Assembly (NCBI RefSeq): GCF_004366035.1
Contig: NZ_SOEE01000003.1
Span: forward strand, 186,001-250,000
DNA: 64,000 bases
Source of the DNA: Cytobacillus oceanisediminis
Lineage (GTDB): Bacteria > Bacillota > Bacilli > Bacillales > Cytobacillaceae
Reading direction: 5' to 3'
Both the position numbers and the translations under genes were made by a program. A model generated the notes under the pieces. The model worked only from the letters and a program-made list of their open reading frames with translations, ran no database searches and was not told the DNA's origin. Shown piece after piece: positions 1-64,000 of the stretch; the stretch's first letter is position 1; each line of letters begins with the position of its first letter.

Positions 1-149
1 ACAGTGGGCTCAATCGTAACGATTGCCGTAATCACAGCAAACATGGCTGGCCAATCCAGCATATGGCAAATAAAAGCTGTTATAAAAACCGCCAGTCCGG
101 TTTTGGCGATTCTTCCTCCTATAAATTTATATGGAATAGTCTGTTTCAT
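1..149 (-). CDS. Aromatic acid exporter family (FUSC/DUF939-like) membrane protein, N-terminal fragment
   Basis: Only the first 49 codons are in the window; the gene runs off the left edge. The ATG at 149 follows an AAGAAGG ribosome site, and the protein starts MKQTIPYKFIGGRIAKTG, followed by a hydrophobic segment (LAVFITAFICHML) and then FAVITAIVTIEPT. An early GxRxxKTGLA segment followed by a membrane helix and an 'aIvtiqPT' stretch is typical of the aromatic-acid-exporter/FUSC group of inner-membrane proteins. Substrate unknown. The complete FUSC-type gene at 58428-60608 is a much larger relative. Family call is from memory of the motif and covers only the N-terminus. Confidence 0.7.
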   Translation of the reverse strand, partial: MKQTIPYKFIGGRIAKTGLAVFITAFICHMLDWPAMFAVITAIVTIEPT

Positions 150-348
150 ACATAATCCTTCTTTTAATCTGTGGTTTAATATTAAATTTATATTAGTGCA
201 AGAAACCAATAAGAGCAAATGTGAATCTTCTGATAAAGAGAAATTATCCCGATGACATCATCTGATAGTATGTTAAAATAGACAACTATAAAGTATAAAT
301 ATTGAATATATATAAGATTTTACGGAATTAGAGGAAGGGTGAGTTTGA

Positions 349-864
349 ATGTCAATTGAAAGTGTGAAAGCCCATTTTAAAAAATGGGATCGGGAACAGG
401 ATGTAATGGAGTTTGATTCTTTAAGTGCAACAGTGGAACAGGCTGCTGAAACTATCGGTGTCAGCCCTGCACAAATTGCCAAGACTCTTTCCTTCAGGGG
501 GGATGGGGATGAAGCAATTCTTGTGGTGGCAGCAGGCGATGCCAAGGTTGATAACAAGAAGTTCCGGAAAACGTTCGGTTTCAAAGCCCGGATGCTTTCA
601 GCGGAGGAAGTCCTCGAGCAGACCGGCCATGCCGTAGGCGGTGTGTGTCCATTTGGACTGAAAAATGACCTGGATGTATATCTGGATGAATCTATGAAAA
701 GATTCGAGACCCTATTCCCTGCATGCGGAAGCAGCAATTCCGCCATTGAACTGACACCTGATGAAATTAATACATATTCAGATGCAAAAGCCTGGGTAGA
801 TGTGTGCAAGGACTGGGAAGAGGCGCTGATCATCGAGCGGCCGCTGGAAAAAATAACGAAATAG
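349..864 (+). CDS. YbaK/EbsC family aminoacyl-tRNA deacylase
   Basis: 171 residues, the usual length for a stand-alone YbaK/EbsC domain, which hydrolyses mischarged tRNAs (in characterised members Cys-tRNA(Pro) or Ala-tRNA(Pro)). Seen in the sequence: an N-terminal helix (SIESVKAHFKKWD), IAKTLSFRGDG, the conserved lysine region AAGDAKVDNKKFRK (about 62-75), and the glycine-rich GGVCPFGL (about 98-105) typical of the substrate pocket. The start is well supported by GGAAGGGTGAG upstream. It appears monocistronic; the next gene begins 97 bases downstream with its own ribosome site. It resembles B. subtilis YwhH. The tRNA specificity cannot be read from sequence. Confidence 0.88.
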   Translation: MSIESVKAHFKKWDREQDVMEFDSLSATVEQAAETIGVSPAQIAKTLSFRGDGDEAILVVAAGDAKVDNKKFRKTFGFKARMLSAEEVLEQTGHAVGGVCPFGLKNDLDVYLDESMKRFETLFPACGSSNSAIELTPDEINTYSDAKAWVDVCKDWEEALIIERPLEKITK

Positions 865-961
865 ATGTCATATTTTCGTGCTGAAATCAAAGAAGTGTTG
901 TATAATTATAATTAATACTGAATAAATATATATAATTGCGGGTTAGGAGAGCAGATAATTC

Positions 962-2140
962 ATGGGAAAGAATCTGATTATTAAACAAATTGATGAACTT
1001 CAGGATGACTTTAATAGAATAAGCACCTATATCGGCGAGAATCCCGAACTGGGGCACGAAGAGTATAAGGCATGCAAAATATTGACAGAGGAGCTTGAAA
1101 AGCATGGTTTTTCTGTAGAAATCGGCACCTGCGGTTTACCGACTGCATTTACGGCAGCTTATGACAGCGGGAAAGAAGGTCCTGTGATTGGATACATGTC
1201 TGAATACGATGCATTGCCTGAAGTAGGGCATGCATGCGGTCATAATCTAATCGGCACGATGGGGATTGCTGCAGGAATAGGACTAAGTAAAGTGATTCAT
1301 GAAACTGGGGGGAAGGTTATTGTCTTTGGCACGCCTGCAGAGGAGACGAAGGGCGGTAAGGTGACCATGGCCGAAGCTGGTATTTTTGATGTTTTGGATG
1401 CAGCAATCATGGTTCACCCTCTTGACAATTTTGTGAAAAGCGGGTCATCATTGGCAATGGATGCCATACAGTTTGAATTTTTTGGAAAATCAGCCCATGC
1501 AGCTGCCAGCCCCCATTTGGGAATAAATGCTTTGGATGCTGTCCTGCAAACGTTCAATAGCATAAACGCTCTGCGCCAGCATATCAAACCTGATGCCAGA
1601 ATCCATGGCATTATCACTGAAGGGGGCAAAGCCGCAAACGTGGTTCCGGACTATGCGGTTGCCCAATTTTATGTTCGTGCAGCCAAACGTGAGTATGTGA
1701 ATGAACTTGTTGAAAAGGTCAAGAAATGTGCGGAAGGGGCAGCTTTGCAGACTGGTGCCGAAATGAAGTGGTCATTTTATGAGTTCTCTTACGATGATAT
1801 GGTTACAAACAGCCCTTTATCAGAAGCATTCAATAAAGAACTGCTTTCTCTTGGTGTGAACGAGGCGGAAATTCTGGAACAGAAGGATGGGTCAGGTTCT
1901 CTTGATATGGGGAATGTCAGCCAGGTGGCACCTTCCATTCATCCTTATATTAAAATCTGCAATGAGTCATATGCTTGCCACACACATGAATTCCGGGAAG
2001 CTGCTATGACTGAGCAGGCTAAAGAAGCCATGATACTCGGAGCGAAGGCAATGGCATTTACGGGGTATGAAGTGTTAACCAACCAGGAGCTTTTAAAACA
2101 GATGAAAAAAGATTTCGAGTCAAACAAGGCATTAGCTTAA
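962..2140 (+). CDS. M20 family metallopeptidase/amidohydrolase
   Basis: 392 residues with the M20 dizinc hydrolase layout. The metal-binding segments are visible: EYDALPEVGHACGHN (about 80-94), the catalytic glutamate pair in TPAEETKGGK (about 125), and HPLDN (about 152), followed by the dimerisation domain starting GKSAHAAASPHLGINALDAV. The family cleaves amide bonds of N-acyl amino acids or aminobenzoyl-glutamate-type substrates; the HAAASPHLGINALDA segment is like AbgB/PM20D2-type members rather than di- or tripeptidases. The ribosome site is AGGAGAG about 11 bases before the ATG. It is followed by a strong bidirectional hairpin at 2151-2189, so it is probably a single-gene transcript. Exact substrate unknown. 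Confidence 0.85.
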   Translation: MGKNLIIKQIDELQDDFNRISTYIGENPELGHEEYKACKILTEELEKHGFSVEIGTCGLPTAFTAAYDSGKEGPVIGYMSEYDALPEVGHACGHNLIGTMGIAAGIGLSKVIHETGGKVIVFGTPAEETKGGKVTMAEAGIFDVLDAAIMVHPLDNFVKSGSSLAMDAIQFEFFGKSAHAAASPHLGINALDAVLQTFNSINALRQHIKPDARIHGIITEGGKAANVVPDYAVAQFYVRAAKREYVNELVEKVKKCAEGAALQTGAEMKWSFYEFSYDDMVTNSPLSEAFNKELLSLGVNEAEILEQKDGSGSLDMGNVSQVAPSIHPYIKICNESYACHTHEFREAAMTEQAKEAMILGAKAMAFTGYEVLTNQELLKQMKKDFESNKALA

Positions 2141-2150
2141 AATCCAAAAT

Positions 2151-2189
2151 ATGGCCATGATCCAAAAGAAGCATGAGGATCATGGCCAT
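2151..2189. terminator. Bidirectional intrinsic terminator, 13-bp stem
   Basis: A perfect inverted repeat, ATGGCCATGATCC at 2151-2163 and GGATCATGGCCAT at 2177-2189, with a 13-base loop. It lies between convergent genes (M20 peptidase on +, small zinc protein on -) and has only modest T-richness on either side. Confidence 0.75.
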
Positions 2190-2193
2190 TATA

Positions 2194-2403
2194 TTATGAT
2201 AAACTATTCCATTCTGAATACAGTCCGGTTCCATTGCAGCCCTGGCAGTCAAATTGGTTTGCATGGTAAGCGAATTCATTCCCCGGATAGAGTGAAAAAC
2301 CCCTGCCGTAACAGTCAGGACACTTGTTTTCTTCCTTCATGCGATTGACATGATTCTGATATCTGCTTTCCCGCCATTCATTAAAGGCATTCAATAATCC
2401 CAT
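2194..2403 (-). CDS. Small protein with two CxxCxGxG-type zinc motifs
   Basis: 69 residues from the ATG at 2403. An in-frame ATG 18 bases upstream is possible, but GAGGTG sits inside that extension exactly where a ribosome site for 2403 belongs, so the shorter form is preferred. Two Cys pairs are visible, CPDCYGRGF and CQGCNGTGLYS, each followed by Gly-x-Gly as in the DnaJ zinc-binding repeats, so one zinc ion held by four cysteines is likely. Similar short proteins occur in Bacillaceae without a known role. Own transcription unit, convergent with the M20 gene. Confidence 0.75.
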   Translation of the reverse strand: MGLLNAFNEWRESRYQNHVNRMKEENKCPDCYGRGFSLYPGNEFAYHANQFDCQGCNGTGLYSEWNSLS

Positions 2404-2521
2404 CTTTTTCACCTCAGCCATTTTTCCTTATTTTGAATAAAATGGGCAGATTTTATACACTTCGCTACTATAGTATATGAATAAAGTGGGACTAGTGTGA
2501 AAAAAAGCTTGTTCAAAAATG

Positions 2522-3421
2522 CTATTTACCCTTCGGGTGCTTCCATTTTTCGCTGAGTGCTTCGATAAAAATGCTGACATTCTTTTTTTCCTGCATGATG
2601 GGGGAAAGGACATAGGAAAGAGTGCGTTTGAATTCCTGATTTTTCACTTTGATTATTGACAGGTTATTTTGTTTAACGTCCCTTTCAACGACGCTTCCAG
2701 ACAGGATGCTTATTCCCAGCCCGTTGATGAGTGTTTCTTTTATCCCCTGGTTGCTGCTGATCGTTAAAAGTGATTTCACCTTAAGACCATTTGATCTGAC
2801 AACATGGTTAAAATACTCGCGTGTCCCTGACCCGTTTTCCCTCATGATCCATGCCTGATCTTGAAGGTCAGCAATGGTGGTTTCCTCTTTTTGTACCAAT
2901 GGATGCTGGTTGGAAGTCACAATATATAATTCATCCTCTAAAAAGGGAGTTACGATAAGCTCTCTTTCATTTGTCTGGCCCTCTATTAACCCAATATCCA
3001 CATGATGGGACCGTGTTGACTGAACAACTTCCTCCGTGTTGGCAATCGTCACTTGGAGGTTTAGCTCAGGATACTGATTCTGCAAATCAAGCAGCAGGGG
3101 AGGCAGGATGTATTCCCCTATAGTGAAACTGGCCGCAATTTTGAGGTCTCCTTTAATGGTGTTTTGCTGCTCTAAAATTTCCTGTCTGGTTTGCTCGTAA
3201 ATGGTAATCATCTGCTTGGCCCGGTCATATAATATTTCACCGCTGGGCGTAATTTTCAAGTATTTTGGAGAGCGTTGAAATAGCTTGGTCTGAAATTCCT
3301 TTTCCAGGTTTTTAATATGCAGGCTGACACTGGGCTGTGACATAAGAAGGAGCTCGGCCGTCTTCGTAAAATTTTTAACTTCAGCCAATGTGACGAATGT
3401 TTTTAATGCATCATAGTACAA
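2522..3421 (-). CDS. cysL: LysR-type regulator, CysL-like activator of sulfite reductase
   Basis: 299 residues, standard LysR length. An N-terminal winged helix-turn-helix (MYYDALKTFVTLAEVKNFTKTAELLLMSQPSVSLHIKNLEKE, about 1-43, written here in part) precedes a periplasmic-binding-like effector domain (about 90-295). Initiation is at a TTG behind AAAGGGTGAT. The gene is divergent from cysJ, separated by about 190 bases, the usual arrangement for a LysR regulator and its target. In B. subtilis CysL (YwfK) activates cysJI, and the N-terminus matches that type closely. The function is assigned from family and position; the effector is not known from sequence. Confidence 0.85.
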   Translation of the reverse strand: MYYDALKTFVTLAEVKNFTKTAELLLMSQPSVSLHIKNLEKEFQTKLFQRSPKYLKITPSGEILYDRAKQMITIYEQTRQEILEQQNTIKGDLKIAASFTIGEYILPPLLLDLQNQYPELNLQVTIANTEEVVQSTRSHHVDIGLIEGQTNERELIVTPFLEDELYIVTSNQHPLVQKEETTIADLQDQAWIMRENGSGTREYFNHVVRSNGLKVKSLLTISSNQGIKETLINGLGISILSGSVVERDVKQNNLSIIKVKNQEFKRTLSYVLSPIMQEKKNVSIFIEALSEKWKHPKGK

Positions 3422-3439
3422 AATATCACCCTTTCTATA

Positions 3440-3550
3440 ATTAGTAATATTAATAGCTGCGATAATTAATATTTATTTTACTAATGGAATATCATTCGGT
3501 AAAGTAATAGATATATATTTTTTGCGTATAAAACCGACTTTTTTTATAGG
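3440..3550. promoter_or_regulatory. cysL-cysJ divergent control region with probable LysR dyads and cysJ promoter
   Basis: AT-rich region between the divergent genes. Imperfect dyad sequences (TTAGTAATATTAAT near 3440-3453 facing ATTAATATTTATTTTACTAA near 3466-3485) are candidates for CysL sites. A weak promoter for cysJ is suggested by TTGCGT at 3522-3527, a 17-base spacer, and TATAGG at 3545-3550, which fits a promoter that needs an activator. These are inspection-based guesses. Confidence 0.45.
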
Positions 3551-3578
3551 AAAAGAGGAAATTTAAAGAAATACTATA

Positions 3579-3601
3579 AAACCAGCCTTTTGCGCTGGTT
3601 T
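3579..3601 (+). promoter_or_regulatory. Leader hairpin just upstream of the cysJ ribosome binding site
   Basis: A perfect 8-bp inverted repeat (AAACCAGC at 3579-3586, GCTGGTTT at 3594-3601) with a 7-base loop ends three bases before the GAGGTGG ribosome site of cysJ. No T-run follows, so it is not a standard terminator; mRNA stabilisation or control of ribosome access are possible roles. Confidence 0.45.
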
Positions 3602-3613
3602 GCGAGGTGGATC

Positions 3614-5428
3614 ATGTTGCAACTTCAGGTAATGAACAGTCCGTTTAATCAGGAGCAGGCAGAGCTCCTTAATCGTCTTCTTCCGACTCTTACAGAGACA
3701 CAATCCCTCTGGCTGAGCGGGTATCTTGCCGCGATACAGTCTTCATCACTGCAGGCTGCCCCGGCAGTGGAAGAACGTCCCGCACCTGCGGCGGCTCCGG
3801 CCATTCCAAAAGAAGTGACAATCTTATTTGGATCACAAACCGGGAACGCACAGAACCTGGCAAAAAAAACTGGAAAAACGCTTGAGGATAGAGGTTTTCA
3901 AGTAACGGTTTCAGCAATGAGTGACTTTAAGCCCAATAATCTTAAAAAGGTCAAAAACCTGTTAATTGTCGTAAGTACCCATGGTGAGGGAGATCCGCCT
4001 GACAACGCTTTGACATTCCATGAATTTGTTCACGGAAAAAGGGCGCCCAAAATGGAAGACTTCCGATACTCAGTTTTGGCACTTGGCGACAGCTCATATG
4101 AATTCTTCTGCCAAACGGGAAAAGATTTTGATAAACGTCTGGAGGAACTTGGCGGAATCAGAATAACGCCGAGAGTGGACTGTGATCTTGATTTCGAGGA
4201 GCCTGCAGCAGAGTGGGCGGAAGCAGTTTTAGCCGGATTGAGCGAAGGGGAAAGCAGCAGTCCTTCTCCTGCAGCAGCAGCTTCTGTTTCAGCTTCAGCA
4301 CCTGCCGAGTCAGTCTATTCCCGGTCCAATCCTTTCAGGGCAGAAGTTCTGGAAAATCTTAATCTCAATGGACGCGGCTCCAATAAAGAAACCCGCCATC
4401 TCGAGATTTCTCTGGAAGGTTCCGGTCTGACTTATCAGCCTGGTGACAGCCTTGGGGTATACCCTGAAAACGATCCCGAATTGGTTGACTTGCTTTTAGC
4501 TGAGATGAGCTGGGATCCTGAGGAAGCAGTCAGAGTGAAGGAGGAAACAGTAACGTTAAAAGAAGCGCTTACGGCTCATTTTGAGATTACTGTCCTGACC
4601 AAACCGCTTGTTGAAAAGGCTGCAAAGCTTTCTGGAAATGAAGATCTGCACCTGCTTGTGTCAGACAGCAATCAACTGAAATCCTATATGAATGGGCGAG
4701 ACTTAATTGATTTAGTCCGTGACTTTAAACCATGGAACAGTTCGGCACAGGAGTTTGTCTCTATACTGCGTAAGATGCCTGCGCGTCTTTATTCCATTTC
4801 CAGCAGCTTCGAGGCGAATCCTGATGAAGTTCATTTAACAATCGGTGCTGTCCGCTATGATGCTCATGGCCGTGAACGCAAAGGTGTCTGCTCCATTTTA
4901 TGTGCGGAGCGTCTCCAGCCTGGCGATACACTGCCAGTATTTATTCAGCACAACGAAAACTTTAAACTTCCGGAGAATCCGGACACACCAATCATTATGG
5001 TAGGTCCAGGAACCGGAATTGCACCGTTTCGATCATTTATGCAGGATCGTGAAGAAAGCGGTGCAGATGGGAAATCATGGCTATTCTTTGGCGACCAGCA
5101 TTTTGTGACTGATTTTCTTTATCAGACTGAATGGCAAAAGTGGCTCAAGGATGGAGTCTTGTCGAAGCTGGATGTCGCTTTTTCCCGTGATGGTGATGAA
5201 AAGGTATATGTTCAGCATAGAATGCAGGAAAATAGCAAGGAATTATTCCAGTGGCTTCAGGAAGGAGCAGCCGTCTATATCTGCGGCGATGGGAAAAACA
5301 TGGCACATGATGTCCATAACACACTAATAGATATTATTGAAAAAGAAGGCGGTATAAGCCGCGACCAGGCTTTAGAATATCTTGCCGACATGCAGAAAAA
5401 TAAACGCTACCAGCGCGACGTATATTGA
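3614..5428 (+). CDS. cysJ: Assimilatory sulfite reductase (NADPH) flavoprotein subunit
   Basis: 604 residues from the ATG at 3614, which is preceded by GAGGTGG; the frame is open further upstream but the homologous N-terminus is [20 protein letters not shown]. Domains in order: helical N-terminus; flavodoxin-like FMN domain ([15 protein letters not shown] at about 71, [25 protein letters not shown]); Ala/Ser/Pro linker near 210-230; FAD-binding connecting domain ([20 protein letters not shown]); NADPH-binding ferredoxin-reductase domain ([12 protein letters not shown]) ending KRYQRDVY. It passes electrons from NADPH to CysI, which reduces sulfite to sulfide for cysteine synthesis. The cysI start lies 25 bases downstream. 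Almost certainly regulated by the divergent CysL. Confidence 0.97.
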
Positions 5429-5453
5429 TTTGGAAGGAAAGGAGTTTTACAGC

Positions 5454-7175
5454 ATGGTAAACCCAAACTTAAAAGCACCGGATGGCCCTCCGAGTGATGT
5501 TGAGGGAATTAAGGATCGAAGCAACTATTTGCGCGGAACGCTGGAGGAAGTTATGCAGGACAGGATCAGTGCCGGAATTCCCGATGATGATAATAGATTA
5601 ATGAAGCACCATGGGAGCTATCTGCAGGATGACCGGGATCTGCGGAATGAACGCCAGAAACAGAAGCTTGAGCCTGCCTACCAGTTTATGCTCCGGCTGC
5701 GCCTTCCTGGAGGGGTTGCAACACCTGAACAATGGCTTGTCGTGGATGATTTAGCTGAGAAATATGGGAACGGAACTTTAAAACTGACAACACGCCAGAC
5801 CTTCCAGATGCATGGAATTCTAAAATGGAATATGAAAAAGACAATTCAGGCAATCCATTCGACGATGCTTGATACGATAGCGGCATGCGGCGATGTGAAC
5901 CGTAATGTAATGTGCATCTCTAATCCCGATCAATCGGAAATTCATTCGGAAGTGTATGAGCTGGCGAAGATGCTCAGTAACGACCTCCTGCCTCGCACAC
6001 GTGCTTATCATGAAATTTGGCTGGATGAAGAAAAAGTAGCGGGCTCTCCTGAAGTGGATGAAGAGGTTGAGCCGATGTATGGCCCGCTTTATTTGCCCCG
6101 TAAATTTAAAATCGGGATTGCTGTACCGCCTTCCAATGACATTGATGTCTTTTCCCAGGATCTCGGCTTCATTGCCATCGTGGAAAACGGAAAGCTGGCA
6201 GGCTTTAACGTGGCAATCGGCGGAGGAATGGGCTTCTCCCATGGAGATAAGGCGACCTATCCGCAGCTTTCGAAAGTGATCGGCTTTGTGACACCTGATA
6301 AAATTTACGAAGTGGCTGAGAAGGTAATAACGATTCAGCGCGATTACGGCAACCGCTCAGTCCGAAAAAATGCCCGTTTTAAATATACGGTTGACCGCCT
6401 TGGTCTGGAAACAGTTATGGTAGAGCTGGAGAACCGTCTGGGCTGGAAACTTGATGAAGCTCGCGGATTCAAATTTGATACTAACGGAGACCGATACGGA
6501 TGGGTAAAGGGTGTCCGCGGAAAATGGCATTTTACGATGTTCATAGAAGGCGGCCGTGTGGCAGACTTCGAGGGATATAAATTGAAAACAGCATTGCGTG
6601 AAATTGCCAAAGTTCATAAAGGAGATTTTAGGCTGACTGCCAATCAGAACCTCATTATCGGAAGTGTATCAACCAAAGATAAAGCAAAGATCGAGGCGCT
6701 GATTAATGAGTATGGCTTAACAGATGGAAGCCGCTATAGTGCATTGCGCCGCGGGTCAATGGCCTGTGTGGCCCTTCCGACGTGCGGTCTGGCGATGGCC
6801 GAGGCAGAACGCTATCTTCCTGTCTTGGTCGATAAAATTGAGGAGATCGTTGACGAAGCAGGCTTGCGGAACGAAGAAATCACTATCCGCATGACCGGCT
6901 GCCCAAACGGCTGCGCCCGCCACGCACTCGGCGAGATTGGCTTTATCGGCAAGGCAGTCGGCAAGTACAATATGTATCTCGGGGCAGCATTTGACGGAAG
7001 CCGCCTCAGCAAAATGTACCGCGAAAACATTGGCGAAGAAGAAATCCTGAACGAGCTGCGCGCCATTCTGCCGCGCTACGCCCGTGAACGTCAGGACGGC
7101 GAGCATTTTGGCGATTTCGTGGTCCGGGCGGGGATTATTGAAGCGACAACGGACGGGACTAATTTTCATGATTGA
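5454..7175 (+). CDS. cysI: Assimilatory sulfite reductase hemoprotein subunit
   Basis: 573 residues from the ATG at 5454 (GGAAAGGAG upstream); the frame is open earlier but that stretch overlaps cysJ and is not homologous. It shows two nitrite/sulfite reductase half-domains, the substrate and siroheme arginine/lysine segments ([30 protein letters not shown]), and the four cysteines that hold the 4Fe-4S cluster and siroheme in [15 protein letters not shown] and [15 protein letters not shown] (about 440-490). It catalyses the six-electron reduction of sulfite to sulfide with CysJ. Second gene of the cysJI operon, closed by a terminator at 7184. Confidence 0.97.
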
Positions 7176-7183
7176 GCTGAAGA

Positions 7184-7213
7184 AAGATGGGGCGGGAGCC
7201 CTGTCTTTTTTTT
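7184..7213 (+). terminator. Terminator of cysJI
   Basis: AAGATGGGGC (7184-7193) pairs with GCCCTGTCTT (7198-7207) using two wobble pairs, tetraloop GGGA, followed by a run of eight T at 7206-7213. Confidence 0.85.
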
Positions 7214-7248
7214 CTTTGTGTTCGGGAGCCGAACGCACGTAAATATTT

Positions 7249-7320
7249 CTATCCACACATATTTTCTGCCTATAAGCACACAAAAAAGTCTATCCGCACA
7301 TAATTTTGGCTATCCGCACT
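7249..7320. repeat. Four-copy 20-bp tandem repeat (CTATCCGCAC motif)
   Basis: Degenerate copies of CTATCCGCACATAATTTTGG begin at about 7249, 7270, 7290 and 7310, a regular 20-21 base period. The last two copies are nearly identical and the first two diverged. A small palindrome GTTCGG-GAG-CCGAAC precedes them near 7219. No coding potential; it fills the gap between cysI and the NERD gene. Confidence 0.7.
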
Positions 7321-7405
7321 TAAACATTCTCTTCGGAGTTTTTCTTAGAGGATTTGAAGGAGTATTGCAGAATTTTTTAGTATCAAGCAAGAATGGAGTG
7401 AAAAA

Positions 7406-8392
7406 ATGATCCTCAAAGAACGAAAAATCCCTCTTTTAATTCTTAAAACAGAAGCTCTCCTCCGAAGGCTTCCAGCTCATCACCCCAAAATCCCTATCAT
7501 TAGCGAAGAACTGAATAAAAGATTTGCAGGCTATAAAGGGGAAGCTTCATTGGATTTTCCTCTTGATTTTCTAGATAGTAAGGAATATTTTATCCTTCAT
7601 GATCTCCGCCTGCCAGATAACGATCGCTTTTTCCAAATCGATACTCTTATATTTACAAAAAAGTTTGCTCTAATACTTGAAGTGAAAAATATAACAGGTA
7701 TCCTTCATTTTGATACAGTATATAATCAATTAATTCGTATAAAGAATGGAAAAGAGCAAGTTTTCCCCTGCCCTTTAATTCAGGTGAATAGACAGGCATC
7801 TCAACTTAGAAGTTGGATTAATGCCAATGTCAGTATTGAAAATTTACCGGTCTATTCGTTTGTAGTCATATGTAATCCGCATACAGGAATTAAAGTCATT
7901 CCTCCTTATATTGACCTCAGCCGTAAAGTTATACACCGAAATACGCTCCCTATAAAAATGGAGCAAATAGAAAAGTCCATTAATGGAGAAATCAGTAATA
8001 AACTCCTTAAAAAGTCCATTCGCTTATTAAAAAAGCAAAATAGAGAGCAGGAAAGCTCAATACTATTAAGATTCCAGATCAATCAATCTGAAATTCTTAC
8101 GGGTGTATTCTGCCCTGCCTGCAGCTATCTGCCTCTACAAAGAGTCAGTCGCACCTGGAGATGTCCTAAATGCCAGATAACCAGCAAAGAAGCACATATG
8201 AAAGCATTGCATGACTACAGTCTTCTGCTGGGGACTGCCATCACGAACAAGGAGCTGAGAAACTTTCTGCATATTCCTTCTTCCTATACCGCAGCCCGAC
8301 TCCTCCAATCCCTCAATCTCCCGCATACCGGCGCTCAAAAAAATAGAAGATATACACTAATTTTTCCGAAGGAAACACCAATCCAAAAGTAA
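7406..8392 (+). CDS. NERD domain protein with C-terminal zinc ribbon
   Basis: 328 residues. A nuclease-related (NERD) domain occupies about 35-170: GYKGEASLDFPL, FFQIDTLIFTKKFALILEVKN and the following strand match the acid/ExK-type core of this endonuclease-like fold. A C-terminal four-Cys zinc ribbon is visible as CPAC and CPKC about 18 residues apart (about 235-256), followed by an HTH-like tail (LRNFLHIPSSYTAARLLQSLNLP). The family is common in Bacillaceae and presumed to act on nucleic acid, but no member is well characterised. The start is behind AATGGAGTGAAAAA. Monocistronic; its neighbours give no functional hint. Confidence 0.85.
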   Translation: MILKERKIPLLILKTEALLRRLPAHHPKIPIISEELNKRFAGYKGEASLDFPLDFLDSKEYFILHDLRLPDNDRFFQIDTLIFTKKFALILEVKNITGILHFDTVYNQLIRIKNGKEQVFPCPLIQVNRQASQLRSWINANVSIENLPVYSFVVICNPHTGIKVIPPYIDLSRKVIHRNTLPIKMEQIEKSINGEISNKLLKKSIRLLKKQNREQESSILLRFQINQSEILTGVFCPACSYLPLQRVSRTWRCPKCQITSKEAHMKALHDYSLLLGTAITNKELRNFLHIPSSYTAARLLQSLNLPHTGAQKNRRYTLIFPKETPIQK

Positions 8393-8462
8393 TTAAAAGA
8401 GGTATTTGATAATAACTGTCGAAACATTTAGATATCTATAAACCTATCAAGGAGGAATATTC

Positions 8463-9590
8463 ATGCCAAACGAGGAAATGCTTTTGATTCCAGGGCCGAC
8501 GCCTGTTGTGGATTCGATTTATGATGCAATGGCACAAGAGACGCGGGGGCATACGGATCCCAGGTTTGCCGCTATTTATAAAAGTGCGATTGAGAAGACA
8601 AGGGAGATGCTGAAGACAGATGGGGAAGTGTTTGTAATCTCTGGCTCCGGGACGATAGCAATGGAAATGGCTCTGGTCAACACGGTTGCAGCTGGAGAGA
8701 GGCTTTTGATTATAAGTCAGGGCTTCTTTGGTGATCGTTTTCAGCACTTAGCAAAGGCGTTCGGAATCCAGGCAGATATCATTCAGTCCGAATGGGGAAA
8801 GCAGGTGGATCCCGCAGCTGTTGAGGAAAAGCTTGCGTCCCATTCCTATAAAGCTGTGACAATTACCCATGCTGATACTTCTACTGGTGTTGCGGCAGAT
8901 TTGGATACATTAGTGCCTATCATTAAGAAGCAAGGGGCTCTTGTTATTTTGGATGGGGTCTGTGCGACAGCGGCAATGGAGGAGGATATGAGCAAGTCGT
9001 ATGGCGAAGGAAAAATTGATGTTGTTTTGACAGGCTCACAGAAGGCGATTGGTGTCCCGCCAGGACTCGCTGTTGTGGCATTCAATGGGACAGCACTGGC
9101 TGCCAGGGAACAAATGGAACAGGTTCCTGCCTACTATTGCGATATCTATAATTGGATTCCAATTATGCATGACCCCCAAAAATACTTTGCTACACCGCCT
9201 GTTAATTTGATCTATGCCTATGATGAGGGCATGAAACTGGTCTTAGCTGAAGGAATGGACAATCGCTGCAAGCGCCATGAAGCATATGGTAAAGCTGTCA
9301 GGGCTGCACTTGCTGAATATGGAATGAAGGCAATTGCCGAGGAAAAGGCCGCCGCAGCGACTCTCAGCTGTATCCTTTACCCTGAAGGAATGGATGATGC
9401 TGAATTCCGTGCATCTCTTGCAAAAAAAGGTGTCATTGTTGCCGGAGCAGGCCATATGGGAAATACGACTGAAAATATGCTTGAAAAAGCCATTGTGCTG
9501 ATCGGTGAAACAATGAACGAATTGGGCTTTGAAGCAGATATCCAAAAAGCAGCTGATAAGTTTAGAGAACTTGCATTGCCTGTTGCTTAA
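8463..9590 (+). CDS. Class V PLP aminotransferase (alanine/serine/ureidoglycine-glyoxylate type)
   Basis: 375 residues of the fold-type I class V family. The N-terminal LIPGPTPVVDSIYDAMAQ and RGHTDPRF are diagnostic for alanine-glyoxylate/serine-pyruvate/PucG-like aminotransferases. The PLP lysine is expected in TGSQKAIGVPPGLAVV (about residue 196), with ILDGVCATAA (the Asp that holds the pyridine nitrogen) upstream. Start behind AAGGAGGAATATTC. The following GyrI-like gene is 14 bases away, so they are probably co-transcribed up to the terminator at 10083. No purine-degradation genes adjoin it, so the donor and acceptor cannot be assigned; PucG-like activity is only one option. Confidence 0.85.
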   Translation: MPNEEMLLIPGPTPVVDSIYDAMAQETRGHTDPRFAAIYKSAIEKTREMLKTDGEVFVISGSGTIAMEMALVNTVAAGERLLIISQGFFGDRFQHLAKAFGIQADIIQSEWGKQVDPAAVEEKLASHSYKAVTITHADTSTGVAADLDTLVPIIKKQGALVILDGVCATAAMEEDMSKSYGEGKIDVVLTGSQKAIGVPPGLAVVAFNGTALAAREQMEQVPAYYCDIYNWIPIMHDPQKYFATPPVNLIYAYDEGMKLVLAEGMDNRCKRHEAYGKAVRAALAEYGMKAIAEEKAAAATLSCILYPEGMDDAEFRASLAKKGVIVAGAGHMGNTTENMLEKAIVLIGETMNELGFEADIQKAADKFRELALPVA

Positions 9591-9604
9591 TAAGGAGAGA
9601 AGAG

Positions 9605-10078
9605 ATGTCTGATTTGACTTTCCGAGCGGCTGAGACAGAACTCGGAGAATTAAAACTGATAGGGATCCGCGTCTTATGCCCGCCGGATCAGTATCCGGCC
9701 GAAATTCCGAAGGCTATAAATCTATTATCTGGACGCCTTACAGAAATTAAGGGAGCTGTAAATCCTGAACGGCTTGTTGGTGCCTTCAAAGTGGAGGGAA
9801 ACTCTCCTGAAGAAGACGGATATTGGATTTGCATTGAAGTGAAGGAATTTATTAGTGTTCCTGATGGTATGTCCTCATTAGAAGTTCCACCGCAAAAATA
9901 TGCTTCTATCCGGCACAAAGGACCTAATTATGAGATTGGAAATTCCTATAGGGAATTGCACAGCTGGATTGAAGAAAAGGGATACAAGAGGCTGAAAAAT
10001 AAATGGCACATAGAAATCCATCATAGCTGGGAGAGTATTGAGGATTTAGATTTAGAGCTAATGGATACGATTGTATAA
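9605..10078 (+). CDS. GyrI-like/AraC effector-binding domain protein
   Basis: 157 residues made only of a GyrI-like (SHS2 duplicated) small-molecule-binding domain. Visible features are an N-terminal strand ELKLIGIRVLCPPDQYPAEIP, the central GYWICIEVKEF, YASIRHKGPNYEIGNSYRELHSWIEEKGY, and an acidic C-terminus. Stand-alone members bind drugs or cationic ligands, or hydrolyse them in a few cases. The start is behind AAGGAGAGAAGAG. It lies 14 bases after the aminotransferase gene and ahead of a good terminator, suggesting a two-gene operon. The second copy of this fold at 22918 is only distantly similar. Confidence 0.85.
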   Translation: MSDLTFRAAETELGELKLIGIRVLCPPDQYPAEIPKAINLLSGRLTEIKGAVNPERLVGAFKVEGNSPEEDGYWICIEVKEFISVPDGMSSLEVPPQKYASIRHKGPNYEIGNSYRELHSWIEEKGYKRLKNKWHIEIHHSWESIEDLDLELMDTIV

Positions 10079-10082
10079 TATT

Positions 10083-10112
10083 AAAAGACTGCCATCCCGG
10101 CAGTCTTTTTCC
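10083..10112 (+). terminator. Terminator of the aminotransferase/GyrI-like operon
   Basis: AAAAGACTGCC (10083-10093) and GGCAGTCTTTT (10099-10109) with a five-base loop and trailing T residues. Confidence 0.9.
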
Positions 10113-10126
10113 TGAACATTACAGAA

Positions 10127-10657
10127 TTGGAGAATGCAAGTATTGTCGATTGCCGTATTAAGCGTGTGAAGGGCTACAATGAAAAAATAGGAGAACTTGT
10201 ATCAATGCTTGAACATGCCCGAGAAGTAACGCTGGAAGATATATCAGGCTTAACACAGGCTGAATTGGATTTTCGTCCTGATCCAGGCAGCAATTCAATT
10301 GGCTCACTTTTGAAGCATATAGGATTTATTGAATATGTTCACCAAGTCATTACTTTTGAAAATAGAGATCTTAACGATGAAGAGCATTTAAGATGGGCCG
10401 CCGCGTATGAACTGGGCGAGAAGGCAAGGAGGGAAATTAATGATCATCCTCTTGAATATTATTTGAAGAAACTGTCTGCAATAAGAGGAAAAACGTTAAA
10501 ACATTTATCATCCAAAAAAGATTGCTGGTTATATGAAGAAGGAAAGTGGAGCAACGGAGTGACCTTTAATAATTATTGGTTCTGGTATCACGTCATGGAG
10601 GATGAAATTAGCCATCGCGGACAAATCCGGGTGATAAAAAGACAGCTGGCAACCTAG
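10127..10657 (+). CDS. DinB family protein
   Basis: 176 residues if started at the TTG at 10127; a GTG at 10166 is an alternative, and neither has a strong ribosome site. The YNEKIGELVSMLEHAREVTLEDI segment belongs to the first DinB helix, which argues against the ATG at 10205. The four-helix DinB fold is supported by the metal-ligand histidines in LLKHIGFIEYVHQ (about 61-71) and DEISHRGQIRVIKRQ near the C-terminus. The superfamily includes thiol-dependent metalloenzymes (bacillithiol transferases), but many members are uncharacterised. One of three DinB-type genes here (also 40428 and 49405). Confidence 0.8.
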   Translation: MENASIVDCRIKRVKGYNEKIGELVSMLEHAREVTLEDISGLTQAELDFRPDPGSNSIGSLLKHIGFIEYVHQVITFENRDLNDEEHLRWAAAYELGEKARREINDHPLEYYLKKLSAIRGKTLKHLSSKKDCWLYEEGKWSNGVTFNNYWFWYHVMEDEISHRGQIRVIKRQLAT

Positions 10658-10753
10658 AGGTGATAAGCTGACCGTCTGGTTTTTCCAAAAATATGAAACT
10701 AAAGGTCTTTTTGTTCGTATATAAGGTAAAACATTTAAAGGCGGTTAAACGTT

Positions 10754-10906
10754 ATGAACAAAAAAAATTGGGGCCTTTCAGGAAGCGGACTGGCATACGG
10801 TCTGTCGCTGGGATTAGTTTTTGGAATGCTGTTTGAAAATTGGGCATTGGGTCTTGCTATGGGAGTTGCTTTTGGGGTATCGTTTGGATCCGCAAAAAAG
10901 GAGTAA
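10754..10906 (+). CDS. Small glycine-rich membrane protein (50 aa)
   Basis: 50 residues. After MNKKNWGLSGSG comes a stretch rich in Gly/Leu/Phe with repeated GxxxG-like spacing (LAYGLSLGLVFGMLFENW, then LGLAMGVAFGVSFGSA) ending in KKE. This is a glycine-zipper-like membrane protein with one or two helices. AAAGGCGG precedes the ATG at a usable distance. The stop codon TAAAGGGG also supplies the ribosome site of the next gene, so the two are translationally close and likely one operon. Function unknown. Confidence 0.65.
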   Translation: MNKKNWGLSGSGLAYGLSLGLVFGMLFENWALGLAMGVAFGVSFGSAKKE

Positions 10907-10919
10907 AGGGGAATCTGCC

Positions 10920-11579
10920 TTGATAAAAAATAAAAAGCTCTTTGTGGCATCGGTTGCCTTAATCGTTATTTCCATAGCTTTAAACTTTCCTTTTCCGCAT
11001 CAATATCCGCTAGGTGAAGCAGCCTTAATGATATTAAACATTCCTATAAAATCAGCAGATGGATTTCATTATGCAGGGGTTTTCATTCTCTTTTTACTTG
11101 TGTTGGGCATGGTCTTTCTTCATCGTTCACTTGAAAGATATCATTTGCGATCTTTCTTTGCCGTTATCGTTATTGTTTCCCTTCTACCTCCTTTTCTGGC
11201 AGAATCCTACCAAAAAACGCTGGCAGAAGGAATTTATGCTGTTTCCTATGTTAAAGATGAAAGTTTGTGTAAATTTGAAATGATTAGTGAAGAAACATTG
11301 CAGGGAATTTGTGAGCTGTCATTTGAAAATTACAGCAATGAAGAAGTGTCTTTTACTATCGGCTTTTATGACAGATATTTAACTGAAGAGGATTTCCAGA
11401 TGCTTTCACTAATGAACAGTGGAGAACACAATAACGTTAAACTGCTCCCTAACGAGGCAAAGGTCGTTCGTATTAAGAAAGAGATTGATGTGTCACAAAT
11501 CAAAAACCACGTTGAGAGTGGAGAAGCTGCTTATGTAAGCATCATTATTAAGTCAGGTGATAAAAACAGGAAATTATAA
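10920..11579 (+). CDS. Membrane-anchored protein with extracytoplasmic domain, unknown function
   Basis: 219 residues from the TTG at 10920, chosen because AAAGGGG lies just upstream; the frame extends further but that part overlaps the small upstream gene. Hydrophobic segments are LFVASVALIVISIALNF (about 6-22), FHYAGVFILFLLVLGMVFL (about 47-65) and SFFAVIVIVSLLPPFL (about 77-92). The remaining 125 residues look globular and probably extracytoplasmic, with a beta-rich pattern (YSNEEVSFTIGFYDRYL). I do not recognise a family. Follows the 50-residue glycine-rich protein by 13 bases. Confidence 0.75.
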   Translation: MIKNKKLFVASVALIVISIALNFPFPHQYPLGEAALMILNIPIKSADGFHYAGVFILFLLVLGMVFLHRSLERYHLRSFFAVIVIVSLLPPFLAESYQKTLAEGIYAVSYVKDESLCKFEMISEETLQGICELSFENYSNEEVSFTIGFYDRYLTEEDFQMLSLMNSGEHNNVKLLPNEAKVVRIKKEIDVSQIKNHVESGEAAYVSIIIKSGDKNRKL

Positions 11580-11594
11580 GAAGGTGCTGAAGAA

Positions 11595-12053
11595 ATGAAC
11601 ATTGGGTTAAAACCCGTTACAAGAGACAACTGGGAAGAAGCCATTAAGATGAAGGTAAAAGAATCGCAGCGTGATTTCGTTCCTTCAGCGGCTGTTTCAC
11701 TTGCAAAGGTATATATTAAACCAGATGGAGATGATGTAGAGTATATCCCATTTCTAATATATGAAAATGAAAAAATGGTCGGGTTTATCATGCATGCCTA
11801 TGAACCGGATACGGCTAACATGTATTGGATTAACGGTTTTTTTATTGACCAGAATTATCAGGGAAGAGGATATGGCCGGGCAGCATTAGCCGAGATGATC
11901 TGCTGGATAAAAACTAAATTTCCGCAGTGCGAGGAAATCCGTTTAACTGTTCATAAAGATAATCTTCACGCAAGGAATCTATATAAAAACTTCGGATTTT
12001 CCCCGACCGGAGAGATTTGGGGAGAGGAAGAAGTTTACTATTTTTCGGTATAA
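11595..12053 (+). CDS. GNAT N-acetyltransferase, polyamine-acetyltransferase-like
   Basis: 152 residues with the GNAT core: KPVTRDNWEEAIKMKV at the N-terminus, FLIYENEKMVGFIMHAY, the acetyl-CoA pyrophosphate loop NYQGRGYGRAAL (about 95-106), and LHARNLYKNFGF as motif B. The pattern around VGFIMHAYEPDTANMYWINGFFID is like the BltD/SpeG-type spermidine/spermine acetyltransferases, but substrate assignment is inference. Start behind AAGGTGCTGAAGAA. The methyltransferase gene starts 11 bases downstream. It opens a run of four small enzymes up to 13885. Confidence 0.85.
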   Translation: MNIGLKPVTRDNWEEAIKMKVKESQRDFVPSAAVSLAKVYIKPDGDDVEYIPFLIYENEKMVGFIMHAYEPDTANMYWINGFFIDQNYQGRGYGRAALAEMICWIKTKFPQCEEIRLTVHKDNLHARNLYKNFGFSPTGEIWGEEEVYYFSV

Positions 12054-12064
12054 AGGAGATATTT

Positions 12065-12811
12065 ATGTTTAATGAAACATTGGAATTAAATAAGAAAAGC
12101 TGGGATGAAGCGGCTAAAAGATTTTATGGGCGCAACCCTTTGCCTGAATACGGACCGCTGGCGCCAACTGAAGATGATCTTCAATTGTTCGGAGATGTGC
12201 ACAGCTTAAAGATGCTGGAGATTGGATGCGGAAGCGGGCATTCCCTAAAATATTTGGACCAGCGCAGAGCAGGTGAATTATGGGGATTGGACTTGTCTTC
12301 CAGGCAAATCGAATCCGCAAAGGAACTGCTGATAAATTCATCTTCACGAGTAAAGCTGTTTGAATCCCCGATGGAACAAAATCCGGGAATCCCTGCTGAT
12401 TATTTCGATGTCGTTTTTTCCATTTATGCGATCGGCTGGACCACGAATTTAGATAAGACGCTTAAAAACGTTCATCACTACCTTAAAACAGGAGGGATGT
12501 TTATATTCAGTTGGGAACATCCGATGTATAACCGGATCAAGGCCGAAAATGGAGCATTAATTATGGATAAATCCTATCATGAGGAAGGCTCCTATCAGCA
12601 TATAGCCTGGAACCAGCCTGCCATTATGCAGCAATATAAACTAAGTACATATATCAATCTATTAATAGAAAACGGGTTTGCGATAGAAAGGGTAATTGAA
12701 GATGTCAGCCTTACAGAGGAAGATGTTCAGCGGCATGCCAACCGATGGTATTCTTTTGAAAAAACAAGAGCTATACCCGCTGCTTTTATTATTAAATGCA
12801 GAAAGCTATAG
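12065..12811 (+). CDS. Class I SAM-dependent methyltransferase
   Basis: 248 residues from the ATG at 12065 (AAAGGAGAT upstream). SAM-binding motif I is LKMLEIGCGSGHSLKYL (about 51-67), followed by LWGLDLSSRQIESAKELL (motif II acidic residue), and the post-I/III segments DYFDVVFSIYAIGWTTNL and LKTGGMFIFSWEHPM. This is the Methyltransf_11/25 type acting on small molecules; no substrate domain identifies the target. It sits between a polyamine-like acetyltransferase and a Nudix gene with short gaps, so probably part of one transcript. Confidence 0.85.
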   Translation: MFNETLELNKKSWDEAAKRFYGRNPLPEYGPLAPTEDDLQLFGDVHSLKMLEIGCGSGHSLKYLDQRRAGELWGLDLSSRQIESAKELLINSSSRVKLFESPMEQNPGIPADYFDVVFSIYAIGWTTNLDKTLKNVHHYLKTGGMFIFSWEHPMYNRIKAENGALIMDKSYHEEGSYQHIAWNQPAIMQQYKLSTYINLLIENGFAIERVIEDVSLTEEDVQRHANRWYSFEKTRAIPAAFIIKCRKL

Positions 12812-12833
12812 AAGAAAAGGCGGATGAGACCGA

Positions 12834-13322
12834 ATGACCTATCATATTAGAGTCAGAGCAGGGGCAGTTATTATAGAAAATAATTCGATTCTGCTTATTG
12901 AGTTTCAGGATGAAAGAGGCCTTCATTACAATTTGCCTGCAGGAGGGGTTGAACCTAAGGAATCTGTTATTGATGCAGTGAAAAGGGAAGCGAAAGAAGA
13001 GGCCTCTGTGGATGTGATGGTCGGCCCATTGGCATTCGTTTATGAATATGCCCCTCACTTAAATGAATGTAGGTACGGGCAGATACATTCACTGGGCTTA
13101 ATGTTTGAATGCCAGTTGAAGGAAGGCACATTGCCTAAGATGCCTTCAGCCCCGGATCCAAACCAGACAGGTGTTAGGTGGGTGCCGCTTTCGGAGCTGG
13201 CCAATATAGTGCTGTATCCTAATATGAAAGCTCACATCCTGGAATATGTTAAACATAAAAGAAACATAGATTTGATCGAAGAACACACACTGGATGTTTA
13301 CCCGATGGAGATGAAAAAATGA
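12834..13322 (+). CDS. Nudix hydrolase
   Basis: 162 residues. The Nudix box is complete: the GGVEPKESVIDAVKREAKEE stretch (about 42-61) fits Gx5Ex7REUxEExG, with the catalytic glutamates present. Flanking strands (RAGAVIIENNSILLIEF and GLMFECQL) are standard. The family cleaves nucleoside diphosphates linked to other groups; no specificity element is recognised. The stop codon overlaps the start of the next acetyltransferase by four bases (ATGA), showing translational coupling. Confidence 0.88.
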   Translation: MTYHIRVRAGAVIIENNSILLIEFQDERGLHYNLPAGGVEPKESVIDAVKREAKEEASVDVMVGPLAFVYEYAPHLNECRYGQIHSLGLMFECQLKEGTLPKMPSAPDPNQTGVRWVPLSELANIVLYPNMKAHILEYVKHKRNIDLIEEHTLDVYPMEMKK

Positions 13323-13885
13323 ATAAAAAAATAATGATCGATTGCGGTGAGATCATCCTTAGGGAATACAGGATGGAAGATGTGCCAGAGCTTTATGAAA
13401 TTACTTTACAGCCCGAGGTTTATGAGTTCATTCCTGGTGCGCAGGCTACACTTGAACAGCGTATTAACTGGATGGAGAATTATGAAATTCCTGCGAATAA
13501 AAAGTTTAGGTCCTCGATGCCTGACCTGAAGGATGCTGGATTTTTGAATTTAGGAATCATACTAAAGGAAACTGGAAAGTTTATTGGTTTTTGCAATACA
13601 GGAATAAAAGATGAATTGCCGAAACCGAACAGGGAAATTGGCTATGCTATCTCAAAACACTACCGAAATAAAGGATATTCCACGCTTGCTGCAAATGGGC
13701 TAATGGGATTTCTTTTTGAAAAAACAGCTCTTGAAACACTGAATGCCGTTGCATTAACAAGCAATTCCCGTTCCATTCGCGTTCTGCAAAAGTGCGGATT
13801 TCAGCATGCTGGAGAAATGGAAATCGACGGAGAGCAATATTCCCATTACATCCTCAGAAAAAAGGATTGGGCATCAAATTCATAA
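13319..13885 (+). CDS. GNAT N-acetyltransferase (RimJ/RimL type)
   Basis: 188 residues with the RimJ/RimL-like acetyltransferase layout: ILREYRMEDVPELYEI at the N-terminus, GKFIGFCNTGI, the REIGYAISKHYRNKGYSTLAANGL stretch (about 101-124) containing the acetyl-CoA loop, and NSRSIRVLQKCGFQHAGEME at the C-terminal side. This group acetylates protein N-termini or small metabolites and antibiotics. It is coupled to the Nudix gene by an ATGA overlap. The unit ends at the hairpin at 13904. Confidence 0.87.
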   Translation: MNKKIMIDCGEIILREYRMEDVPELYEITLQPEVYEFIPGAQATLEQRINWMENYEIPANKKFRSSMPDLKDAGFLNLGIILKETGKFIGFCNTGIKDELPKPNREIGYAISKHYRNKGYSTLAANGLMGFLFEKTALETLNAVALTSNSRSIRVLQKCGFQHAGEMEIDGEQYSHYILRKKDWASNS

Positions 13886-13903
13886 AACTACAGTAACTGC
13901 AAA

Positions 13904-13931
13904 GACACCCTCCATCCACTATGAGGGTGTC
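13904..13931. terminator. Bidirectional terminator-like hairpin
   Basis: GACACCCTC (13904-13912) pairs with GAGGGTGTC (13923-13931), nine base pairs with a ten-base loop, between convergent genes. No strong T-run on the plus side. Confidence 0.65.
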
Positions 13932-13942
13932 CCGCCATTCCT

Positions 13943-14083
13943 TTATCTATCTGATTTAGAGTTTGTATTAAATGTGCCACTTCTGTTTTCCTGTTCATGT
14001 CCACGGACCTGGTCTCCGCCATTTCCTTTTTCGTGTACCTTTTTGCCGCCAAGCTTTACGTTTGGATATTCTTGTTCCCGCAT
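13943..14083 (-). CDS. Small hydrophilic protein (46 aa)
   Basis: 46 residues, MREQEYPNVKLGGKKVHEKG then GNGGDQVRGHEQENRSGTF and so on. It is rich in Gly, Lys, Glu, Gln and Asn with no hydrophobic core, so likely disordered; such short proteins in Bacillaceae are sometimes spore-associated, but this is only a compositional resemblance. The start at 14083 is chosen because GGAGGTG sits eight bases upstream; upstream in-frame ATGs lie before that site. Convergent with the acetyltransferase and divergent from the phosphatase gene at 14152. Confidence 0.6.
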   Translation of the reverse strand: MREQEYPNVKLGGKKVHEKGNGGDQVRGHEQENRSGTFNTNSKSDR

Positions 14084-14151
14084 GGTATTCACCTCCATGT
14101 TAATTAAATTATCCATAAAGGAAGAAAATATATAAATTTTGGGGTTTTTAA

Positions 14152-14715
14152 ATGGAAATAACACTTATTAGACATGGCAGGTCATCGCAAATGGATAATC
14201 ACCGCATGAGTAGCCATGAATTTAAAAAATGGGTGGAAATGTATAACCACTTAGGAATTGTTGAGGGTGAGACATGTTCTTCTGACGCAATAGAAAAAGG
14301 GATTTCAGCCTCTTTTATACTTACAAGTGATTTAAGAAGGTCAATCGAGTCGGCCAAAAGCATAAATCCTTCTGCAAAGATACAGACAGATCCATTATTC
14401 AGGGAAACTGAATTGCCCATACCTGCCGGTAAATTTCCGGGTATGAGATTAAGGCCAAATACCTGGGCTGTGGTATTAAGGCTACTATGGTTATGCGGCT
14501 ATTCACAGGGCTGTGAATCATACAGGGATGCAAAATTACGGGCAAAGCATGCATCATCAACATTAACCGCTATTGCAAAAGAACATACCTTTGCTGTTCT
14601 CGTAGGTCACGGTTTTTTCAATCATTTAATTGCGAGGGAACTTCAAGAAGCTGGGTGGATCGGGAAGAGAAAAACAGGTTCAAAGCATTGGAATGCAGAT
14701 ACTTACATCTATTAA
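14152..14715 (+). CDS. Histidine phosphatase family protein
   Basis: 187 residues of the phosphoglycerate-mutase-like superfamily. The catalytic LIRHGRSS is at residues 5-12; ILTSDLRRSIESAKSI, a second acidic motif RETELPIPAGK, and VGHGFFNHLIARELQ (second catalytic His) complete the active site. It is shorter than classical phosphoglycerate mutases and probably a phosphatase of unknown substrate. DUF2332 gene starts 15 bases downstream, so co-transcription is likely. Confidence 0.87.
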   Translation: MEITLIRHGRSSQMDNHRMSSHEFKKWVEMYNHLGIVEGETCSSDAIEKGISASFILTSDLRRSIESAKSINPSAKIQTDPLFRETELPIPAGKFPGMRLRPNTWAVVLRLLWLCGYSQGCESYRDAKLRAKHASSTLTAIAKEHTFAVLVGHGFFNHLIARELQEAGWIGKRKTGSKHWNADTYIY

Positions 14716-14730
14716 CGGAGGGGAAGGAGA

Positions 14731-15756
14731 ATGGTAAAACCTAATCTAGCATCCAGATTCAAAACATTTGGACAATATGAATGTCACGGATCCAGTGGGC
14801 TTTATGAGTTCTTGTCTTATAAGATTGCAGAGGATGAAGAATTGCTGGTTTTGGCATCTGAAGCGAAAGACGGCCAGCCAGTGCCGAATTTATTTCTTGG
14901 AGCCATTCATTATCTGCTTTTAAGCGGGAAAGAGCATGAACTTAAGGAATATTATCCAAGTTTAGTGGAGAATCCCAAAAACCCTCTGGAATCTTTCCAA
15001 AGCTTTAAAGATTTCTGCAGGCTAAATTCACAGGAAATTAAAGAAATAGTAAAAGCAAAATTAGTCCAGACGAATGAAGTTAGGCGCTGTGCTTACTTAT
15101 ACCCTGTGTTTGCCTGGATCTTTCAGCAAACCGAAAAGCCCCTGGCTTTGATTGAAATAGGAACAAGCGCGGGCCTGCAGCTTCTTTGGGATAAATACTG
15201 CTACACTTATGATACAGAAGAAACTTTTGGAAATCCAGCCTCGAATGTTCAATTATCCTCTGAAATTAAAGGAGGGCATGTCCCGATTTTACAGCCAAAA
15301 ATGCCGCCGGTAGCTTCAAGAACTGGAGTTGATCTGCATATAAATGACCTGAATAATGAGGAAGATTTTCTATGGCTGAAATCACTTATCTGGCCTGAAC
15401 ATCAGGAGAGAAGTACTTTATTCGAAAAAGCTGCCCAAGTTGTGAAAGAAAATCCAATCAGCCTGATTGAAGGAGATGGTGTTGAGCTTTTGCCCAGGCT
15501 GATTAAAGGCATACCTGATGAACATTTAATCTGTGTTTTCCACACACATGTAGCAAATCAGATGCCTAGAGAGGTAAAAGAGAATCTGCTTAATAAAATA
15601 AAAGCAAGCGGACAAAGCAGGGATATCTTTCATATTTATAATAATATCCAGGACCGGAATCTGCATCTTGATTATTATCTGGATTCCAAAGAATATAAGA
15701 AATTGGCCGGCAAAACAGAGGGGCATGGAAAGTGGTTCACATGGGAATTGAATTAA
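14731..15756 (+). CDS. DUF2332 domain-containing protein
   Basis: 341 residues covering one DUF2332 domain. Characteristic segments include an early RFKTFGQYECHGSSGLYEFL, NLFLGAIHYLLLSGKEHEL, the long RRCAYLYPVFAWIF, and LIEIGTSAGLQLLWDKYCYTY, which resembles a Rossmann-type glycine motif. The function of the family is not established; a methyltransferase-like fold is my inference from IGTSAGL. Strong ribosome site (GGAGGGGAAGGAGA). Second gene after the phosphatase. Confidence 0.85.
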   Translation: MVKPNLASRFKTFGQYECHGSSGLYEFLSYKIAEDEELLVLASEAKDGQPVPNLFLGAIHYLLLSGKEHELKEYYPSLVENPKNPLESFQSFKDFCRLNSQEIKEIVKAKLVQTNEVRRCAYLYPVFAWIFQQTEKPLALIEIGTSAGLQLLWDKYCYTYDTEETFGNPASNVQLSSEIKGGHVPILQPKMPPVASRTGVDLHINDLNNEEDFLWLKSLIWPEHQERSTLFEKAAQVVKENPISLIEGDGVELLPRLIKGIPDEHLICVFHTHVANQMPREVKENLLNKIKASGQSRDIFHIYNNIQDRNLHLDYYLDSKEYKKLAGKTEGHGKWFTWELN

Positions 15757-15890
15757 GCTTCCTTACTATTTCGCACCTCTAAAATTTTGAAACTTGACAG
15801 CATCTGTTATACTTATCTAGGTAAGTATATATTGTTTTAACCTATTAACAGATATATCTTGCAAATATTAAGTGATAGGTGGAAATACAA

Positions 15891-16841
15891 ATGAGTCACA
15901 AACCATACAGAGTTTTACTTTACTACATGTATGTTCCGATTGAGGACCCTGAGGAGTTCGCAAAGGAGCATAAAGCTTTTTGCAATGAGCTGGGCCTTAA
16001 GGGACGCATTCTTGTTGCGAATGAAGGCATAAACGGGACTGTTTCCGGACCAGTGGAACAGACAGACCGGTATATGGAAGCAATGAAGCAGGATCCGCGG
16101 TTTGCGGAGATGGTTTTCAAAATAGATGAAGCAGATGGACATGCCTTTCCTAAGATGAAGGTTCGTGCACGTCCCGAGCTTGTAACACTTCGCCTTGAAG
16201 ACGATGTGAACCCCAACGAGGTTACAGGCAAATACCTGGAGCCAAAAGAGTTCTTCGAAAGACTTCAGGATGAAGACACAATTGTTTTAGATGCACGAAA
16301 TGATTATGAATATGATCTTGGCCACTTTAGAGGTGCGATCAGACCGGATATCAAAAATTTCCGCGATCTGCCGGAATGGGTGCGTGAAAATAAAGAATTG
16401 CTTGGTGATAAAAAGATCATTACGTATTGTACAGGCGGCATCCGCTGTGAAAAGTTCTCCGGATGGCTTGTAAAAGAAGGATTTGAAGATGTAGCCCAGC
16501 TTCACGGAGGAATTGTCACTTATGGAAAAGATCCTGAAGTACAGGGAGAACTCTGGGACGGCCAGCTTTATGTGTTCGACGATCGCATTGGCGTTCCGGT
16601 TAACCAAAAGGAGCATATAATCGTAGGCAAGGACTACTTCACAGGTGAGCCTTGTGAACGCTATGTCAACTGTGCAAATCCTGCATGCAATAAAAAGATC
16701 CTATGCTCTGAAGAAAGTGAGCATAAATATATGCGCAGCTGTTCTGATGAATGCCGAAAGCATCCTCAGAACCGTTATGTAGCTGAACACGGTCTTTCCG
16801 AGGCAGAAGTGGAAGAAAGAGTAGAACAAGTAAGAGCATAA
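15891..16841 (+). CDS. trhO: tRNA uridine(34) hydroxylase (rhodanese-domain)
   Basis: 316 residues from the ATG at 15891; AGGTGG at 15877-15882 is its ribosome site, so the in-frame GTG inside that site is rejected. An N-terminal acylphosphatase-like domain ([21 protein letters not shown], shown in part) is followed by a rhodanese domain with catalytic Cys in [16 protein letters not shown] (about 179-194) and a C-terminal Cys-rich tail ([21 protein letters not shown]). TrhO family enzymes hydroxylate uridine 34 of certain tRNAs in an oxygen-dependent reaction. Single-gene unit with a terminator directly after. Confidence 0.94.
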
Positions 16842-16848
16842 GATGTTT

Positions 16849-16886
16849 AGAGCAGATTTTCCTTTATGGAAACTGCTCTTTTTTTA
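16849..16886 (+). terminator. Terminator of trhO
   Basis: AGAGCAG (16849-16855) pairs with CTGCTCT (16873-16879), with additional complementary bases in the loop, followed by eight T. Confidence 0.9.
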
Positions 16887-16945
16887 TTGGAAATTTCATG
16901 AAAGCTGATATAATATTCTTAAAAATCTTATAAGGTAGGTGGGAT

Positions 16946-17566
16946 ATGGAGAATTTACTGTTATTTCTGTTTATGTCGTTTCTGCTTGTTATTTTACCGG
17001 GACCTGATACTGGGATTTTAATTCAAAACACGATTTCAAGCGGGAAAAAAAGCGGCATTAAAACGATGTTCGGATCTGTCGCTGGGCTGATGGTCCATAC
17101 AATGGCTGTTGTATTTGGCTTATCGGCATTAATTGTAAAGTCTGCTTACATATTTTCTTTTATTAAGTATGCTGGTGCGATATATCTTATTTATTTGGGC
17201 ATCGTTTCGTTAAAGTCTCTATCGGGTAAACAAGAATCAGCTGACATGGAGAGTAAGTATAAAAAGAACAAATCGCATTTTCTTCAAGGGTTTTTCACGT
17301 GTGTGTCCAATCCAAAAGTAGCTGTGTTCTTTTTAACATTTTTCCCTCAATTTTTAAGTGCGGAAGGGAATCACTTTGCGCAATTTCTTGCGATGGGCTT
17401 AATATACAGTCTTATAACAATTATTTGGTTCTTTTTCTATGTATATTTGATTGACTTTTTCAGGGCCTGGCTGAAGAAACCTTCTGTTAATAATGCGATT
17501 CAAGGAATTTCTGGTGTGGTTTTAATGGGATTTGGCATTAAATTGGCACTTGAGAAACAGCCTTAA
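16946..17566 (+). CDS. LysE family amino acid exporter
   Basis: 206 residues, the standard size for LysE/RhtB transporters. The family signature LPGPDTGILIQNTISSGKKSG occurs in the first 40 residues (with LVILPGPD at about 14-21), followed by GSVAGLMVHTMAVVFGLSAL, and CVSNPKVAVFFLTFFPQFL in the middle. About six hydrophobic segments are visible. It exports amino acids or related metabolites, with substrate unknown. Preceded by AGGTAGGTGGGAT and followed by a terminator, so it is a single-gene unit. Confidence 0.9.
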   Translation: MENLLLFLFMSFLLVILPGPDTGILIQNTISSGKKSGIKTMFGSVAGLMVHTMAVVFGLSALIVKSAYIFSFIKYAGAIYLIYLGIVSLKSLSGKQESADMESKYKKNKSHFLQGFFTCVSNPKVAVFFLTFFPQFLSAEGNHFAQFLAMGLIYSLITIIWFFFYVYLIDFFRAWLKKPSVNNAIQGISGVVLMGFGIKLALEKQP

Positions 17567-17574
17567 GGAAGGGA

Positions 17575-17611
17575 CTGCTTAACCTCTAAAATAGGTTAAA
17601 GCAGTTTTTTT
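17575..17611 (+). terminator. Terminator of the LysE gene
   Basis: CTGCTTAACCT (17575-17585) and AGGTTAAAGCAG (17593-17604) form a stem with a single bulge, followed by seven T. Confidence 0.9.
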
Positions 17612-17641
17612 ATGGTTTAGCGTAGGAAATATACTCTTTGA

Positions 17642-18388
17642 TTATAGCTGTTCTCCCCAGCTTCTAATTAAATCTGTCATAGCATATTTGTTCTGTTTAA
17701 ACTGCTTAGCGCGGTGTCCATTTGCGCCAGAAAGGTGAGGAAAGCCAGATAATATGGTATGTCCTGTAAGTTGTTTAGCTGTGTATAGATGACGGATGAT
17801 CCTTTCGGCGGTTATTCCCAGCGGAATTATGAGTGCAGGGCTATTTATTTGAGCCAGCTCTTCTGGGAATACTTCTGTTGCGTACTCGGCAAGCATCGCT
17901 GTTATTAATAGATCAGGCTGGTGTCCGGTATAATTATTGCCACGGAAGAAAACCGGATATTTTAAAACAGAAGTGGTGTGAAGGAGCGGTCTATTTCGCC
18001 CGAAAAGTGTATCAGTGCCATCTAGGTGCAATGCTTCTTGTAAACCGCATTGGTCTAGCATGCTTATTAAATTTCTCCTCATCCCTCCTGAAAAACTGGC
18101 TGCCTTTTTGGTCTCCTTCAGGATTGCATTAAGCTCATTTTCAGCAGCCAGTCCTTTCAAGAATGATTCAAAGGCAATCCTCATTTGGGCCCATCCAGGA
18201 GTAATCCCGACGATTACAATTTTCGCGTCATTATTGATATATTCGTTGTGCGGGGCATAATATATGTCCAAATCCCCATCCTGACTTATTAAGAACTCTT
18301 CAGTCATTAATTGATCCTTTGTCAGCGTTCCGACTTTTGGCAGCTTTTCAATGGCTGGAAGATACTTTGAAAGTAATGAACAATCCAT
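17642..18388 (-). CDS. Uracil-DNA-glycosylase-like superfamily protein
   Basis: 248 residues from the ATG at 18388 (AAGGAGATCTT upstream); the upstream extension is AT-rich and unlikely. The UDG-fold signature is visible: IVIVGITPGWAQMR (about 61-74, motif A position), a central PLLHTTSVLKYPVFF, and a C-terminal ILSGFPHLSGANGHRAKQF that resembles the HPS-type motif of UDG family enzymes. Whether it excises uracil or is only a fold relative is unclear. Convergent with the LysE gene and divergent from the CBO0543 gene. Confidence 0.75.
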   Translation of the reverse strand: MDCSLLSKYLPAIEKLPKVGTLTKDQLMTEEFLISQDGDLDIYYAPHNEYINNDAKIVIVGITPGWAQMRIAFESFLKGLAAENELNAILKETKKAASFSGGMRRNLISMLDQCGLQEALHLDGTDTLFGRNRPLLHTTSVLKYPVFFRGNNYTGHQPDLLITAMLAEYATEVFPEELAQINSPALIIPLGITAERIIRHLYTAKQLTGHTILSGFPHLSGANGHRAKQFKQNKYAMTDLIRSWGEQL

Positions 18389-18489
18389 AAGATCTCCTTC
18401 TAATATGTAATGGTATATGAATAATGTTACCAAATCATGAATAATAAAAGCCATCTAAGAGACATTAACAAATAAAAAGGATTCTGCTC

Positions 18490-18954
18490 ATGTATGGACT
18501 GATAATAGCTGCCATTCTTTTTAATTTCATTGCATTTACAACAAAAAAACGTCTGACAAAAAATCAAATTTTACATATATGGACATTCACAATTTCAGCT
18601 CAGCTAATATTTGATGTCATGATTGAGTTTAAATTTGGGGGATACTGGTACTTTGACAAGGAGCCAAACTGGGCAGGACTGCTGGCACATATTGTTCTGG
18701 TACCCCCAGTTAACATGATGTATCTGAATTGGTATCCTTTCAGAGGGGATCTCATTAAACGATTTTCTTATATTGTTATTTGGGTAGTTGCCATTTTGCT
18801 GTATGAAGTCATCGCTTTATTGCCTGAGCCATGGGGATATTTTAATTATGGCTGGTGGAGATTGTGGCATGCAGCTTTACTTGATCCCATGCTGCTTTTA
18901 TTGATGGTCAAATTCTATAAGCTGATTACGAGGTTTGAAGGGGAACTTAAATAA
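18490..18954 (+). CDS. CBO0543 family membrane protein
   Basis: 154 residues with four or five hydrophobic segments and no signal peptide. The family signature is FNFIAFTTKKRLTKNQILHIWTFT and ALLPEPWGYFNYGWWRLWH. The CBO0543 family occurs in spore-forming Firmicutes and has no known function. A paralogue at 35533-36012 keeps the same core (QIWTFTIAFQMIFDLIVEFK, LPEPWGYFNYGKWKIWY). The ATG has no clear ribosome site close by. Terminator at 18971. Confidence 0.8.
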   Translation: MYGLIIAAILFNFIAFTTKKRLTKNQILHIWTFTISAQLIFDVMIEFKFGGYWYFDKEPNWAGLLAHIVLVPPVNMMYLNWYPFRGDLIKRFSYIVIWVVAILLYEVIALLPEPWGYFNYGWWRLWHAALLDPMLLLLMVKFYKLITRFEGELK

Positions 18955-18970
18955 CTGTAAATGATGATCT

Positions 18971-18996
18971 AAAAGGGAGATGTGCTCTCCCTTTTT
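18971..18996 (+). terminator. Terminator after CBO0543 gene
   Basis: AAAAGGGAGA (18971-18980) and TCTCCCTTTT (18986-18995) with a five-base loop; the T-rich side continues. Confidence 0.88.
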
Positions 18997-19071
18997 GTGT
19001 TAGATGAAATGATTTATGGCAGATGACTGTGATACAATTTAAGTATACATATTCCCGGAAGGAGAACGTTT

Positions 19072-22000
19072 GTGGATATTAAATTGACTCACAAATTGAT
19101 AAAAGAAATGTGCGGCACTGTCTCCTTCAAAAGAGGGGACGCTTTTTTCCGTAATAAGAAGGTAACGATAAAGAAATACAATGATGAGATTTGTGAAGCA
19201 GCAGTATCTGCTGGTGAGGAATTTTTCGTTTCGGTCGAGAAAACATCCGGAAACAGTTTTAAGACATTGTGCAGCTGTCCAAAGCTAGCTTCGTTTGATA
19301 AAGAATGCCAGCATGCAGCGGCTGTTCTGCTGGCAATTTATGATATGCAGCAGCACAGATCGCCCAGGATAAAGGATGCAGCAGGCACCCTTGTGGTTTC
19401 TGCCGAACACGCCTTAACGGATGGTCTCATGACACTTTTCAGTGAGCAGCCAAGAAGGTCAAGTGGACACCAGCTTCATTTTGAAAACAGGCAGGTGCTC
19501 CGTCCAGAATTCACATGTGTGCCTGTTCATTTGGGGAAGGGGCATTATTTGTTAGCCATAAAATGTACCATCGGCCCAATCGCTGTCCTTGATATCCGTC
19601 AATTTCTTCACGCCGTTAAAGAGGGAGAACCAAGCCTATTATCATTAACTTTTACCTACGACCCCGCTTTGCATTGTTTCCCGCCAGAAGCTGATGCAGT
19701 TCTTCAGCAGCTGATACAGCTAATACACGATGAATCCATTTATATAAATGCTTTAATGGATGATTTCGATTATACTGCGACCAAGCATATGCTCTTAATC
19801 CCTCCGTCATCTTGGGAAAGGCTGAAGCCTGTTTTGACGCTTGCTGAGAAAGTAAGGCTTGAGATAATGGGGAAAACATTTGAACGGATGGCTTTTTCAA
19901 AGGAACGGCTGCCTTTAAGGTTTGAACTTAGCGAAAAGGAAGAGAAATGTTATTTAAATGTTTTTGGCCTGGATCGGATGCTGATCCTGGATTCATATTA
20001 TGCTGTTCTATCAGGCGGCAAATTAGTCACGCTCAATAAAGAAGATTGCCAGCGTTTATATGATTTAACACAAATGCTGGAGTCAGCGGGGAGAAGCCAG
20101 ATTCCGATTGCTGCTGAACAAATGGAACTGTTTCTGGAAAAAGTGGTCCCTGGACTGAGAAAGCTGGGGGATGTCCATATTTCAGAAGACATGTCACAAA
20201 AATTTATGAAAACACCTTTGATTGCCAAGCTATACTTAGATCGTCTGCGGAACCGGCTTCTGGCAGGAATTGAATTTCATTATGAAAATATCGTGATCAA
20301 TCCGCTGGAAAGAAGAGAGCCGAAGGGCGGCACACGGATTATTAGAGATGTGGAATTAGAGGATGAGATCCTTCAGCTTATGGAGGAAAGCTCCTTTGCA
20401 AAGACGGATGGCGGCTATTTTCTGCAAAATGAAGAGCTGGAATATGAATTCCTTTATCATGTTGTCCCTAAACTGCAAAAGATGGTCCAAATATATGCCA
20501 CTACGTCTGTCAGAAACCGTATTTTCAGGGAAAATGCCAAGCCGCAGATACGGATAAAAATGAAAAAAGAGCGGACGAATTGGCTGGAATTCAAGTTTGA
20601 ATTGACCGGCATAGCTGATCAGGAGATACGGGATGTATTATATGCACTTGAGGAGAAACGGAAATTTTATCGCCTGAAAAATGGCGCGCTCCTTTCTTTG
20701 GAAACAAAAGAATTTGAGGAAATCCAGCGTTTTCTGAAAGCTGTGCCTGAACAGGCAGAAGATCTGGAGAGCGGTTTGAACATGCCGGTTGTATCCGGTC
20801 TTAGAATGCTGGACACAGCTGGAGATCAGGAGATGTTCCATCATGAGGAATCCTTTAGGGAGTTTTTAGAAGAGCTTGAGAATCCATCATGCCTCCAGAC
20901 TCCTGTGCCGGAAATTCTGAATCCTATTTTGAGGGAATACCAGAAAAGCGGCTTTAAATGGCTAAAGATAATGGCGCATTATGGATTTGGCGGCATTTTG
21001 GCTGATGATATGGGACTGGGGAAGACACTGCAAAGCATTGCTTTTATTCAGTCTAACCTTAAGGAAATTCGGGAATATACCGGTCCTGCACTCATAGTGT
21101 GCCCTTCATCCTTGACGTATAACTGGTTAAGCGAACTGACGAAGTTTACACCGGATATCCAGGCAATTGTCATCGATGGAACTCAAAATGAACGGGCTGA
21201 GCTCCAAACGGATTTATCTGGCATTGATGTGGTGATTACTTCCTACCCCTTGGTGCTTAAAGATATTAAATGGTATGAAATGCAGGATTTTTATACGGTG
21301 TTTTTCGACGAAGCGCAGGCATTTAAAAATCCGGTAACTCAAACAGCGAGAGCAGTAAAGAAAATTAAAGCCAAATATCGCTTTGCTTTAACAGGTACAC
21401 CCGTTGAAAATTCTGCGGAAGAACTGTGGTCTATTTTTCATGTCGTCTTCCCTGAATTGTTTGGCGGCTTAAAGGATTACGGAAATTTAACAAGGAAGAC
21501 GATTGCCAGAAGGGTTCGTCCCTTCATGCTCAGGAGGCTGAAAGAAGATGTTCTTTCAGAGTTGCCTGAAAAGATGGAGCTTATTGATTCTGCTGAGTTG
21601 CTTCCCGATCAGAAGAAGCTCTATGCGGCTTATCTGGCAAAACTGAGAGAGGATACCTTAAAGCATTTAAATAAAGATACACTCAGAAAAAACCGCATAA
21701 GAATCCTTGCTGGTTTAACACGGCTCCGCCAGATTTGCTGCCACCCTGCTTTATTTGTGGATGGATATAAAGGGAGTTCAGCGAAGTTTGAACAGCTTAA
21801 GAGGATTATCGAAGAATCGAGATTGTCTGGAAGAAGAGTGCTTATTTTTTCGCAGTTCACTAAAATGCTTGACCTTATTGGCAGAGAACTTGCCCTTCTG
21901 GGTCTGCCGTTTTTCTACCTGGATGGACAGACACCTTCCGCGGAAAGGGTGGAAATCTGCCGCCGATTTAATGAGGGAGAGCGCGATTTTTTCCTGATTT

Positions 22001-22290
22001 CATTGAAGGCAGGCGGTACGGGTCTAAATTTGACTGGTGCAGATACAGTCATCTTATATGATTTGTGGTGGAATCCCGCCGTTGAAGAACAGGCAGCCGA
22101 CCGGGCGCACCGCATAGGACAGAAAAATACTGTCCAGGTAATAAAATTATTGTCGAGAGGCACCATCGAAGAGAAGATGAATGAACTTCAGGATAAAAAG
22201 AAAAACTTAATTGAAGAAATCATCGATTCGAATGGAAGTGCAGCCGGAAGCCTGACGGAAGAAGATATACGCGAAATATTAATGATCTAA
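19072..22290 (+). CDS. SNF2-family DNA-dependent ATPase/helicase with SWIM zinc finger
   Basis: 1072 residues from a GTG behind GGAAGGAGAACGTTT. The N-terminus carries a SWIM zinc finger (C67, C69, C79, H81 in CSCPKLASFDKECQHAAAVLL). A long SNF2-associated region follows to about residue 610. The ATPase has Walker A ILADDMGLGKTLQS (about 642-655), DEAQ in place of DEAH at about 745-748, LTGTPVENSAEELWSI, and C-terminal motifs including FSQFTKMLD, LKAGGTGLNLTGAD and EEQAADRAHRIGQ. It probably remodels or translocates on DNA. B. subtilis YwqA is the same type. A 69-residue helix-hairpin-helix gene starts 13 bases after it. Confidence 0.93.
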   Translation: MDIKLTHKLIKEMCGTVSFKRGDAFFRNKKVTIKKYNDEICEAAVSAGEEFFVSVEKTSGNSFKTLCSCPKLASFDKECQHAAAVLLAIYDMQQHRSPRIKDAAGTLVVSAEHALTDGLMTLFSEQPRRSSGHQLHFENRQVLRPEFTCVPVHLGKGHYLLAIKCTIGPIAVLDIRQFLHAVKEGEPSLLSLTFTYDPALHCFPPEADAVLQQLIQLIHDESIYINALMDDFDYTATKHMLLIPPSSWERLKPVLTLAEKVRLEIMGKTFERMAFSKERLPLRFELSEKEEKCYLNVFGLDRMLILDSYYAVLSGGKLVTLNKEDCQRLYDLTQMLESAGRSQIPIAAEQMELFLEKVVPGLRKLGDVHISEDMSQKFMKTPLIAKLYLDRLRNRLLAGIEFHYENIVINPLERREPKGGTRIIRDVELEDEILQLMEESSFAKTDGGYFLQNEELEYEFLYHVVPKLQKMVQIYATTSVRNRIFRENAKPQIRIKMKKERTNWLEFKFELTGIADQEIRDVLYALEEKRKFYRLKNGALLSLETKEFEEIQRFLKAVPEQAEDLESGLNMPVVSGLRMLDTAGDQEMFHHEESFREFLEELENPSCLQTPVPEILNPILREYQKSGFKWLKIMAHYGFGGILADDMGLGKTLQSIAFIQSNLKEIREYTGPALIVCPSSLTYNWLSELTKFTPDIQAIVIDGTQNERAELQTDLSGIDVVITSYPLVLKDIKWYEMQDFYTVFFDEAQAFKNPVTQTARAVKKIKAKYRFALTGTPVENSAEELWSIFHVVFPELFGGLKDYGNLTRKTIARRVRPFMLRRLKEDVLSELPEKMELIDSAELLPDQKKLYAAYLAKLREDTLKHLNKDTLRKNRIRILAGLTRLRQICCHPALFVDGYKGSSAKFEQLKRIIEESRLSGRRVLIFSQFTKMLDLIGRELALLGLPFFYLDGQTPSAERVEICRRFNEGERDFFLISLKAGGTGLNLTGADTVILYDLWWNPAVEEQAADRAHRIGQKNTVQVIKLLSRGTIEEKMNELQDKKKNLIEEIIDSNGSAAGSLTEEDIREILMI

Positions 22291-22303
22291 AAGGAGGAAC
22301 CCC

Positions 22304-22513
22304 ATGCCAGAAAATAATCTAAAGGGGAGCAGATTCCCTGAAAAGCTGGCAAAGCCAGCATTGCGTGCACTCGAAGGGGCAGGCTACTTTACAATTGAAC
22401 AGTTAGCCGGTGCCACTGAAGCAGAATTGCTGGATCTCCATGGAATGGGGCCAAATGCCATGGCAAAACTTCGCAAGGCAATGGCAGACAGAGGTTTAAC
22501 ATTTAAAGTTTAG
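22304..22513 (+). CDS. Small helix-hairpin-helix (RNAP alpha-CTD-like) DNA-binding protein
   Basis: 69 residues: FPEKLAKPALRALEGAGYFT, IEQLAGATEAELLDLHGMGP, NAMAKLRKAMADRGL. The LxxAGYxTxxxLAxxxxxxLLxLxGMGPxAxxKL pattern is the helix-hairpin-helix fold seen in the C-terminal domain of RNA polymerase alpha and in related DNA-binding proteins. AAAAGGAGGAACCCC is a strong ribosome site. It follows the SNF2 helicase by 13 bases and precedes a terminator, so it is probably a co-expressed accessory DNA binder; interaction is inference. Confidence 0.82.
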   Translation: MPENNLKGSRFPEKLAKPALRALEGAGYFTIEQLAGATEAELLDLHGMGPNAMAKLRKAMADRGLTFKV

Positions 22514-22519
22514 TAAGGA

Positions 22520-22547
22520 AGACGCGACTCTTGAGACGCGTCTTTTT
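22520..22547 (+). terminator. Terminator of SNF2/HhH operon
   Basis: AGACGCG (22520-22526) pairs with CGCGTCT (22537-22543), ten-base loop, followed by five T. Confidence 0.88.
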
Positions 22548-22590
22548 AATGGCTGTTTTCGTATATTGGTGCTTTTTAATTGCTTAGTTT

Positions 22591-22803
22591 GAATTGCTGA
22601 GTTGATTGGAGCGGAGGGCACTTGATCCTCGAAAATGCTGACGCATTTCCTTCGTGCGGTGTTAAAGTCGAGGAAGTTAATTCAATGTCCTGCGGGAGAA
22701 GCGGGACAGGTGAGACCCAGCAGGTACAATGCGACGAGGAGGCTCACCGCACCCACCCCCGCGGAAAGCAAGTGCCCCGTGCTGAAATCAACGGGCTGAA
22801 TTC
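22591..22803. repeat. Structured dispersed repeat element, Bacillaceae type
   Basis: About 210 bases enclosed by long imperfect inverted ends: GTTGATTGGAGCGGAGGGCA and following CTTG at 22601-22624, facing CAAGTGCCCCGTGCTGAAAT and CAAC at 22769-22792, extended outward by GAATT. Inside are further complementary blocks (CCTGCGGG/CCCAGCAGG and GGTGAG/CTCACC). I recall similar GC-rich 'AGCGGGACAGGTGAGACC' elements scattered between genes in Bacillaceae genomes. A short open frame inside is not credible as a gene. It fills most of the gap 22548-22917. Confidence 0.7.
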
Positions 22804-22917
22804 ATGGGCAATAACAGCAACCTATGAGAAAAAAGCCTTTTTAATCTATCAGATTAAAGGAGGGATTTTCCAATAGTTAGAGAAATTCTTAGTATTCAAA
22901 GTTTGGAGGGATTTCTA

Positions 22918-23364
22918 ATGTGTAAAGTCGTTTTGCAGGAGTTTAAAGCAGTAGTCATAAGGAACAAGGGTCTTTTTAAGGATTATGCCCATTTGGTGCC
23001 TGAAGCAGCTCAGAGCTTCTTGAAGCAGGGCCATCTTGTACAGCATAGCAGCGGACTGGAAGTGTCCATTTATGAACCTAAGAGGGGGGAAGACCACTTA
23101 GAGGGAATATTTTTTGTCGGTTATTTAGTTCATAAGAAACCTGAAACACTGCCAGATGGGATGGAATATATAGAGGTGCAGCATACTTATGCATCAATCA
23201 GAGGAAAGGGAGCTGACATGGGCGGCCTGTATGCACGTCTTAACAATTGGATTAAAGAGCAGGGCAATACGCAGGGTTCCGCTGATCATTATATTTTGGA
23301 AGTTTATTATCCGGCTGAAAATGAGGATGAGGATGTAGAAGTATACATTCCAGTCAAAAACTAA
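22918..23364 (+). CDS. GyrI-like effector-binding domain protein
   Basis: 148 residues from the ATG at 22918, which has GGAGGG seven bases upstream; an in-frame TTG overlaps that site and is rejected. The order of elements (EFKAVVIRNKGLFKDYAHLVPEA, IFFVGYLVHKKPETLPDGMEYIEV, TYASIRGKGADMGGLYARL) matches the single-domain GyrI-like/SOUL-like small-molecule-binding fold. Its strongly acidic C-terminus (AENEDEDVEVYIPV) is similar to that of stand-alone relatives. Role unknown. Convergent with the YdjM-like gene. Confidence 0.8.
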   Translation: MCKVVLQEFKAVVIRNKGLFKDYAHLVPEAAQSFLKQGHLVQHSSGLEVSIYEPKRGEDHLEGIFFVGYLVHKKPETLPDGMEYIEVQHTYASIRGKGADMGGLYARLNNWIKEQGNTQGSADHYILEVYYPAENEDEDVEVYIPVKN

Positions 23365-23385
23365 CCGCTCAAATTCTGAGCGGTT
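23363..23385. terminator. Bidirectional terminator
   Basis: AACCGCTCA (23363-23371) and TGAGCGGTT (23377-23385), five-base loop; it overlaps the stop codon of the GyrI-like gene and serves both convergent genes. Confidence 0.82.
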
Positions 23386-23392
23386 GTCTGTC

Positions 23393-24019
23393 TTAGATCT
23401 CTTTCGACGAAATCGGGAGAAAGAGCTTTATGCCCCTTTTATTAAATGGAAGCAATTTTAAATCGGCTATCAAATGACTTATATAACCGGCAAGGCATGT
23501 ATAGAATACACCCTCTATGCCAAGTGATCCATCAAATTTGGCTGAGATGAATCCAAAAAAAATAACACCCAGGATAGAATGAGTATAACTGCGGTGGGAA
23601 ACGAAGGAAGCTATCAATATATAAATCCCAAATAATATCAGCCACAGTTCCTGCAAAGAGATTCCTCCCGCCAGGACGCCAATTCCCGTAATGGTCAGCA
23701 TATGCTTTTGTTTGATTTTCGCAGAAATGGCGGTCATGCTGATCCCTATAGCGATGCCCAGCCATTTCTCTTTCGGCGAGCCTTCATAGAAGCTATAGAT
23801 GATCATTAAAATTCCTATGATTTGGGCAACTGTCCGAACGACTTCATGTGAAAGTGTAAGCCGGTCACGAAGTTTTCCATCAATGTCGAGGTCCGGGATT
23901 AATCCAGAAACGCTGCCGAGTCCTACTAATAATAGCGTTGTGGATGGGCTGGCATGAACAGTGTTCGCAACCACATATCCTGCTGCTGCTCCAATCGCTG
24001 CATGGGCGGTACCATTCAA
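23393..24019 (-). CDS. YdjM/DUF457-type membrane metal-dependent hydrolase-like protein
   Basis: 208 residues from a TTG at 24019 (AAAGGTGG eight bases upstream), giving the family-like N-terminus MNGTAHAAIGAAAGYVVANT; a GTG four codons earlier overlaps the ribosome site. Conserved features are the His of GTAH, the LGSVSGLIPDLDIDG acidic motif (about 32-46), and SHRSYTHSILG (about 138-148), which resemble the metal ligands of this family. Several hydrophobic helices are present. E. coli YdjM (LexA-regulated) belongs here; catalytic activity is unproven. Confidence 0.78.
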   Translation of the reverse strand: MNGTAHAAIGAAAGYVVANTVHASPSTTLLLVGLGSVSGLIPDLDIDGKLRDRLTLSHEVVRTVAQIIGILMIIYSFYEGSPKEKWLGIAIGISMTAISAKIKQKHMLTITGIGVLAGGISLQELWLILFGIYILIASFVSHRSYTHSILGVIFFGFISAKFDGSLGIEGVFYTCLAGYISHLIADLKLLPFNKRGIKLFLPISSKEI

Positions 24020-24242
24020 TATAATTTCCACCTTTATAATATATTTGCATTTTTTTCATGCATTCTTATATTATATCAAAACACTTGTTCTGTTTAGGGG
24101 TTAATAGATTATTTTGTTATTTAGGGCTAAATTCACCTCTGAGTTCATTATCCTGGGCATACTTAAAACAGTTCATGGTATAATGAACAATACATTGAGC
24201 TATAAGCATACATATTAGAATTTGTATCTAAGGAAGGTATTT

Positions 24243-25409
24243 ATGTCAGAGGAAAACATAACGAGGATTCATTTAGACGGCAAGGAATACATATTGATAG
24301 GAACAGCACATGTTTCAAAGCACAGTGCAGAACAAGTGAAGGAAGTCATAGAGGCTGAACAGCCTGACTCTGTTTGTGTGGAATTGGATGAACAGAGATA
24401 TCAATCGATTACAGAAGGCAGCAAGTGGAAGGAAATGGATATCATCCAGGTAATTAAGGAGAAGAAGGCTTCACTGCTTTTAATGAATCTGGCGATTTCA
24501 TCCTTTCAAAACCGCATGGCTGACCAATTCGGCATTAAAGCCGGCCAGGAAATGATTCAGGGAATTGAATCAGCCAAGGCTGCCGGGGCAAAGCTTGTTC
24601 TGGCTGACCGGAATATCCAGATTACCTTTGCAAGGATTTGGGGCAACCTCGGATTAAAAGGGAAATCCCTGCTTCTTAGTCAAGTAATAGCAAGTATTTT
24701 CAGCAAGGATACCATAACTGAAGAAGAACTTGAGAAGATGAAAAATCAGGATACGATAAATGCGATTCTAAATGAATTTACAGATAGTTTTCCGCGATTA
24801 AAGAAACCGCTCATTGACGAGCGGGATCAATACCTTGCACAAAAAATTAAAGATGCACCAGGAGAAAAAATAGTAGCGGTGCTGGGGGCAGCCCATGTAC
24901 CGGGGATCAAAGAGGAAATCAAAAAAGAACAGGACATGGCCAAATTGACTGAGCGCCCTCCAAAATCAAATGTTCCAAAGATAATTGGCTGGAGTATTCC
25001 GGTGTTCATTTTGGCCATTATTGCCTATACATTTTTCGCAAATCCTTCTGCGGGTCTTGCACAGACTATCAGCTGGATTATTTGGAATGGCTCCTTGTCA
25101 GCACTGGGGGCTGCCATTGCAATGGGACATCCTCTGACCATTTTAACTGCCTTTGTTGCAGCGCCAATTACATCATTGAACCCCCTTCTTGCAGCAGGCT
25201 GGTTTGCCGGACTGACTCAGGCCTATATACGCCGTCCGAATGTAAGGGATTTTGAAACCTTATCTGAAGATGTATTTAGTGTTAAAGGATTCTGGAGAAA
25301 CAAAGTGAGCCGGATTTTATTGATTGTTGTCCTTTCCAATCTGGGCAGCTCGCTGGGAACCTTTATTGGGGGAGCAGATGTAATCAGAGTGTTTCTTGAA
25401 AATTTATAA
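24243..25409 (+). CDS. TraB/PrgY-type membrane protein
   Basis: 388 residues from the ATG at 24243 (AAGGAAGGT upstream). The TraB/GumN-type domain occupies the first 230 residues: LIGTAHVSKHSAEQVKEVIE with the GTAHVS signature, SVCVELDEQRYQS, LVLADRNIQITFARIW, and VAVLGAAHVPGIKEEI with the second His. The C-terminal part has four hydrophobic segments (IIGWSIPVFILAIIAYTFF, ISWIIWNGSLSALGAAIAMG and so on). TraB family proteins are thought to degrade or bind signal peptides in enterococci; the general bacterial role is unknown. Single-gene unit with a terminator. Confidence 0.88.
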   Translation: MSEENITRIHLDGKEYILIGTAHVSKHSAEQVKEVIEAEQPDSVCVELDEQRYQSITEGSKWKEMDIIQVIKEKKASLLLMNLAISSFQNRMADQFGIKAGQEMIQGIESAKAAGAKLVLADRNIQITFARIWGNLGLKGKSLLLSQVIASIFSKDTITEEELEKMKNQDTINAILNEFTDSFPRLKKPLIDERDQYLAQKIKDAPGEKIVAVLGAAHVPGIKEEIKKEQDMAKLTERPPKSNVPKIIGWSIPVFILAIIAYTFFANPSAGLAQTISWIIWNGSLSALGAAIAMGHPLTILTAFVAAPITSLNPLLAAGWFAGLTQAYIRRPNVRDFETLSEDVFSVKGFWRNKVSRILLIVVLSNLGSSLGTFIGGADVIRVFLENL

Positions 25410-25422
25410 GAAAGCCTTTCTG

Positions 25423-25453
25423 GGATGAAATCAAGATGATTTCATCCTTTTTC
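25423..25453 (+). terminator. Terminator of TraB-family gene
   Basis: GGATGAAATCA (25423-25433) and TGATTTCATCC (25437-25447), three-base loop, followed by TTTTTC. Confidence 0.9.
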
Positions 25454-25498
25454 AATATTAATGAATTTTTTATACTTCCAAAAAAAATACTGAAGAAG

Positions 25499-25525
25499 GC
25501 CAGCTGGCCGATTTTGGCAGCTGGC
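25499..25525 (-). terminator. Terminator-like hairpin after the ABC permease
   Basis: GCCAGCTG (25499-25506) and CAGCTGGC (25518-25525). Read on the minus strand it follows the permease stop by about ten bases, with a pyrimidine-rich CTTCTTC tail. Confidence 0.65.
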
Positions 25526-25534
25526 ACTTTTTCA

Positions 25535-26632
25535 TTATCTGTCAGCAGCAATCGCTTTTCTCTTATAAAGCAAGGATCCCAAAAGAAAAGTAACGGCTCC
25601 CCATAACGTCATCACGCCAATTCCTGCCCAAAGTCCTGCTGTAGCAATGCCGGTTTCATACACCATGCTTTCCCTTAAGCCTTCAGCAAAATAGGTTAGC
25701 GGCAGGATGCTGGATATTGGCTGGATCCATTCAGGCATCGTTTCAATAGGGAAGAACACTCCGCTTAAAAACATCATGAGAAAACTGCAGATATTGGCTA
25801 CTCCCATATAAGCTTCTGTCGTTTTGCTGAAAGATGAGAAGAAGTAGCCAAGTGCATTAAAGGATAAAGCACCGATCAGGAATACGATAATCAAGGTAAA
25901 AGGATTAATATAAAGATTGGCTCCAAACACGAGGACACCTATTAATGATAGCAGGATGATCTGCACAATACTGAACAACAGCCTCATAACCATATCACTT
26001 AATCCGAAAATGCCCATATTTGCCGGTGTCATTCGCAGCCTTTTGATTAATCCCTTTCTGCGCATGTCGACCAGATCCACCATGCCAAACATGCCGCCCT
26101 GGGCAATGGATAAAGCAATCATCCCAGTTAAAAGGAAATCTGTATAATCCAGTTCATTAGTGCCAGAGGTTATCGATTCATATTGCAGATCATATTTCGG
26201 GGAAGCACCTGCTGCCATTAAATTGGCCTGCTGGATAAACTTATCCAGAATGCCGGAAACTGCCTGGGCTGCGGCACCCTGTTCATTTTCTTTGTTTATT
26301 AATAGGGTAACAGAGGAGGCCTCTGCCGACCCCGGCAGGATGATGGCGGCATCCACTTCCTGATCTTTTACCCATTCCTCTGCTCTATCCCTCGCAACAG
26401 GTTTTCCAGACTTGACTTCAAAAACGGGAAGACCGCTGATTTGAGAAAGCATCATCTCTGAAGCAGGATTCGGGCTTGGATCCACAACTGCCACTTCGGT
26501 TTTAAACTCTTCATCTGAATTTCCGCTGAAGATGACCATGAAGATAACCATTAGGATAACCGGGAAAAAGATGCCCCAAAACCATGCTTGTTTTTCGCGA
26601 AGAGTTAATTTCAGCTGTGCTAAAAACATCAT
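25535..26632 (-). CDS. ABC-2 type transporter permease
   Basis: 365 residues if started at the tandem ATG at 26632. Layout: cytoplasmic N-terminus MMFLAQLKLTLREKQ, first membrane helix WFWGIFFPVILMVIFMVIF, a large extracytoplasmic loop of about 150 residues (STDE-type GNSDEEFKTEVAVVDPS onward), then five C-terminal helices including GMFGMVDLVDMRRKGLIKRL, typical of ABC2_membrane_3 drug/lipid exporters. No ribosome site precedes 26632; a GGAGGG six bases before an ATT codon at 26656 suggests initiation there (see findings). Partner of the ATPase gene upstream. Substrate unknown. Confidence 0.85.
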   Translation of the reverse strand: MMFLAQLKLTLREKQAWFWGIFFPVILMVIFMVIFSGNSDEEFKTEVAVVDPSPNPASEMMLSQISGLPVFEVKSGKPVARDRAEEWVKDQEVDAAIILPGSAEASSVTLLINKENEQGAAAQAVSGILDKFIQQANLMAAGASPKYDLQYESITSGTNELDYTDFLLTGMIALSIAQGGMFGMVDLVDMRRKGLIKRLRMTPANMGIFGLSDMVMRLLFSIVQIILLSLIGVLVFGANLYINPFTLIIVFLIGALSFNALGYFFSSFSKTTEAYMGVANICSFLMMFLSGVFFPIETMPEWIQPISSILPLTYFAEGLRESMVYETGIATAGLWAGIGVMTLWGAVTFLLGSLLYKRKAIAADR

Positions 26633-26657
26633 TTTAAATTGATGGTATCTATTAATC

Positions 26658-27587
26658 TTAATCCCTCCATTCTTTGCCGGTAAACGCAATAAACACATCC
26701 TCCAGGCTCATTTCCCGTATGGAGACCTGTTCCACTCCGAATGATTTTTCTTTTGTAAATTTAAATAAGTCCAAAAGGGTTTCTTCAGGTTTTGCTGCCC
26801 ATATTTTTAGAGTTGCCCCTTCCCGTTCCGTTTTGGATACGGATTCCAGGACCTTCGAGAATATATCAGCATCCACTGCAGCACCTTCGCCATCAAGGAA
26901 ACTCAATCTTATTTCCCGTTCATCTGTAAGTTTCTCTATGAGTGCGGAAGGGGAGTCAAGTGTGATCACATTTCCCTGATCCACGATGCATACACGATCA
27001 CTTAATTTCTCTGCTTCTTCCATGTAATGAGTGGTAAGAATGGTTGTTTTGCCTAGTTCTTTAAGATGAAGAATGATATCCCAAATATTTCTTCTGGCCT
27101 GGGGATCTAGTCCGGTAGTCGGTTCATCCAGAAAAATGATTTCAGGGTCACTAATCAGCGCCAGTCCAATTGCCAGTCTTTGTCTCTGGCCGCCTGATAA
27201 TTTTTTTACATGATTTTTGCGGTGCTCAGTAAGATTGACAATTTCCAGGATTTCTTTGGCTGACCGGGCATGGTCATAAAAGGAAGCAAAAAGGTTCAGG
27301 TTTTCTTCTGGTGTTAATAAATCAAACATGGCACTTGACTGTGGCTGGACGCCAATTTTCTTTTTAATTGAAACGGCATGCTTATTCCAATCGAGGTCGC
27401 CAAAATGGATTTCACCGTTATCGGGTGAAACAAGGCCCTCAATCATTTCCAGTGTAGTCGTTTTGCCAGCTCCGTTTGGACCGATAATAGTGAAGACTTC
27501 CCCGGCATTAACCGAGAAACTTATATCCCGGACAGCCTTTATTTGGCCAAAGGATTTTTGCAGATTTCTTACTTCTAACACAGTCAT
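26658..27587 (-). CDS. ABC transporter ATP-binding protein
   Basis: 309 residues, one nucleotide-binding domain plus a C-terminal extension. Walker A IIGPNGAGKTTTLEMIEGL (about 34-52), signature LSGGQRQRLAIGLAL (about 129-143), Walker B EIIFLDEPTTGLDP and the H-loop TTHYMEEAEKLSD are all present and intact. The arrangement matches drug-type DrrA/CcmA-like ATPases paired with ABC-2 permeases. Start behind CGAGGAAGACGA. The stop codon overlaps the region encoding the permease start, so the two are translationally coupled. Confidence 0.93.
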   Translation of the reverse strand: MTVLEVRNLQKSFGQIKAVRDISFSVNAGEVFTIIGPNGAGKTTTLEMIEGLVSPDNGEIHFGDLDWNKHAVSIKKKIGVQPQSSAMFDLLTPEENLNLFASFYDHARSAKEILEIVNLTEHRKNHVKKLSGGQRQRLAIGLALISDPEIIFLDEPTTGLDPQARRNIWDIILHLKELGKTTILTTHYMEEAEKLSDRVCIVDQGNVITLDSPSALIEKLTDEREIRLSFLDGEGAAVDADIFSKVLESVSKTEREGATLKIWAAKPEETLLDLFKFTKEKSFGVEQVSIREMSLEDVFIAFTGKEWRD

Positions 27588-27812
27588 TCGTCTTCCTCGC
27601 TTTCATGACAAGTTGGATATTAGCATCATGCAAAATTCTAACCTTTTATTTAATACGTTACTTTTTTTGAAAAAATTCATTTTTTTAGTAAACTTAATAA
27701 TATCTATACTGATTACATAATATGGGGCAAACCGATGTAGAGAAGATGATTGCCGGGTTTGAAAATGAAGTGTGAAAGGCTTTTTCTATTAGAAGTTAGG
27801 GGAGAAGTGTAA

Positions 27813-28601
27813 ATGAGAGGACTTCCAATAGTGGTTGATGAATTATTAAATGAATACATAGATTTAGTAAATGAATATATGCCCAATCAGCTTGAAGGCC
27901 TCTATTTGCACGGATCGCTTGCACTGGATGCTTTTGTGGAAGGATCAAGTGATATTGATTTTATTGCGGTTACAAAAAGCGGTTTAACTGTATCAGAATT
28001 CAAAAAAGCTGAGGAGATCCATGGGATACTAGCAGAAAAATATCAGTTTCCTGAGATGGATGGGGTATATTTAACTCAAAATGACCTGGGAACGCTTTGT
28101 GAATGTTTCTTCTATAATAACGGGACAATGAATTATGGGCATTTTCTGAATCCAGTCACCTGGTGGCTTTTACAAAAGAATGGTATTGTCATTTATGGGG
28201 CTGTTCCGGTTATAGAGATAAATGACAATGAATTGGTTTCATACACTTACGAGAACATGAATACATATTGGGCAAGTCGAATCCAGTCATTCGAGGAATC
28301 AATTGATGAACTGACACAAATAGCAGACTCTGAGATTGATAAAGAAGTTGAATGGATGGTGCTCGGCTTATTGCGCCAGTTTTACACATTGAGAGAGAAG
28401 GATATTATCTCTAAGCAAGGGGCCGGTGAGTACTCCTTAGAGCATTTGCCGGAAAAATGGCACCCAATCATAGTGGATGCCATTAATATTCGCAGAGGTG
28501 AGGAAAATAGACATTATACAAGAAAGCGTGATCGAATTAAAGAAACTATTAAACTGTCAAAATATCTTATAAGCCAATCAGCAGCAATCAAAAATAGGTG
28601 A
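27813..28601 (+). CDS. Aminoglycoside-adenylyltransferase-like nucleotidyltransferase
   Basis: 262 residues. The nucleotidyltransferase signature GSLALDAFVEGSSDIDFIAV (about 30-49) provides GS and the DxD metal ligands; the C-terminal helical domain (about 150-255) matches the DUF4111 domain of AadA/ANT(9)-type enzymes (WMVLGLLRQFYTLREKDIISKQGAGEY, seen in part). Known relatives adenylate streptomycin or spectinomycin; this distant member need not confer resistance. Start behind GGGGAGAAGTGTAA. Monocistronic with a hairpin directly following. A second, unrelated nucleotidyltransferase is at 37916. Confidence 0.82.
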   Translation: MRGLPIVVDELLNEYIDLVNEYMPNQLEGLYLHGSLALDAFVEGSSDIDFIAVTKSGLTVSEFKKAEEIHGILAEKYQFPEMDGVYLTQNDLGTLCECFFYNNGTMNYGHFLNPVTWWLLQKNGIVIYGAVPVIEINDNELVSYTYENMNTYWASRIQSFEESIDELTQIADSEIDKEVEWMVLGLLRQFYTLREKDIISKQGAGEYSLEHLPEKWHPIIVDAINIRRGEENRHYTRKRDRIKETIKLSKYLISQSAAIKNR

Positions 28602-28624
28602 GCTCCCCTTGATGTGAAGCTCAC
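28598..28624. terminator. Terminator-like hairpin between convergent genes
   Basis: GTGAGCT (28598-28604) and AGCTCAC (28618-28624), loop of 13; weak T-richness. Confidence 0.55.
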
Positions 28625-28638
28625 TTGACTGAAGGCCG

Positions 28639-28980
28639 TTACGTTATCCTTATTGGAGTATCCAAGTTATGGGAATCCCGATAAGATCGATAAGAGACAA
28701 ATCTTTTTCCGTGTGAGGATCCATCCAATTGAAGTATCCGTTCATTAATTGTTTCCATATACAGAAAGTCATCATTCGCATTTAGACGGTAGAAAGTGTA
28801 GGTGTTTCCAAGGAGTTCTTTCTTTGTTATTTGTGTATCGGGGTGCTGCTGGATGAATTCTGACAGCTGCTTAACAGAAACTGAAGGAACCTCTGCCATT
28901 TCATAAAGCTTCCCTTTAAGGTTTGCTTTTAGCTTGCTTACGGCACTCATTGCCTTTTCTTTATATTTATTCCTGGACAT
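28639..28980 (-). CDS. Conserved hypothetical protein, 113 aa
   Basis: 113 residues with a basic N-terminal helix (MSRNKYKEKAMSAVSKLKAN) and a compact mixed alpha/beta body with aromatic residues near the C-terminus (FLYMETINERILQLDGSS, FVSYRSYRDS). No family recognised, no signal peptide or membrane segment. Good ribosome site (AAGGGAGTGA) and codon use like neighbouring genes support it being real. Convergent with the nucleotidyltransferase, divergent from the pentapeptide protein. Confidence 0.65.
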   Translation of the reverse strand: MSRNKYKEKAMSAVSKLKANLKGKLYEMAEVPSVSVKQLSEFIQQHPDTQITKKELLGNTYTFYRLNANDDFLYMETINERILQLDGSSHGKRFVSYRSYRDSHNLDTPIRIT

Positions 28981-29128
28981 AAAGTCACTCCCTTAATAAT
29001 GAGATATTAAGAATAATTTCCATTTGCAGAAAGAATAAACATTACCTGCAGGAAAGTCAAGAACAGTAACAAATAAAAAATATTGCTGAAATGCATCCTG
29101 TAATTTGAACGAAAGGAAGTGCCGTGTT

Positions 29129-29953
29129 TTGCCTAAACAAATTAGTAATTTAATATCCGATTGTGAAAATTGTTTTGGGCTTTGCTGTGTGGCCCTCCCA
29201 TATGCAAAATCAGCTGACTTTGCTCTTGATAAGGAAGCAGGTAAACCATGCCCTAATCTGCAAGCTGATTTTCGCTGTCAAATACATGCAGACCTCAGGG
29301 GAAAAGGCTTCAGGGGATGCACCTCATTTGAATGCTTCGGAGCAGGCCAAAAAGTATCTCAAAACACTTTTATGAATAGAGACTGGCGCAGCCATCCCGG
29401 ACTGGAGAAAGAGATGTTCGATGTGTTTCCCATTATGCATCAGCTTCATGAAATGCTTTTCTACTTAACAGAAATTCTATATTTGGAAGCCGCTATGCCT
29501 ATTCATGATGAAGTCAGAGAAATTTTGGACAAAACAGAGGATTTAACTAATATGGAGCCGGATGTGATTATGGGTATTGATGTCCAGGCACATAGGGGTG
29601 AAGTTAATAAGCAGCTTCTAAAAGCCAGTGAGCTTGTCAGGAAGAACTCAGGATTGAATCAAAAATCCGCGAAAAAATATAGCGGCCGGAGAGATTTTAT
29701 CGGAGCCAGATTAATCGGTGAGGTGTTATGCGGAGCGAATTTAAGAGGTTCCTTGTTTATTGCAGCTGACCTGCGCAAAGCTGACTTGAGATATACGGAT
29801 CTTATTGGTGCAGACTTTAGGGACGCAAATTTATGCGGAGCCAATCTAATGGGAAGTATTTTTCTTACACAGGCTCAGGTTAATTCAGCAAAAGGGGACA
29901 TGTATACGAAGCTGCCAAATGGTTTACAGAGACCGCAGCATTGGGTGAATTAA
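29129..29953 (+). CDS. Pentapeptide-repeat protein with N-terminal Cys cluster
   Basis: 274 residues from a TTG at 29129 behind AAAGGAAG; a TTG eight codons earlier is an alternative. The N-terminus holds eight or more cysteines in a YkgJ-like pattern (CENCFGLCCVALPYAKSADF, then KPCPNL, RCQIH, GCTSFECFG, about residues 9-75), suggesting an Fe-S or zinc site. A helical middle section follows, then about eight pentapeptide A(D/N)LXX units near 195-250 (GANLRGSLFIAADLRKADLR in part). The repeat forms a right-handed beta helix. The combination's function is unknown. The Nudix gene starts 19 bases downstream. Confidence 0.82.
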   Translation: MPKQISNLISDCENCFGLCCVALPYAKSADFALDKEAGKPCPNLQADFRCQIHADLRGKGFRGCTSFECFGAGQKVSQNTFMNRDWRSHPGLEKEMFDVFPIMHQLHEMLFYLTEILYLEAAMPIHDEVREILDKTEDLTNMEPDVIMGIDVQAHRGEVNKQLLKASELVRKNSGLNQKSAKKYSGRRDFIGARLIGEVLCGANLRGSLFIAADLRKADLRYTDLIGADFRDANLCGANLMGSIFLTQAQVNSAKGDMYTKLPNGLQRPQHWVN

Positions 29954-29972
29954 AGGAAAGAAGAGATGCCGA

Positions 29973-30428
29973 ATGACACAGAACGAAATCGTGCTTGTTG
30001 TCAGCACATCAATTATACAGGAAGGCAAAGTGCTGATGATTAAAGAGAATAAAGCCACTGTAAGGAATAAATGGAATTTCCCGTCCGGCCGTGTTGAAAA
30101 AGGGGAAGATATCCTTGCAGCTGCCTGCAGAGAAGTTAAAGAAGAAACGGGCTTGGACGTAAACCTGACCCATACAACTGGTATCTATAACTTTATCAGC
30201 AGTACGGACCATCAGGTCATCTTATTCCATTTTATTGCTCAAATAAGAGGGGGCTTTTTAAACCTTCAGGAAGAGGAAATTGCCGATAGCATGTGGTTGA
30301 ACCTGTCAAACCTTAATCGCTTTAAAGACGAGGAACTTCGCGATGCCAAAGTCATAAGGCAAATCCTGAATGCCGTAAAAGGGGATAAGCTTTATCCCTT
30401 GGAGCTGTTTCAAACAAAGTTAAGCTGA
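29973..30428 (+). CDS. Nudix hydrolase
   Basis: 151 residues. Nudix box is complete: GRVEKGEDILAAACREVKEE then TGLDV (about 39-63). N-terminal strand IVLVVSTSIIQEGKVLMIKE is typical of small ADP-ribose/nucleotide pyrophosphohydrolases. GAAAGAAGAGATGCCGA precedes the ATG. It lies directly after the pentapeptide gene and 69 bases before the dnaN paralogue, which has its own promoter. Substrate not assignable. Confidence 0.88.
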   Translation: MTQNEIVLVVSTSIIQEGKVLMIKENKATVRNKWNFPSGRVEKGEDILAAACREVKEETGLDVNLTHTTGIYNFISSTDHQVILFHFIAQIRGGFLNLQEEEIADSMWLNLSNLNRFKDEELRDAKVIRQILNAVKGDKLYPLELFQTKLS

Positions 30429-30454
30429 TAAGGTAAAAGGAATATTCAGGAATT

Positions 30455-30483
30455 TTGTCGAAAGAATACCTTATCGATAATAT
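30455..30483 (+). promoter_or_regulatory. Sigma-A-type promoter of the second dnaN
   Basis: TTGTCG at 30455-30460, 17-base spacer, TAATAT at 30478-30483, twelve bases before the AGGTGGGG ribosome site of the gene. Confidence 0.6.
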
Positions 30484-30497
30484 TAGGTGGGGTATGA

Positions 30498-31625
30498 ATG
30501 GAATTTAAAATTAGGAATGAATATTTTAATAAAGCCATTGGAGAAGTAAGCAGTGCAATTTCTGCCAAGACACCTTTTCCTATTTTAACCGGGATAAAGC
30601 TGACTGCATGTGAGGACCATTTAAGACTCACTGGAAGCAACTCAGATATTGTGATTGAAAAACTCATTCCTGCTGCTGATGAAGGGGATGTGCTGGAAAT
30701 AGTAAAGACAGGCAGTGTTGTAGTAACATCCAGATACCTGACAGAGCTAATTAAAAAGCTGCCGGGTGACATACATATCAAAGTGAATGAAAAGCATAAC
30801 GTGACAATCATATCAGATGAAATTATTACATACATAAATGGTTTTCCAGCCGAACAGTATCCGAAACTTCCTGAATTTGATAATTCTCATGGGATCCAAA
30901 TTTCTTCTGTAAAATTATCAGCAATAATAAAGCAGACCGTGTTTGCAGTTTCGAAGAATGATACAAGGCCGGTGCTCACAGGAGTGCATATGATTGTTAA
31001 AGAAAATCACTTTTCGTGTGCGGCAACTGACTCACATCGTTTAGCTTTTCTGGACACAAGGATCGCTTCTGCTTCCAAAGGGTCTTTCATTGTTCCAGGC
31101 TCGAGCCTAAAGGAACTTTTAAAGCTATTGGCTCATCAGGAAGAACGCAAAATACAGATCTTCTCATCCGAGAGCTATTTAGTTTTCAAAACAAAATCAA
31201 TCATGCTCTGTTCACGGCTTATTGAAGGCAAGTATCCTGATGTAACTGGACTCATCCCAAATGAAGCGAAAACAGTTATAAAACTGGACGCAAAGAAACT
31301 ATTAAAGGGAATTGACCGTGCCTGCCTGTTTGCCCTCGAATGGAAGAATAACAATGTCCTTCTGGAGATAAAAGAAGGAAAATTGAAAATATCTTCAGTT
31401 TCCTCTGCCATTGGAAAAATTGAAGAGATACAGCCTCTATTAGAAATCACAGGCGAGCGGGAGCTGTCCATATCACTTGATGGAAGCTTTTTAATGGATG
31501 CCCTAAAAGCTATTCAGGAAGAGCATGTTCTTTTAAGCTTCAGCGGCTCAATGAAGCCGGTTATAATCAAGCCTGTCAGTGACGAATCTTATATTCAGCT
31601 TGTTTCGCCCGTCCGTTCGTATTGA
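30498..31625 (+). CDS. DNA polymerase III beta subunit (sliding clamp) paralogue
   Basis: 375 residues, the normal clamp length, with three domains recognisable: N-terminal FPILTGIKLTACEDHLRLTGS, middle TRPVLTGVHMIVKENHFSCA and ATDSHRLAFLDTRI, and C-terminal MDALKAIQEEHVLLSFSGSM ending QLVSPVRSY, close to the canonical QLILPVRTY end of DnaN. It is far from dnaA, recF or gyrB, so it is not the primary dnaN but an extra clamp of the type found in some Bacillus genomes. It may load with repair polymerases. Own promoter upstream; terminator downstream. Confidence 0.92.
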   Translation: MEFKIRNEYFNKAIGEVSSAISAKTPFPILTGIKLTACEDHLRLTGSNSDIVIEKLIPAADEGDVLEIVKTGSVVVTSRYLTELIKKLPGDIHIKVNEKHNVTIISDEIITYINGFPAEQYPKLPEFDNSHGIQISSVKLSAIIKQTVFAVSKNDTRPVLTGVHMIVKENHFSCAATDSHRLAFLDTRIASASKGSFIVPGSSLKELLKLLAHQEERKIQIFSSESYLVFKTKSIMLCSRLIEGKYPDVTGLIPNEAKTVIKLDAKKLLKGIDRACLFALEWKNNNVLLEIKEGKLKISSVSSAIGKIEEIQPLLEITGERELSISLDGSFLMDALKAIQEEHVLLSFSGSMKPVIIKPVSDESYIQLVSPVRSY

Positions 31626-31671
31626 GAGCAGTCTTCTTACGTGGAGAAATGACATTTCTAAATTACTTTTT

Positions 31672-31713
31672 GCACCATTCACCAGCTAGACAGCTGGCGG
31701 ATGGTGCTTTTTT
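31672..31713 (+). terminator. Terminator of the dnaN paralogue
   Basis: GCACCATTCACCAGC (31672-31686) and GCTGGCGGATGGTGC (31693-31707) form a long imperfect stem, followed by TTTTTT. Confidence 0.9.
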
Positions 31714-31777
31714 ATGACTTACAATTACAAGTCTATATTTCCATTTCCACCCATTATAAAATAGAAGGGATGTAAAC

Positions 31778-31838
31778 TTAAGAAATGCAGATTCAATCTT
31801 AAGAAATTCTTAAGATTTCTATTACATTAATGTTAAGA
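31778..31838 (+). promoter_or_regulatory. TTAAGA direct-repeat operator upstream of the response regulator
   Basis: TTAAGA occurs at 31778, 31799, 31810 and 31833, spaced 21, 11 and 23 bases, about two, one and two helical turns. The pair at 31797-31817 is also a palindrome, ATCTTAAG-AAATT-CTTAAGAT. OmpR-family regulators bind tandem half-sites with such spacing, so autoregulation is likely. TATAAA at 31851-31856 may be the -10 element. Confidence 0.5.
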
Positions 31839-31890
31839 TTTTGCGTTTAGTATAAAAATATGAAAAGAGCACCTTGAAAGCAGGGGGATT

Positions 31891-32583
31891 ATGAATAACT
31901 ATTATGTACTCGTCGTAGATGATGAAAAAGAGATAAGAGATGCCATTGAAATTTATCTTAAAAATGAAGGCATTACTGTATTGAAAGCAAAAGATGGAAT
32001 CGAAGCTCTGGAGATATTGAATGAGAACCAGGTGCATCTGATCATTTTGGATGTCATGATGCCTAAGCTCGATGGTATTTCAGCTACATATAAAATTCGT
32101 GAAAAGAAAAACATCCCGATTATTATTCTGAGTGCCAAAACAGAGGACACAGATAAAATTCTAGGGCTGCAGGTTGGAGCTGATGATTATGTGACCAAGC
32201 CTTTCAATCCCATGGAATTGGTTGCCCGGGTGAAATCACAGCTGAGAAGATATGTGACATTCGGAACATTTGAAGGAGTCAAAAAGGTGATTGATCTGAA
32301 CGGTCTCATGCTGGATAAGGAAGCAAAAGAAGTGAGTGTTAATGGAGAGCCAGTGAAAATGACTCCGATCGAGTATAAAATTGTGGAACTTTTAATGACG
32401 AATGCCGGACGCGTTTTTTCCATTAATGAAATATATGAACGGGTATGGAACGAGCCGTGCTATAACGCAGAAAATACGGTGGCAGTCCATATTCGGAAAA
32501 TCCGTGAAAAGATTGAAATTGACCCGAAGAATCCGAGATATTTAAAGGTGGTATGGGGAATTGGATACAAGATGGAAAAATAA
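31891..32583 (+). CDS. OmpR-family response regulator
   Basis: 230 residues. Receiver domain 1-120: VLVVDDEKEI (acidic pocket), LIILDVMMPKLDGI with the phosphoacceptor Asp near 52, ILSAKT, and DDYVTKPF with the conserved Lys. The C-terminal winged helix (about 135-229) has VKMTPIEYKIVELLMTNAGR and TVAVHIRKIREKIEI. GCAGGGGGATT precedes the ATG. The kinase gene starts inside its last codons, so kinase and regulator are coupled. TTAAGA repeats upstream suggest autoregulation. The signal is unknown. Confidence 0.94.
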   Translation: MNNYYVLVVDDEKEIRDAIEIYLKNEGITVLKAKDGIEALEILNENQVHLIILDVMMPKLDGISATYKIREKKNIPIIILSAKTEDTDKILGLQVGADDYVTKPFNPMELVARVKSQLRRYVTFGTFEGVKKVIDLNGLMLDKEAKEVSVNGEPVKMTPIEYKIVELLMTNAGRVFSINEIYERVWNEPCYNAENTVAVHIRKIREKIEIDPKNPRYLKVVWGIGYKMEK

Positions 32584-34780
32584 ATTCATCATTGCAATGA
32601 TAACGGTTTTATTTGCTTTTGGAGCGAGCGGCGTTTTGTCTGTTCTAATAAACGGAAGAGAATATGCGAACCCGGACTATTTTCACACAAGTCAGTTTAG
32701 AAGTGATTTGGATCAGTATGCCGGATACCTGGAAATGTTCGAACTGAATAACGTTACCCTCGAAAAAGCTAAGGAGGCAATAGAGGTGTCAGAAGAGGAC
32801 ATCCATGAACATCGCTATCGTTATGGAACTCTGCCTGAACAAATAGATAATATTAGAAGCCAATATGAATATAGAATCCAAGAGGCAAAGGACACTGAAA
32901 ATAATGAATTTGCCAAGGCTTTAACCGATCAGATGAACAAAAGAATCGAGGATATTACGAAGAACTTTGAGAGTGATGAACACGTACGCCCCAAATTGAT
33001 AAAAGAAAAAGAAGAAAAAATAGAAGAGTTTTTTAAGGAAAAGGAACAATTGCGGGATCAGTATGATTTTTATGAGGATTCGTTTACTTATTATTTTGAG
33101 GATACTTCCACTGGTGAAGTATTCACCAATTTAACTTTGTCCAAAAATGAGTCTCCGGATGAAGTAATGAAAAAAGAGATGGTTTATCGTACCGATTACA
33201 CCATGGACAAAAATTATTTCCTTCATTTTATTATGGGGGGGTATGGGGAGTTTGAACAGTCCCTGGTAGAATCGCAATCAGGCTACTTTAAAGGACAAAT
33301 AGGCCTGGCTAAAAACCTTCCTGATTCAAATATGTTCATTGATCAAAATAATCATTTCAAACAAAAGCAGATTATATTATTAATTTATGGCGGCTCAGCG
33401 GTTTTGGCTATTATCGCTGCATTGATTGCTGGCAGAAAGTCAAAGGCCCTGTCTGCTGAAATCAAAAGGTGGGAGCCTTTATATAATAAGCTGCCTATAG
33501 ATTTAAGAATAACCTTTTTGGGGTTGGCAGTAATAGGCAGCAGTTTGGCCTTATTTCTGATAAATGATTTTCTAATAGACTCCTACAATATCCTTCCGCG
33601 AGTTATTGAATTGATTATTGTGCTTCTTGGAGCATCGGTTCTTTGCGGTCTGACAATTGTTCAGCTCAAATATATCGCTGGTGAATTTAAGGACTTGAAA
33701 AACGCCAAGGCAGTTTTGAAAAAGAGTCTGGTTTATAGAGCGGCTGGCGGTTTGAAAACCAGCCTTCAGGAAGCCTTTTTAAACCGGAGTATAGGAACTC
33801 AGCTGTTTGTTGTTTTATTAATCATCTTTGGAATGGGAATGGGTTCAATTGTCATGTTCTTCCACCCGCTATTTGCCCTGTTTTATGTAATGGTCTTAGC
33901 GTTTGCAGGTATTCCGCTAGTTATGGCACTTATCAGGCGTGTAGGCTATTTCAACCGAATTGCCGTGACCGCAAATGAATTGGCAGCGGGCCACATGGGA
34001 CCGGACTTACCGGTTAAAGGAAAGGGTGTTCTGGCTTCACTAGCAGGAAATATGAATGTATTGAAGCAGGGCGTAAAAACTTCCCTTAGCGAGCAGGCAA
34101 AAAGCGAAAGGCTGAAAACGGAGCTGATTACAAATGTCAGTCACGATTTAAGAACACCACTAACTTCAATTATTACGTACACGGAACTGCTGAAGTCAGG
34201 TGAAGTTTCTGAGGACGATCGCTCTGCCTACCTTGAGATTATTGACCGTAAGTCTAAACGGCTTAAGGTTTTGATTGATGATTTATTCGAAGTCTCGAAA
34301 ATGGTGAGCGGCAATATTGAGCTGCGGAAGGAAAGAGTGGACCTTGTCCAGCTGCTGCAGCAGGCTCTCGCGGAGCATAATAACGCTATTAATGAATCCA
34401 ATCTGCATTTCAGAGTAACCCAACCTGATCATCCGGCAATCGCATTTGTTGATGGCCAAAAGCTCTGGCGAGTCTTTGATAATTTAATTGGCAATATACT
34501 GAAATACTCATTGGAACACTCACGGGTCTATATTGCGATAGTGAAAGTGAAGAGTCAGGCAGTCATAACGTTTAAGAATGTTTCTAAATATGAATTGGAC
34601 GATCAAAGTGAAGAACTGTTCGAGCGTTTTAAACGAGGAGATAAATCAAGGCATACAGATGGTTCAGGCCTTGGCCTTGCCATTGCCAAATCGATTATTG
34701 ATCTTCATGATGGAAATCTTGAGATAGATACAGATGGTGACTTGTTCAAAGTGAGCATTTCACTGAATATAGAGGAGTAA
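32561..34780 (+). CDS. Membrane sensor histidine kinase with large extracytoplasmic region
   Basis: 739 residues from a TTG at 32561 that overlaps the regulator gene by 23 bases; a later ATG would truncate the first membrane helix. Order: first TM (FIIAMITVLFAFGASGVLSV), a charged, coiled-coil-rich extracytoplasmic part (about 35-265), a group of membrane segments between about 270 and 470, then a HAMP-like linker, HisKA with VSHDLRTPLTSIITYTELL (His near 528), and HATPase with NLIGNILKYSLEHS and DGSGLGLAIAKSI. Its multi-helix sensor suggests an envelope or membrane signal. Followed 16 bases later by an ECF sigma gene. Confidence 0.92.
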   Translation: MDTRWKNKFIIAMITVLFAFGASGVLSVLINGREYANPDYFHTSQFRSDLDQYAGYLEMFELNNVTLEKAKEAIEVSEEDIHEHRYRYGTLPEQIDNIRSQYEYRIQEAKDTENNEFAKALTDQMNKRIEDITKNFESDEHVRPKLIKEKEEKIEEFFKEKEQLRDQYDFYEDSFTYYFEDTSTGEVFTNLTLSKNESPDEVMKKEMVYRTDYTMDKNYFLHFIMGGYGEFEQSLVESQSGYFKGQIGLAKNLPDSNMFIDQNNHFKQKQIILLIYGGSAVLAIIAALIAGRKSKALSAEIKRWEPLYNKLPIDLRITFLGLAVIGSSLALFLINDFLIDSYNILPRVIELIIVLLGASVLCGLTIVQLKYIAGEFKDLKNAKAVLKKSLVYRAAGGLKTSLQEAFLNRSIGTQLFVVLLIIFGMGMGSIVMFFHPLFALFYVMVLAFAGIPLVMALIRRVGYFNRIAVTANELAAGHMGPDLPVKGKGVLASLAGNMNVLKQGVKTSLSEQAKSERLKTELITNVSHDLRTPLTSIITYTELLKSGEVSEDDRSAYLEIIDRKSKRLKVLIDDLFEVSKMVSGNIELRKERVDLVQLLQQALAEHNNAINESNLHFRVTQPDHPAIAFVDGQKLWRVFDNLIGNILKYSLEHSRVYIAIVKVKSQAVITFKNVSKYELDDQSEELFERFKRGDKSRHTDGSGLGLAIAKSIIDLHDGNLEIDTDGDLFKVSISLNIEE

Positions 34781-34796
34781 GGGAAGAGGATGAAGT

Positions 34797-35297
34797 ATGG
34801 ATATTACCGAGCTGTATACGTGTCATTATAAACGCCTTTATCATATTTGTTTCTCGATGACAAGAGACGCATATCTTGCGGAGGATATCGTTCAAGAAAC
34901 TTTTATTAAAGCCATGAAGAAAGCGGAAACGATTATCGATGAAGAAAAAGCGGGGGCATGGCTCTCAGTCATTGCCCGAAGGACCGCTCTGGACGTTATT
35001 CGGAAAGAAAGGCGGAAGACTGCTGTGCCGATGGAGCAGGACATGCTGGAATGCCTCGGTATAGCTGCAAAACAGAATGTCGAGCAGGAAGTTGAATCCG
35101 GCTTTGCTGCTGAGGAAATCACGGGGGCGGTAAAGAAGCTGACAGGCAGCTATAGAGATATTCTTTTGCTGAAAATAGACCGGGGATTAAAGGAAAGAGA
35201 AATAGCCGCTATGCTTAATTTGAATCCTTCAACTGTAAAAACCAGAATCTTCAGGGCTCGAAAGCAGCTGAAAATGATGGTGCAATTAGGGGCATAG
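34797..35297 (+). CDS. ECF-type RNA polymerase sigma factor
   Basis: 166 residues. Sigma region 2 is LYHICFSMTRDAYLAEDIVQ ETFIKA (about 14-40), and region 4 is KKLTGSYRDILLLKIDRGLKE followed by REIAAMLNLNPSTVKTRIFR (helix-turn-helix, about 118-160). ATG behind GAGGATGAAGT. It is the last gene of the regulator-kinase operon and is followed by a terminator; no anti-sigma factor gene is adjacent, unlike typical ECF loci. Whether the kinase pathway controls it is an inference from gene order. Confidence 0.93.
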   Translation: MDITELYTCHYKRLYHICFSMTRDAYLAEDIVQETFIKAMKKAETIIDEEKAGAWLSVIARRTALDVIRKERRKTAVPMEQDMLECLGIAAKQNVEQEVESGFAAEEITGAVKKLTGSYRDILLLKIDRGLKEREIAAMLNLNPSTVKTRIFRARKQLKMMVQLGA

Positions 35298-35306
35298 CAA
35301 AAATAA

Positions 35307-35350
35307 AGAGAGCAATTGGCCAATAAGATTGGGCTTTTGCTCTCTTTTAA
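35307..35350 (+). terminator. Terminator of the regulator/kinase/sigma operon
   Basis: AGAGAGCAA (35307-35315) and TTGCTCTCT (35337-35345) followed by TTTT; the loop carries a smaller TTGGCCAA-type complement. Confidence 0.85.
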
Positions 35351-35532
35351 ATTTATCCTTTCCGGCATGGGCGGCGGAGCAGACTCCGTTCCTATGGACT
35401 TGTACTTCTTATCGATATTAGGGCGGTGTATTTATAGACGGGCAATATCAGGTCATTTGTATTCTCTGCTTTTGTATAGCAGACGTCCGAAATAGGGGAT
35501 AATAATATAAACTTTCGAGAAAGAGATATAAT

Positions 35533-36012
35533 ATGGTTTTACTTATAGCTTCCATAATCGCCTTTAATATAGTTGCCTTCAAAATGAATAAAAAAATTAC
35601 TCCCAGTCAAGTTTTGCAAATCTGGACATTTACGATAGCTTTTCAGATGATATTTGATTTAATTGTTGAATTTAAACATCATTTTTATTGGTACTTTACT
35701 CCAGCTATTGAATGGGAAGGCTTGCTGCCGAGGTTATTTTTAATTCCGCCGGTGAACATTATTTTTTTGAATGGATACCCTTTTTCAAAAGGCATTCTTA
35801 AAAAAATGGTTTATCTGCTTTTCTTTGTTGCGGGAATTATCCTTTATGAAATGGCGGCTCTGCTTCCTGAACCATGGGGTTACTTTAACTATGGTAAATG
35901 GAAGATATGGTATTCGGTGATTGTTGACCCATTTCTGCTGCTTGCTCTCGTTTTATTTTATAAGTTGTTGATTTTATTAGAGGAGAAAAGTTTTTTACAA
36001 AAGAAGTATTGA
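35533..36012 (+). CDS. CBO0543 family membrane protein (second copy)
   Basis: 159 residues, four or five membrane segments. It shares with the 18490 gene the motifs VLQIWTFTIAFQMIFDLIVE and ALLPEPWGYFNYGKWKIWYS. The ends differ (this one ends KSFLQKKY). The family is widespread in Bacilli and Clostridia and uncharacterised. Upstream, GAGAAAGAGATATAAT precedes the ATG. The gap 35351-35532 shows no other gene, only a GC-richer patch (GGCGGCGGAGCAGACTCCG) near 35370. Confidence 0.8.
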   Translation: MVLLIASIIAFNIVAFKMNKKITPSQVLQIWTFTIAFQMIFDLIVEFKHHFYWYFTPAIEWEGLLPRLFLIPPVNIIFLNGYPFSKGILKKMVYLLFFVAGIILYEMAALLPEPWGYFNYGKWKIWYSVIVDPFLLLALVLFYKLLILLEEKSFLQKKY

Positions 36013-36092
36013 AACAATAAAAGTCGGTTCATTGTATTTTAGTGGTTTCCTTATGATTCTTTGGCCGTTAATCTGATATAGGAACTTATTAG

Positions 36093-36444
36093 AAAGAAAT
36101 TTTCTTCAGATGGGTTGTCATTGCTTTAGCTAATTTAAATACGGATGAAATGCTAAGTTTATATTTTCGGATTTATGAGCTAAACGCGGGGGAGGGCAGC
36201 TGGGAGCCCTTATCATCAACTGACTCTTGGAGCAACATTCGGGATTATCTTTTTAAATTTCATCCCAGAAAGCTAGTGCTCTTTTAAATCAGCACGGTTC
36301 ATTTTTTCACATCTTTTTGAAAAGGCTACAGTCAAGCGGAATTATACAAATTATTTCTCCTGGAAATGGTGGTATTCTGCCCCTATTAATGTAGTTTTTT
36401 TATTAGTGTGTGCTGTCATTTGCATTTTATTAGGTCAAAATTAA
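36093..36444 (+). pseudogene. Probable remnant of a membrane protein gene, frameshifted
   Basis: Two overlapping open stretches look protein-like. Frame A (36093-36287) reads KEIFFRWVVIALANLNTDEM, LSLYFRIYELNAGEGSWEPL and on to HPRKLVLF before a stop. Frame B, shifted one base (from about 36280 to 36444), contains NYTNYFSWKWWYSAPINVVF and a hydrophobic LLVCAVICILLG C-terminus. Joined by one frameshift near 36280 they would make one membrane-anchored protein. No clear start; an earlier stretch with YFSGFLMILWPLI at 36030-36075 may be its first membrane helix. Family unknown. Confidence 0.35.
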
Positions 36445-36468
36445 AGCTTCCTGCTTATGCCGGAAGCT
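36445..36468 (-). terminator. Terminator of the 38-aa minus-strand gene
   Basis: AGCTTCC (36445-36451) pairs with GGAAGCT (36462-36468); on the minus strand it directly follows the stop codon and is followed by TTAATTTT. Confidence 0.6.
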
Positions 36469-36583
36469 AATTCTTGTGTTGGAATCTGTTTGGGAGCCTA
36501 TCTTTATGCCTGGCCATTCTGTTTTCGAACAATTTTTTTGCCTCGTGCTTTATTGCACCTAGAAGTGTTCTTAGTATTTTCAT
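36467..36583 (-). CDS. Small basic protein (38 aa)
   Basis: 38 codons, MKILRTLLGAIKHEAKKLFE then NRMARHKDRLPNRFQHKN, positively charged with an amphipathic N-terminal helix. GTGGTGAT lies seven bases before the ATG and a hairpin overlaps the stop codon, which together argue for a real short gene. No similarity recognised. The long plus-strand frame over the same bases has poor ribosome context and is not accepted. Confidence 0.45.
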   Translation of the reverse strand: MKILRTLLGAIKHEAKKLFENRMARHKDRLPNRFQHKN

Positions 36584-36668
36584 GTTTATCACCACTATAA
36601 GAATATGCCGCAAAAAACATTCAGTGCCAGTCCGTGTATCTGCTAAGATGAGAAAAAAAGAAAAATAG

Positions 36669-36703
36669 ACTCCTGTTTCAATGATAGGAGGCAGGAGTTT
36701 TTT
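36669..36703. terminator. Terminator-like hairpin
   Basis: ACTCCTG (36669-36675) and CAGGAGT (36692-36698), followed by six T on the plus side and an A-rich flank on the other. No plus-strand gene obviously precedes it. Confidence 0.6.
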
Positions 36704-36820
36704 ATTTCATTTATGGGGGGAATCCTTCAATTTTTAATAAAAAACATATTTTTCCCTGCTGAAAAAAGGATTTTACTATTGATATAATAGATGGGTGTGT
36801 ACAGCGGAGGTGAAAACAGC

Positions 36821-37177
36821 ATGAATGCATTTATTAATGTGTTTAAAGAATCATTTAATTTCAGCGGAAGATCCAGAAGAAGAGAATATTGGATGTTTAT
36901 TTTGTTTACATTTGTCATTTCAATTATTTTAACTATTATTGAGATGATTTTGGGATGGGAGATTACAGAGGACATTGGAATCCTTACAACCCTCTTCTCT
37001 CTGATTATGTTAATTCCGAGTCTTTCTGTAACTGTCAGAAGGCTGCACGACACCGGGAAAAGCGGCTGGTGGATTTTAATCTCTTTGATTCCATTAATCG
37101 GAGGGATTATTATCCTCATCTTTACTTTAATGGACAGTGAACGTGGATCAAATAAATACGGGCCTAACCCTAAATAA
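36821..37177 (+). CDS. DUF805 family membrane protein
   Basis: 118 residues from the ATG at 36821 (CGGAGGTGAAAACAGC upstream), ten codons after an earlier in-frame ATG. The DUF805 signature is intact: FNFSGRSRRREYWMFILFTF (about 14-33), SLSVTVRRLHDTGKSGWW (about 68-85), LIPLIGGIIILIFTLMDSERG. Three or four membrane helices. The family is widespread in bacteria without a known role. Followed by a clean terminator. Confidence 0.9.
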   Translation: MNAFINVFKESFNFSGRSRRREYWMFILFTFVISIILTIIEMILGWEITEDIGILTTLFSLIMLIPSLSVTVRRLHDTGKSGWWILISLIPLIGGIIILIFTLMDSERGSNKYGPNPK

Positions 37178-37184
37178 AAAAATC

Positions 37185-37213
37185 TCCAGCCGTCACGGCT
37201 GGAATTTTTTTTG
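37185..37213 (+). terminator. Terminator of DUF805 gene
   Basis: TCCAGCCG (37185-37192) and CGGCTGGA (37196-37203), triloop TCA, then eight T. Confidence 0.92.
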
Positions 37214-37279
37214 AAACTATTTTTGGGAAAATTCGTATTACTTTTAAGTGGTATCTTTACCTGGAAGTGAGGAATTTAG

Positions 37280-37807
37280 GTGAGGAATAGAGTATTGAAG
37301 AGACTTTCATATCTTTCTACCGGAGAAGCGACGAGCCTTATAATGTTTGTTTTTATCAGTTATCTGGTGAATTATACATATCCTGATCTGCGTTTATATT
37401 CACTATTTTCTTTCTGGTCATCATTTCTGCTGCTGGAGTTTTTACTCCTTCAAGGCTCCATTTATTGGTATATAAAATGGAAGCGGTTAAAAAGAGAAAA
37501 TACATCTGCTGCACCGATCAGGATGGTTAAGCAGTTATGGGCTATAAAAAAATGGAACATTGCCATGATAATCATTATTCCGGCTGCCTTCATAGCAGAT
37601 TATTATATGTGGCATCCCTCAACACCTCAGGGACTGGGGATTGCCGCCTTTATCTATACCTTTGCCATCCTCGAGTATGTTAACTATTTTCATATTCAGT
37701 TATCTTATGATAATCGCGCTGATATTAACAGCCTCAAGCAGTCAAAGCACTTTAAACAAGCTAGTTTGAGCAAGGATTTTAAAAGGCTGAAAAATAGTAA
37801 AACATAA
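37280..37807 (+). CDS. Hypothetical four-helix membrane protein
   Basis: 175 residues from a GTG at 37280 (GTGAGGA upstream). Four hydrophobic helices: ATSLIMFVFISYLVNYTY, LYSLFSFWSSFLLLEFLLLQ, WNIAMIIIIPAAFIADYYMW and LGIAAFIYTFAILEYVNYFH, with a lysine-rich cytoplasmic tail (KQSKHFKQASLSKDFKRLKN). The WYIKWKRLKRENTS linker is cytoplasmic. I do not recognise the family. Apparently a single gene. Confidence 0.72.
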   Translation: MRNRVLKRLSYLSTGEATSLIMFVFISYLVNYTYPDLRLYSLFSFWSSFLLLEFLLLQGSIYWYIKWKRLKRENTSAAPIRMVKQLWAIKKWNIAMIIIIPAAFIADYYMWHPSTPQGLGIAAFIYTFAILEYVNYFHIQLSYDNRADINSLKQSKHFKQASLSKDFKRLKNSKT

Positions 37808-37915
37808 AGCAGGAATTTTCGGTAAGCTTACTGAACACATAATATGGAACTAGTAGAATGTGCAGAATAGGCAAAGTACTAATGAATAATGTATAAGGGA
37901 GTTGGCCAGATGTGA

Positions 37916-38749
37916 ATGGGATTATATGTTAAATACAAAGGAAGAGATTCCGAACTTCCACGACATAGAGAAAGAATAATGCATTCTATTGAAAAGGATT
38001 TGATCCATGATCAAAATGTATTATCTGTATTTTATGGCGGTTCAATAGGAGAGAACAGTACGGATTTATTTTCAGACATTGATCTGCGGATTGTCGTGAA
38101 TGATAAAGTATTTGAGGAATATAGGCTTAATAAAAAGGGCAGGGCGAAAAAATGGGGAAATGTATTATTCTTCGAAGATAATCCCCGTGCATCACATACT
38201 GTTGCACACTATACAAATTTTATTAAAGTAGATGCATTTTATTATCGTTCCCAGCAGCTCCAGCCATCTGTATGGCTTCAAAATATTAAGATCGTTCATG
38301 ATACGGATGGAGTAATGATTTCTTTATCTGAAAATTCAAAATGTTTAACTTACCAGCCCGCTCTTGAGGAAGTAGAAAGCTGGAGAGATAAAATTTTTGC
38401 CTATGTACATGAGGTATACAGAAGAGTGAGCCGGGGGGAGATTTATTATGCTTTGCGCTGCCTGGACAATCTCAGGTTATCCATGATAACTGCATGGCAT
38501 ATGGAAGCAGGGCTCCAGCCAAATACCTTTGGAGACTGGGCCAGACTACAGGGAACAAGGAGCAAACTGGAAACCTGGCAGCTAAAACTCCTGGAGGAAT
38601 GGTTCAGCAGCCCGGAACCCTCTGAAATTATGAAGGTGATGACAAGCATGTTCCCGGAATTTAAAAGAGTACATGCATGCCTATGTCAAAAGGTGGGGCT
38701 GGAAGAAAATAATAGTTTGGCGGAAAAGGTACTGGAAATGATTAATTAA
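37916..38749 (+). CDS. Nucleotidyltransferase-fold protein
   Basis: 277 residues. The MNT-type signature is FYGGSIGENSTDLFSDIDLRIV (GGS plus DxD, about 39-60), with the third Asp probably in FIKVDAFYY. The remaining 150 residues are helical (YVHEVYRRVSRGEIYYALRCLDNLRLS). It resembles aminoglycoside-type or stand-alone minimal nucleotidyltransferases, but no substrate is evident. The ATG has only a modest ribosome site (AAGGGAG about 12 bases away). Unlike the 27813 protein, no DUF4111 domain. Confidence 0.75.
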   Translation: MGLYVKYKGRDSELPRHRERIMHSIEKDLIHDQNVLSVFYGGSIGENSTDLFSDIDLRIVVNDKVFEEYRLNKKGRAKKWGNVLFFEDNPRASHTVAHYTNFIKVDAFYYRSQQLQPSVWLQNIKIVHDTDGVMISLSENSKCLTYQPALEEVESWRDKIFAYVHEVYRRVSRGEIYYALRCLDNLRLSMITAWHMEAGLQPNTFGDWARLQGTRSKLETWQLKLLEEWFSSPEPSEIMKVMTSMFPEFKRVHACLCQKVGLEENNSLAEKVLEMIN

Positions 38750-38785
38750 GACATAGCAGTTAATATATGAAAGCAGGCGATACCA

Positions 38786-39139
38786 ATGGCGAAAGTAATC
38801 GGATTTGAATTAAACAGCCAGGATCCGGAAAAAGCAGCTGAGTTTTATTCCAATGTTTTCGGATGGGAGATTGAGGAACCGAATTGGGGATATTGGCCAG
38901 TCAAGACAGGAAATGACCAAAATCAAGCCGTAAATGCGGGCATCAGTAAAGGACCACACGATTACCCGCATGGAATCCGTATTCAGATAGAAGTGAAATC
39001 GATTGAAGAATCCATTTCATTGGCAAAGGAAAATGGGGCAATGGTGGTAAGGGACAAAATGGAATTTGATGATTTCTATCTTGCCTATCTGGTGGATCCG
39101 GTTGGGCTTGGGTATGGGCTTATTCAGAGAAAGGGATAA
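38786..39139 (+). CDS. VOC (glyoxalase-fold) family protein
   Basis: 117 residues with a paired beta-alpha-beta-beta-beta layout: FELNSQDPEKAAEFYSNVFGWEIEE (N-terminal module) and IRIQIEVKSIEESISLAKENG...DPVGLGYGLIQRKG (C-terminal). The Glu and His positions that bind metal in glyoxalase are not all present, so it may bind a ligand rather than catalyse. 36 bases after the nucleotidyltransferase gene, ribosome site AGGCGA, so possibly one transcript. Confidence 0.85.
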   Translation: MAKVIGFELNSQDPEKAAEFYSNVFGWEIEEPNWGYWPVKTGNDQNQAVNAGISKGPHDYPHGIRIQIEVKSIEESISLAKENGAMVVRDKMEFDDFYLAYLVDPVGLGYGLIQRKG

Positions 39140-39186
39140 AAGGGGCGTCCTTCTTGCTTTCTATCATGGTAAAGGAGAACTCTCAG

Positions 39187-39406
39187 TTGGAATTAATGAA
39201 TGAAAAAGTTACATTAAGCGAGTAAGATTTTCTGACACGAATCTTAGGGAGGATAAGACTTCCTATTTCTGTAACTTAGATGGCAGTAAAATAAAAAGCA
39301 GCAGCTTGAAAAATGTTGAAATTATCGATAGTAACATAAGCGGAAGATCAGTGGTTTATCTGTGGAAGACTTATTGCAATCTTATGAGCAGGTAAATATC
39401 AAATAA
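39187..39406 (+). pseudogene. Frameshifted small repeat-protein gene remnant
   Basis: A TTG at 39187 behind AAAGGAG opens MELMNEKVTLSE and stops; one frame over it continues RFSDTNLREDKTSYFCNLDG, SKIKSSSLKNVEIIDSNISG; a second one-base shift near 39348 leads to ISGLSVEDLLQSYEQVNIK and a stop at 39404. Joined, these give a protein of about 73 residues resembling short pentapeptide-like proteins of Bacillaceae. Two separate shifts argue for decay, although base-call errors cannot be excluded. Confidence 0.5.
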
Positions 39407-39428
39407 AGGGCGCTGCTTCAGATGCTTC

Positions 39429-40364
39429 GTGAAGAATAACGATGAAAAAGACGAAGGTCAAAGGAAAATGGTCGTTAATCGAGAAGAATAACGACGAAAA
39501 AGGCAAGGGTAGAAGGTAAATGGTAGTTAATCGAGAAGAATAACGACGAAAAAGACAAAGGTTGAAGAAAAATGGTAGTTAATCGAGATGAATAACGACA
39601 AAAAAGACAAGGGTAGCAGGTAAATGGTAGTTAATCGAGATGAATAACGACGAAAAAGACAAAGTTTGAAGAAAAATGGTAGTTAATCGAGAAGAATAAC
39701 GACAAAAAAGACAAGGGTAGAAGGAAAATGGTCGTTAATCGAGAAGAATAACGACGAAAAAGACAAAGGTAGAAGGAAAATGGTAGTTAATCGAGATGAA
39801 TAACGACGAAAAAGACAAGGGTAGAAGGTAAATGGTAGTTAATCGAGATGAATAACGACGAAAAAGACAAAGGTTGAAGAAAAATGGTCGTTAATCGAGA
39901 AGAATAACGACGAAAAATACAAAGGTTGAAGAAAAATGGTAGTTAATCAAGAAGAATAACGACGAAAAAGACAAGGTTAGAAGTAAAATGGTCGTTAATC
40001 GAGAAGAATAACGACGAAAAAGACAAGGTTAGAAGGAAAATGGTCGTTAATCGAGATGAATAACGACGAAAAAGGCAATCGTCAAGGGAAAATGGTAGTT
40101 AATCGAGAAGAATAACGACGAAAAAGGCAATCGTCAAGGGAAAATGGTCGTTAATCAAGAAGAACAACGACGAAAAATACAAAGGTTGAAGAAAAATGGT
40201 AGTTAATCAAGAAGAATAACGACGAAAAAGACAAGGTTAGAAGGAAAATGGTCGTTAATCGAGAAGAATAACGACGAAAAAGACAAGGGTCGAGGGAAAA
40301 TGGTAGTTAATCAAGAAGAATAACGACGAAAAAGACAAGGGTAGAAGGAAAATGGTAGTTAATC
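39429..40364. repeat. 18-copy tandem array of a 52-bp unit
   Basis: Eighteen consecutive units, each exactly 52 bases, run without a spacer; unit ends (GTTAATC) fall at 39480, 39532 and so on to 40364. Core elements are GAATAACGACGAAAAA, a variable middle (such as GACAAGGGTAGAAGG), and AAATGGTMGTTAATCGAGA. Seven units carry GTCGTTA, which with TAACGAC of the next unit forms a perfect 7-bp inverted repeat around an 11-base loop; eleven carry GTAGTTA with one mismatch. The plus strand is strongly purine-rich. The unit length is not a multiple of three and carries TAA, so it does not encode protein. Confidence 0.95.
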
Positions 40365-40427
40365 CTGAGAATGCATCAAAACGATTTCACAGGTTTAGGT
40401 TCTAATGAGTAAAAAGGAGGCCATAAC

Positions 40428-40970
40428 ATGAGCTTAGGTGCAAATTATCTAATGATCGTAAAGAAAAGATTGCAGGCAGTGAAGGAATTAGCGGATATAA
40501 CCATTCGGCGGCTTTCCAATGAGGAATTGAATTGGGCCTGCAATGAAGAGTCCAATAGTACAGCGGTAATTATCAGGCATATGAGCGGCAATATGGTTTC
40601 ACGGTGGACCGATTTTTTGACATCAGATGGAGAAAAGCCTTATCGAAACAGAGATGAAGAGTTTTCAACAGCCTCAGCCTCAAAGGATGAACTAATATTG
40701 ATTTGGGAAAAAGGGTGGAAGGTACTGTTTTCCGCTTTAGATAGTTTAAAAGAGCAGGATCTGCTTAAAAATATCGTTATTCGAGGCGAGAGCCATCTAG
40801 TAATGGATGCAATAGAAAGGCAGATGGCCCATTATTCTTACCATGTTGGACAGATTGTTTATATCGGCAAGCTAATAAAAAACGGGGAGTGGGAAAGCCT
40901 CAGTATTCCAAGAGGGAAATCTGAGGAATTTCTTAAGGAAATGCTCGACAAACACGATGCCGGAAAATAA
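40428..40970 (+). CDS. DUF1572/DinB superfamily protein
   Basis: 180 residues. Helical throughout with the DinB metal-site histidines: NSTAVIIRHMSGNMVSRWTDFL (His near 51) and AIERQMAHYSYHVGQIVYIGKLIK (His near 131 and 135, HYSYHVGQ). IRRLSNEELNWACNEESNS is typical of DUF1572, a DinB-like group common in Bacillus. Function unknown, possibly thiol-dependent metalloenzyme. AAAGGAGG upstream supports the start. It immediately follows the 52-bp array. Confidence 0.82.
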   Translation: MSLGANYLMIVKKRLQAVKELADITIRRLSNEELNWACNEESNSTAVIIRHMSGNMVSRWTDFLTSDGEKPYRNRDEEFSTASASKDELILIWEKGWKVLFSALDSLKEQDLLKNIVIRGESHLVMDAIERQMAHYSYHVGQIVYIGKLIKNGEWESLSIPRGKSEEFLKEMLDKHDAGK

Positions 40971-41007
40971 TAGGAAATGTATTATTTGCAATTGGGGATG
41001 GAAATCA

Positions 41008-41226
41008 ATGAGTAAACTAAGAACATAGGGTGGCGGCAATATCATTTTAATTTCCCTTTATATGTTAATCAGCCAAAGCTATATTTGTATCCCCTTAAGT
41101 TCTTTTCTTTTATGCATGTTAATGCTGGTGATAGGCAGGGAAGAGATGAAGAAAGGAATAGGGGATATGGGTATAGGGATTATGCATCAGAATTTACCTT
41201 TTTCGTCGCGCTTCAAACATTATTAG
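41008..41226 (+). pseudogene. Possible small membrane protein gene with an early TAG
   Basis: An ATG at 41008 behind GGGGATGGA opens MSKLRT and then hits TAG (41026-41028); the same frame continues for 66 more codons with a clear hydrophobic segment (IILISLYMLISQSYICIPLS, SFLLCMLMLVIG) followed by a charged REEMKKG tail. It would be a small membrane protein without the TAG. Alternatively chance. Confidence 0.25.
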
Positions 41227-41240
41227 CATAATGGTATAAT
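41212..41240 (+). promoter_or_regulatory. Sigma-A-type promoter of amj
   Basis: TTCAAA at 41212-41217, 17-base spacer, perfect TATAAT at 41235-41240, 27 bases before the preferred start codon. Confidence 0.6.
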
Positions 41241-41267
41241 TAGGAAAAACCGAAAGAAGTGTTCTTT

Positions 41268-42083
41268 TTGGATCTAATGACGGGGAAAATCGTGTTTACT
41301 TCTTTATTTATTATCCTTATACATAGTATTGAAACACTGGCTTATGCAGTCCGATTATCGGGTGCCAGGGTCAAGCTGATAGCATCAGGGCTTTCTTTGT
41401 TCAGTACCATTGTCATTGTTTCTCGAATGGCAAACATGGGTCAGCAGCCTCTGCTTGGCAGTATTATTGATACTGCGCCTGAACAAAACTTTCTCGTTTT
41501 TGTGGAGAGTCAATTCAGGGTGTTAATAGGGGCATCCACAATAGGGACCATAATTGGAATTCTATTGCTACCAACGTTCATAGCCATTTTCTCAAGAGCG
41601 ATAATCCGTCTTGCAGATGAGGAAGGGTCGGTTCCTTCATTACTGAAAATGGGGTTTAATTGGAAATCGGCTAAGAGAATGGTTAAACATTTTAAGATTC
41701 CGAGAATTTCCTATTTAAATGGGCTTAAATTAAGTGAAATTCCAAAACGGCTTTTTATTTTTAATATGTTTGTAACAGCCATATATACGATTGGAGTACT
41801 TGCGGCCCTATATGCTTCCTTGCTTACAACTGCTAGCTCAAATACGGCTGTTATGGCGTCAGGACTCATAAACGGTGTGGCAACGATCCTTCTATCGATT
41901 TTTGTGGACCCGAAAATTTCTGTTATGTCAGATAATGTTGTCCACGGTAAGGCTAAATATTCGAGTTTAAAAGGAATTTCCATTATGATGGTTACCTCCA
42001 GATTGATTGGAACAGTCCTTGCACAAATCATGTTTATACCTGGTGCCTATTACATCGCCTGGGCTTCAAAGTTTTTTGTATAA
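41268..42083 (+). CDS. amj: Lipid II flippase Amj family protein
   Basis: 271 residues from a TTG at 41268; a GTG at 41259 and an ATG at 41277 are alternatives, all with a weak AAGAAGTG site. It is almost entirely hydrophobic with about six membrane helices. Conserved segments: HSIETLAYAVRLSGARVKLI, SLFSTIVIVSRMANMGQQPL, IPKRLFIFNMFVTAIYTIGV and VMASGLINGVATILL, matching B. subtilis YdaH/Amj, the alternative to MurJ for lipid II translocation in peptidoglycan synthesis. Length agrees with that protein. Monocistronic. In B. subtilis amj is under cell-envelope stress control; no such sigma-M box is evident here. Confidence 0.9.
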   Translation: MDLMTGKIVFTSLFIILIHSIETLAYAVRLSGARVKLIASGLSLFSTIVIVSRMANMGQQPLLGSIIDTAPEQNFLVFVESQFRVLIGASTIGTIIGILLLPTFIAIFSRAIIRLADEEGSVPSLLKMGFNWKSAKRMVKHFKIPRISYLNGLKLSEIPKRLFIFNMFVTAIYTIGVLAALYASLLTTASSNTAVMASGLINGVATILLSIFVDPKISVMSDNVVHGKAKYSSLKGISIMMVTSRLIGTVLAQIMFIPGAYYIAWASKFFV

Positions 42084-42095
42084 AAGACAAATAGA

Positions 42096-42123
42096 AAACG
42101 GCACTGTCCATCCAGTGCCGTTT
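42096..42123. terminator. Bidirectional terminator between amj and DedA genes
   Basis: AAACGGCACTG (42096-42106) and CAGTGCCGTTT (42113-42123), six-base loop; flanking T-rich and A-rich segments on the two sides. Confidence 0.85.
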
Positions 42124-42133
42124 CCAATTATAT

Positions 42134-42739
42134 TTAAATGCTTTGACTTTTTTTACGCTTGTTTACATATTTGTAAGTGAACATAATAATGATTGCTGCA
42201 ATGATGATCAGGGCTAGAGGCAGGGCATAGCTATTAAAAATTTCCTCTGCTTCTTTGTAGTGAGGTCCCAGTTTATATCCCAAATAAACATAGAAGGCTG
42301 TTATTGGGAGCATTGCCAGGAATGTATAGATAGAGAACTTCCACACATTCATTTTGGCCATCCCGCATGGAATGGATATCGCTGTACGGACAACTGGCAT
42401 AAAACGGGCGAAGAAAGCTACCCCTGCGCCATATTTTTCAAAAAACTTGTCCGAAGCATCAATCTGTTTTTGCGAAACCAAGAAATATTTTCCGTATTTT
42501 AAAACCATTGGACGGCCGCCATATCTACCCAATGCATATAACGTCAGCGGTCCAATTGTTCCTCCCACTGTACCTGCTAATACGACTAAATAATAATTAA
42601 AGTCTCCCTGGTAGACCCAAAAGCCTGCCAAAGGAAGAACCACTTCTGCCGGGATAAATTCAAAGCATAAGGAAAGCAAAATACCAAAGTAAGAAAACTG
42701 TTTTAAAAAATCAATAAAGCTGATGATAATTTCTGACAT
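42134..42739 (-). CDS. DedA family membrane protein
   Basis: 201 residues from the ATG at 42739 (AGGATG ten bases upstream; a GTG two codons earlier is possible). DedA/SNARE-associated signature: FEFIPAEVVLPLAGF (about 27-41), GTVGGTIGPLTLYALGRYGG (about 56-75) and FFARFMPVVRTAISIPCGMAKM (about 111-132), including the conserved arginines. DedA proteins are thought to flip or scramble undecaprenyl phosphate or phospholipids. Convergent with amj; both concern envelope lipid carriers but are not one operon. About five membrane segments. Confidence 0.9.
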   Translation of the reverse strand: MSEIIISFIDFLKQFSYFGILLSLCFEFIPAEVVLPLAGFWVYQGDFNYYLVVLAGTVGGTIGPLTLYALGRYGGRPMVLKYGKYFLVSQKQIDASDKFFEKYGAGVAFFARFMPVVRTAISIPCGMAKMNVWKFSIYTFLAMLPITAFYVYLGYKLGPHYKEAEEIFNSYALPLALIIIAAIIIMFTYKYVNKRKKSQSI

Positions 42740-42766
42740 AGCCACACATCCTGTTGATTAATAAGA

Positions 42767-42885
42767 AAAGCGCAAGCGCCTTGCTACCCCCCAACAAGCA
42801 CAAGTCGAGCCTCACGGAAAAACGTTCTTTGCTTTTTGGGGGATTGGCTTGTGACCTCGAGGGGGCAGGCTGCTTACGCTGGACA
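42767..42885. repeat. Structured intergenic repeat element (second type)
   Basis: GC-richer block in AT-rich surroundings. Self-complementary ends (AGCGCAAGC near 42768 facing GCTTACGCT near 42870) enclose complementary internal blocks (CCCCCCAACAAGC facing GCTTTTTGGGGGATTGG). I recall similar 'AAGCGCAAGCGCCTTG... CAAGTCGAGCCTCACGG' elements dispersed in Bacillus genomes. No coding frame is credible. It lies between the DedA start and the terminator of the MpfA-like gene. Confidence 0.6.
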
Positions 42886-42976
42886 GTTCACGAAGTTCAA
42901 AGATATAAAACGTACATAAGTCAGTCTAACGGGTAAAAGGAAAACAATCAAGTATTTATATAGACATGCCAAATAG

Positions 42977-43009
42977 AAACGGCAGCTGCCGAAATCGGAG
43001 CTGCCGTTT
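42977..43009. terminator. Terminator of the MpfA-like gene
   Basis: AAACGGCAGCT (42977-42987) and AGCTGCCGTTT (42999-43009); 11-bp stem three bases after the stop codon read on the minus strand, with a T-rich tail. Confidence 0.88.
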
Positions 43010-43011
43010 TA

Positions 43012-44322
43012 TTAGTCTAATAGGGGCTTGCTTTTAAAAACCTCCAGATAATGCAGCTGGTGTCCATCTTTTTCGTGGACTTTGAATGTGAATCCATCAG
43101 CTTCAATCTCTGTTCCTATCTCAGCTTCCATATGCTGTGTCAGGAACCAGCCCCCAATTGTATCAACGTCTTCATGCTCAAAATCTGTACCAAGCAGATT
43201 ATTGACATCATCTATTAGAAGCTTGGAATCCAGAATATAATGGTTGTCATTTAGCTTTCTAATTTCAGGAACTTCATCTTCATCAAATTCATCACGGATT
43301 TCTCCGACAATTTCTTCGAGAATGTCTTCAACAGTCACCAATCCGGAAGTTCCGCCATATTCATCCATTAGAATGGCAATATGGATGCGTTCTTTTTGCA
43401 TTTTTACAAGCAGGTCATGAATCGGGATGCTTTCAATTACATGGATCACTGGATTAATAAAGGAGTCAAGCTCAAGATTCTCCGGGGTGATCTTGTTTGT
43501 GAGACTGGCCGTCAGAAATTCTTTTACATTAATAAATCCGCGAATATTGTCTTTATCTCCATCTTCGACTGGATATCGTGTGTAATTTTCTGTCTGGATG
43601 GTATGCATAATATCTTCTATTGTGTCATCAGAAGCAAAGGTAATCATTTCAGTTCGAGGAACCATGATTTCTTTCGCAATTCTTTCATCAAATTCAAAGA
43701 TGTTGTTTACGTACTTCAACTCATTTTTATTGATTTCACCGCTTTTATAACTCTCCGATAAAAGAATTCTCAGTTCTTCTTCTGAATGGGCGATTTCATG
43801 CTCGGAAGCTGGTTTTAAACCAAATATGCCAACAAGTACACGAGCAGATCCATTTAAAAACCAAATAAAAGGGAACATCAAACGGTAGAACCAGATAATC
43901 GGTGCTGCAAACGCCAATGTAACTGCCTCTGCTTTTTGAATCGCAACGGTTTTCGGTGCAAGTTCACCTACAACAACATGCAGGAAGGTAACTAAAGCAA
44001 ACGCAATACCAAAGGATAAAATATGGGTAACGGATTCGGCGATCTCAAATCTTGCAAATACCGGATGCAATAGCTTTTCAACCGTAGGCTCACCAAGCCA
44101 GCCCAGACCTAACGCGGTAATGGTAATCCCCAACTGACAGGCTGATAAATACTCATCAAGATGAGTGGCGACTCTCTTAGCTGCTATTGCCCTTTTATTT
44201 CCCTCAGCGATCAGCTGATCAATTCGGGAAACACGTACTTTTACAATCGCAAACTCAGTTGCTACAAAGAATGCGGTTAATGCTATTAATAGTGCTATCA
44301 GTAATAAATTTATGGTTGTCAA
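43012..44322 (-). CDS. CNNM/CorC-type (hemolysin family) Mg2+ export-related protein, YhdP/MpfA-like
   Basis: 436 residues from a TTG at 44322 giving [20 protein letters not shown]. Order: DUF21 transmembrane domain with three or four helices ([39 protein letters not shown]), a CBS pair ([10 protein letters not shown] ... [19 protein letters not shown] ... [20 protein letters not shown]), and a CorC_HlyC C-terminal domain. B. subtilis MpfA/YhdP, needed to resist high Mg2+, sits beside a MerR gene, as here. The ribosome site AGGAGGTG lies 28 bases upstream with a perfect hairpin between it and the start codon, which may bring them together (see findings). Confidence 0.88.
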
Positions 44323-44458
44323 CGAGCAGTCTTACAAAAAGTAAGACATACACCTCCTAAAAATGGGTATAATCCATTAATAAGTTCACTACTTAAATTG
44401 TGCCCAAATAGATATCCATAATGCTCCAAAAACCAAAAAATCGTTTTGGCACAAGATA

Positions 44459-44859
44459 TCAGTTGAGTAATAAAAGCAATGACTGTATTAATGATAAGCT
44501 TTCGTGTGAAATATTCTTTTTAACATATTCATATTTTTCGGGATCAGCTTTTTTGAGCTGAGAAAGTGCTTTTGTCACATCTTCCTCCAGATCCTGAATT
44601 TTGAGCCTTAGTTCTAGAACATCTACTTCTTCAGAAAACCGGCTGATGACTTTTTTCTTTATTTCCTCCAGCGACAAACCCTCAGCTTTACATTTTTCAA
44701 TAAAAGCAATACGTTCGATGGCGGAATAATCATAATAGCGATAATTTGAAGGGGAACGTTCTGCTTTTAACAGGCCAAGAGAAGTATAGTAATCAATCGT
44801 TCTCTTAGTAACCTTTGCTTTTTCAGCTAATTCTCCTATTCTTAACTTCTCAGTCCCAT
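44459..44859 (-). pseudogene. MerR-family regulator gene with a frameshift right after the start codon
   Basis: Frame 44459-44856 encodes a complete MerR protein: winged helix (LRIGELAEKAKVTKRTIDYY, TSLGLLKAERSPSNYRYYDY) and a coiled-coil dimerisation part (ELRLKIQDLEEDVTKALSQL). No ATG, GTG or TTG opens this frame before residue 61. The well-placed ATG at 44859 with GGAGGAA upstream reads MGLRS and stops. One extra G in the GGG run (44855-44857) would join ATG to the MerR frame as MGTEKLRIG. So it is either a recent one-base deletion or a base-call error. It adjoins the MpfA-like gene, as YhdQ adjoins YhdP in B. subtilis; lack of the CxxxxxxxC metal motif at the C-terminus is noted. Confidence 0.75.
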
Positions 44860-44973
44860 GAGGATTCCTCCAAACTGTTACGTGATGGTTATGAAACTAA
44901 TTATACTAAAAATTAATAGAAAATCAATGAATTTGTATAGAGAAACAAGCAGGGTGGAAGAGATTACCAAAAA

Positions 44974-44999
44974 AATAGCACCGGATAACCGGTGCTATT
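44974..44999 (-). terminator. Terminator of the DAACS symporter gene
   Basis: AATAGCACCGG (44974-44984) and CCGGTGCTATT (44989-44999); on the minus strand a T-run (TTTTTGG) follows. Confidence 0.9.
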
Positions 45000-45005
45000 T
45001 TACAT

Positions 45006-46229
45006 TCAGGCTTTAACGGCCTCTTTCTTTGCTTCTGTTTCAGCGACAATCACTGCACATGCAGCATCACCAGTAATATTGACTGCTGTTCGCGTCATAT
45101 CAAGCAGACGGTCAATACCAATGATTAATGCGATACCTTCAACAGGAAGATTAACCGAGTTAAGGACCATCGCAAGCATAATCAAACCGACACCAGGCAC
45201 ACCAGCTGTTCCAACGCTGGCCAGAACGGCAGTAAGGACCACTGTGATCAGTTGGGTGAGAGTTAAATCAACATTATATACTTGAGCAATAAAAATGGTG
45301 GCAACCCCCTGCATGATGGCTGTTCCGTCCATATTAATGGTTGCGCCGAGCGGCTGGACAAAGCTGCTGATGGATTCAGGAACTTTCAGGTTTTTTTGTG
45401 CTGTGCTCATGGAAATAGGCAGTGTTGCATTACTGCTTGATGTACTGAAAGCAACGCCCATGGCAGGTGCAAAGCCCTTAAAGAATGACAATGGATTTCT
45501 TTTGGCAATAAGTGCTATAGAGCCGCCATAAGTGACAATGGCATGAATAAGAAGTGCAAGAACTACGACGATCATATATAGCCCCATGGCTTTTATGGCA
45601 TCAAGACCCTGGCTTCCTACTGCCGAAACAATAAGTCCAAATGTTCCATACGGTGCAAACCGCATAACCAGGTTAACAAGATACATCATGATGTCATTGC
45701 CTTGTTCAATTAGATTTAATATGCCTTTTGTTTTATTCCCAAGCATGGTTAATGCAAATCCTACAAAAATGGAAAAGGTGATAATCTGAAGCATGTTGCC
45801 TTCTGTGAAAGCTTTTACCGGATTGGTTGGAATAATATTTAATAGTGTCTCTGAGACAGGGGGAGCTTCTTTAGATTCGTACTCCGCGTTTGTTACGTCA
45901 AATTCACCAACGTTTCCTGGCTGGAAAATGGCTGCCAAACCAAGACCGATGACGATTGCAATGCTGGTCGTAACCAAGAAGAATAAGATTGTCTTAATCC
46001 CAATTCTTCCTAATTTCTTTGGGTCACCAAGACCGGCTGTACCAAGAGTGATGGAAAAGAAGACGATCGGAACAACCAGCATGTTGATGAGATTTAAAAA
46101 GATTTTTCCAAGCGGTGTAAATAAAAACTTGTCAAGCTCAGGGAAAATGCCAGGTGCAAATAAATTAATTAAAAGGCCTGTGATTCCACCTGCAATCAGA
46201 GCAAGAATAATTTTAGTAGATAATTTCAT
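45006..46229 (-). CDS. Dicarboxylate/amino acid:cation symporter (DAACS family)
   Basis: 407 residues of the glutamate/C4-dicarboxylate symporter family (GltT/DctP/GltP-like). Motifs: NMLVVPIVFFSITLGTAGLG (HP region), the serine-rich STSSSNATLP (about 260-269) of hairpin 1, NMDGTAIMQGVATIF (about 296-310), and ASVGTAGVPGVGLIMLAMVL with hairpin 2, then DRLLDMTRTAVNITGDAA (substrate-binding Asp/Arg/Asn). Imports glutamate, aspartate or dicarboxylates with H+ or Na+. Good ribosome site (GAGGAACGTGT). A cyclic-di-AMP riboswitch with terminator precedes it by about 110 bases, indicating that high cyclic di-AMP shuts transport off. Confidence 0.92.
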   Translation of the reverse strand: MKLSTKIILALIAGGITGLLINLFAPGIFPELDKFLFTPLGKIFLNLINMLVVPIVFFSITLGTAGLGDPKKLGRIGIKTILFFLVTTSIAIVIGLGLAAIFQPGNVGEFDVTNAEYESKEAPPVSETLLNIIPTNPVKAFTEGNMLQIITFSIFVGFALTMLGNKTKGILNLIEQGNDIMMYLVNLVMRFAPYGTFGLIVSAVGSQGLDAIKAMGLYMIVVVLALLIHAIVTYGGSIALIAKRNPLSFFKGFAPAMGVAFSTSSSNATLPISMSTAQKNLKVPESISSFVQPLGATINMDGTAIMQGVATIFIAQVYNVDLTLTQLITVVLTAVLASVGTAGVPGVGLIMLAMVLNSVNLPVEGIALIIGIDRLLDMTRTAVNITGDAACAVIVAETEAKKEAVKA

Positions 46230-46337
46230 ACACGTTCCTCCAATGAATGATGTAAAAAAATGTAAAATATAAACAAAAAATATTTTGCCTTTCCTATATT
46301 ACCCCCAAAAAACATAAACCTAACTAAAAAAGGCAAC

Positions 46338-46366
46338 AAAAAAACACAGAGGTAATAACCACTGTG
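46338..46366 (-). terminator. Riboswitch-controlled terminator of the symporter gene
   Basis: On the minus strand CACAGTGG and CCTCTGTG (46366-46359 and 46352-46345) pair with one mismatch around TTATTA, followed by seven T (46344-46338). It lies between the riboswitch aptamer and the symporter start, so it is the probable expression platform. Confidence 0.75.
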
Positions 46367-46377
46367 CATTTATGCAG

Positions 46378-46512
46378 TGTTTCCCTCTCAACACGCTTAC
46401 GAGGTTAGCTGACGGATTCGGGTCTTGAGAGTACCCTACCTGTAAAAGGATTCACCCCAAGTACTTTTATTAAAAAGTACAGTTGGTTCCCCCGCTCAAT
46501 TAAGATTAAGCG
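46378..46512 (-). ncRNA. Cyclic-di-AMP (ydaO/yuaA) riboswitch
   Basis: Read on the minus strand: CGCTTAATCTTAATTGAGCG GGGGAACCAA at 46512-46483, TTGGGGTGAATCC at 46461-46449, AGGTAGGGTACTCTC at 46442-46428, and CCGTCAGCTAACCTCGTAAG at 46413-46394. These are the conserved blocks of the ydaO/yuaA aptamer in the right order and spacing; the ktrAB copy at 51385 has the same blocks. The downstream terminator fits the known OFF switch at high cyclic di-AMP. The gene controlled is the DAACS symporter 45006-46229. Confidence 0.9.
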
Positions 46513-46656
46513 AAAATTATTAATGTTTTTTTAATATATTAACAATAATCATAAAAGTTGTAAATCATACGATTTTCTTATCTATGATTACTAAGGTTAC
46601 TATACTTCAAATAGTAATTTAATAGGAAAGGTCAATTTGACTTTTGAGCAATAAGA

Positions 46657-46842
46657 TTAAAAGTTAAGCCAGCTAAAAAGAGGATGTCTTTTTTTGTCCT
46701 TCACTTTCAGTTCCTTCTTATTCAGCTTGTCTTCATGTTCGGCCAGCCACTCTTTTAACTCTTCTTTATCCTTGCATTGCGTATAATAAGTTTCGCCGTT
46801 TTTCCCAGTGGCACTCACAACATATCTGCATGTATTTCCCAT
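46657..46842 (-). CDS. Small hypothetical protein (61 aa)
   Basis: 61 residues, MGNTCRYVVSATGKNGETYY then highly charged (KDKEELKEWLAEHEDKLNKK) and a short C-terminal HPLFSWLNF. AAGGGTG precedes the ATG. It is a soluble, charged small protein without a recognised family. Lies upstream of the cyclic-di-AMP riboswitch but reads in the same direction with its own start; whether it shares a promoter is unclear. No terminator recognised between them. Confidence 0.6.
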   Translation of the reverse strand: MGNTCRYVVSATGKNGETYYTQCKDKEELKEWLAEHEDKLNKKELKVKDKKRHPLFSWLNF

Positions 46843-46965
46843 AAAGCACCCTTTTCAAAGTAATTTCTTATAGAATTATAACAAGATTTATGACAATGTC
46901 CACCATTATTTTTTAGGATTATGGGTATCTTGGTTATGGGAAAATGGCTGATGAAAATATGCCTG

Positions 46966-46995
46966 AAAAAATCCAGCTAAGATTTCCGCTGGATT
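46966..46995 (-). terminator. Terminator downstream of the GNAT pseudogene
   Basis: AATCCAGC (46970-46977) and GCTGGATT (46988-46995); read on the minus strand a run of T (46970-46966) follows. Confidence 0.7.
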
Positions 46996-47089
46996 ATTTT
47001 CGCCACTGATTTTATTCAATTGGTTCGGCAGGATTACTGATTATTGGGAACGTTTTTTCCTGTTGTCAATCCTTGGGGAATAACCTTTC

Positions 47090-47608
47090 TTATTTGCGCA
47101 AAACTTTAATAAAGCCCTCAAGGATATTGTGACTAACAGTAAACCCTTTGCGTGTATTAAATTCAAGGGTCTCTGAATTCCCATTTGACACATAGATAAA
47201 ATAATCTTCAACATCTTTAAATTGGCTTAACCATTCCACCGACTTATTAAAAAAGACTGATTCCATATTGTCTGCAGCCATCTGTTATAAAGAATTGAGA
47301 TAAGCAGCCAACATTGTTTTTTTCGACTGAAGTTTGATCAAAAAAAGTGACGAAATCATTGAGTATGCTTCCTTAGGAGAGACATTGGAATAGACATTGC
47401 CAACGATTTCTTAATCGTCCGTAACGAGCACAATATAATTATGTATAGCGGATTTTACGGATGTAATCATTCTTGTTTCAAAATTCATGCTGTCAAAACG
47501 CTCAGGTGTGATATGTTCCTTAGATTTCTGAAAAGCCATCAACCCATTGGATAAATCCCGGTAAGAGCTGATTTTGTCTTCTGTTATCACCTCATAATTT
47601 AAATTCAT
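47090..47608 (-). pseudogene. Broken GNAT acetyltransferase gene
   Basis: Start ATG at 47608 behind GAGGTGAATAGA opens MNLNYEVITEDKISSYRDLS and reads to VLVTDD, then TAA (47411-47413); the same frame continues EIVGNVYSNVSPKEA, then shifts so that FVTFFDQTSVEKNNVGCLSQ FF and RQYGISLF lie in another frame, and returns for FFNKSVEWLSQFKDVEDYF and the C-terminal GFTVSHNILEGFIKVLRK (47090-47281). Together they cover a GNAT protein of about 170 residues. One nonsense codon and at least two compensating frameshifts show decay. The intact GNAT gene next to it (47727) is a different protein. Confidence 0.75.
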
Positions 47609-47726
47609 TCTATTCACCTCTTTAGTTATCATTTTAAATTGGAAGGTCGTCATTCGTCCAAAAAAGAGGGAAATTATCTTTGGTAGAGAATTTATTTTTA
47701 AAACTAATATAAAAAGAGGGACCATA

Positions 47727-48176
47727 ATGATTAAGGAAATTAATATTAAAGATCGAAAAGCTGCTGAGCAGGTTCTAAGCGTACAGCTTCCCGCTTATAA
47801 AATTGAGGCTGAAATCATTGGATTTCCTGATTTACCGCCTTTGAAGGATACGGCTGATGCCTTGCGAATAACCGGGGAGACCTTTTTTGGGTATTTTATT
47901 GGTGAAAAGTTATGCGGTGTGATTTCTTTTAAAGAAGAAAATAATGTTTTAGATATTCATAGACTGATTGTGCATCCTGAATATTTTAGAAAGGGAATAG
48001 CACAAAAGCTGCTGAACTTTATTGAACTGAGGCCGATGATTGAAAAAATGATTGTTACAACAGGCTCTAAGAATACCCCTGCTGTCGATTTTTATTTAAA
48101 GAATGGTTTTAAAGAGCTAAAGAAAATGGAAATAAATGAATCACTGACTATTACTGCATTTGAGAAATATTTATAA
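47727..48176 (+). CDS. GNAT N-acetyltransferase
   Basis: 149 residues with the GNAT core: GYFIGEKLCGVISFKEENN, LDIHRLIVHPEYFRKGIAQKLL (acetyl-CoA loop about 86-97), TGSKNTPAVDFYLKNGFKEL (motif B). No specificity clue. ATG behind AAAGAGGGACCATA. Divergent from the broken GNAT gene; a terminator-like hairpin follows at 48191. Substrate unknown. Confidence 0.87.
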   Translation: MIKEINIKDRKAAEQVLSVQLPAYKIEAEIIGFPDLPPLKDTADALRITGETFFGYFIGEKLCGVISFKEENNVLDIHRLIVHPEYFRKGIAQKLLNFIELRPMIEKMIVTTGSKNTPAVDFYLKNGFKELKKMEINESLTITAFEKYL

Positions 48177-48190
48177 AATACTAAAAGGTT

Positions 48191-48225
48191 AAGCGGATTT
48201 TTCTTATGGAAGAACCGCTCTTTTT
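48191..48225 (+). terminator. Terminator of GNAT gene 47727
   Basis: AGCGG (48192-48196) and CCGCT (48215-48219) plus complementary TTTTTC/GGAAGAA in the interior, followed by five T. Confidence 0.65.
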
Positions 48226-48326
48226 AACTAAAATATGGAAATTTATGATATGTTTTTATTGAGTCCGCTATTACTGTCCCGCAATTGCTTTAGGTCATTG
48301 GAATAATACCTTAAAGGGGAATACAC

Positions 48327-49343
48327 ATGTTAATTAGGGATTATGATAAAAGGTTAAGTTCTGTAATTAAAAATGTTGGTTTTTCTGGTGTCGTATTTGT
48401 TAAAGAAAAGGAGGGTATGATCCTTCAATTAGCAGAGGGGGATGCTGATAGAGCAAATGAAACCCCCAATAATCCAGACACCAGGTTTGACATCGCCTCC
48501 GGATGTAAGATTTTTACGGCGGTTGGCATTTGTCAATTAGTCGAGAATGGATTCATATCATTCGAAACAAGACTTAAAGATATATTGGAGGATGTTTTTC
48601 CCTTATTTGATGAGACAATTACCATTCATCACCTGTTAACCCATACATCCGGAGTGCCTGACTATTTTGATGAGTCAGTTATGGATGATTTTGAGGAGCT
48701 GTGGAAAGAAAGGCCAATGTATCTATTAAATCATCTTAGAGATTTTCTGCCTATGTTCCAGAATAAAGAGATGATGTTTAAGCCAGGGGAGAAATTTCAT
48801 TATAATAATGCCGGATATATCCTTTTGGGTTTAATTATAGAGAAGAAGACAGGACTGAGTTTCCATGATTATATCCAATCCCATATTTTTGAACCATGTG
48901 GAATGAAGGATTCAGGCTTTTTCCGATTTGACAATCTTCCTGAAAATACAGCAATTGGTTATATAGATAGTGAAGAAGGGACATGGAGAACCAATATTTA
49001 TTCATTGCCCATCAGAGGCAGTTCTGACGGGGGAGCCTATGTTACTGCTCAGGATATGATCTTATTTTGGGAAGCTTTGTGTAATGATAAGCTCCTGAGC
49101 GGGGAGTATACTGAAAAGCTTATGACCCCGCATGCAAAAGCAGATGAGAATGAGTATTACGGCTACGGATTATGGATCAGCAAGAAAAACGAAGCCATCT
49201 TCAAATATCACCTCATGGGATATGACCCTGGAGTCAGCTTTCATTCTGCCTATTACCCTGAAAGCGGGATAACCCTTGTGGTGCCATCAAATAAATCTTA
49301 TGGGCCATTTACTGTAATGGAAGAAATTGAAAAAGACTTTTAG
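48327..49343 (+). CDS. Serine hydrolase, beta-lactamase/class C-like
   Basis: 338 residues. The S-x-x-K active-site motif reads SGCK (about 57-60, within FDIASGCKIFTAVGI), the Y-x-N motif is YNN in GEKFHYNNAGYILLG (about 155), and IHHLLTHTSGVPDY is a typical class C/PBP4*-like segment; the third H/K-T-G motif is probably HLMGYDPG. No signal peptide, so a cytoplasmic esterase/peptidase-like enzyme rather than an antibiotic-resistance lactamase. AAAGGGGAATACAC upstream. Single gene. Confidence 0.85.
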   Translation: MLIRDYDKRLSSVIKNVGFSGVVFVKEKEGMILQLAEGDADRANETPNNPDTRFDIASGCKIFTAVGICQLVENGFISFETRLKDILEDVFPLFDETITIHHLLTHTSGVPDYFDESVMDDFEELWKERPMYLLNHLRDFLPMFQNKEMMFKPGEKFHYNNAGYILLGLIIEKKTGLSFHDYIQSHIFEPCGMKDSGFFRFDNLPENTAIGYIDSEEGTWRTNIYSLPIRGSSDGGAYVTAQDMILFWEALCNDKLLSGEYTEKLMTPHAKADENEYYGYGLWISKKNEAIFKYHLMGYDPGVSFHSAYYPESGITLVVPSNKSYGPFTVMEEIEKDF

Positions 49344-49404
49344 AGAAGCTTAGATACGACGTGTATGTTTGTTTCTGATCATCTGTTTAATAAGGAGCGG
49401 TTAT

Positions 49405-49929
49405 ATGAATTTTCATTTAAGAGAGGCTATTGAGATTCTTGAACGGACACCCCATACGCTGGATGCATTACTAAGCGGTCTATCTTCGGAATGGCTTAAT
49501 GGCAATGAAGGGGAAGGCACGTGGAATGCTGCCGAAGTGGTTGATCATTTGATTGATGGCGAGGAGAAAAATTGGATTCCACGGCTGAAATTTATTCTGG
49601 GGGAAGGGGAAAGCAAGCCCTTCCCTCCATTTGACCGCTTTGCCCATTTAAATGTGTCAAAGGATCTATCACTTGAAGAAAAACTTGATGCCTTTAAGAC
49701 CCTTAGAATGAAAAATTTGGCCACACTTAGAGGTATACCTGATCTGGAAATTCATTTCGAAAAGACAGGACTTCATCCAGCATTTGGTCCAGTGAGAGTC
49801 AGGGAATTGATTTCCACTTGGGCAGTTCATGACCTTACGCATATTTCACAGATTTCACGAGTATTGGCAAATAGATACAGGACTGATGTTGGTCCTTGGA
49901 TTCAGTATCTGGGCATTTTAAAAAAGTAA
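49405..49929 (+). CDS. DinB family protein
   Basis: 174 residues from the ATG at 49405 (AAGGAGCGGTTAT upstream), twelve codons after an earlier in-frame ATG. DinB_2-type: [40 protein letters not shown] (His near 49) and [22 protein letters not shown] (two His near 139-143), the three expected metal ligands. The [17 protein letters not shown] segment is typical of YfiT-like or bacillithiol-transferase relatives. Function unproven. 61 bases after the serine hydrolase. Confidence 0.85.
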
Positions 49930-50099
49930 GCATTTTACATAAATTGCATCGTAGTTAAGTTTTGTAAATTCTGTGTGAAAAGTAAAGTTTTGGGACCAAA
50001 ACCTCATGATATGGCCGAAGGTGTTCATTTATACTTGGAGAAGATTGTGGCTTTTCTGATTATTTATTAGTCCTTTCAAAAAAATATGGAGGCGAATGA

Positions 50100-51260
50100 A
50101 TGCTGAATCATAAGAAAAAAGGCCTGCTGTTAACTTTTATTCTGGTTACTGTCATTATGATCGTGATGCCCATTCAAAATTCTATCACTAGGGCAGCTGC
50201 CGGGGATGGATCCTGGTCATCACCATATTCGGTTTCACAGGGAATCAATACTCAAAACAACTCTTCCAAAACGGTTCAAGGCTATGTGGTTGGACAGCCG
50301 ACTGCGGCAAATACGGTTATTTCCAGCGGGTTTCCAAATGATTATGCTTTGGCCCTGGCTGATAGTCCATCAGAGACCAGCACAGCCAGGATGCTTTATG
50401 TTCAAATTCCTTCCGCGTTTCGCTCAGCTTTTGGCTTAAAATCCAATCCATCCTTGGTTGGAGAAAAAATTAAGGTAACCGGAACGCTTACCGCCTATTT
50501 TTCTCATCCGGGGCTAAAAGATGGGACTGCCTTCGAACAAGCTGGTGATGGAACAGCCGATCCCGGCCCTGAACCTGGAGGATATTATGATGCTGCAAAC
50601 GGAAAAACAGGGGAGGCTTTAAAAACAGCCCTCCATACTATCATTGATGACCACACGGAAATTTCCTATTCGAATGTATGGGAAGCACTGCGCGAGACCG
50701 ATGAAGATCCTGGAAATCCCAATAACGTCATTCTTTTGTATACTGGCCGATCTCAGGGGAAATTTATCAATGGTTCTGGCGTCAATGATTGGAACAGGGA
50801 GCATGTTTGGGCTAAATCTCACGGGGACTTTGGAACTGTAATGGGTGCAGGAACAGACTTGCATCATTTACGGCCAACAGATGCTTCTGTAAATAGTTCG
50901 AGAGGGAATCTTGACTTTGACGATGGGGGCACCCAGCATTCAGAGGCACTGGGAAACTACTATGATTCAGATTCCTGGGAACCCAGGGATGAAGTAAAAG
51001 GGGATGTTGCGAGGATGCTTTTTTATATGGCCGTCCGTTATGAAGGAGACAGCGGAGAAGTGGATCTGGAGCTAAACAATCTGGTCAATAATGGCTCTGC
51101 TCCTTATCATGGCAAAATGTCTGTCCTGCTTGAGTGGCATAAGGAAGATCCGGTAGACGATAACGAGCGGAGAAGAAACGAAATTATCTATTCTGATTAC
51201 CAGCATAACCGCAATCCATTTATAGATTATCCCGAGTGGGCATCAGCAATTTGGGAATAA
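50100..51260 (+). CDS. Secreted endonuclease I family nuclease with N-terminal OB-like domain
   Basis: 386 residues. A signal peptide (MLNHKKKGLLLTFILVTVIM plus IVMPIQ...ITRAAA, about 1-34) is followed by a DUF6359-like OB-fold domain (about 40-155, VQGYVVGQPTAANTVISSGF, IKVTGTLTAYFSHPGLKDGT), a short Pro/Gly linker, then an Endonuclease I domain (about 165-380) with DWNREHVWAKSHG, GTDLHHLRPTD and SSRGNLDFDDGG, the metal-binding His-Asn motif. B. subtilis BsnA/YurI has the nuclease domain alone. It degrades extracellular nucleic acid. Ribosome site ATGGAGGCGAATG; a terminator follows. Confidence 0.88.
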   Translation: MLNHKKKGLLLTFILVTVIMIVMPIQNSITRAAAGDGSWSSPYSVSQGINTQNNSSKTVQGYVVGQPTAANTVISSGFPNDYALALADSPSETSTARMLYVQIPSAFRSAFGLKSNPSLVGEKIKVTGTLTAYFSHPGLKDGTAFEQAGDGTADPGPEPGGYYDAANGKTGEALKTALHTIIDDHTEISYSNVWEALRETDEDPGNPNNVILLYTGRSQGKFINGSGVNDWNREHVWAKSHGDFGTVMGAGTDLHHLRPTDASVNSSRGNLDFDDGGTQHSEALGNYYDSDSWEPRDEVKGDVARMLFYMAVRYEGDSGEVDLELNNLVNNGSAPYHGKMSVLLEWHKEDPVDDNERRRNEIIYSDYQHNRNPFIDYPEWASAIWE

Positions 51261-51268
51261 TCTTTGGG

Positions 51269-51300
51269 AAAGCACTTTCCGTTACAGGGAGGTGCTTTTT
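51269..51300 (+). terminator. Terminator of the nuclease gene
   Basis: AAGCACTTTCC (51270-51280) with GGGAGGTGCTT (51287-51297) imperfect stem, followed by TTTT. Confidence 0.75.
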
Positions 51301-51384
51301 ATTTTACATACTATGTTAAAAAAAGATTGACAAGAGATTTCCATGGGAGTAATTTATACTTATTAATTTCATAGTAAACCTTTT

Positions 51385-51535
51385 TGCTGAATCATTATGA
51401 GCGGGGGAACCAATTTTGATAAACCTGGTTTATCTTGGGGTGAATCTTAGCATATTAAAGCTAAGAAGGGATACTCTCAATCCCTAATCCGACAGCTAAC
51501 TCCGTAAGCCGAATCGAGAGAAGGGTTGATGGAAA
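51385..51535 (+). ncRNA. Cyclic-di-AMP (ydaO/yuaA) riboswitch upstream of ktrAB
   Basis: Conserved blocks GAGCGGGGGAACCAA (51400-51414), TTGGGGTGAATC (51435-51446), AGGGATACTC, CCGACAGCTAACTCCGTAAG (51489-51508) appear in the order of the ydaO/yuaA aptamer. The variable peripheral stem TTAGC/GCTAA is retained. In B. subtilis the same riboswitch precedes ktrAB and turns it off when cyclic di-AMP is high. Confidence 0.93.
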
Positions 51536-51542
51536 CCATTGG

Positions 51543-51568
51543 CCATTCTTTTTAAGAGTGGTTTTTTT
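51543..51568 (+). terminator. Riboswitch expression-platform terminator of ktrAB
   Basis: CCATTCT (51543-51549) and AGAGTGG (51555-51561), with one G-U pair, followed by seven T. Lies between the aptamer and the ktrA start. Confidence 0.85.
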
Positions 51569-51601
51569 GTGTTCATTTTCAAAAAGAAGGGAATTTCTTT
51601 A

Positions 51602-52258
51602 ATGAAAAAACAGTATGCTGTATTTGGTTTAGGCCGCTTTGGCGGAAGTCTCGTAAAGGAATTTCATGAATTGGGAGTGGAAGTGCTCGCAATTGATGTC
51701 GACCAGGAGAAAGTAAATCAATACGCACAGTTTGTGACATATGCAGTTCAAATCAATGGCATTGATGAAGCTGCTATAAAGCAATCAGGGATTAAGAATA
51801 TTGATCATGCATTTGTTTCATTTGGTGAAAACATTGAGTCCAGCATATTGACATCCTTGTTATTAAAAGAAATGGGGATTCCAAAGGTGTGGGCAAAGGC
51901 ACATAATGAGTATCATGCCAGGGTGCTCGATAAAATTGGCGTCGATCGAGTTATCCACCCGGAGCGGGACATGGCTAAGCGGATTGCCCACCATATTGTT
52001 TCGGAAAAGATGATTGATTATATTGAGCTGTCTGAAGATTACAGTATGGTTGAGATTGTGGCCACCGATAAAATTGCCAGAAAATCTCTGTCTGAATTGA
52101 ATATTAGGGCTAAGTATGGCTGTAATATCGTAGGGATTCAGCGCGGGAAGGAAATAATCGTTACTCCTCCAGCTGAAGAGGTCATTTTAAGGGGTGATGT
52201 CCTGATTGTAATGGGACACAATAAAGGGATTGGCCGGTTTGAGAGGCATGGAGTGTAA
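51602..52258 (+). CDS. ktrA: K+ uptake regulatory RCK subunit KtrA
   Basis: 218 residues from the ATG at 51602 (AGAAGGGA upstream); an earlier in-frame ATG lies inside the riboswitch terminator. RCK_N Rossmann domain KQYAVFGLGRFGGSLVKEFH (2-21) with GLGRFG nucleotide motif and LAIDVDQEKVNQYA acidic residue, then RCK_C domain from about 140 (EDYSMVEIVATDKIA, LNIRAKYGCNIVGIQRG). The octameric ring gates KtrB in response to ATP/ADP and cyclic di-AMP binding. First gene after the riboswitch; ktrB starts 46 bases downstream. Confidence 0.95.
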   Translation: MKKQYAVFGLGRFGGSLVKEFHELGVEVLAIDVDQEKVNQYAQFVTYAVQINGIDEAAIKQSGIKNIDHAFVSFGENIESSILTSLLLKEMGIPKVWAKAHNEYHARVLDKIGVDRVIHPERDMAKRIAHHIVSEKMIDYIELSEDYSMVEIVATDKIARKSLSELNIRAKYGCNIVGIQRGKEIIVTPPAEEVILRGDVLIVMGHNKGIGRFERHGV

Positions 52259-52304
52259 GCTTTTTCAATGATGTTTACCATTTTAATGAAGGAGATTATG
52301 GACC

Positions 52305-53675
52305 ATGTACAAAGAAACCAGAAGGAAAAGAAGAATTGAGCGGCCCAGCACATGGATCAGGATGAATCCTGCACAGGCTTTGTCTATTGGCTTTTTAATT
52401 CTTATAGCAATTGGCACCCTGCTGCTTATGCTCCCTTTTTCAACTAGTGACAGGCATCATTTATCGTTTATTGATGCCATATTTGAAGCAACTTCTGCTG
52501 TATGTGTGACAGGTTTAGTCGTCGTCGATACACAAACAACATTTACTGTTTTTGGCCAGGTGGTTCTTATGGCTCTTATACAAATAGGCGGACTTGGTTT
52601 TATGACATTTGGAGTTCTCATTGCCATTATGCTTGGGAAAAATATTGGCTTAAAGGGAAGGCTGATGATACAGGAATCATTAAATCAGCTTACAATTGAA
52701 GGGATGGTACGTCTCGTAAAATTCGTAGTGGCTTTTACTCTGATTGTTGAAGCAATTGGTGCCATAATTTTGGCTGTTCGGTGGGCTGAAGATTTTGGAT
52801 TTCCGAAATCTTTATATTATGGGGCTTTTCATTCGGTTTCAGCTTTTAATAATGCCGGGTTTGATATTATGGGCGACTTTAGCAGTGTTACCGGTTATGC
52901 AGGGGACTTTCCTGTCATTTTGACGTTAAGCTCGCTGTTTATCATCGGAGGAATTGGCTATATCGTGCTGCTTGATTTAAAAGTCAATAAAAGCTTGCGG
53001 AAACTTTCTCTTCATACGAAATTGGTTTTGCTGATGACACTGATTCTAAATATATTAGGCACAGTTTTCATATTTCTTTTAGAATTCAATAATCCCGCGA
53101 CAATTGGTGAATTGGGAATGAAGGAAAAACTTTTAGGATCTTATTTTCATGGAGTCGTTCCAAGAACAGCTGGCTTTAATTCGCTTAACACAGGTGAGCT
53201 GACAATGGGCTCTCAGCTTATTACCATGCTTCTAATGTTTATTGGCGGAGGATCAGGCGGAACGGCAGGAGGCATTAAAGTAACAACCTTTGCTTTAATC
53301 CTGCTTGCTGTCAGAGCCCTCATCAAAGAAGATGAAGAAGTTAATCTGATGGGCAGAAGAATCCCGAAGGAATTAATTTTTCGGGCTTTTACGATTACAG
53401 TATATTCTATGGGATTAATAGCTTTGGTTCTATTTCTTCTTTCTTTGACAGAAAATGCACCGCTGAATATGCTTTTATTTGAAGTTATTTCTGCTTTCGG
53501 CACTGTGGGGATGTCTCTTGGATTAACTCCGGAACTGAGTCCATTAGGAAAACAATTAATTGCATTCATGATGTTTGCAGGCAGGGTGGGTCCTTTAACT
53601 CTTGCATTCGCACTTGCCAGAAAAAGAGAAAAAGCTAATTTTAAATATGCTGAAGAGAAAATCATGATTGGATAA
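52305..53675 (+). CDS. ktrB: K+ transporter subunit KtrB (TrkH/KtrB family)
   Basis: 456 residues with four selectivity-filter-like loops: TSAVCVTGLVVVDT (about 64-77), SVSAFNNAGFDIMG (about 180-193), PRTAGFNSLNTGEL (about 285-298) and SAFGTVGMSLGLTPEL (about 399-414), the four-fold repeat of the SKT superfamily. Around twelve membrane/pore segments including the mobile loop GGGSGGTAGGIKVTT (about 312-326). Mediates Na+-dependent K+ uptake. Ends KYAEEKIMIG. Downstream partner of ktrA under the cyclic-di-AMP riboswitch. Confidence 0.95.
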   Translation: MYKETRRKRRIERPSTWIRMNPAQALSIGFLILIAIGTLLLMLPFSTSDRHHLSFIDAIFEATSAVCVTGLVVVDTQTTFTVFGQVVLMALIQIGGLGFMTFGVLIAIMLGKNIGLKGRLMIQESLNQLTIEGMVRLVKFVVAFTLIVEAIGAIILAVRWAEDFGFPKSLYYGAFHSVSAFNNAGFDIMGDFSSVTGYAGDFPVILTLSSLFIIGGIGYIVLLDLKVNKSLRKLSLHTKLVLLMTLILNILGTVFIFLLEFNNPATIGELGMKEKLLGSYFHGVVPRTAGFNSLNTGELTMGSQLITMLLMFIGGGSGGTAGGIKVTTFALILLAVRALIKEDEEVNLMGRRIPKELIFRAFTITVYSMGLIALVLFLLSLTENAPLNMLLFEVISAFGTVGMSLGLTPELSPLGKQLIAFMMFAGRVGPLTLAFALARKREKANFKYAEEKIMIG

Positions 53676-53760
53676 GTAAAGGAAAGTTATCTGGTGTATA
53701 TGACAGAATTATTTAATTTCAATAAAATTTTCCACCAATAAAGAGGATAGGGGATATTAA

Positions 53761-54195
53761 ATGAAAACCAGATTTAATGACTATATAAGCATTAAGATCC
53801 ATCAAATAGACCTTACCTTAACAAGCTATATTAAGGATAAATTAGCCCACTTAAATATTGCCCCGGAGCAGAACCTGATTCTTATGCTTCTCTGGGAAGA
53901 AGACGGATTAAGCCAAAACGAAATCGCCAGGCGGCTGGACAAAGATAAATCCAACATTACCAGAATGCTGAGCAGTCTTGAAAAGAAAGGGTTTATCAAA
54001 AAAAGCATGAATAAAGAGGACAGCCGATCTCTGAATGTCTATCTAACGGAAAATGGCAAAAATCTCAGTGAGCATGTATATCCCATCACAGAGGAGTTTC
54101 ACTCGATCGTCACGTCGGGCATAGCGAAAGAAGAGCTGAGAATTGTTGAAGATGTTTTAACGAAAATGAGAAGAAATGTCGAGGGTAATAAGTAA
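53761..54195 (+). CDS. MarR-family transcriptional regulator
   Basis: 144 residues with the MarR winged helix: LNIAPEQNLILMLLWEEDGL, SQNEIARRLDKDKSNITRML (recognition region), KKGFIKKSMNKEDSRSLNVYLTENGK (wing). N- and C-terminal helices form the dimer interface. GAGGATAGGGGATATTAA before the ATG. Single gene with a terminator; target genes not evident, as its neighbours are ktrB and a repeat region. Ligand unknown. Confidence 0.92.
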   Translation: MKTRFNDYISIKIHQIDLTLTSYIKDKLAHLNIAPEQNLILMLLWEEDGLSQNEIARRLDKDKSNITRMLSSLEKKGFIKKSMNKEDSRSLNVYLTENGKNLSEHVYPITEEFHSIVTSGIAKEELRIVEDVLTKMRRNVEGNK

Positions 54196-54206
54196 AATGG
54201 CCGGTG

Positions 54207-54242
54207 CAGGATAGAGTGGGATGCTCTATCCTGTTTTTTTGT
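54207..54242 (+). terminator. Terminator of the MarR gene
   Basis: CAGGATAGAG (54207-54216) and CTCTATCCTG (54224-54233), seven-base loop, then seven T. Confidence 0.93.
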
Positions 54243-54248
54243 GAAGGT

Positions 54249-54402
54249 CATAAGGCCGAAAAGTCGTAGAGTGAGAAGAAAATGGTTGTCATGAATGCAT
54301 TATGAAGCTGAAAAATCGAGGAGTGAGAAGAAGATGGTCGTCATGAATGCTTCATGAAGCCGAAATGAGAGCAGCGCTGAGAAAACAGTCCTCATGAATC
54401 TA
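54249..54402. repeat. Three-copy tandem repeat with a 52-bp period
   Basis: Units beginning CATAAGGCCGAAAAGTCG (54249), ATGAAGCTGAAAAATCG (54302) and ATGAAGCCGAAATGAGAG (54354) contain GAGTGAGAAGAA, ATGGTYGTCATGAATGC in the same order; unit length is about 52 bases and the third is diverged. Purine-rich like the 39.4 kb array but distinct in sequence. Located between the MarR terminator and the hydroxylase gene; no coding frame. The rest of the gap (54403-54568) is AT-rich and shows nothing else I can name. Confidence 0.75.
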
Positions 54403-54568
54403 TAAGAATTTATAACGGCACTCTAAAGAGAATCAGTTTATATAAAATTAGAACTATCAGAATTACCAGGTAAATCGATTCAGTTCCTTCTTTAATAATA
54501 GTATAATAAAATACATATATTTCTATATCTGGCCAACGGGTGTTTTCAGTGAGTCATACAGGGGGACG

Positions 54569-55462
54569 ATGATGACGAAGATTATGCAGATATCAGATGA
54601 ACTGAAGGATTGGATTGTGGGTGCGCTAAAAAGTAATGTGAGTCCGATTGCACTTGCAAACGCTTTGATTAAGAAGGGTTTTGATAACCGGTTTGCATAT
54701 GAGACTTTATATAAAATTGCTGGAAATGAAGCAATTAAGACGACAGAAGGCCAGCAGATTCGATATAATTATGAAGTCCCCGAAATAGGCAGGAAGGGGA
54801 ATATCCTGTTTACCAGTGACAAGGACGTAAGAGTGCTTTCCAGAAATGAAAAGCCATTTGTACTCCATTTGGATCAGGTGCTCAGCTCAGAAGAATGTGA
54901 TGAGCTTATCAGTCTTTCAAGGAGCCGACTGCAGCCATCCCTGGTGGTGGATATGGGTTCTGGGGAAGAACGGGAGGGTTCAGGAAGGACAAGCAAGAGC
55001 ATGGCTTTCCGACTTAAAGAAAATGAACTGGTCGAAAGAATCGAAACGAGGATCGCTGAATTGACAGGTTATCCGGCAGAAAATGGCGAAGGCCTTCAGA
55101 TCTTAAACTATGGATTGGGTGAAGAATATAAGCCTCACTTTGATTTCTTTCCTCCCCACATGGCGGATGCCAGCAAAGGCGGACAGCGGGTTGGCACATT
55201 CCTCATCTATTTGAATGATGTGGCTGATGGCGGTGAAACGGTCTTTTCTAAAGCTGGACTTTCATTTGTTCCCAAAAAGGGTGCGGCCATTTACTTCCAT
55301 TATGCCAATGAACAGGGGCAGCTGGACCGATTGTCAGTCCATAGCAGTGTGCCTGTAAGAAAGGGAGAAAAATGGGCGGCTACCAAATGGATTAGGGAAA
55401 GCAATATATATACTGCCACCAGAGTTTTTAAAGAAAAATCAAAAGGAAGTTTGATCAGGTGA
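54569..55462 (+). CDS. 2-oxoglutarate/Fe(II) oxygenase, prolyl-4-hydroxylase-like
   Basis: 297 residues. N-terminal helical part (about 1-60, DELKDWIVGALKSNVSPIAL, ALIKKGFDNRFAYETLYKI) of unknown function, then a prolyl 4-hydroxylase catalytic domain (about 90-280). Facial-triad residues are visible: His and Asp in EEYKPHFDFF (about 187-196), the distal His in LSVHSSVPVRKGEKWAATKW (about 255-274) and the 2-oxoglutarate-binding Lys in the same segment. VGTFLIYLNDVADGGETVF and GAAIYFHYANEQ are the core strands. B. anthracis P4H is similar. Ribosome site CAGGGGGACG. Coupled to the downstream gene by a 4-base overlap. Confidence 0.92.
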   Translation: MMTKIMQISDELKDWIVGALKSNVSPIALANALIKKGFDNRFAYETLYKIAGNEAIKTTEGQQIRYNYEVPEIGRKGNILFTSDKDVRVLSRNEKPFVLHLDQVLSSEECDELISLSRSRLQPSLVVDMGSGEEREGSGRTSKSMAFRLKENELVERIETRIAELTGYPAENGEGLQILNYGLGEEYKPHFDFFPPHMADASKGGQRVGTFLIYLNDVADGGETVFSKAGLSFVPKKGAAIYFHYANEQGQLDRLSVHSSVPVRKGEKWAATKWIRESNIYTATRVFKEKSKGSLIR

Positions 55463-55728
55463 AACTCATCAACAAACTATTCTCAAAGCAAAAAACGGCT
55501 TCGATTGAATTTTGTCAGCGGAATCTGGATGAATTTTTAAAAGAAGAGAGTTTTGCTGCATTTAATCAATTTCTGAGCCAGAAGAATATTAACTATAAAG
55601 AATACGAATGCCAGAGCAGATGCAAAGAATGCAGGCAATCACCTTATGCCATGGTAGACGGTAAGATGATTGCAGCGGAGAATTCGGATGAATTATTGAT
55701 AAAATTGAAAGAAGAAGTAAAGAAATAA
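55459..55728 (+). CDS. DUF1450-like (YuzB family) small Cys protein
   Basis: 89 residues from a GTG overlapping the previous stop codon by four bases (GTGA). Cys pattern FCQRNLDEFLKEE, YECQSRCKECRQSPYAMVDG matches the DUF1450/UPF0349 family (C...C...C..C with P-A-V-G), a small iron-sulfur or zinc-like fold related to thioredoxin-like 2Fe-2S ferredoxins. The basic N-terminus (MKLINKLFSKQK) is unlike YuzB. Translational coupling to the prolyl hydroxylase suggests a shared role, perhaps as an electron or iron donor; this is inference. Confidence 0.75.
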   Translation: MKLINKLFSKQKTASIEFCQRNLDEFLKEESFAAFNQFLSQKNINYKEYECQSRCKECRQSPYAMVDGKMIAAENSDELLIKLKEEVKK

Positions 55729-55730
55729 AA

Positions 55731-55758
55731 GGAATCGGAGCAATCCGATTCCTTTTTT
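55731..55758 (+). terminator. Terminator of hydroxylase/DUF1450 operon
   Basis: GGAATCGG (55731-55738) and CCGATTCC (55745-55752), six-base loop, then six T. Confidence 0.92.
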
Positions 55759-55765
55759 CATACAA

Positions 55766-55831
55766 TATTCAAATAAATGTTTGAATAAGTTTTCAGACGA
55801 GGTATAATATATTCAAATAAAAGTTTGAATA
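55766..55831 (+). promoter_or_regulatory. cadCA promoter with two CadC operators
   Basis: Two copies of TATTCAAATAAAnGTTTGAATA (55766-55787 and 55810-55831) match the CadC operator TATTCAAATAATTATTTGAATA of plasmid pI258 in structure. TTGAAT at 55781-55786 and TATAAT at 55803-55808, separated by 16 bases, form the promoter; the first operator overlaps -35 and the second starts just after -10. Occupancy of both would block RNA polymerase until Cd, Pb or Zn releases CadC. Confidence 0.85.
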
Positions 55832-55844
55832 ATGAGGTGAGATC

Positions 55845-56216
55845 ATGGTGGGCTCTAAAGATACATGCGATATTTACTGTTTTGATGAAGAAAAAGTGAA
55901 CCGCATTCAAGGGGAACTGGTGAAGGAAGATCTTTCAGGTGCTGCCCAATTATTTAAGGCTCTTGCTGATGAGAACCGGGCAAAGATTTCTTATGCACTA
56001 TGCAGGGATGAAGAGCTGTGTGTCTGTGATATTGCCAATATCATTGGTGCAACAGTTGCAACGGCATCCCATCATTTGCGGACTCTGCATAAGCAGGGAA
56101 TTGTTAAGTTTCGGAAAGAAGGCAAATTGGCTTTTTATTCATTGGATGATGATCACATCAGGCAATTAATGATGATTGCGCTTGAACACGGAAATGAGGT
56201 GAAAGCCAATGTCTGA
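55845..56216 (+). CDS. cadC: ArsR-family metal-sensing repressor CadC
   Basis: 123 residues. The CadC metal site is intact: N-terminal CDIYCFDEEKVNRIQ (Cys8 and Cys12) and ELCVCDIANIIGATVATASH (Cys pair near 59-61 in alpha-3), which bind Cd/Pb. Winged helix: ISYALCRDEELCVCDIA and VATASHHLRTLHKQGIVKF. Operators are in front of the gene, so it represses itself and cadA. GAGGTGAGATC is the ribosome site. The cadA start overlaps its last eight bases. Confidence 0.95.
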   Translation: MVGSKDTCDIYCFDEEKVNRIQGELVKEDLSGAAQLFKALADENRAKISYALCRDEELCVCDIANIIGATVATASHHLRTLHKQGIVKFRKEGKLAFYSLDDDHIRQLMMIALEHGNEVKANV

Positions 56217-58335
56217 ACAAGCAGGAATTGCGGAGAAGGAGACGGTAACCTACCGTGTTCAGGGCTTTTCCTGAGCAGGCTGCGCCAAGACGTTCGAAGA
56301 GAACGTGAAACGCCTGGATGGCGTTTTAGATGCAAATGTGAATTTTGGAGCTTCCAAAATAACCGTTACAGGGAAAGCTTCTATGGAAGCGGTCGAAAAA
56401 GCCGGTGCCTTCGAAAATCTGAAGCTGCGTGCCGAGAATGAAAAAGCGGTGGAGCGGGAGCCATTCTGGAAACAGAAAGCTAATCTTAAAGTTTATATTT
56501 CAGCAATTATTCTTGTCGTCAGCTGGTTTTTAAGCGAACCGTATGGACAGGATCATTTATACCCAATCGCAGGGTATGCAGCAGCCATCATCATAGGCGG
56601 TAATACTTTATTCCTGAAAGGCTTCAAAAACCTTGCTAAATTGAACTTTGATATGAGCACCCTGATGACAATCGCCATTATTGGAGCCGCAATCATTGGC
56701 GAATGGGGAGAAGGAGCGATGGTTGTCATCCTCTTTGCCATCAGTGAAGCACTTGAGCGCTTTTCAATGGAAAAAGCACGCCAGTCCATTGAATCCCTGA
56801 TGGATATAGCTCCTAATGAAGCATTGGTCAGACGGGGACATGAAGAAATGCTCATTCATGTAGATGATATTCAAATTGGTGACGTTATGATTGTTAAGCC
56901 AGGTGAGAAATTGGCCATGGATGGAGTGGTCTTAAAGGGGACCTCATCCCTGAACCAGGCAGCCATTACAGGAGAAAGTGTGCCTGCAGTAAAGACTGCA
57001 GGTGATGAGGTTTTTGCAGGAACACTGAATGAAGAAGGGCTGCTTGAAGTAAAAGTAACGAAGCGTGCTGAAGATACAACTATTGCCAAAATCATTCATT
57101 TAGTGGAAGAAGCACAGGCGGAAAAAGCTCCTTCACAGCAGTTTGTCGATAGGTTTGCCAAATATTACACGCCTGCCATCATTGTTTTAGCCTTTTTAAT
57201 TGCGGTTGTTCCTCCTCTGTTTGGCGGGGAATGGAGTGAGTGGATTTACCAGGGTCTTGCTGCACTGGTTGTCGGCTGTCCATGTGCACTCGTTGTTTCT
57301 ACGCCAGTAGCGGTCGTAACAGCGATCGGAAATGCGGCAAGAAACGGTGTGTTAATTAAAGGCGGCATCCACCTGGAGGAAACAGGGGCACTTAAAGCGG
57401 TTGCATTTGATAAAACAGGCACATTAACAAAGGGGGTGCCTGCGGTTACAGACCTTATCACCATTAGCGGTGAAGAAAAACACCTCCTCCAAATCACGGC
57501 AGCCATTGAAAAGGGGTCACAGCATCCCCTTGCTTCAGCAATCATGAAAAAAGCAGAAGAGATGGGCTCTGATTTTAATGGGCTGAATGCGGAGGAATTC
57601 ACCTCTATTACCGGCAAGGGAGTAAAAGCTGCAGTGAATGGTGTCCTCTATTATGCTGGCAGCCCCAATCTTTTTGAAGAGCTCCATAGCGGCATGGACA
57701 GCTTTATTCAGAAGCAAATATCAGATTTGCAGACCCAGGGTAAAACCGTCATGATTCTGGGCACAGAAAGCGAAATTCTGCTTTTAATAGCTGTTGCAGA
57801 TGAAATGCGGGACCATTCGAAAACTGTGATCAGCAAATTAAATGAAATGGGAATAAAAACGGTCATGCTGACAGGTGACAATAAAAGAACTGCTTTGGAA
57901 ATCGGAAAGCAAGCTGGTGTTTCAGAGATTAAAGCTGATTTGCTGCCTCAGGATAAACTGGCTTTTATTAAAGAACTGCGTGCCAGCCATCAAAGTGTGG
58001 CAATGGTAGGGGATGGTGTCAACGATGCGCCTGCCCTTGCTGCGGCTGCGGTTGGTGTTGCCATGGGCGGAGTGGGAACTGATACAGCACTCGAAACAGC
58101 AGATATTGCGTTAATGTCAGATGATTTGAGAAAACTGCCTTATACCATTAAGCTCAGCCAAAAAGCGTTAGGGATCATTAAACAGAACATTACATTCTCA
58201 CTTGGAATCAAGGCGCTGGCATTATTGCTGGTAGTTCCAGGATGGCTGACCTTATGGATTGCCATTTTTGCAGACATGGGAGCAACATTGCTGGTAACCT
58301 TGAATAGTTTACGGCTGCTCAAAATAAAAAAATGA
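56209..58335 (+). CDS. cadA: P1B-type Cd2+/Zn2+ ATPase CadA with an in-frame UGA at the HMA cysteine
   Basis: 708 codons from the ATG at 56209 (GAGGTG upstream). Codon 22 is TGA (56272-56274), exactly where the first Cys of the heavy-metal-associated motif [14 protein letters not shown] should be (read as GFS-TGA-AGCAKTF); TGC to TGA is a one-base change. Past it 687 codons are intact: CPC motif in [38 protein letters not shown], and [20 protein letters not shown]. Possibilities are a nonsense mutation (translation restarting at GTG 56305), selenocysteine, or a base-call error. It exports Cd2+, Zn2+ and Pb2+. Operon with cadC. Confidence 0.93.
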
Positions 58336-58344
58336 ACATAGTCA

Positions 58345-58376
58345 GAGTGATGCATTAAGTGCATCGCTCTTTTTTT
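58345..58376 (+). terminator. Terminator of cadCA
   Basis: GAGTGATGCA (58345-58354) and TGCATCGCTC (58360-58369), one G-U pair, then seven T. Confidence 0.92.
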
Positions 58377-58419
58377 GAAATACGTACTGAAAGAGCATCT
58401 CACCATTCATATAAAAAAG

Positions 58420-58439
58420 AAGGAGCATTATTGCTCCTT
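58420..58439 (-). terminator. Terminator of the FUSC-family gene
   Basis: AAGGAGCA (58420-58427) and TGCTCCTT (58432-58439); on the minus strand the stop codon lies in the loop and a T-run follows. Confidence 0.85.
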
Positions 58440-60608
58440 CCCTGCACCAAGATCTTCTGCCAACTCCATAATTGCTTTGTTAATTCTCCAGACGAAATAA
58501 AGGTGATGAATTAAATCACGCTGGGATTGCTGCCTTGCAGGTGCCAATCGTTCAATTTGTTCCCTTTCATTTTCAAGACTATAGACAAGCATTCCGTCTC
58601 CGCTGTCTTTAATCAGATCCATTAATGTCTCAATATTTAATTCAAGCTTTTCTTCAATCCTTATAAAAACATCGACAAGCTCATCGGGATAGTCGAATCC
58701 CTTTCGGTAGGAGGAAGCCACAAGGTGTCTTGCATAGTAATTGATGGCTGAGAATAGTGTAATCCATCTGTTAACGTCGGCATGGCGCGGGGATCCGGGT
58801 TTTTTTATCAGGGATTGCGCTTCAACGTTTATAGTTTTAAGTTTTTGATCCAATAAGAACCCTTTGCCTGAAAGCTCCTTAACGTTCACATCTTCCCGGA
58901 AGCTTTTCACATACTCAGTGACATACGGCTTCAGTTCTTGTAAGTAGTCATTTAAGGTATCCGCCACTTTTTCCTTCGTTTTCTTTGGGAAAATAAATAA
59001 GGAAACTCCGAATGCAATGCCGGCTCCGGCAATAGTATCGATCACCCTTGCGCTGATAAGGGAAAATGAAATACCTCCCAGTAAAAGGTCATACATAAAA
59101 GCAACCAGCATCGTAATGAACATGCTCATTAACGTATAGGAGACCTCAAACAAATAAAAGGCGAAAAAAACAGCTGCAAAAATCAGTGTAATCTCAAGGA
59201 AAGAATGACCGCTGACCACTCTTGCAAGTGTAAATCCTATTACTGCTCCAATAATCGTTCCAACCGAACGCTGAAAACCTTTCGTATAAATGCGCCCAAT
59301 CGACTCGGTTCCGAGCAAAACAATAAAAGCGGTTAAAAGGACCCAGTAAGGCTGGTCCGGCGAAAGGATCTCACCGGCAATGATTGAAATGATTGCAGCA
59401 GTCAATGCCTGAAAAGCCTTTTTGGTGGAAGGTTTGATGCCCTTATCTTCCTCAGATGGTTCATCTTCATTCTCGCAATCTGCTATCTCTTCGGATAATT
59501 TATTCTTATTGTCTTTCACTTTATGAAGTGCCTGCTGTATGGTTATGCCGCCCTCGATGACATGGTTCGCAATGGACTCGATCCGCCTGATCAAAAACAG
59601 CCATCCTGCAGGTTTGTCTTCCCGGCTGAACAAATCAATAATAAGCAGGCGAAGTGCCTGTACAGCAAGCTCTGCTTCACGAAGATTTTGTTCTTCATAC
59701 TGTTGGGCAAGAACTTCAGCATCGCGAAGAGAACGGGTTACCCAAACCAGGAGTTTTCTCAGCTCATCAATTTCAAGGGCATTCGCTTTTTTTAAGCTTC
59801 GAATTGAGTCTGTCAGTGTTTCAATCAGCATACCTGCATCAAATATATATAACCTCAGCTGGGAAGAAGTCAGCCCAGGCCATAATTTATGAACATCTTC
59901 ATCATTTACATATTCCGAAACCATGACAGCATACTCCCTGAGCTTCAGTACATTTCTCCGCAATTCCTCCCTCTGATGGGAAGTCATATTCTCATTCTGC
60001 ATTCCCTCAATTAAGAGATTGAACGTAAAATTACTTTGGAAATGAAAGGAGCGAATACTTCTTTTCAGGTTTTTCGCGGTGTCCTGAAAAAGGATGAAAT
60101 TGAACAGGAAAGCATACGCGATTCCAATCCAAATGCCGAAGTAAAAGGATGGAAGCTGACTGCCTGATAATTTTAAAATAGACGAAAAATAAAGTGTCAT
60201 GAATGCAATCATGCATAGAGAAAAATACCGCACACCAAAGCGGGTCAAATAAAAGCTTAGGAAGATTAACAGAACCATGGCAATATCGACAAAGACCGTA
60301 CTTTCAGCCAATAGTGAACCGATCGATACTCCTGCCATGGCTGAAAGTCCAAGTAAACCAGTTGTGAGCATCTTACCTTTTTTTGAGTCATCCATCACAA
60401 TCATGATGCCAAGCATGCCTGCCATCCCGGACACGATCGCCGGAGTGAGAGCGGCATCAGCTCCAGCCAATTGCATGAAGAACAAAGTCGTAAAGACTGA
60501 AGCCATTAAACTTAAAGTGGCCCGTCCAGCTTTTTGAAATCGGATAAGCCCGGGATCGGATGCCAGCAAACGCCCGAGCCACCGGTGTTTTATAGGAAAC
60601 TGCTTCAT
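58428..60608 (-). CDS. FUSC family membrane protein, aromatic-acid/efflux type
   Basis: 726 residues, full length for FUSC proteins. N-terminal half: membrane segments (about 28-165, RATLSLMASVFTTLFFMQLA, LLIFLSFYLTRFGVRYFSLC), then a cytoplasmic helical domain with coiled-coil character (about 190-380). C-terminal half repeats the layout: SKKAFQALTAAIISIIAGEI, WVLLTAFIVLLGTESIGRIY, IGFTLARVVSGHSFLEITLI, and the YGVSLFIFPKKTKEKVADTL-type end of the FUSC domain. Such proteins export aromatic or phenolic compounds in some bacteria; here substrate unknown. It starts behind GGTGAAACA. Fusion-like duplication gives two FUSC halves. Confidence 0.85.
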   Translation of the reverse strand: MKQFPIKHRWLGRLLASDPGLIRFQKAGRATLSLMASVFTTLFFMQLAGADAALTPAIVSGMAGMLGIMIVMDDSKKGKMLTTGLLGLSAMAGVSIGSLLAESTVFVDIAMVLLIFLSFYLTRFGVRYFSLCMIAFMTLYFSSILKLSGSQLPSFYFGIWIGIAYAFLFNFILFQDTAKNLKRSIRSFHFQSNFTFNLLIEGMQNENMTSHQREELRRNVLKLREYAVMVSEYVNDEDVHKLWPGLTSSQLRLYIFDAGMLIETLTDSIRSLKKANALEIDELRKLLVWVTRSLRDAEVLAQQYEEQNLREAELAVQALRLLIIDLFSREDKPAGWLFLIRRIESIANHVIEGGITIQQALHKVKDNKNKLSEEIADCENEDEPSEEDKGIKPSTKKAFQALTAAIISIIAGEILSPDQPYWVLLTAFIVLLGTESIGRIYTKGFQRSVGTIIGAVIGFTLARVVSGHSFLEITLIFAAVFFAFYLFEVSYTLMSMFITMLVAFMYDLLLGGISFSLISARVIDTIAGAGIAFGVSLFIFPKKTKEKVADTLNDYLQELKPYVTEYVKSFREDVNVKELSGKGFLLDQKLKTINVEAQSLIKKPGSPRHADVNRWITLFSAINYYARHLVASSYRKGFDYPDELVDVFIRIEEKLELNIETLMDLIKDSGDGMLVYSLENEREQIERLAPARQQSQRDLIHHLYFVWRINKAIMELAEDLGAGKEQ

Positions 60609-60711
60609 TGTTTCACCAATCTTTTCAGAGAGTTAAAGATTATTTTACCACTCGTACTTTTATTATCCAAATGAACCAGCTTGAGATTTTATGCTCTACA
60701 GGTTTAAAATA

Positions 60712-60730
60712 AGAACAAGTGTTCTATAAT
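60712..60730 (+). promoter_or_regulatory. LexA (SOS) box with -10 element before yolD-like gene
   Basis: AGAACAAGTGTTCT (60712-60725), fitting the Bacillus LexA consensus GAAC-N4-GTTC, overlaps TATAAT (60725-60730) directly upstream of the YolD gene. LexA bound here would block the promoter until DNA damage. Confidence 0.75.
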
Positions 60731-60750
60731 ATAGGGTGGAGGGATTTGCT

Positions 60751-61089
60751 ATGCCGCTAAAAGACAGAGGGAAAATAAAATGGCAGCCAGCCCACTTCAT
60801 GCCGGAACACCGGGCGATGCTAAGAAAATTGGAAACTGAACAAATGGCTCAAAACAAGCCGCTTATTGATGAATATGAATTGGAGGATTATGAAAATAAA
60901 ATTCACTATGCAATGGAATATGCCTTCTTTCTAAAAGTAAAAGTCTGGCGGGGAGGATTTTTCCACGAATACACAGGGAGGGTAAACAGGCTGGATGGCA
61001 TCAGCAGAAAAATTTATCTGGAATTGGAAGATGGGTTTCTTGAGAAGGTCATGTTTGATGAAATCGCTTCGGTTGAAGTGAAAGAATAG
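60751..61089 (+). CDS. YolD-like family protein
   Basis: 112 residues from the ATG at 60751, preceded by GGAGGG; a TTG five codons earlier overlaps that site. YolD features: KDRGKIKWQPAHFMPEHRAM (about 4-23), ALLDEYE-type motif here LIDEYELEDYENKI, and a C-terminal SH3-like beta sheet (VWRGGFFHEYTGRVNRLDGI, VMFDEIASVEVKE). In B. subtilis YolD-like proteins accompany the Y-family polymerases of the SOS response; here no polymerase gene adjoins, so it is an orphan with its own LexA box. Confidence 0.9.
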   Translation: MPLKDRGKIKWQPAHFMPEHRAMLRKLETEQMAQNKPLIDEYELEDYENKIHYAMEYAFFLKVKVWRGGFFHEYTGRVNRLDGISRKIYLELEDGFLEKVMFDEIASVEVKE

Positions 61090-61194
61090 TGCATCGAGAC
61101 ATAATTCAATTTTGCAGAAAAGTTAATGCTTTGCCATACCCATTATTTGCAATTTTTAGATATAATAGAAAGAAAGCTGTAATCGGAGGTACAT

Positions 61195-61686
61195 ATGAGC
61201 ACGGATTTAGAAAAAGCGATTGTGCTTCGCAATCTCGGAAAATACAAAGATTCCAGCCTTCTGCTTGTAAAATTGGCTGAAGAGTATCCTGTAAACCCAG
61301 TCATTCACTATCAGTGCGCTTGGAGTTTTGACGTTCTAGGGGAGGAATCAAAAGCGGTTTCTCATTATGAAAAAGCGATCGAGCTTGGGCTGCCTGAATC
61401 TGACCTGCCAGGTGCCATTTTGGGTCTTGGGAGCACATACCGGACACTTGGTGAATATGAAAAGTCAAAGATGGTGTTCGAGAAAGGAATCTCCCAGTTT
61501 CCGGCTAATCGTGCAATCCAGGTGTTCTATTCCATGACACTCCATAATTTAGGCAAGCACAGCGAGGCAATGGAAATGCTCCTAAGGTGTGTGGCCGAAA
61601 CTTCTGATGACCCGGAAGTTATGCAATATAAAAAAGCAATTACCTTTTATGCAGACAAACTTGATGAAATATTTGATAAGGATTAG
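61195..61686 (+). CDS. Tetratricopeptide-repeat protein
   Basis: 163 residues with TPR helices: ALVRNLGKYKDSSLLLVKLA-type first repeat (VLRNLGKYKDSSLLLVKLAE), HYQCAWSFDVLGEESKAVSH, AILGLGSTYRTLGEYEKSKM and FYSMTLHNLGKHSEAMEMLL. About three to four repeats forming a protein-binding superhelix. Role unknown; likely protein-protein interaction. Ribosome site CGGAGGTACAT. It follows the yolD gene by 105 bases. Its C-terminus (DKLDEIFDKD) is acidic. Confidence 0.85.
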   Translation: MSTDLEKAIVLRNLGKYKDSSLLLVKLAEEYPVNPVIHYQCAWSFDVLGEESKAVSHYEKAIELGLPESDLPGAILGLGSTYRTLGEYEKSKMVFEKGISQFPANRAIQVFYSMTLHNLGKHSEAMEMLLRCVAETSDDPEVMQYKKAITFYADKLDEIFDKD

Positions 61687-61752
61687 AAAAAGGATATCTC
61701 AAAATACATGATATGCCTGCCCAGCATCTTTTAGTTATAAGCGGTAATTTTA

Positions 61753-62044
61753 ATGAATGCATGGTTAATTGAAATAATAGATGATCTTAAATGGTCAAAC
61801 GGCGGCCATATCCTTTATCAATTCATTAATGCAGTCTCTTATATATCTGCATGTGCCAAAAGCGGAGGACAAGTTTTATTTTGGAAGATGATCGTAATTT
61901 CCTCCAGTTTGATAAGGGGAGGAATATGACCTGATTTCCTGTGTGCTTATGATAACAACAGTACTCTTGGAATTAAAGAATACTTTAATGCGCTGCCATG
62001 ATGTGCTTATTACAGATAAAAAATATAAATTTTTGCAAAACTAA
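61753..62044 (+). pseudogene. Possible decayed gene, 290 bases
   Basis: Protein-like open stretches occur in three frames in succession: MNAWLIEIIDDLKWSNGGHI, LYQFINAVSYISACAKSGGQ (from 61753), FILEDDRNFLQFDKGRN in the next frame, and EEYDLISCVLMITTVLLELK, NTLMRCHDVLITDKKYKFLQ N ending TAA 62044 in the third. They join into about 95 residues if two one-base shifts are assumed. No ribosome site of note. Could be chance; the 384-base gap otherwise holds nothing recognisable. Confidence 0.25.
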
Positions 62045-62070
62045 AGTGTTTGCTATTTTAGGAGAAGCCG

Positions 62071-62829
62071 ATGGAAAAAATCACTTTTAATACTATCCAT
62101 AAACCGGGACACACAATACTGGAAAATGACCTTTTTATTCACAATCATAACCCTGACATGCTCCTTCAGTATGACAGCAGCTTTATTGCTTTTAAAAGAA
62201 TGCCTTCTGTTCAGGAGTTTGAGAAGGCTCATCAATATTTAAGAAATTTTCATCAATATTATGGCCAAAAGCATGTAAGATTTTATTTTCCTGATGACGA
62301 GGAGCTTTCCGGAGAACTTTTGGCCATCCTTGAGAAGGATGATGATTATACGGTTGGTTATTTAGAGTTATTTGCGATTCATCCAGCTGATTTTCCTGAT
62401 GTTCAGGAAAAGGAAGAAATTATAGTAGAATATGTTACGGATGAAACCTGGAATGATTATTTGGAATTTCAGCATGAGCAGGATTCGGTTTACGGGATTA
62501 ATTATGCCGAGAAAAAGAAAGATCAGCATTTAAGGAATTATAATGATGAAAGGATTATGCAGTTCATTGCATTTTATAAAGGGAAAGCTGCCGGGTCGGT
62601 AGATGTTATTATAAAGGAATACACAGCTGAAATTGATGGATTGATGGTCCATGAGGATTTTCAGAAAAAGGGCATCGGCAGGAGCCTGCAGAAAGCGGTG
62701 ATGGATCAGTTTAAGGATAAAACCATCATCCTTGTTGCAGATGGAGATGATACTCCAAAGGAAATGTACCGCAGGCAAAATTATCAGTATCTTGGAAAGC
62801 AATATAACCTTTTAAAAATATACGAATGA
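62071..62829 (+). CDS. GNAT N-acetyltransferase with N-terminal extension
   Basis: 252 residues; the C-terminal half is a GNAT domain: FIAFYKGKAAGSVDVIIKEY, AEIDGLMVHEDFQKKGIGRS LQKAVMDQF (acetyl-CoA loop KKGIGRSL, about 200-207), and DTPKEMYRRQNYQYLGKQYN. The N-terminal 130 residues (HYLRNFHQYYGQKHVRFYFP-type, with RFYFPDDEELSGELLAILEK) resemble a second, degenerate GNAT fold seen in YobR-like proteins. ATG behind TTAGGAGAAGCCG. Terminator follows. Substrate unknown. Confidence 0.85.
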   Translation: MEKITFNTIHKPGHTILENDLFIHNHNPDMLLQYDSSFIAFKRMPSVQEFEKAHQYLRNFHQYYGQKHVRFYFPDDEELSGELLAILEKDDDYTVGYLELFAIHPADFPDVQEKEEIIVEYVTDETWNDYLEFQHEQDSVYGINYAEKKKDQHLRNYNDERIMQFIAFYKGKAAGSVDVIIKEYTAEIDGLMVHEDFQKKGIGRSLQKAVMDQFKDKTIILVADGDDTPKEMYRRQNYQYLGKQYNLLKIYE

Positions 62830-62836
62830 AGAGAAG

Positions 62837-62863
62837 CCTGGTTCTAGAGAGCCAGGTCTTTTT
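62837..62863 (+). terminator. Terminator of GNAT gene 62071
   Basis: CCTGGTTCT (62837-62845) and AGAGCCAGG (62848-62856), one wobble pair, two-base loop region, then TCTTTTT. Confidence 0.88.
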
Positions 62864-62977
62864 GTTTGAATAGAACACTGTTTCGTTGATAGAGTGCATC
62901 TTAATTAATTTCATAGTCCAAAACCGGGATGTTGTCGAAAAGTCTCGGAAAAAAATGAATAATACATTATTCTTAAC

Positions 62978-62995
62978 GTAACAGTGTTATGTTAC
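62978..62995 (+). promoter_or_regulatory. Palindromic site before the YhbD-like gene
   Basis: GTAACA-GTGTTA-TGTTAC (62978-62995), a perfect 6-bp inverted repeat with six-base centre, 30 bases before the TTG start. It is a candidate operator, possibly for the MerR-like YhbD protein itself. Confidence 0.5.
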
Positions 62996-63024
62996 AATGA
63001 TACCATCAGAAAGGGGTCCTGGAA

Positions 63025-63648
63025 TTGAGCGATGAATTAATCTCAAAAAAAGAAGTCCTTGATTTAACGGGTATTTCTTATGGGCAGCTTTATCGGTGGA
63101 AAAGGAAAAGCCTGATACCGGAGGATTGGTTTGTCAGAAAATCAACTTTTACAGGGCAGGAGACATTTTTCCCAAAAGAGAAAATTCTTGAGCGGGTCGA
63201 TAAAATACAAAAGATGAAGGATAGCCTATCGCTGGATGAGCTGGCAGATTTGTTTTCCTTGAATTCTTCAAATCTGAAGCTGACAAAGGAAAGCCTGATT
63301 ACAAAAGGAATAGCTTCTGAACCAGTTATGAATATCTTTTTCGAGACACAGGGGGAATTTAACGAATTTAATTACCATGAGACTTTGAAGCTCTATATCC
63401 TTTCCATCCTGCTTGAATCGGGAAATATCCATATCGAGGAAGGGAAAATGCTCCTGCAGTTATTGAACGATCATCAAAGCATCCTGCAGCAGCCAAAAGC
63501 TGTTATCTGCTTTATTCGCAAACTTGGAATGTCCAGCTGCCTGATTTCGATTAATGGAGAACAGGTCCTGCTTGAAAAAGGAACAAAAGTGGCTGCCACT
63601 TTATCGATAGAGCATTGTACAGAGGAATTAAAATCCAAATTGGTATAG
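63025..63648 (+). CDS. YhbD family (DUF4004), MerR-like helix-turn-helix protein
   Basis: 207 residues from a TTG at 63025 (AAAGGGG upstream). N-terminal winged-helix segment: LISKKEVLDLTGISYGQLYR WKRKSLIPEDWFVRKSTF (about 5-42), typical of DUF4004/YhbD, with FTGQETFFPKEKILERVDKI following. The C-terminal part is a mixed domain of unknown fold. B. subtilis yhbD lies before bactofilin genes yhbEF, as here. A regulator or adaptor for bactofilin assembly is plausible but unproven. Confidence 0.88.
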   Translation: MSDELISKKEVLDLTGISYGQLYRWKRKSLIPEDWFVRKSTFTGQETFFPKEKILERVDKIQKMKDSLSLDELADLFSLNSSNLKLTKESLITKGIASEPVMNIFFETQGEFNEFNYHETLKLYILSILLESGNIHIEEGKMLLQLLNDHQSILQQPKAVICFIRKLGMSSCLISINGEQVLLEKGTKVAATLSIEHCTEELKSKLV

Positions 63649-63661
63649 GGGGAATTTTGCT

Positions 63662-64000
63662 GTGAATATGAAAACACTAGGGAACTTAATAATTAATGGG
63701 GTTGGATCGTCTAATGGAGGTTCATTTGAAAAGGTTGAATTAAATGGGAAGGGAACGGTAAACAGTGATATTGAATGCGAGAGATTCCATTGCAACGGTA
63801 CGGGCACTATCCATGGAAACGTAAAAACTGAAAAGGGAAAGATTAGTGGTGCAGCAAAGATCCATGGAGCTGTTAAAGCTGAATCCCTTGTTATCAATGG
63901 CTCTGCCGTTATTTCTGAAGCTGTCAGCTGTCAAAAGCTTGAGGTCGCTGGAAGAACTTCTATCGGAAGCTCTGTAAAATGCGATGTAATTGCTGTGAAT
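63662..64000 (+). CDS. Bactofilin-family (polymer-forming) cytoskeletal protein, N-terminal part
   Basis: 113 codons to the window edge, still open. GTG at 63662 with AGGGGG upstream, giving MNMKTLGNLIINGVGSSNGG. The body repeats the bactofilin beta-helix pattern (GKGTVNSDIECERFHCNGTG, TIHGNVKTEKGKISGAAKIH, GAVKAESLVINGSAVISEAV), with small Gly/Ser/Asn turns about every ten residues. The B. subtilis relative YhbE forms polymers needed for swimming and flagellar assembly. Second gene after the yhbD-like gene by 14 bases. The C-terminus is outside the window. Confidence 0.88.
   Translation, partial: MNMKTLGNLIINGVGSSNGGSFEKVELNGKGTVNSDIECERFHCNGTGTIHGNVKTEKGKISGAAKIHGAVKAESLVINGSAVISEAVSCQKLEVAGRTSIGSSVKCDVIAVN

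Follow-up and report, generated by a model that had tools for sequence, protein, structure and literature searches.

It has previously been predicted that the TIGR01525/COG2217 ZntA family of ATPases (for example, ABB15669.1) includes selenoproteins, as stated in the available text of four sources (PMC13188914, PMC9312934, PMC2398784 and PMC5029168). The counts printed there are small: the GOS table gives a single count in its ATPase row (1; PMC2398784, available text), and a 2016 survey gives 25 organisms and 32 proteins for the ATPase family (PMC5029168, available text). No ATPase is named in the available portions of two further sources (PMC1794560 and PMC12013277), and the roles of metal-related selenoproteins have been described as requiring more study (PMC13188914, available text). 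Other systems described are the UxxU metal-binding (seleno)protein NF041115 and the MerP-type proteins, which also have HMA-type domains with Sec at the place of CxxC (PMC13188914, available text).

The cadA gene described here resembles the cation-transporting ATPase E1-E2 selenoprotein family in that its product exceeds the TIGR01525 cut-off and has a UxxC motif. With the ZntA/CadA ATPases (PDB 4umv and the Gram-positive CadA) it has in common the HMA domain, the catalytic core, the TIGR01512 match and an upstream ArsR-type regulator, but it has a predicted Sec instead of Cys at the first position of the HMA motif. Unlike this pump, the NF041115/MerP-type proteins are small and stand alone; the HMA domain of CadA scored 26.6 bits against NF041115, far below the cut-off of 95, and therefore CadA is not a member of that group. 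Thus, the prediction of the family as selenoproteins is already in the available text of these sources, whereas its occurrence in many genomes of one order, a covarying element that is possibly a two-hairpin SECIS, and repeated Sec/Cys switching are added here. Among the paper titles listed, none was recognized as describing a Sec-containing CadA in Bacillales.

The window, that is, the whole 64-kb stretch of DNA analyzed, carries cadA on the forward strand at 56209–58335, from an ATG at 56209 to a TGA stop codon at 58333–58335. Its product, a P1B-type heavy-metal efflux ATPase, would be 708 residues long, codon 22 being read as Sec. This codon is a UGA at 56272–56274 (forward strand) in the context YRVQGFS-UGA-AGCAK, so that U-A-G-C are residues 22–25 and U opens the metal-binding UxxC motif in the HMA domain. 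When TGA is read as U, the protein contains HMA (residues 14–64, PF00403), E1-E2 ATPase (PF00122) and HAD hydrolase (PF00702) domains, and it scores 606.1 bits against TIGR01525 (cut-off, 346.25) and 532.1 bits against TIGR01512 (cut-off, 313.5). It aligns over residues 14–705 with the zinc-transporting ATPase of PDB 4umv (E = 1.1e-144), where U falls on the first Cys of the HMA motif GMDCAAC. A CPC motif is present in VVGCPCALV, and thus the HMA domain, the CPC motif and the P-type catalytic domains that characterize CadA/ZntA were all found. An earlier sequence-only reading of this DNA had placed a TGA at codon 22, where relatives have Cys, in a gene with intact P1B-ATPase motifs; the sequence, the Cys codons of aligned loci together with the 4umv motif, and the domain and family matches bear out each of these points. 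It had also given 687 open codons after the UGA; the frame is indeed open to the stop, but it holds 686 sense codons, 687 being the number with the stop included.

The gene immediately upstream (55845–56216, forward strand) overlaps the start of cadA by 8 nt and itself ends with TGA. It encodes a cadC-like ArsR/SmtB metalloregulator of 123 amino acids that scored 94.1 bits against NF033788 (HTH_metalloreg; cut-off, 55) in the profile search and matched PF01022 in the domain search. A CxxxC close to its N terminus and a CVCD motif make up what we take to be the CadC-type cysteine pattern. By family and operon, cadA is predicted to be a Zn/Cd/Pb(/Hg) exporter accompanied by a metal-sensing ArsR-type repressor. 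A simple motif test detected an ORF bearing the regulator's CxC motif upstream of 157 of 176 UGA copies and 82 of 84 Cys copies of cadA. The ORF list of the window ends cadA at the UGA or starts it late, and because standard gene calling stops or late-starts at such a codon, this common metal pump of the order is probably mis-annotated. Elsewhere in the window, Rfam gave only two c-di-AMP riboswitches (RF00379), at 46378–46522 on the reverse strand (101.2 bits) and 51375–51525 on the forward strand (92.4 bits), approximately 5 kb apart, and ARAGORN gave no tRNA.

The genome of the window (5.84 Mb in 61 contigs; completeness, 100) contains the complete set of Sec-decoding genes. We found selA (547.6 bits; cut-off, 267.9), selB (375.2 bits; cut-off, 242.25), selD (419.4 bits; cut-off, 125; with one in-frame TGA) and tRNA-Sec (60.3 bits; cut-off, 47), the last of which ARAGORN also called as tRNA-SeC with anticodon tca. 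The tRNA-Sec lies outside the window, elsewhere in the genome, and no tRNA was found by ARAGORN at the selB locus. Since UGA is the ordinary stop of both cadA and the upstream gene, a general reassignment of UGA is excluded. The machinery is present in the genome, the UGA is aligned with Cys of homologues, and the frame is conserved on both sides of it, as expected of a selenoprotein gene. The UGA at 56272–56274 is real and almost certainly a selenocysteine codon. We therefore consider it very probable that cadA is a selenoprotein gene encoding a P1B-type exporter, with SelB/hairpin-directed Sec at codon 22 giving a UxxC HMA domain.

SelB, bound to the hairpin or hairpins just 3′ of the UGA, would deliver Sec-tRNA-Sec to codon 22, and the HMA domain would thereby receive UxxC in place of CxxC. 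Sec insertion, SelB binding and the use of both hairpins are predictions from sequence. In such a domain, the selenolate would most likely be a soft-metal ligand, and compared with a thiolate it could capture metal more tightly or at lower pH; the likeliest gain from Sec would be that Cd, Pb or Hg meets a ligand of greater softness and acidity. It is the position of the residue in the motif that points to Sec as a metal ligand. A redox role, for example a selenenylsulfide that gates the domain, would instead follow the many redox selenoproteins for which UxxC is listed in the available text of the literature; however, the motif here is an HMA metal site that aligns with that of the zinc-transporting ATPase, and we regard a redox role as unlikely. 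We give still less weight to the idea that the UGA is as much a regulatory switch as a Sec codon, so that when selenium is short or selenide is metal-bound, translation ends after 21 codons and the level of the pump reports selenium/metal status. The UGA does come very early, straight after the overlapping regulator gene, and one genome (G022) keeps a Cys copy of cadA adjoining a UGA copy (L083, G022:C160). However, it stands exactly where relatives have the metal-binding Cys, and therefore no switch is required.

The alignment of the codon-22 region in related strains, which the sequence-only reading had proposed, showed that TGA recurs in many genomes. Among the matches listed in 36 genus and 193 family genomes, many of those to CadA have a single in-frame stop, a TGA. 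In a first set of loci (L021–L142, of which L065 yielded no copy and L083 two), the codon-22 position is TGA in 93 of the 122 gene copies and encodes Cys in the remaining 29, and the aligned part contains no further in-frame stop; in a second set (L143–L199), the aligned codon is TGA in 50 of 57 and TGT in seven. Both sets were picked partly for a listed TGA, and therefore these shares are not frequencies. Together they provide 143 UGA genes, including that of the window itself (L021); three earlier places were refetched with longer flanks (L200–L202), and L201 also has a Cys copy. Among the best 80 named loci, some of which are the same places as loci of these sets, the aligned codon is TGA in 33, TGT in 39 and TGC in eight. 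Carriers of a UGA cadA include Cytobacillus firmus DS1, Schinkia azotoformans LMG 9581, Bacillus timonensis, Evansella clarkii, Robertmurraya massiliosenegalensis and Mesobacillus zeae, and the closest named loci (L203–L205, from Cytobacillus firmus and Bacillus sp. ZZV12-4809) have 90.8–91.7% protein identity, which puts the window close to Cytobacillus and presumably in the order Bacillales. An exact-DNA scan of genome contigs for the UGA site returned 0 stretches, the record of the window itself perhaps having been excluded, and a plasmid search with the HMA region returned 342 records, all of them below 80% identity. The common element also accompanies a UGA cadA in a metagenome bin titled Desulfoscipio geothermicus (L232, JAENZP010000021.1); this bin is non-Bacillales by name, and either transfer or mis-binning would account for it.

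A bacterial SECIS is a close downstream hairpin whose small apical loop contains a guanosine (PMC1088965, available text). Hairpin 1 (56290–56306, forward strand) has a 6-bp stem and the loop GAAGA, which starts with G, at a UGA-to-loop spacing of 21 nt, and thus by sequence and fold it is a candidate SECIS. It consists of the perfect 6-bp repeat ACGTTC-GAAGA-GAACGT that the sequence-only reading had pointed out, with 15 bases separating it from the UGA; the possibility raised there that the hairpin arose by chance gives way to its conservation and covariation among UGA genes. A second hairpin, putatively part of the same signal, follows directly at 56307–56327 (forward strand), with the loop UGGAU, an 8-bp stem in the fold of the window and a four-pair core at 56311–56314/56320–56323. 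The best fold of 56272–56331 contains both hairpins, at −21.3 kcal/mol and a z of −2.92. The relatives L069 and L068 gave z values of −2.55 and −2.74, L077 gave −1.53 with a best fold lacking hairpin 2, and the copy in G169 gave −1.41.

We examined covariation in 123 unique UGA windows, four windows with another hairpin having been excluded beforehand. In hairpin 1, columns 20–32 are GC in 114, AT in six and GT in three, and columns 23–29 are CG in 113, TA in six, TG in two, and CA and TT in one each; this covariation sits at third codon positions and comes about through synonymous changes. The pair 19–33 is CG in 63 of the 123, unpaired AG in 59 and AT in one. In hairpin 2, columns 40–50 are AT in 104 of the 123, GC in 13, GT in five and TA in one; because column 40 lies at the second position of its codon, its change also alters the residue. 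When those of 1431 column pairs with at least 90% pairing were ranked, 40–50 came first, 20–32 third and 23–29 fourth, so that covariation is stronger in hairpin 2 than in hairpin 1; the pair 11–38, which lies outside the hairpin model, came second. Sliding the partner columns by 1–3 lowered the mean covariation to at most 0.0041, against 0.0386 in the model, and pairing to 0.27–0.48, against 0.95. The best fold includes the four-pair core of hairpin 1 in 117 of 136 unique UGA windows versus 11 of 63 unique Cys windows, and that of hairpin 2 in 128 of 136 versus three of 63; full pairing of the core is impossible in three (hairpin 1) and four (hairpin 2) of the 136. The sequences of this set share ancestry, and therefore these counts are not independent events.

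The bacterial SECIS model is a single hairpin. If the second hairpin is needed, two hairpins in a row would extend this model, and the element downstream of the UGA in cadA is possibly a two-hairpin SECIS. A lower stem between CAGG, just after the UGA, and CCUG was tried and dropped, column 5 varying while column 43 is constant, yet L077 folds in this way. By eye, another hairpin follows the UGA in L182, L183, L185 and L187, with a stem near GCUCA/UGAGC (CUGCUCG/CGAGCAG in L185) and the loop GUU, which may point to a second type of SECIS in cadA. In the selD of the window's genome (L018:1531–1590), the predicted fold after the in-frame UGA shows two hairpins in a row, in a cadA-like layout, with a z of only −1.26.

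Next, pN/pS was calculated from two sets of UGA genes (n = 9 and n = 10). The values for the two sets were 0.00 and 0.07 over the eight codons before the UGA, 0.02 and 0.13 over codons +1 to +34, 0.10 and 0.17 over codons +35 to +60, and 0.09 and 0.10 over codons +100 to +400. The pS was lower in codons +1 to +34 (0.35 and 0.33) than further on (0.55–0.71; 0.55 and 0.70 over codons +100 to +400), and over the eight codons before the UGA it was 0.11 and 0.62, the first set being low there as well. The pattern of pN/pS and pS is consistent with translation through the UGA plus a constraint on the RNA.

We also asked how UGA copies are distributed with respect to selA. The motif pattern QGF[ST]-TRR-x-x-C-A was found in 124 of 193 family genomes; by eye, the listed places were all TGA except for one TAA (G119:C12, L065), where tblastn gave no cadA and which was taken as a chance match. 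None of the 21 family genomes without selA over the cut-off had the pattern (Fisher p = 4e-11), although two of them, G169 and G171, still hold a UGA cadA with a motif that the pattern missed. The pattern was absent from 48 of the 172 selA-positive family genomes, some of which have Cys copies or UGA copies of another motif. At the order level, among the matches listed, 63 genomes had a UGA copy and 61 of them had selA, against 20 selA-positive genomes among the 67 that had Cys rows only (Fisher p = 9e-17); the two genomes with a UGA copy and no selA are G357 and G563. Neither selA nor selB was found over the cut-offs in G169, G171, G357 or G563, and therefore their UGA cadA should not be Sec-decoded. 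These four copies look like stranded genes, acquired with mobile DNA or left behind after loss of the machinery. A near-identical UGA cadA with the motif GLTUADCSK occurs in five genus groups (L038, L059, L060, L061, L062 and L063/L200); one of the genomes, G169, has neither selA nor selB over the cut-off. The contig of L200, the G169-type copy, has genes that by eye are transposase-like, CadD-like and restriction-type. The GLTUADCSK cadA looks like a mobile selenoprotein gene that is able to land where it is undecodable. In a genome without selA or selB over the cut-off, a Cys pump of the CadA type with two HMA-like repeats lies beside a UGA cadA (L201:9137–11572).

The sequence-only reading had left three options for the UGA, of which Sec decoding is now strongly supported, with selA, selB, selD and tRNA-Sec all in the genome. 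Another was a nonsense mutation with internal restart at the GTG at 56305, which would yield a pump without an intact metal-binding motif. The ORF from this GTG loses the HMA match and retains a complete ATPase core, the N-terminal HMA domain of CadA-type pumps can be dispensable, and such a state may apply to the four genomes that lack selA and selB over the cut-offs. However, the UGA recurs at the same codon in many relatives, its copies track selA, and covarying hairpins lie downstream of it. Only 52 of the 143 UGA genes have GTG at the position of 56305, whereas 70 have GTA, and the earliest codon past the UGA at which translation could begin varies among them between +1 and +126. Because GTG is that infrequent and amino-acid selection acts on both sides of the UGA, restart is unsupported, and we consider it highly improbable. 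The last option, a base-call or assembly error at 56272–56274, has behind it only the general possibility of error in a 61-contig draft and has a negligible probability, being excluded because the same TGA is shared with many other genomes at 59–93% protein identity.

Beyond Sec decoding itself, a wider reading is tentative: Sec may act as a non-redox metal ligand of a transporter, the second hairpin (loop UGGAU, approximately 40 nt past the UGA) may belong to a two-hairpin SECIS signal, and Sec and Cys may have been exchanged many times. If this is true, the Sec and Cys pumps of the order would form a natural series on what Sec buys in soft-metal binding. With both versions in related species, and side by side in one genome (L083), cadA could serve to test selenium as a metal ligand in a transporter. 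To count exchanges, a FastTree tree was built from the ATPase core without the HMA domain, with 220 distinct rows (149 UGA and 71 Cys); rows shorter than 550 residues, duplicates and the three refetched loci were left off. At least 20 Sec/Cys changes are needed on this tree, versus a mean of 60 and a minimum of 53 in 100 shuffles. The Cys gene L128 is closest to a UGA gene, L099 (0.854, against 0.797 for the closest Cys gene), and the Cys gene L130 is likewise closest to the UGA gene L110 (0.932), which suggests a recent Sec-to-Cys change in both. Two Cys copies, L128 and L214, are still able to form both hairpin cores; L214 is closest to Cys genes (0.931) and may be a recombinant.
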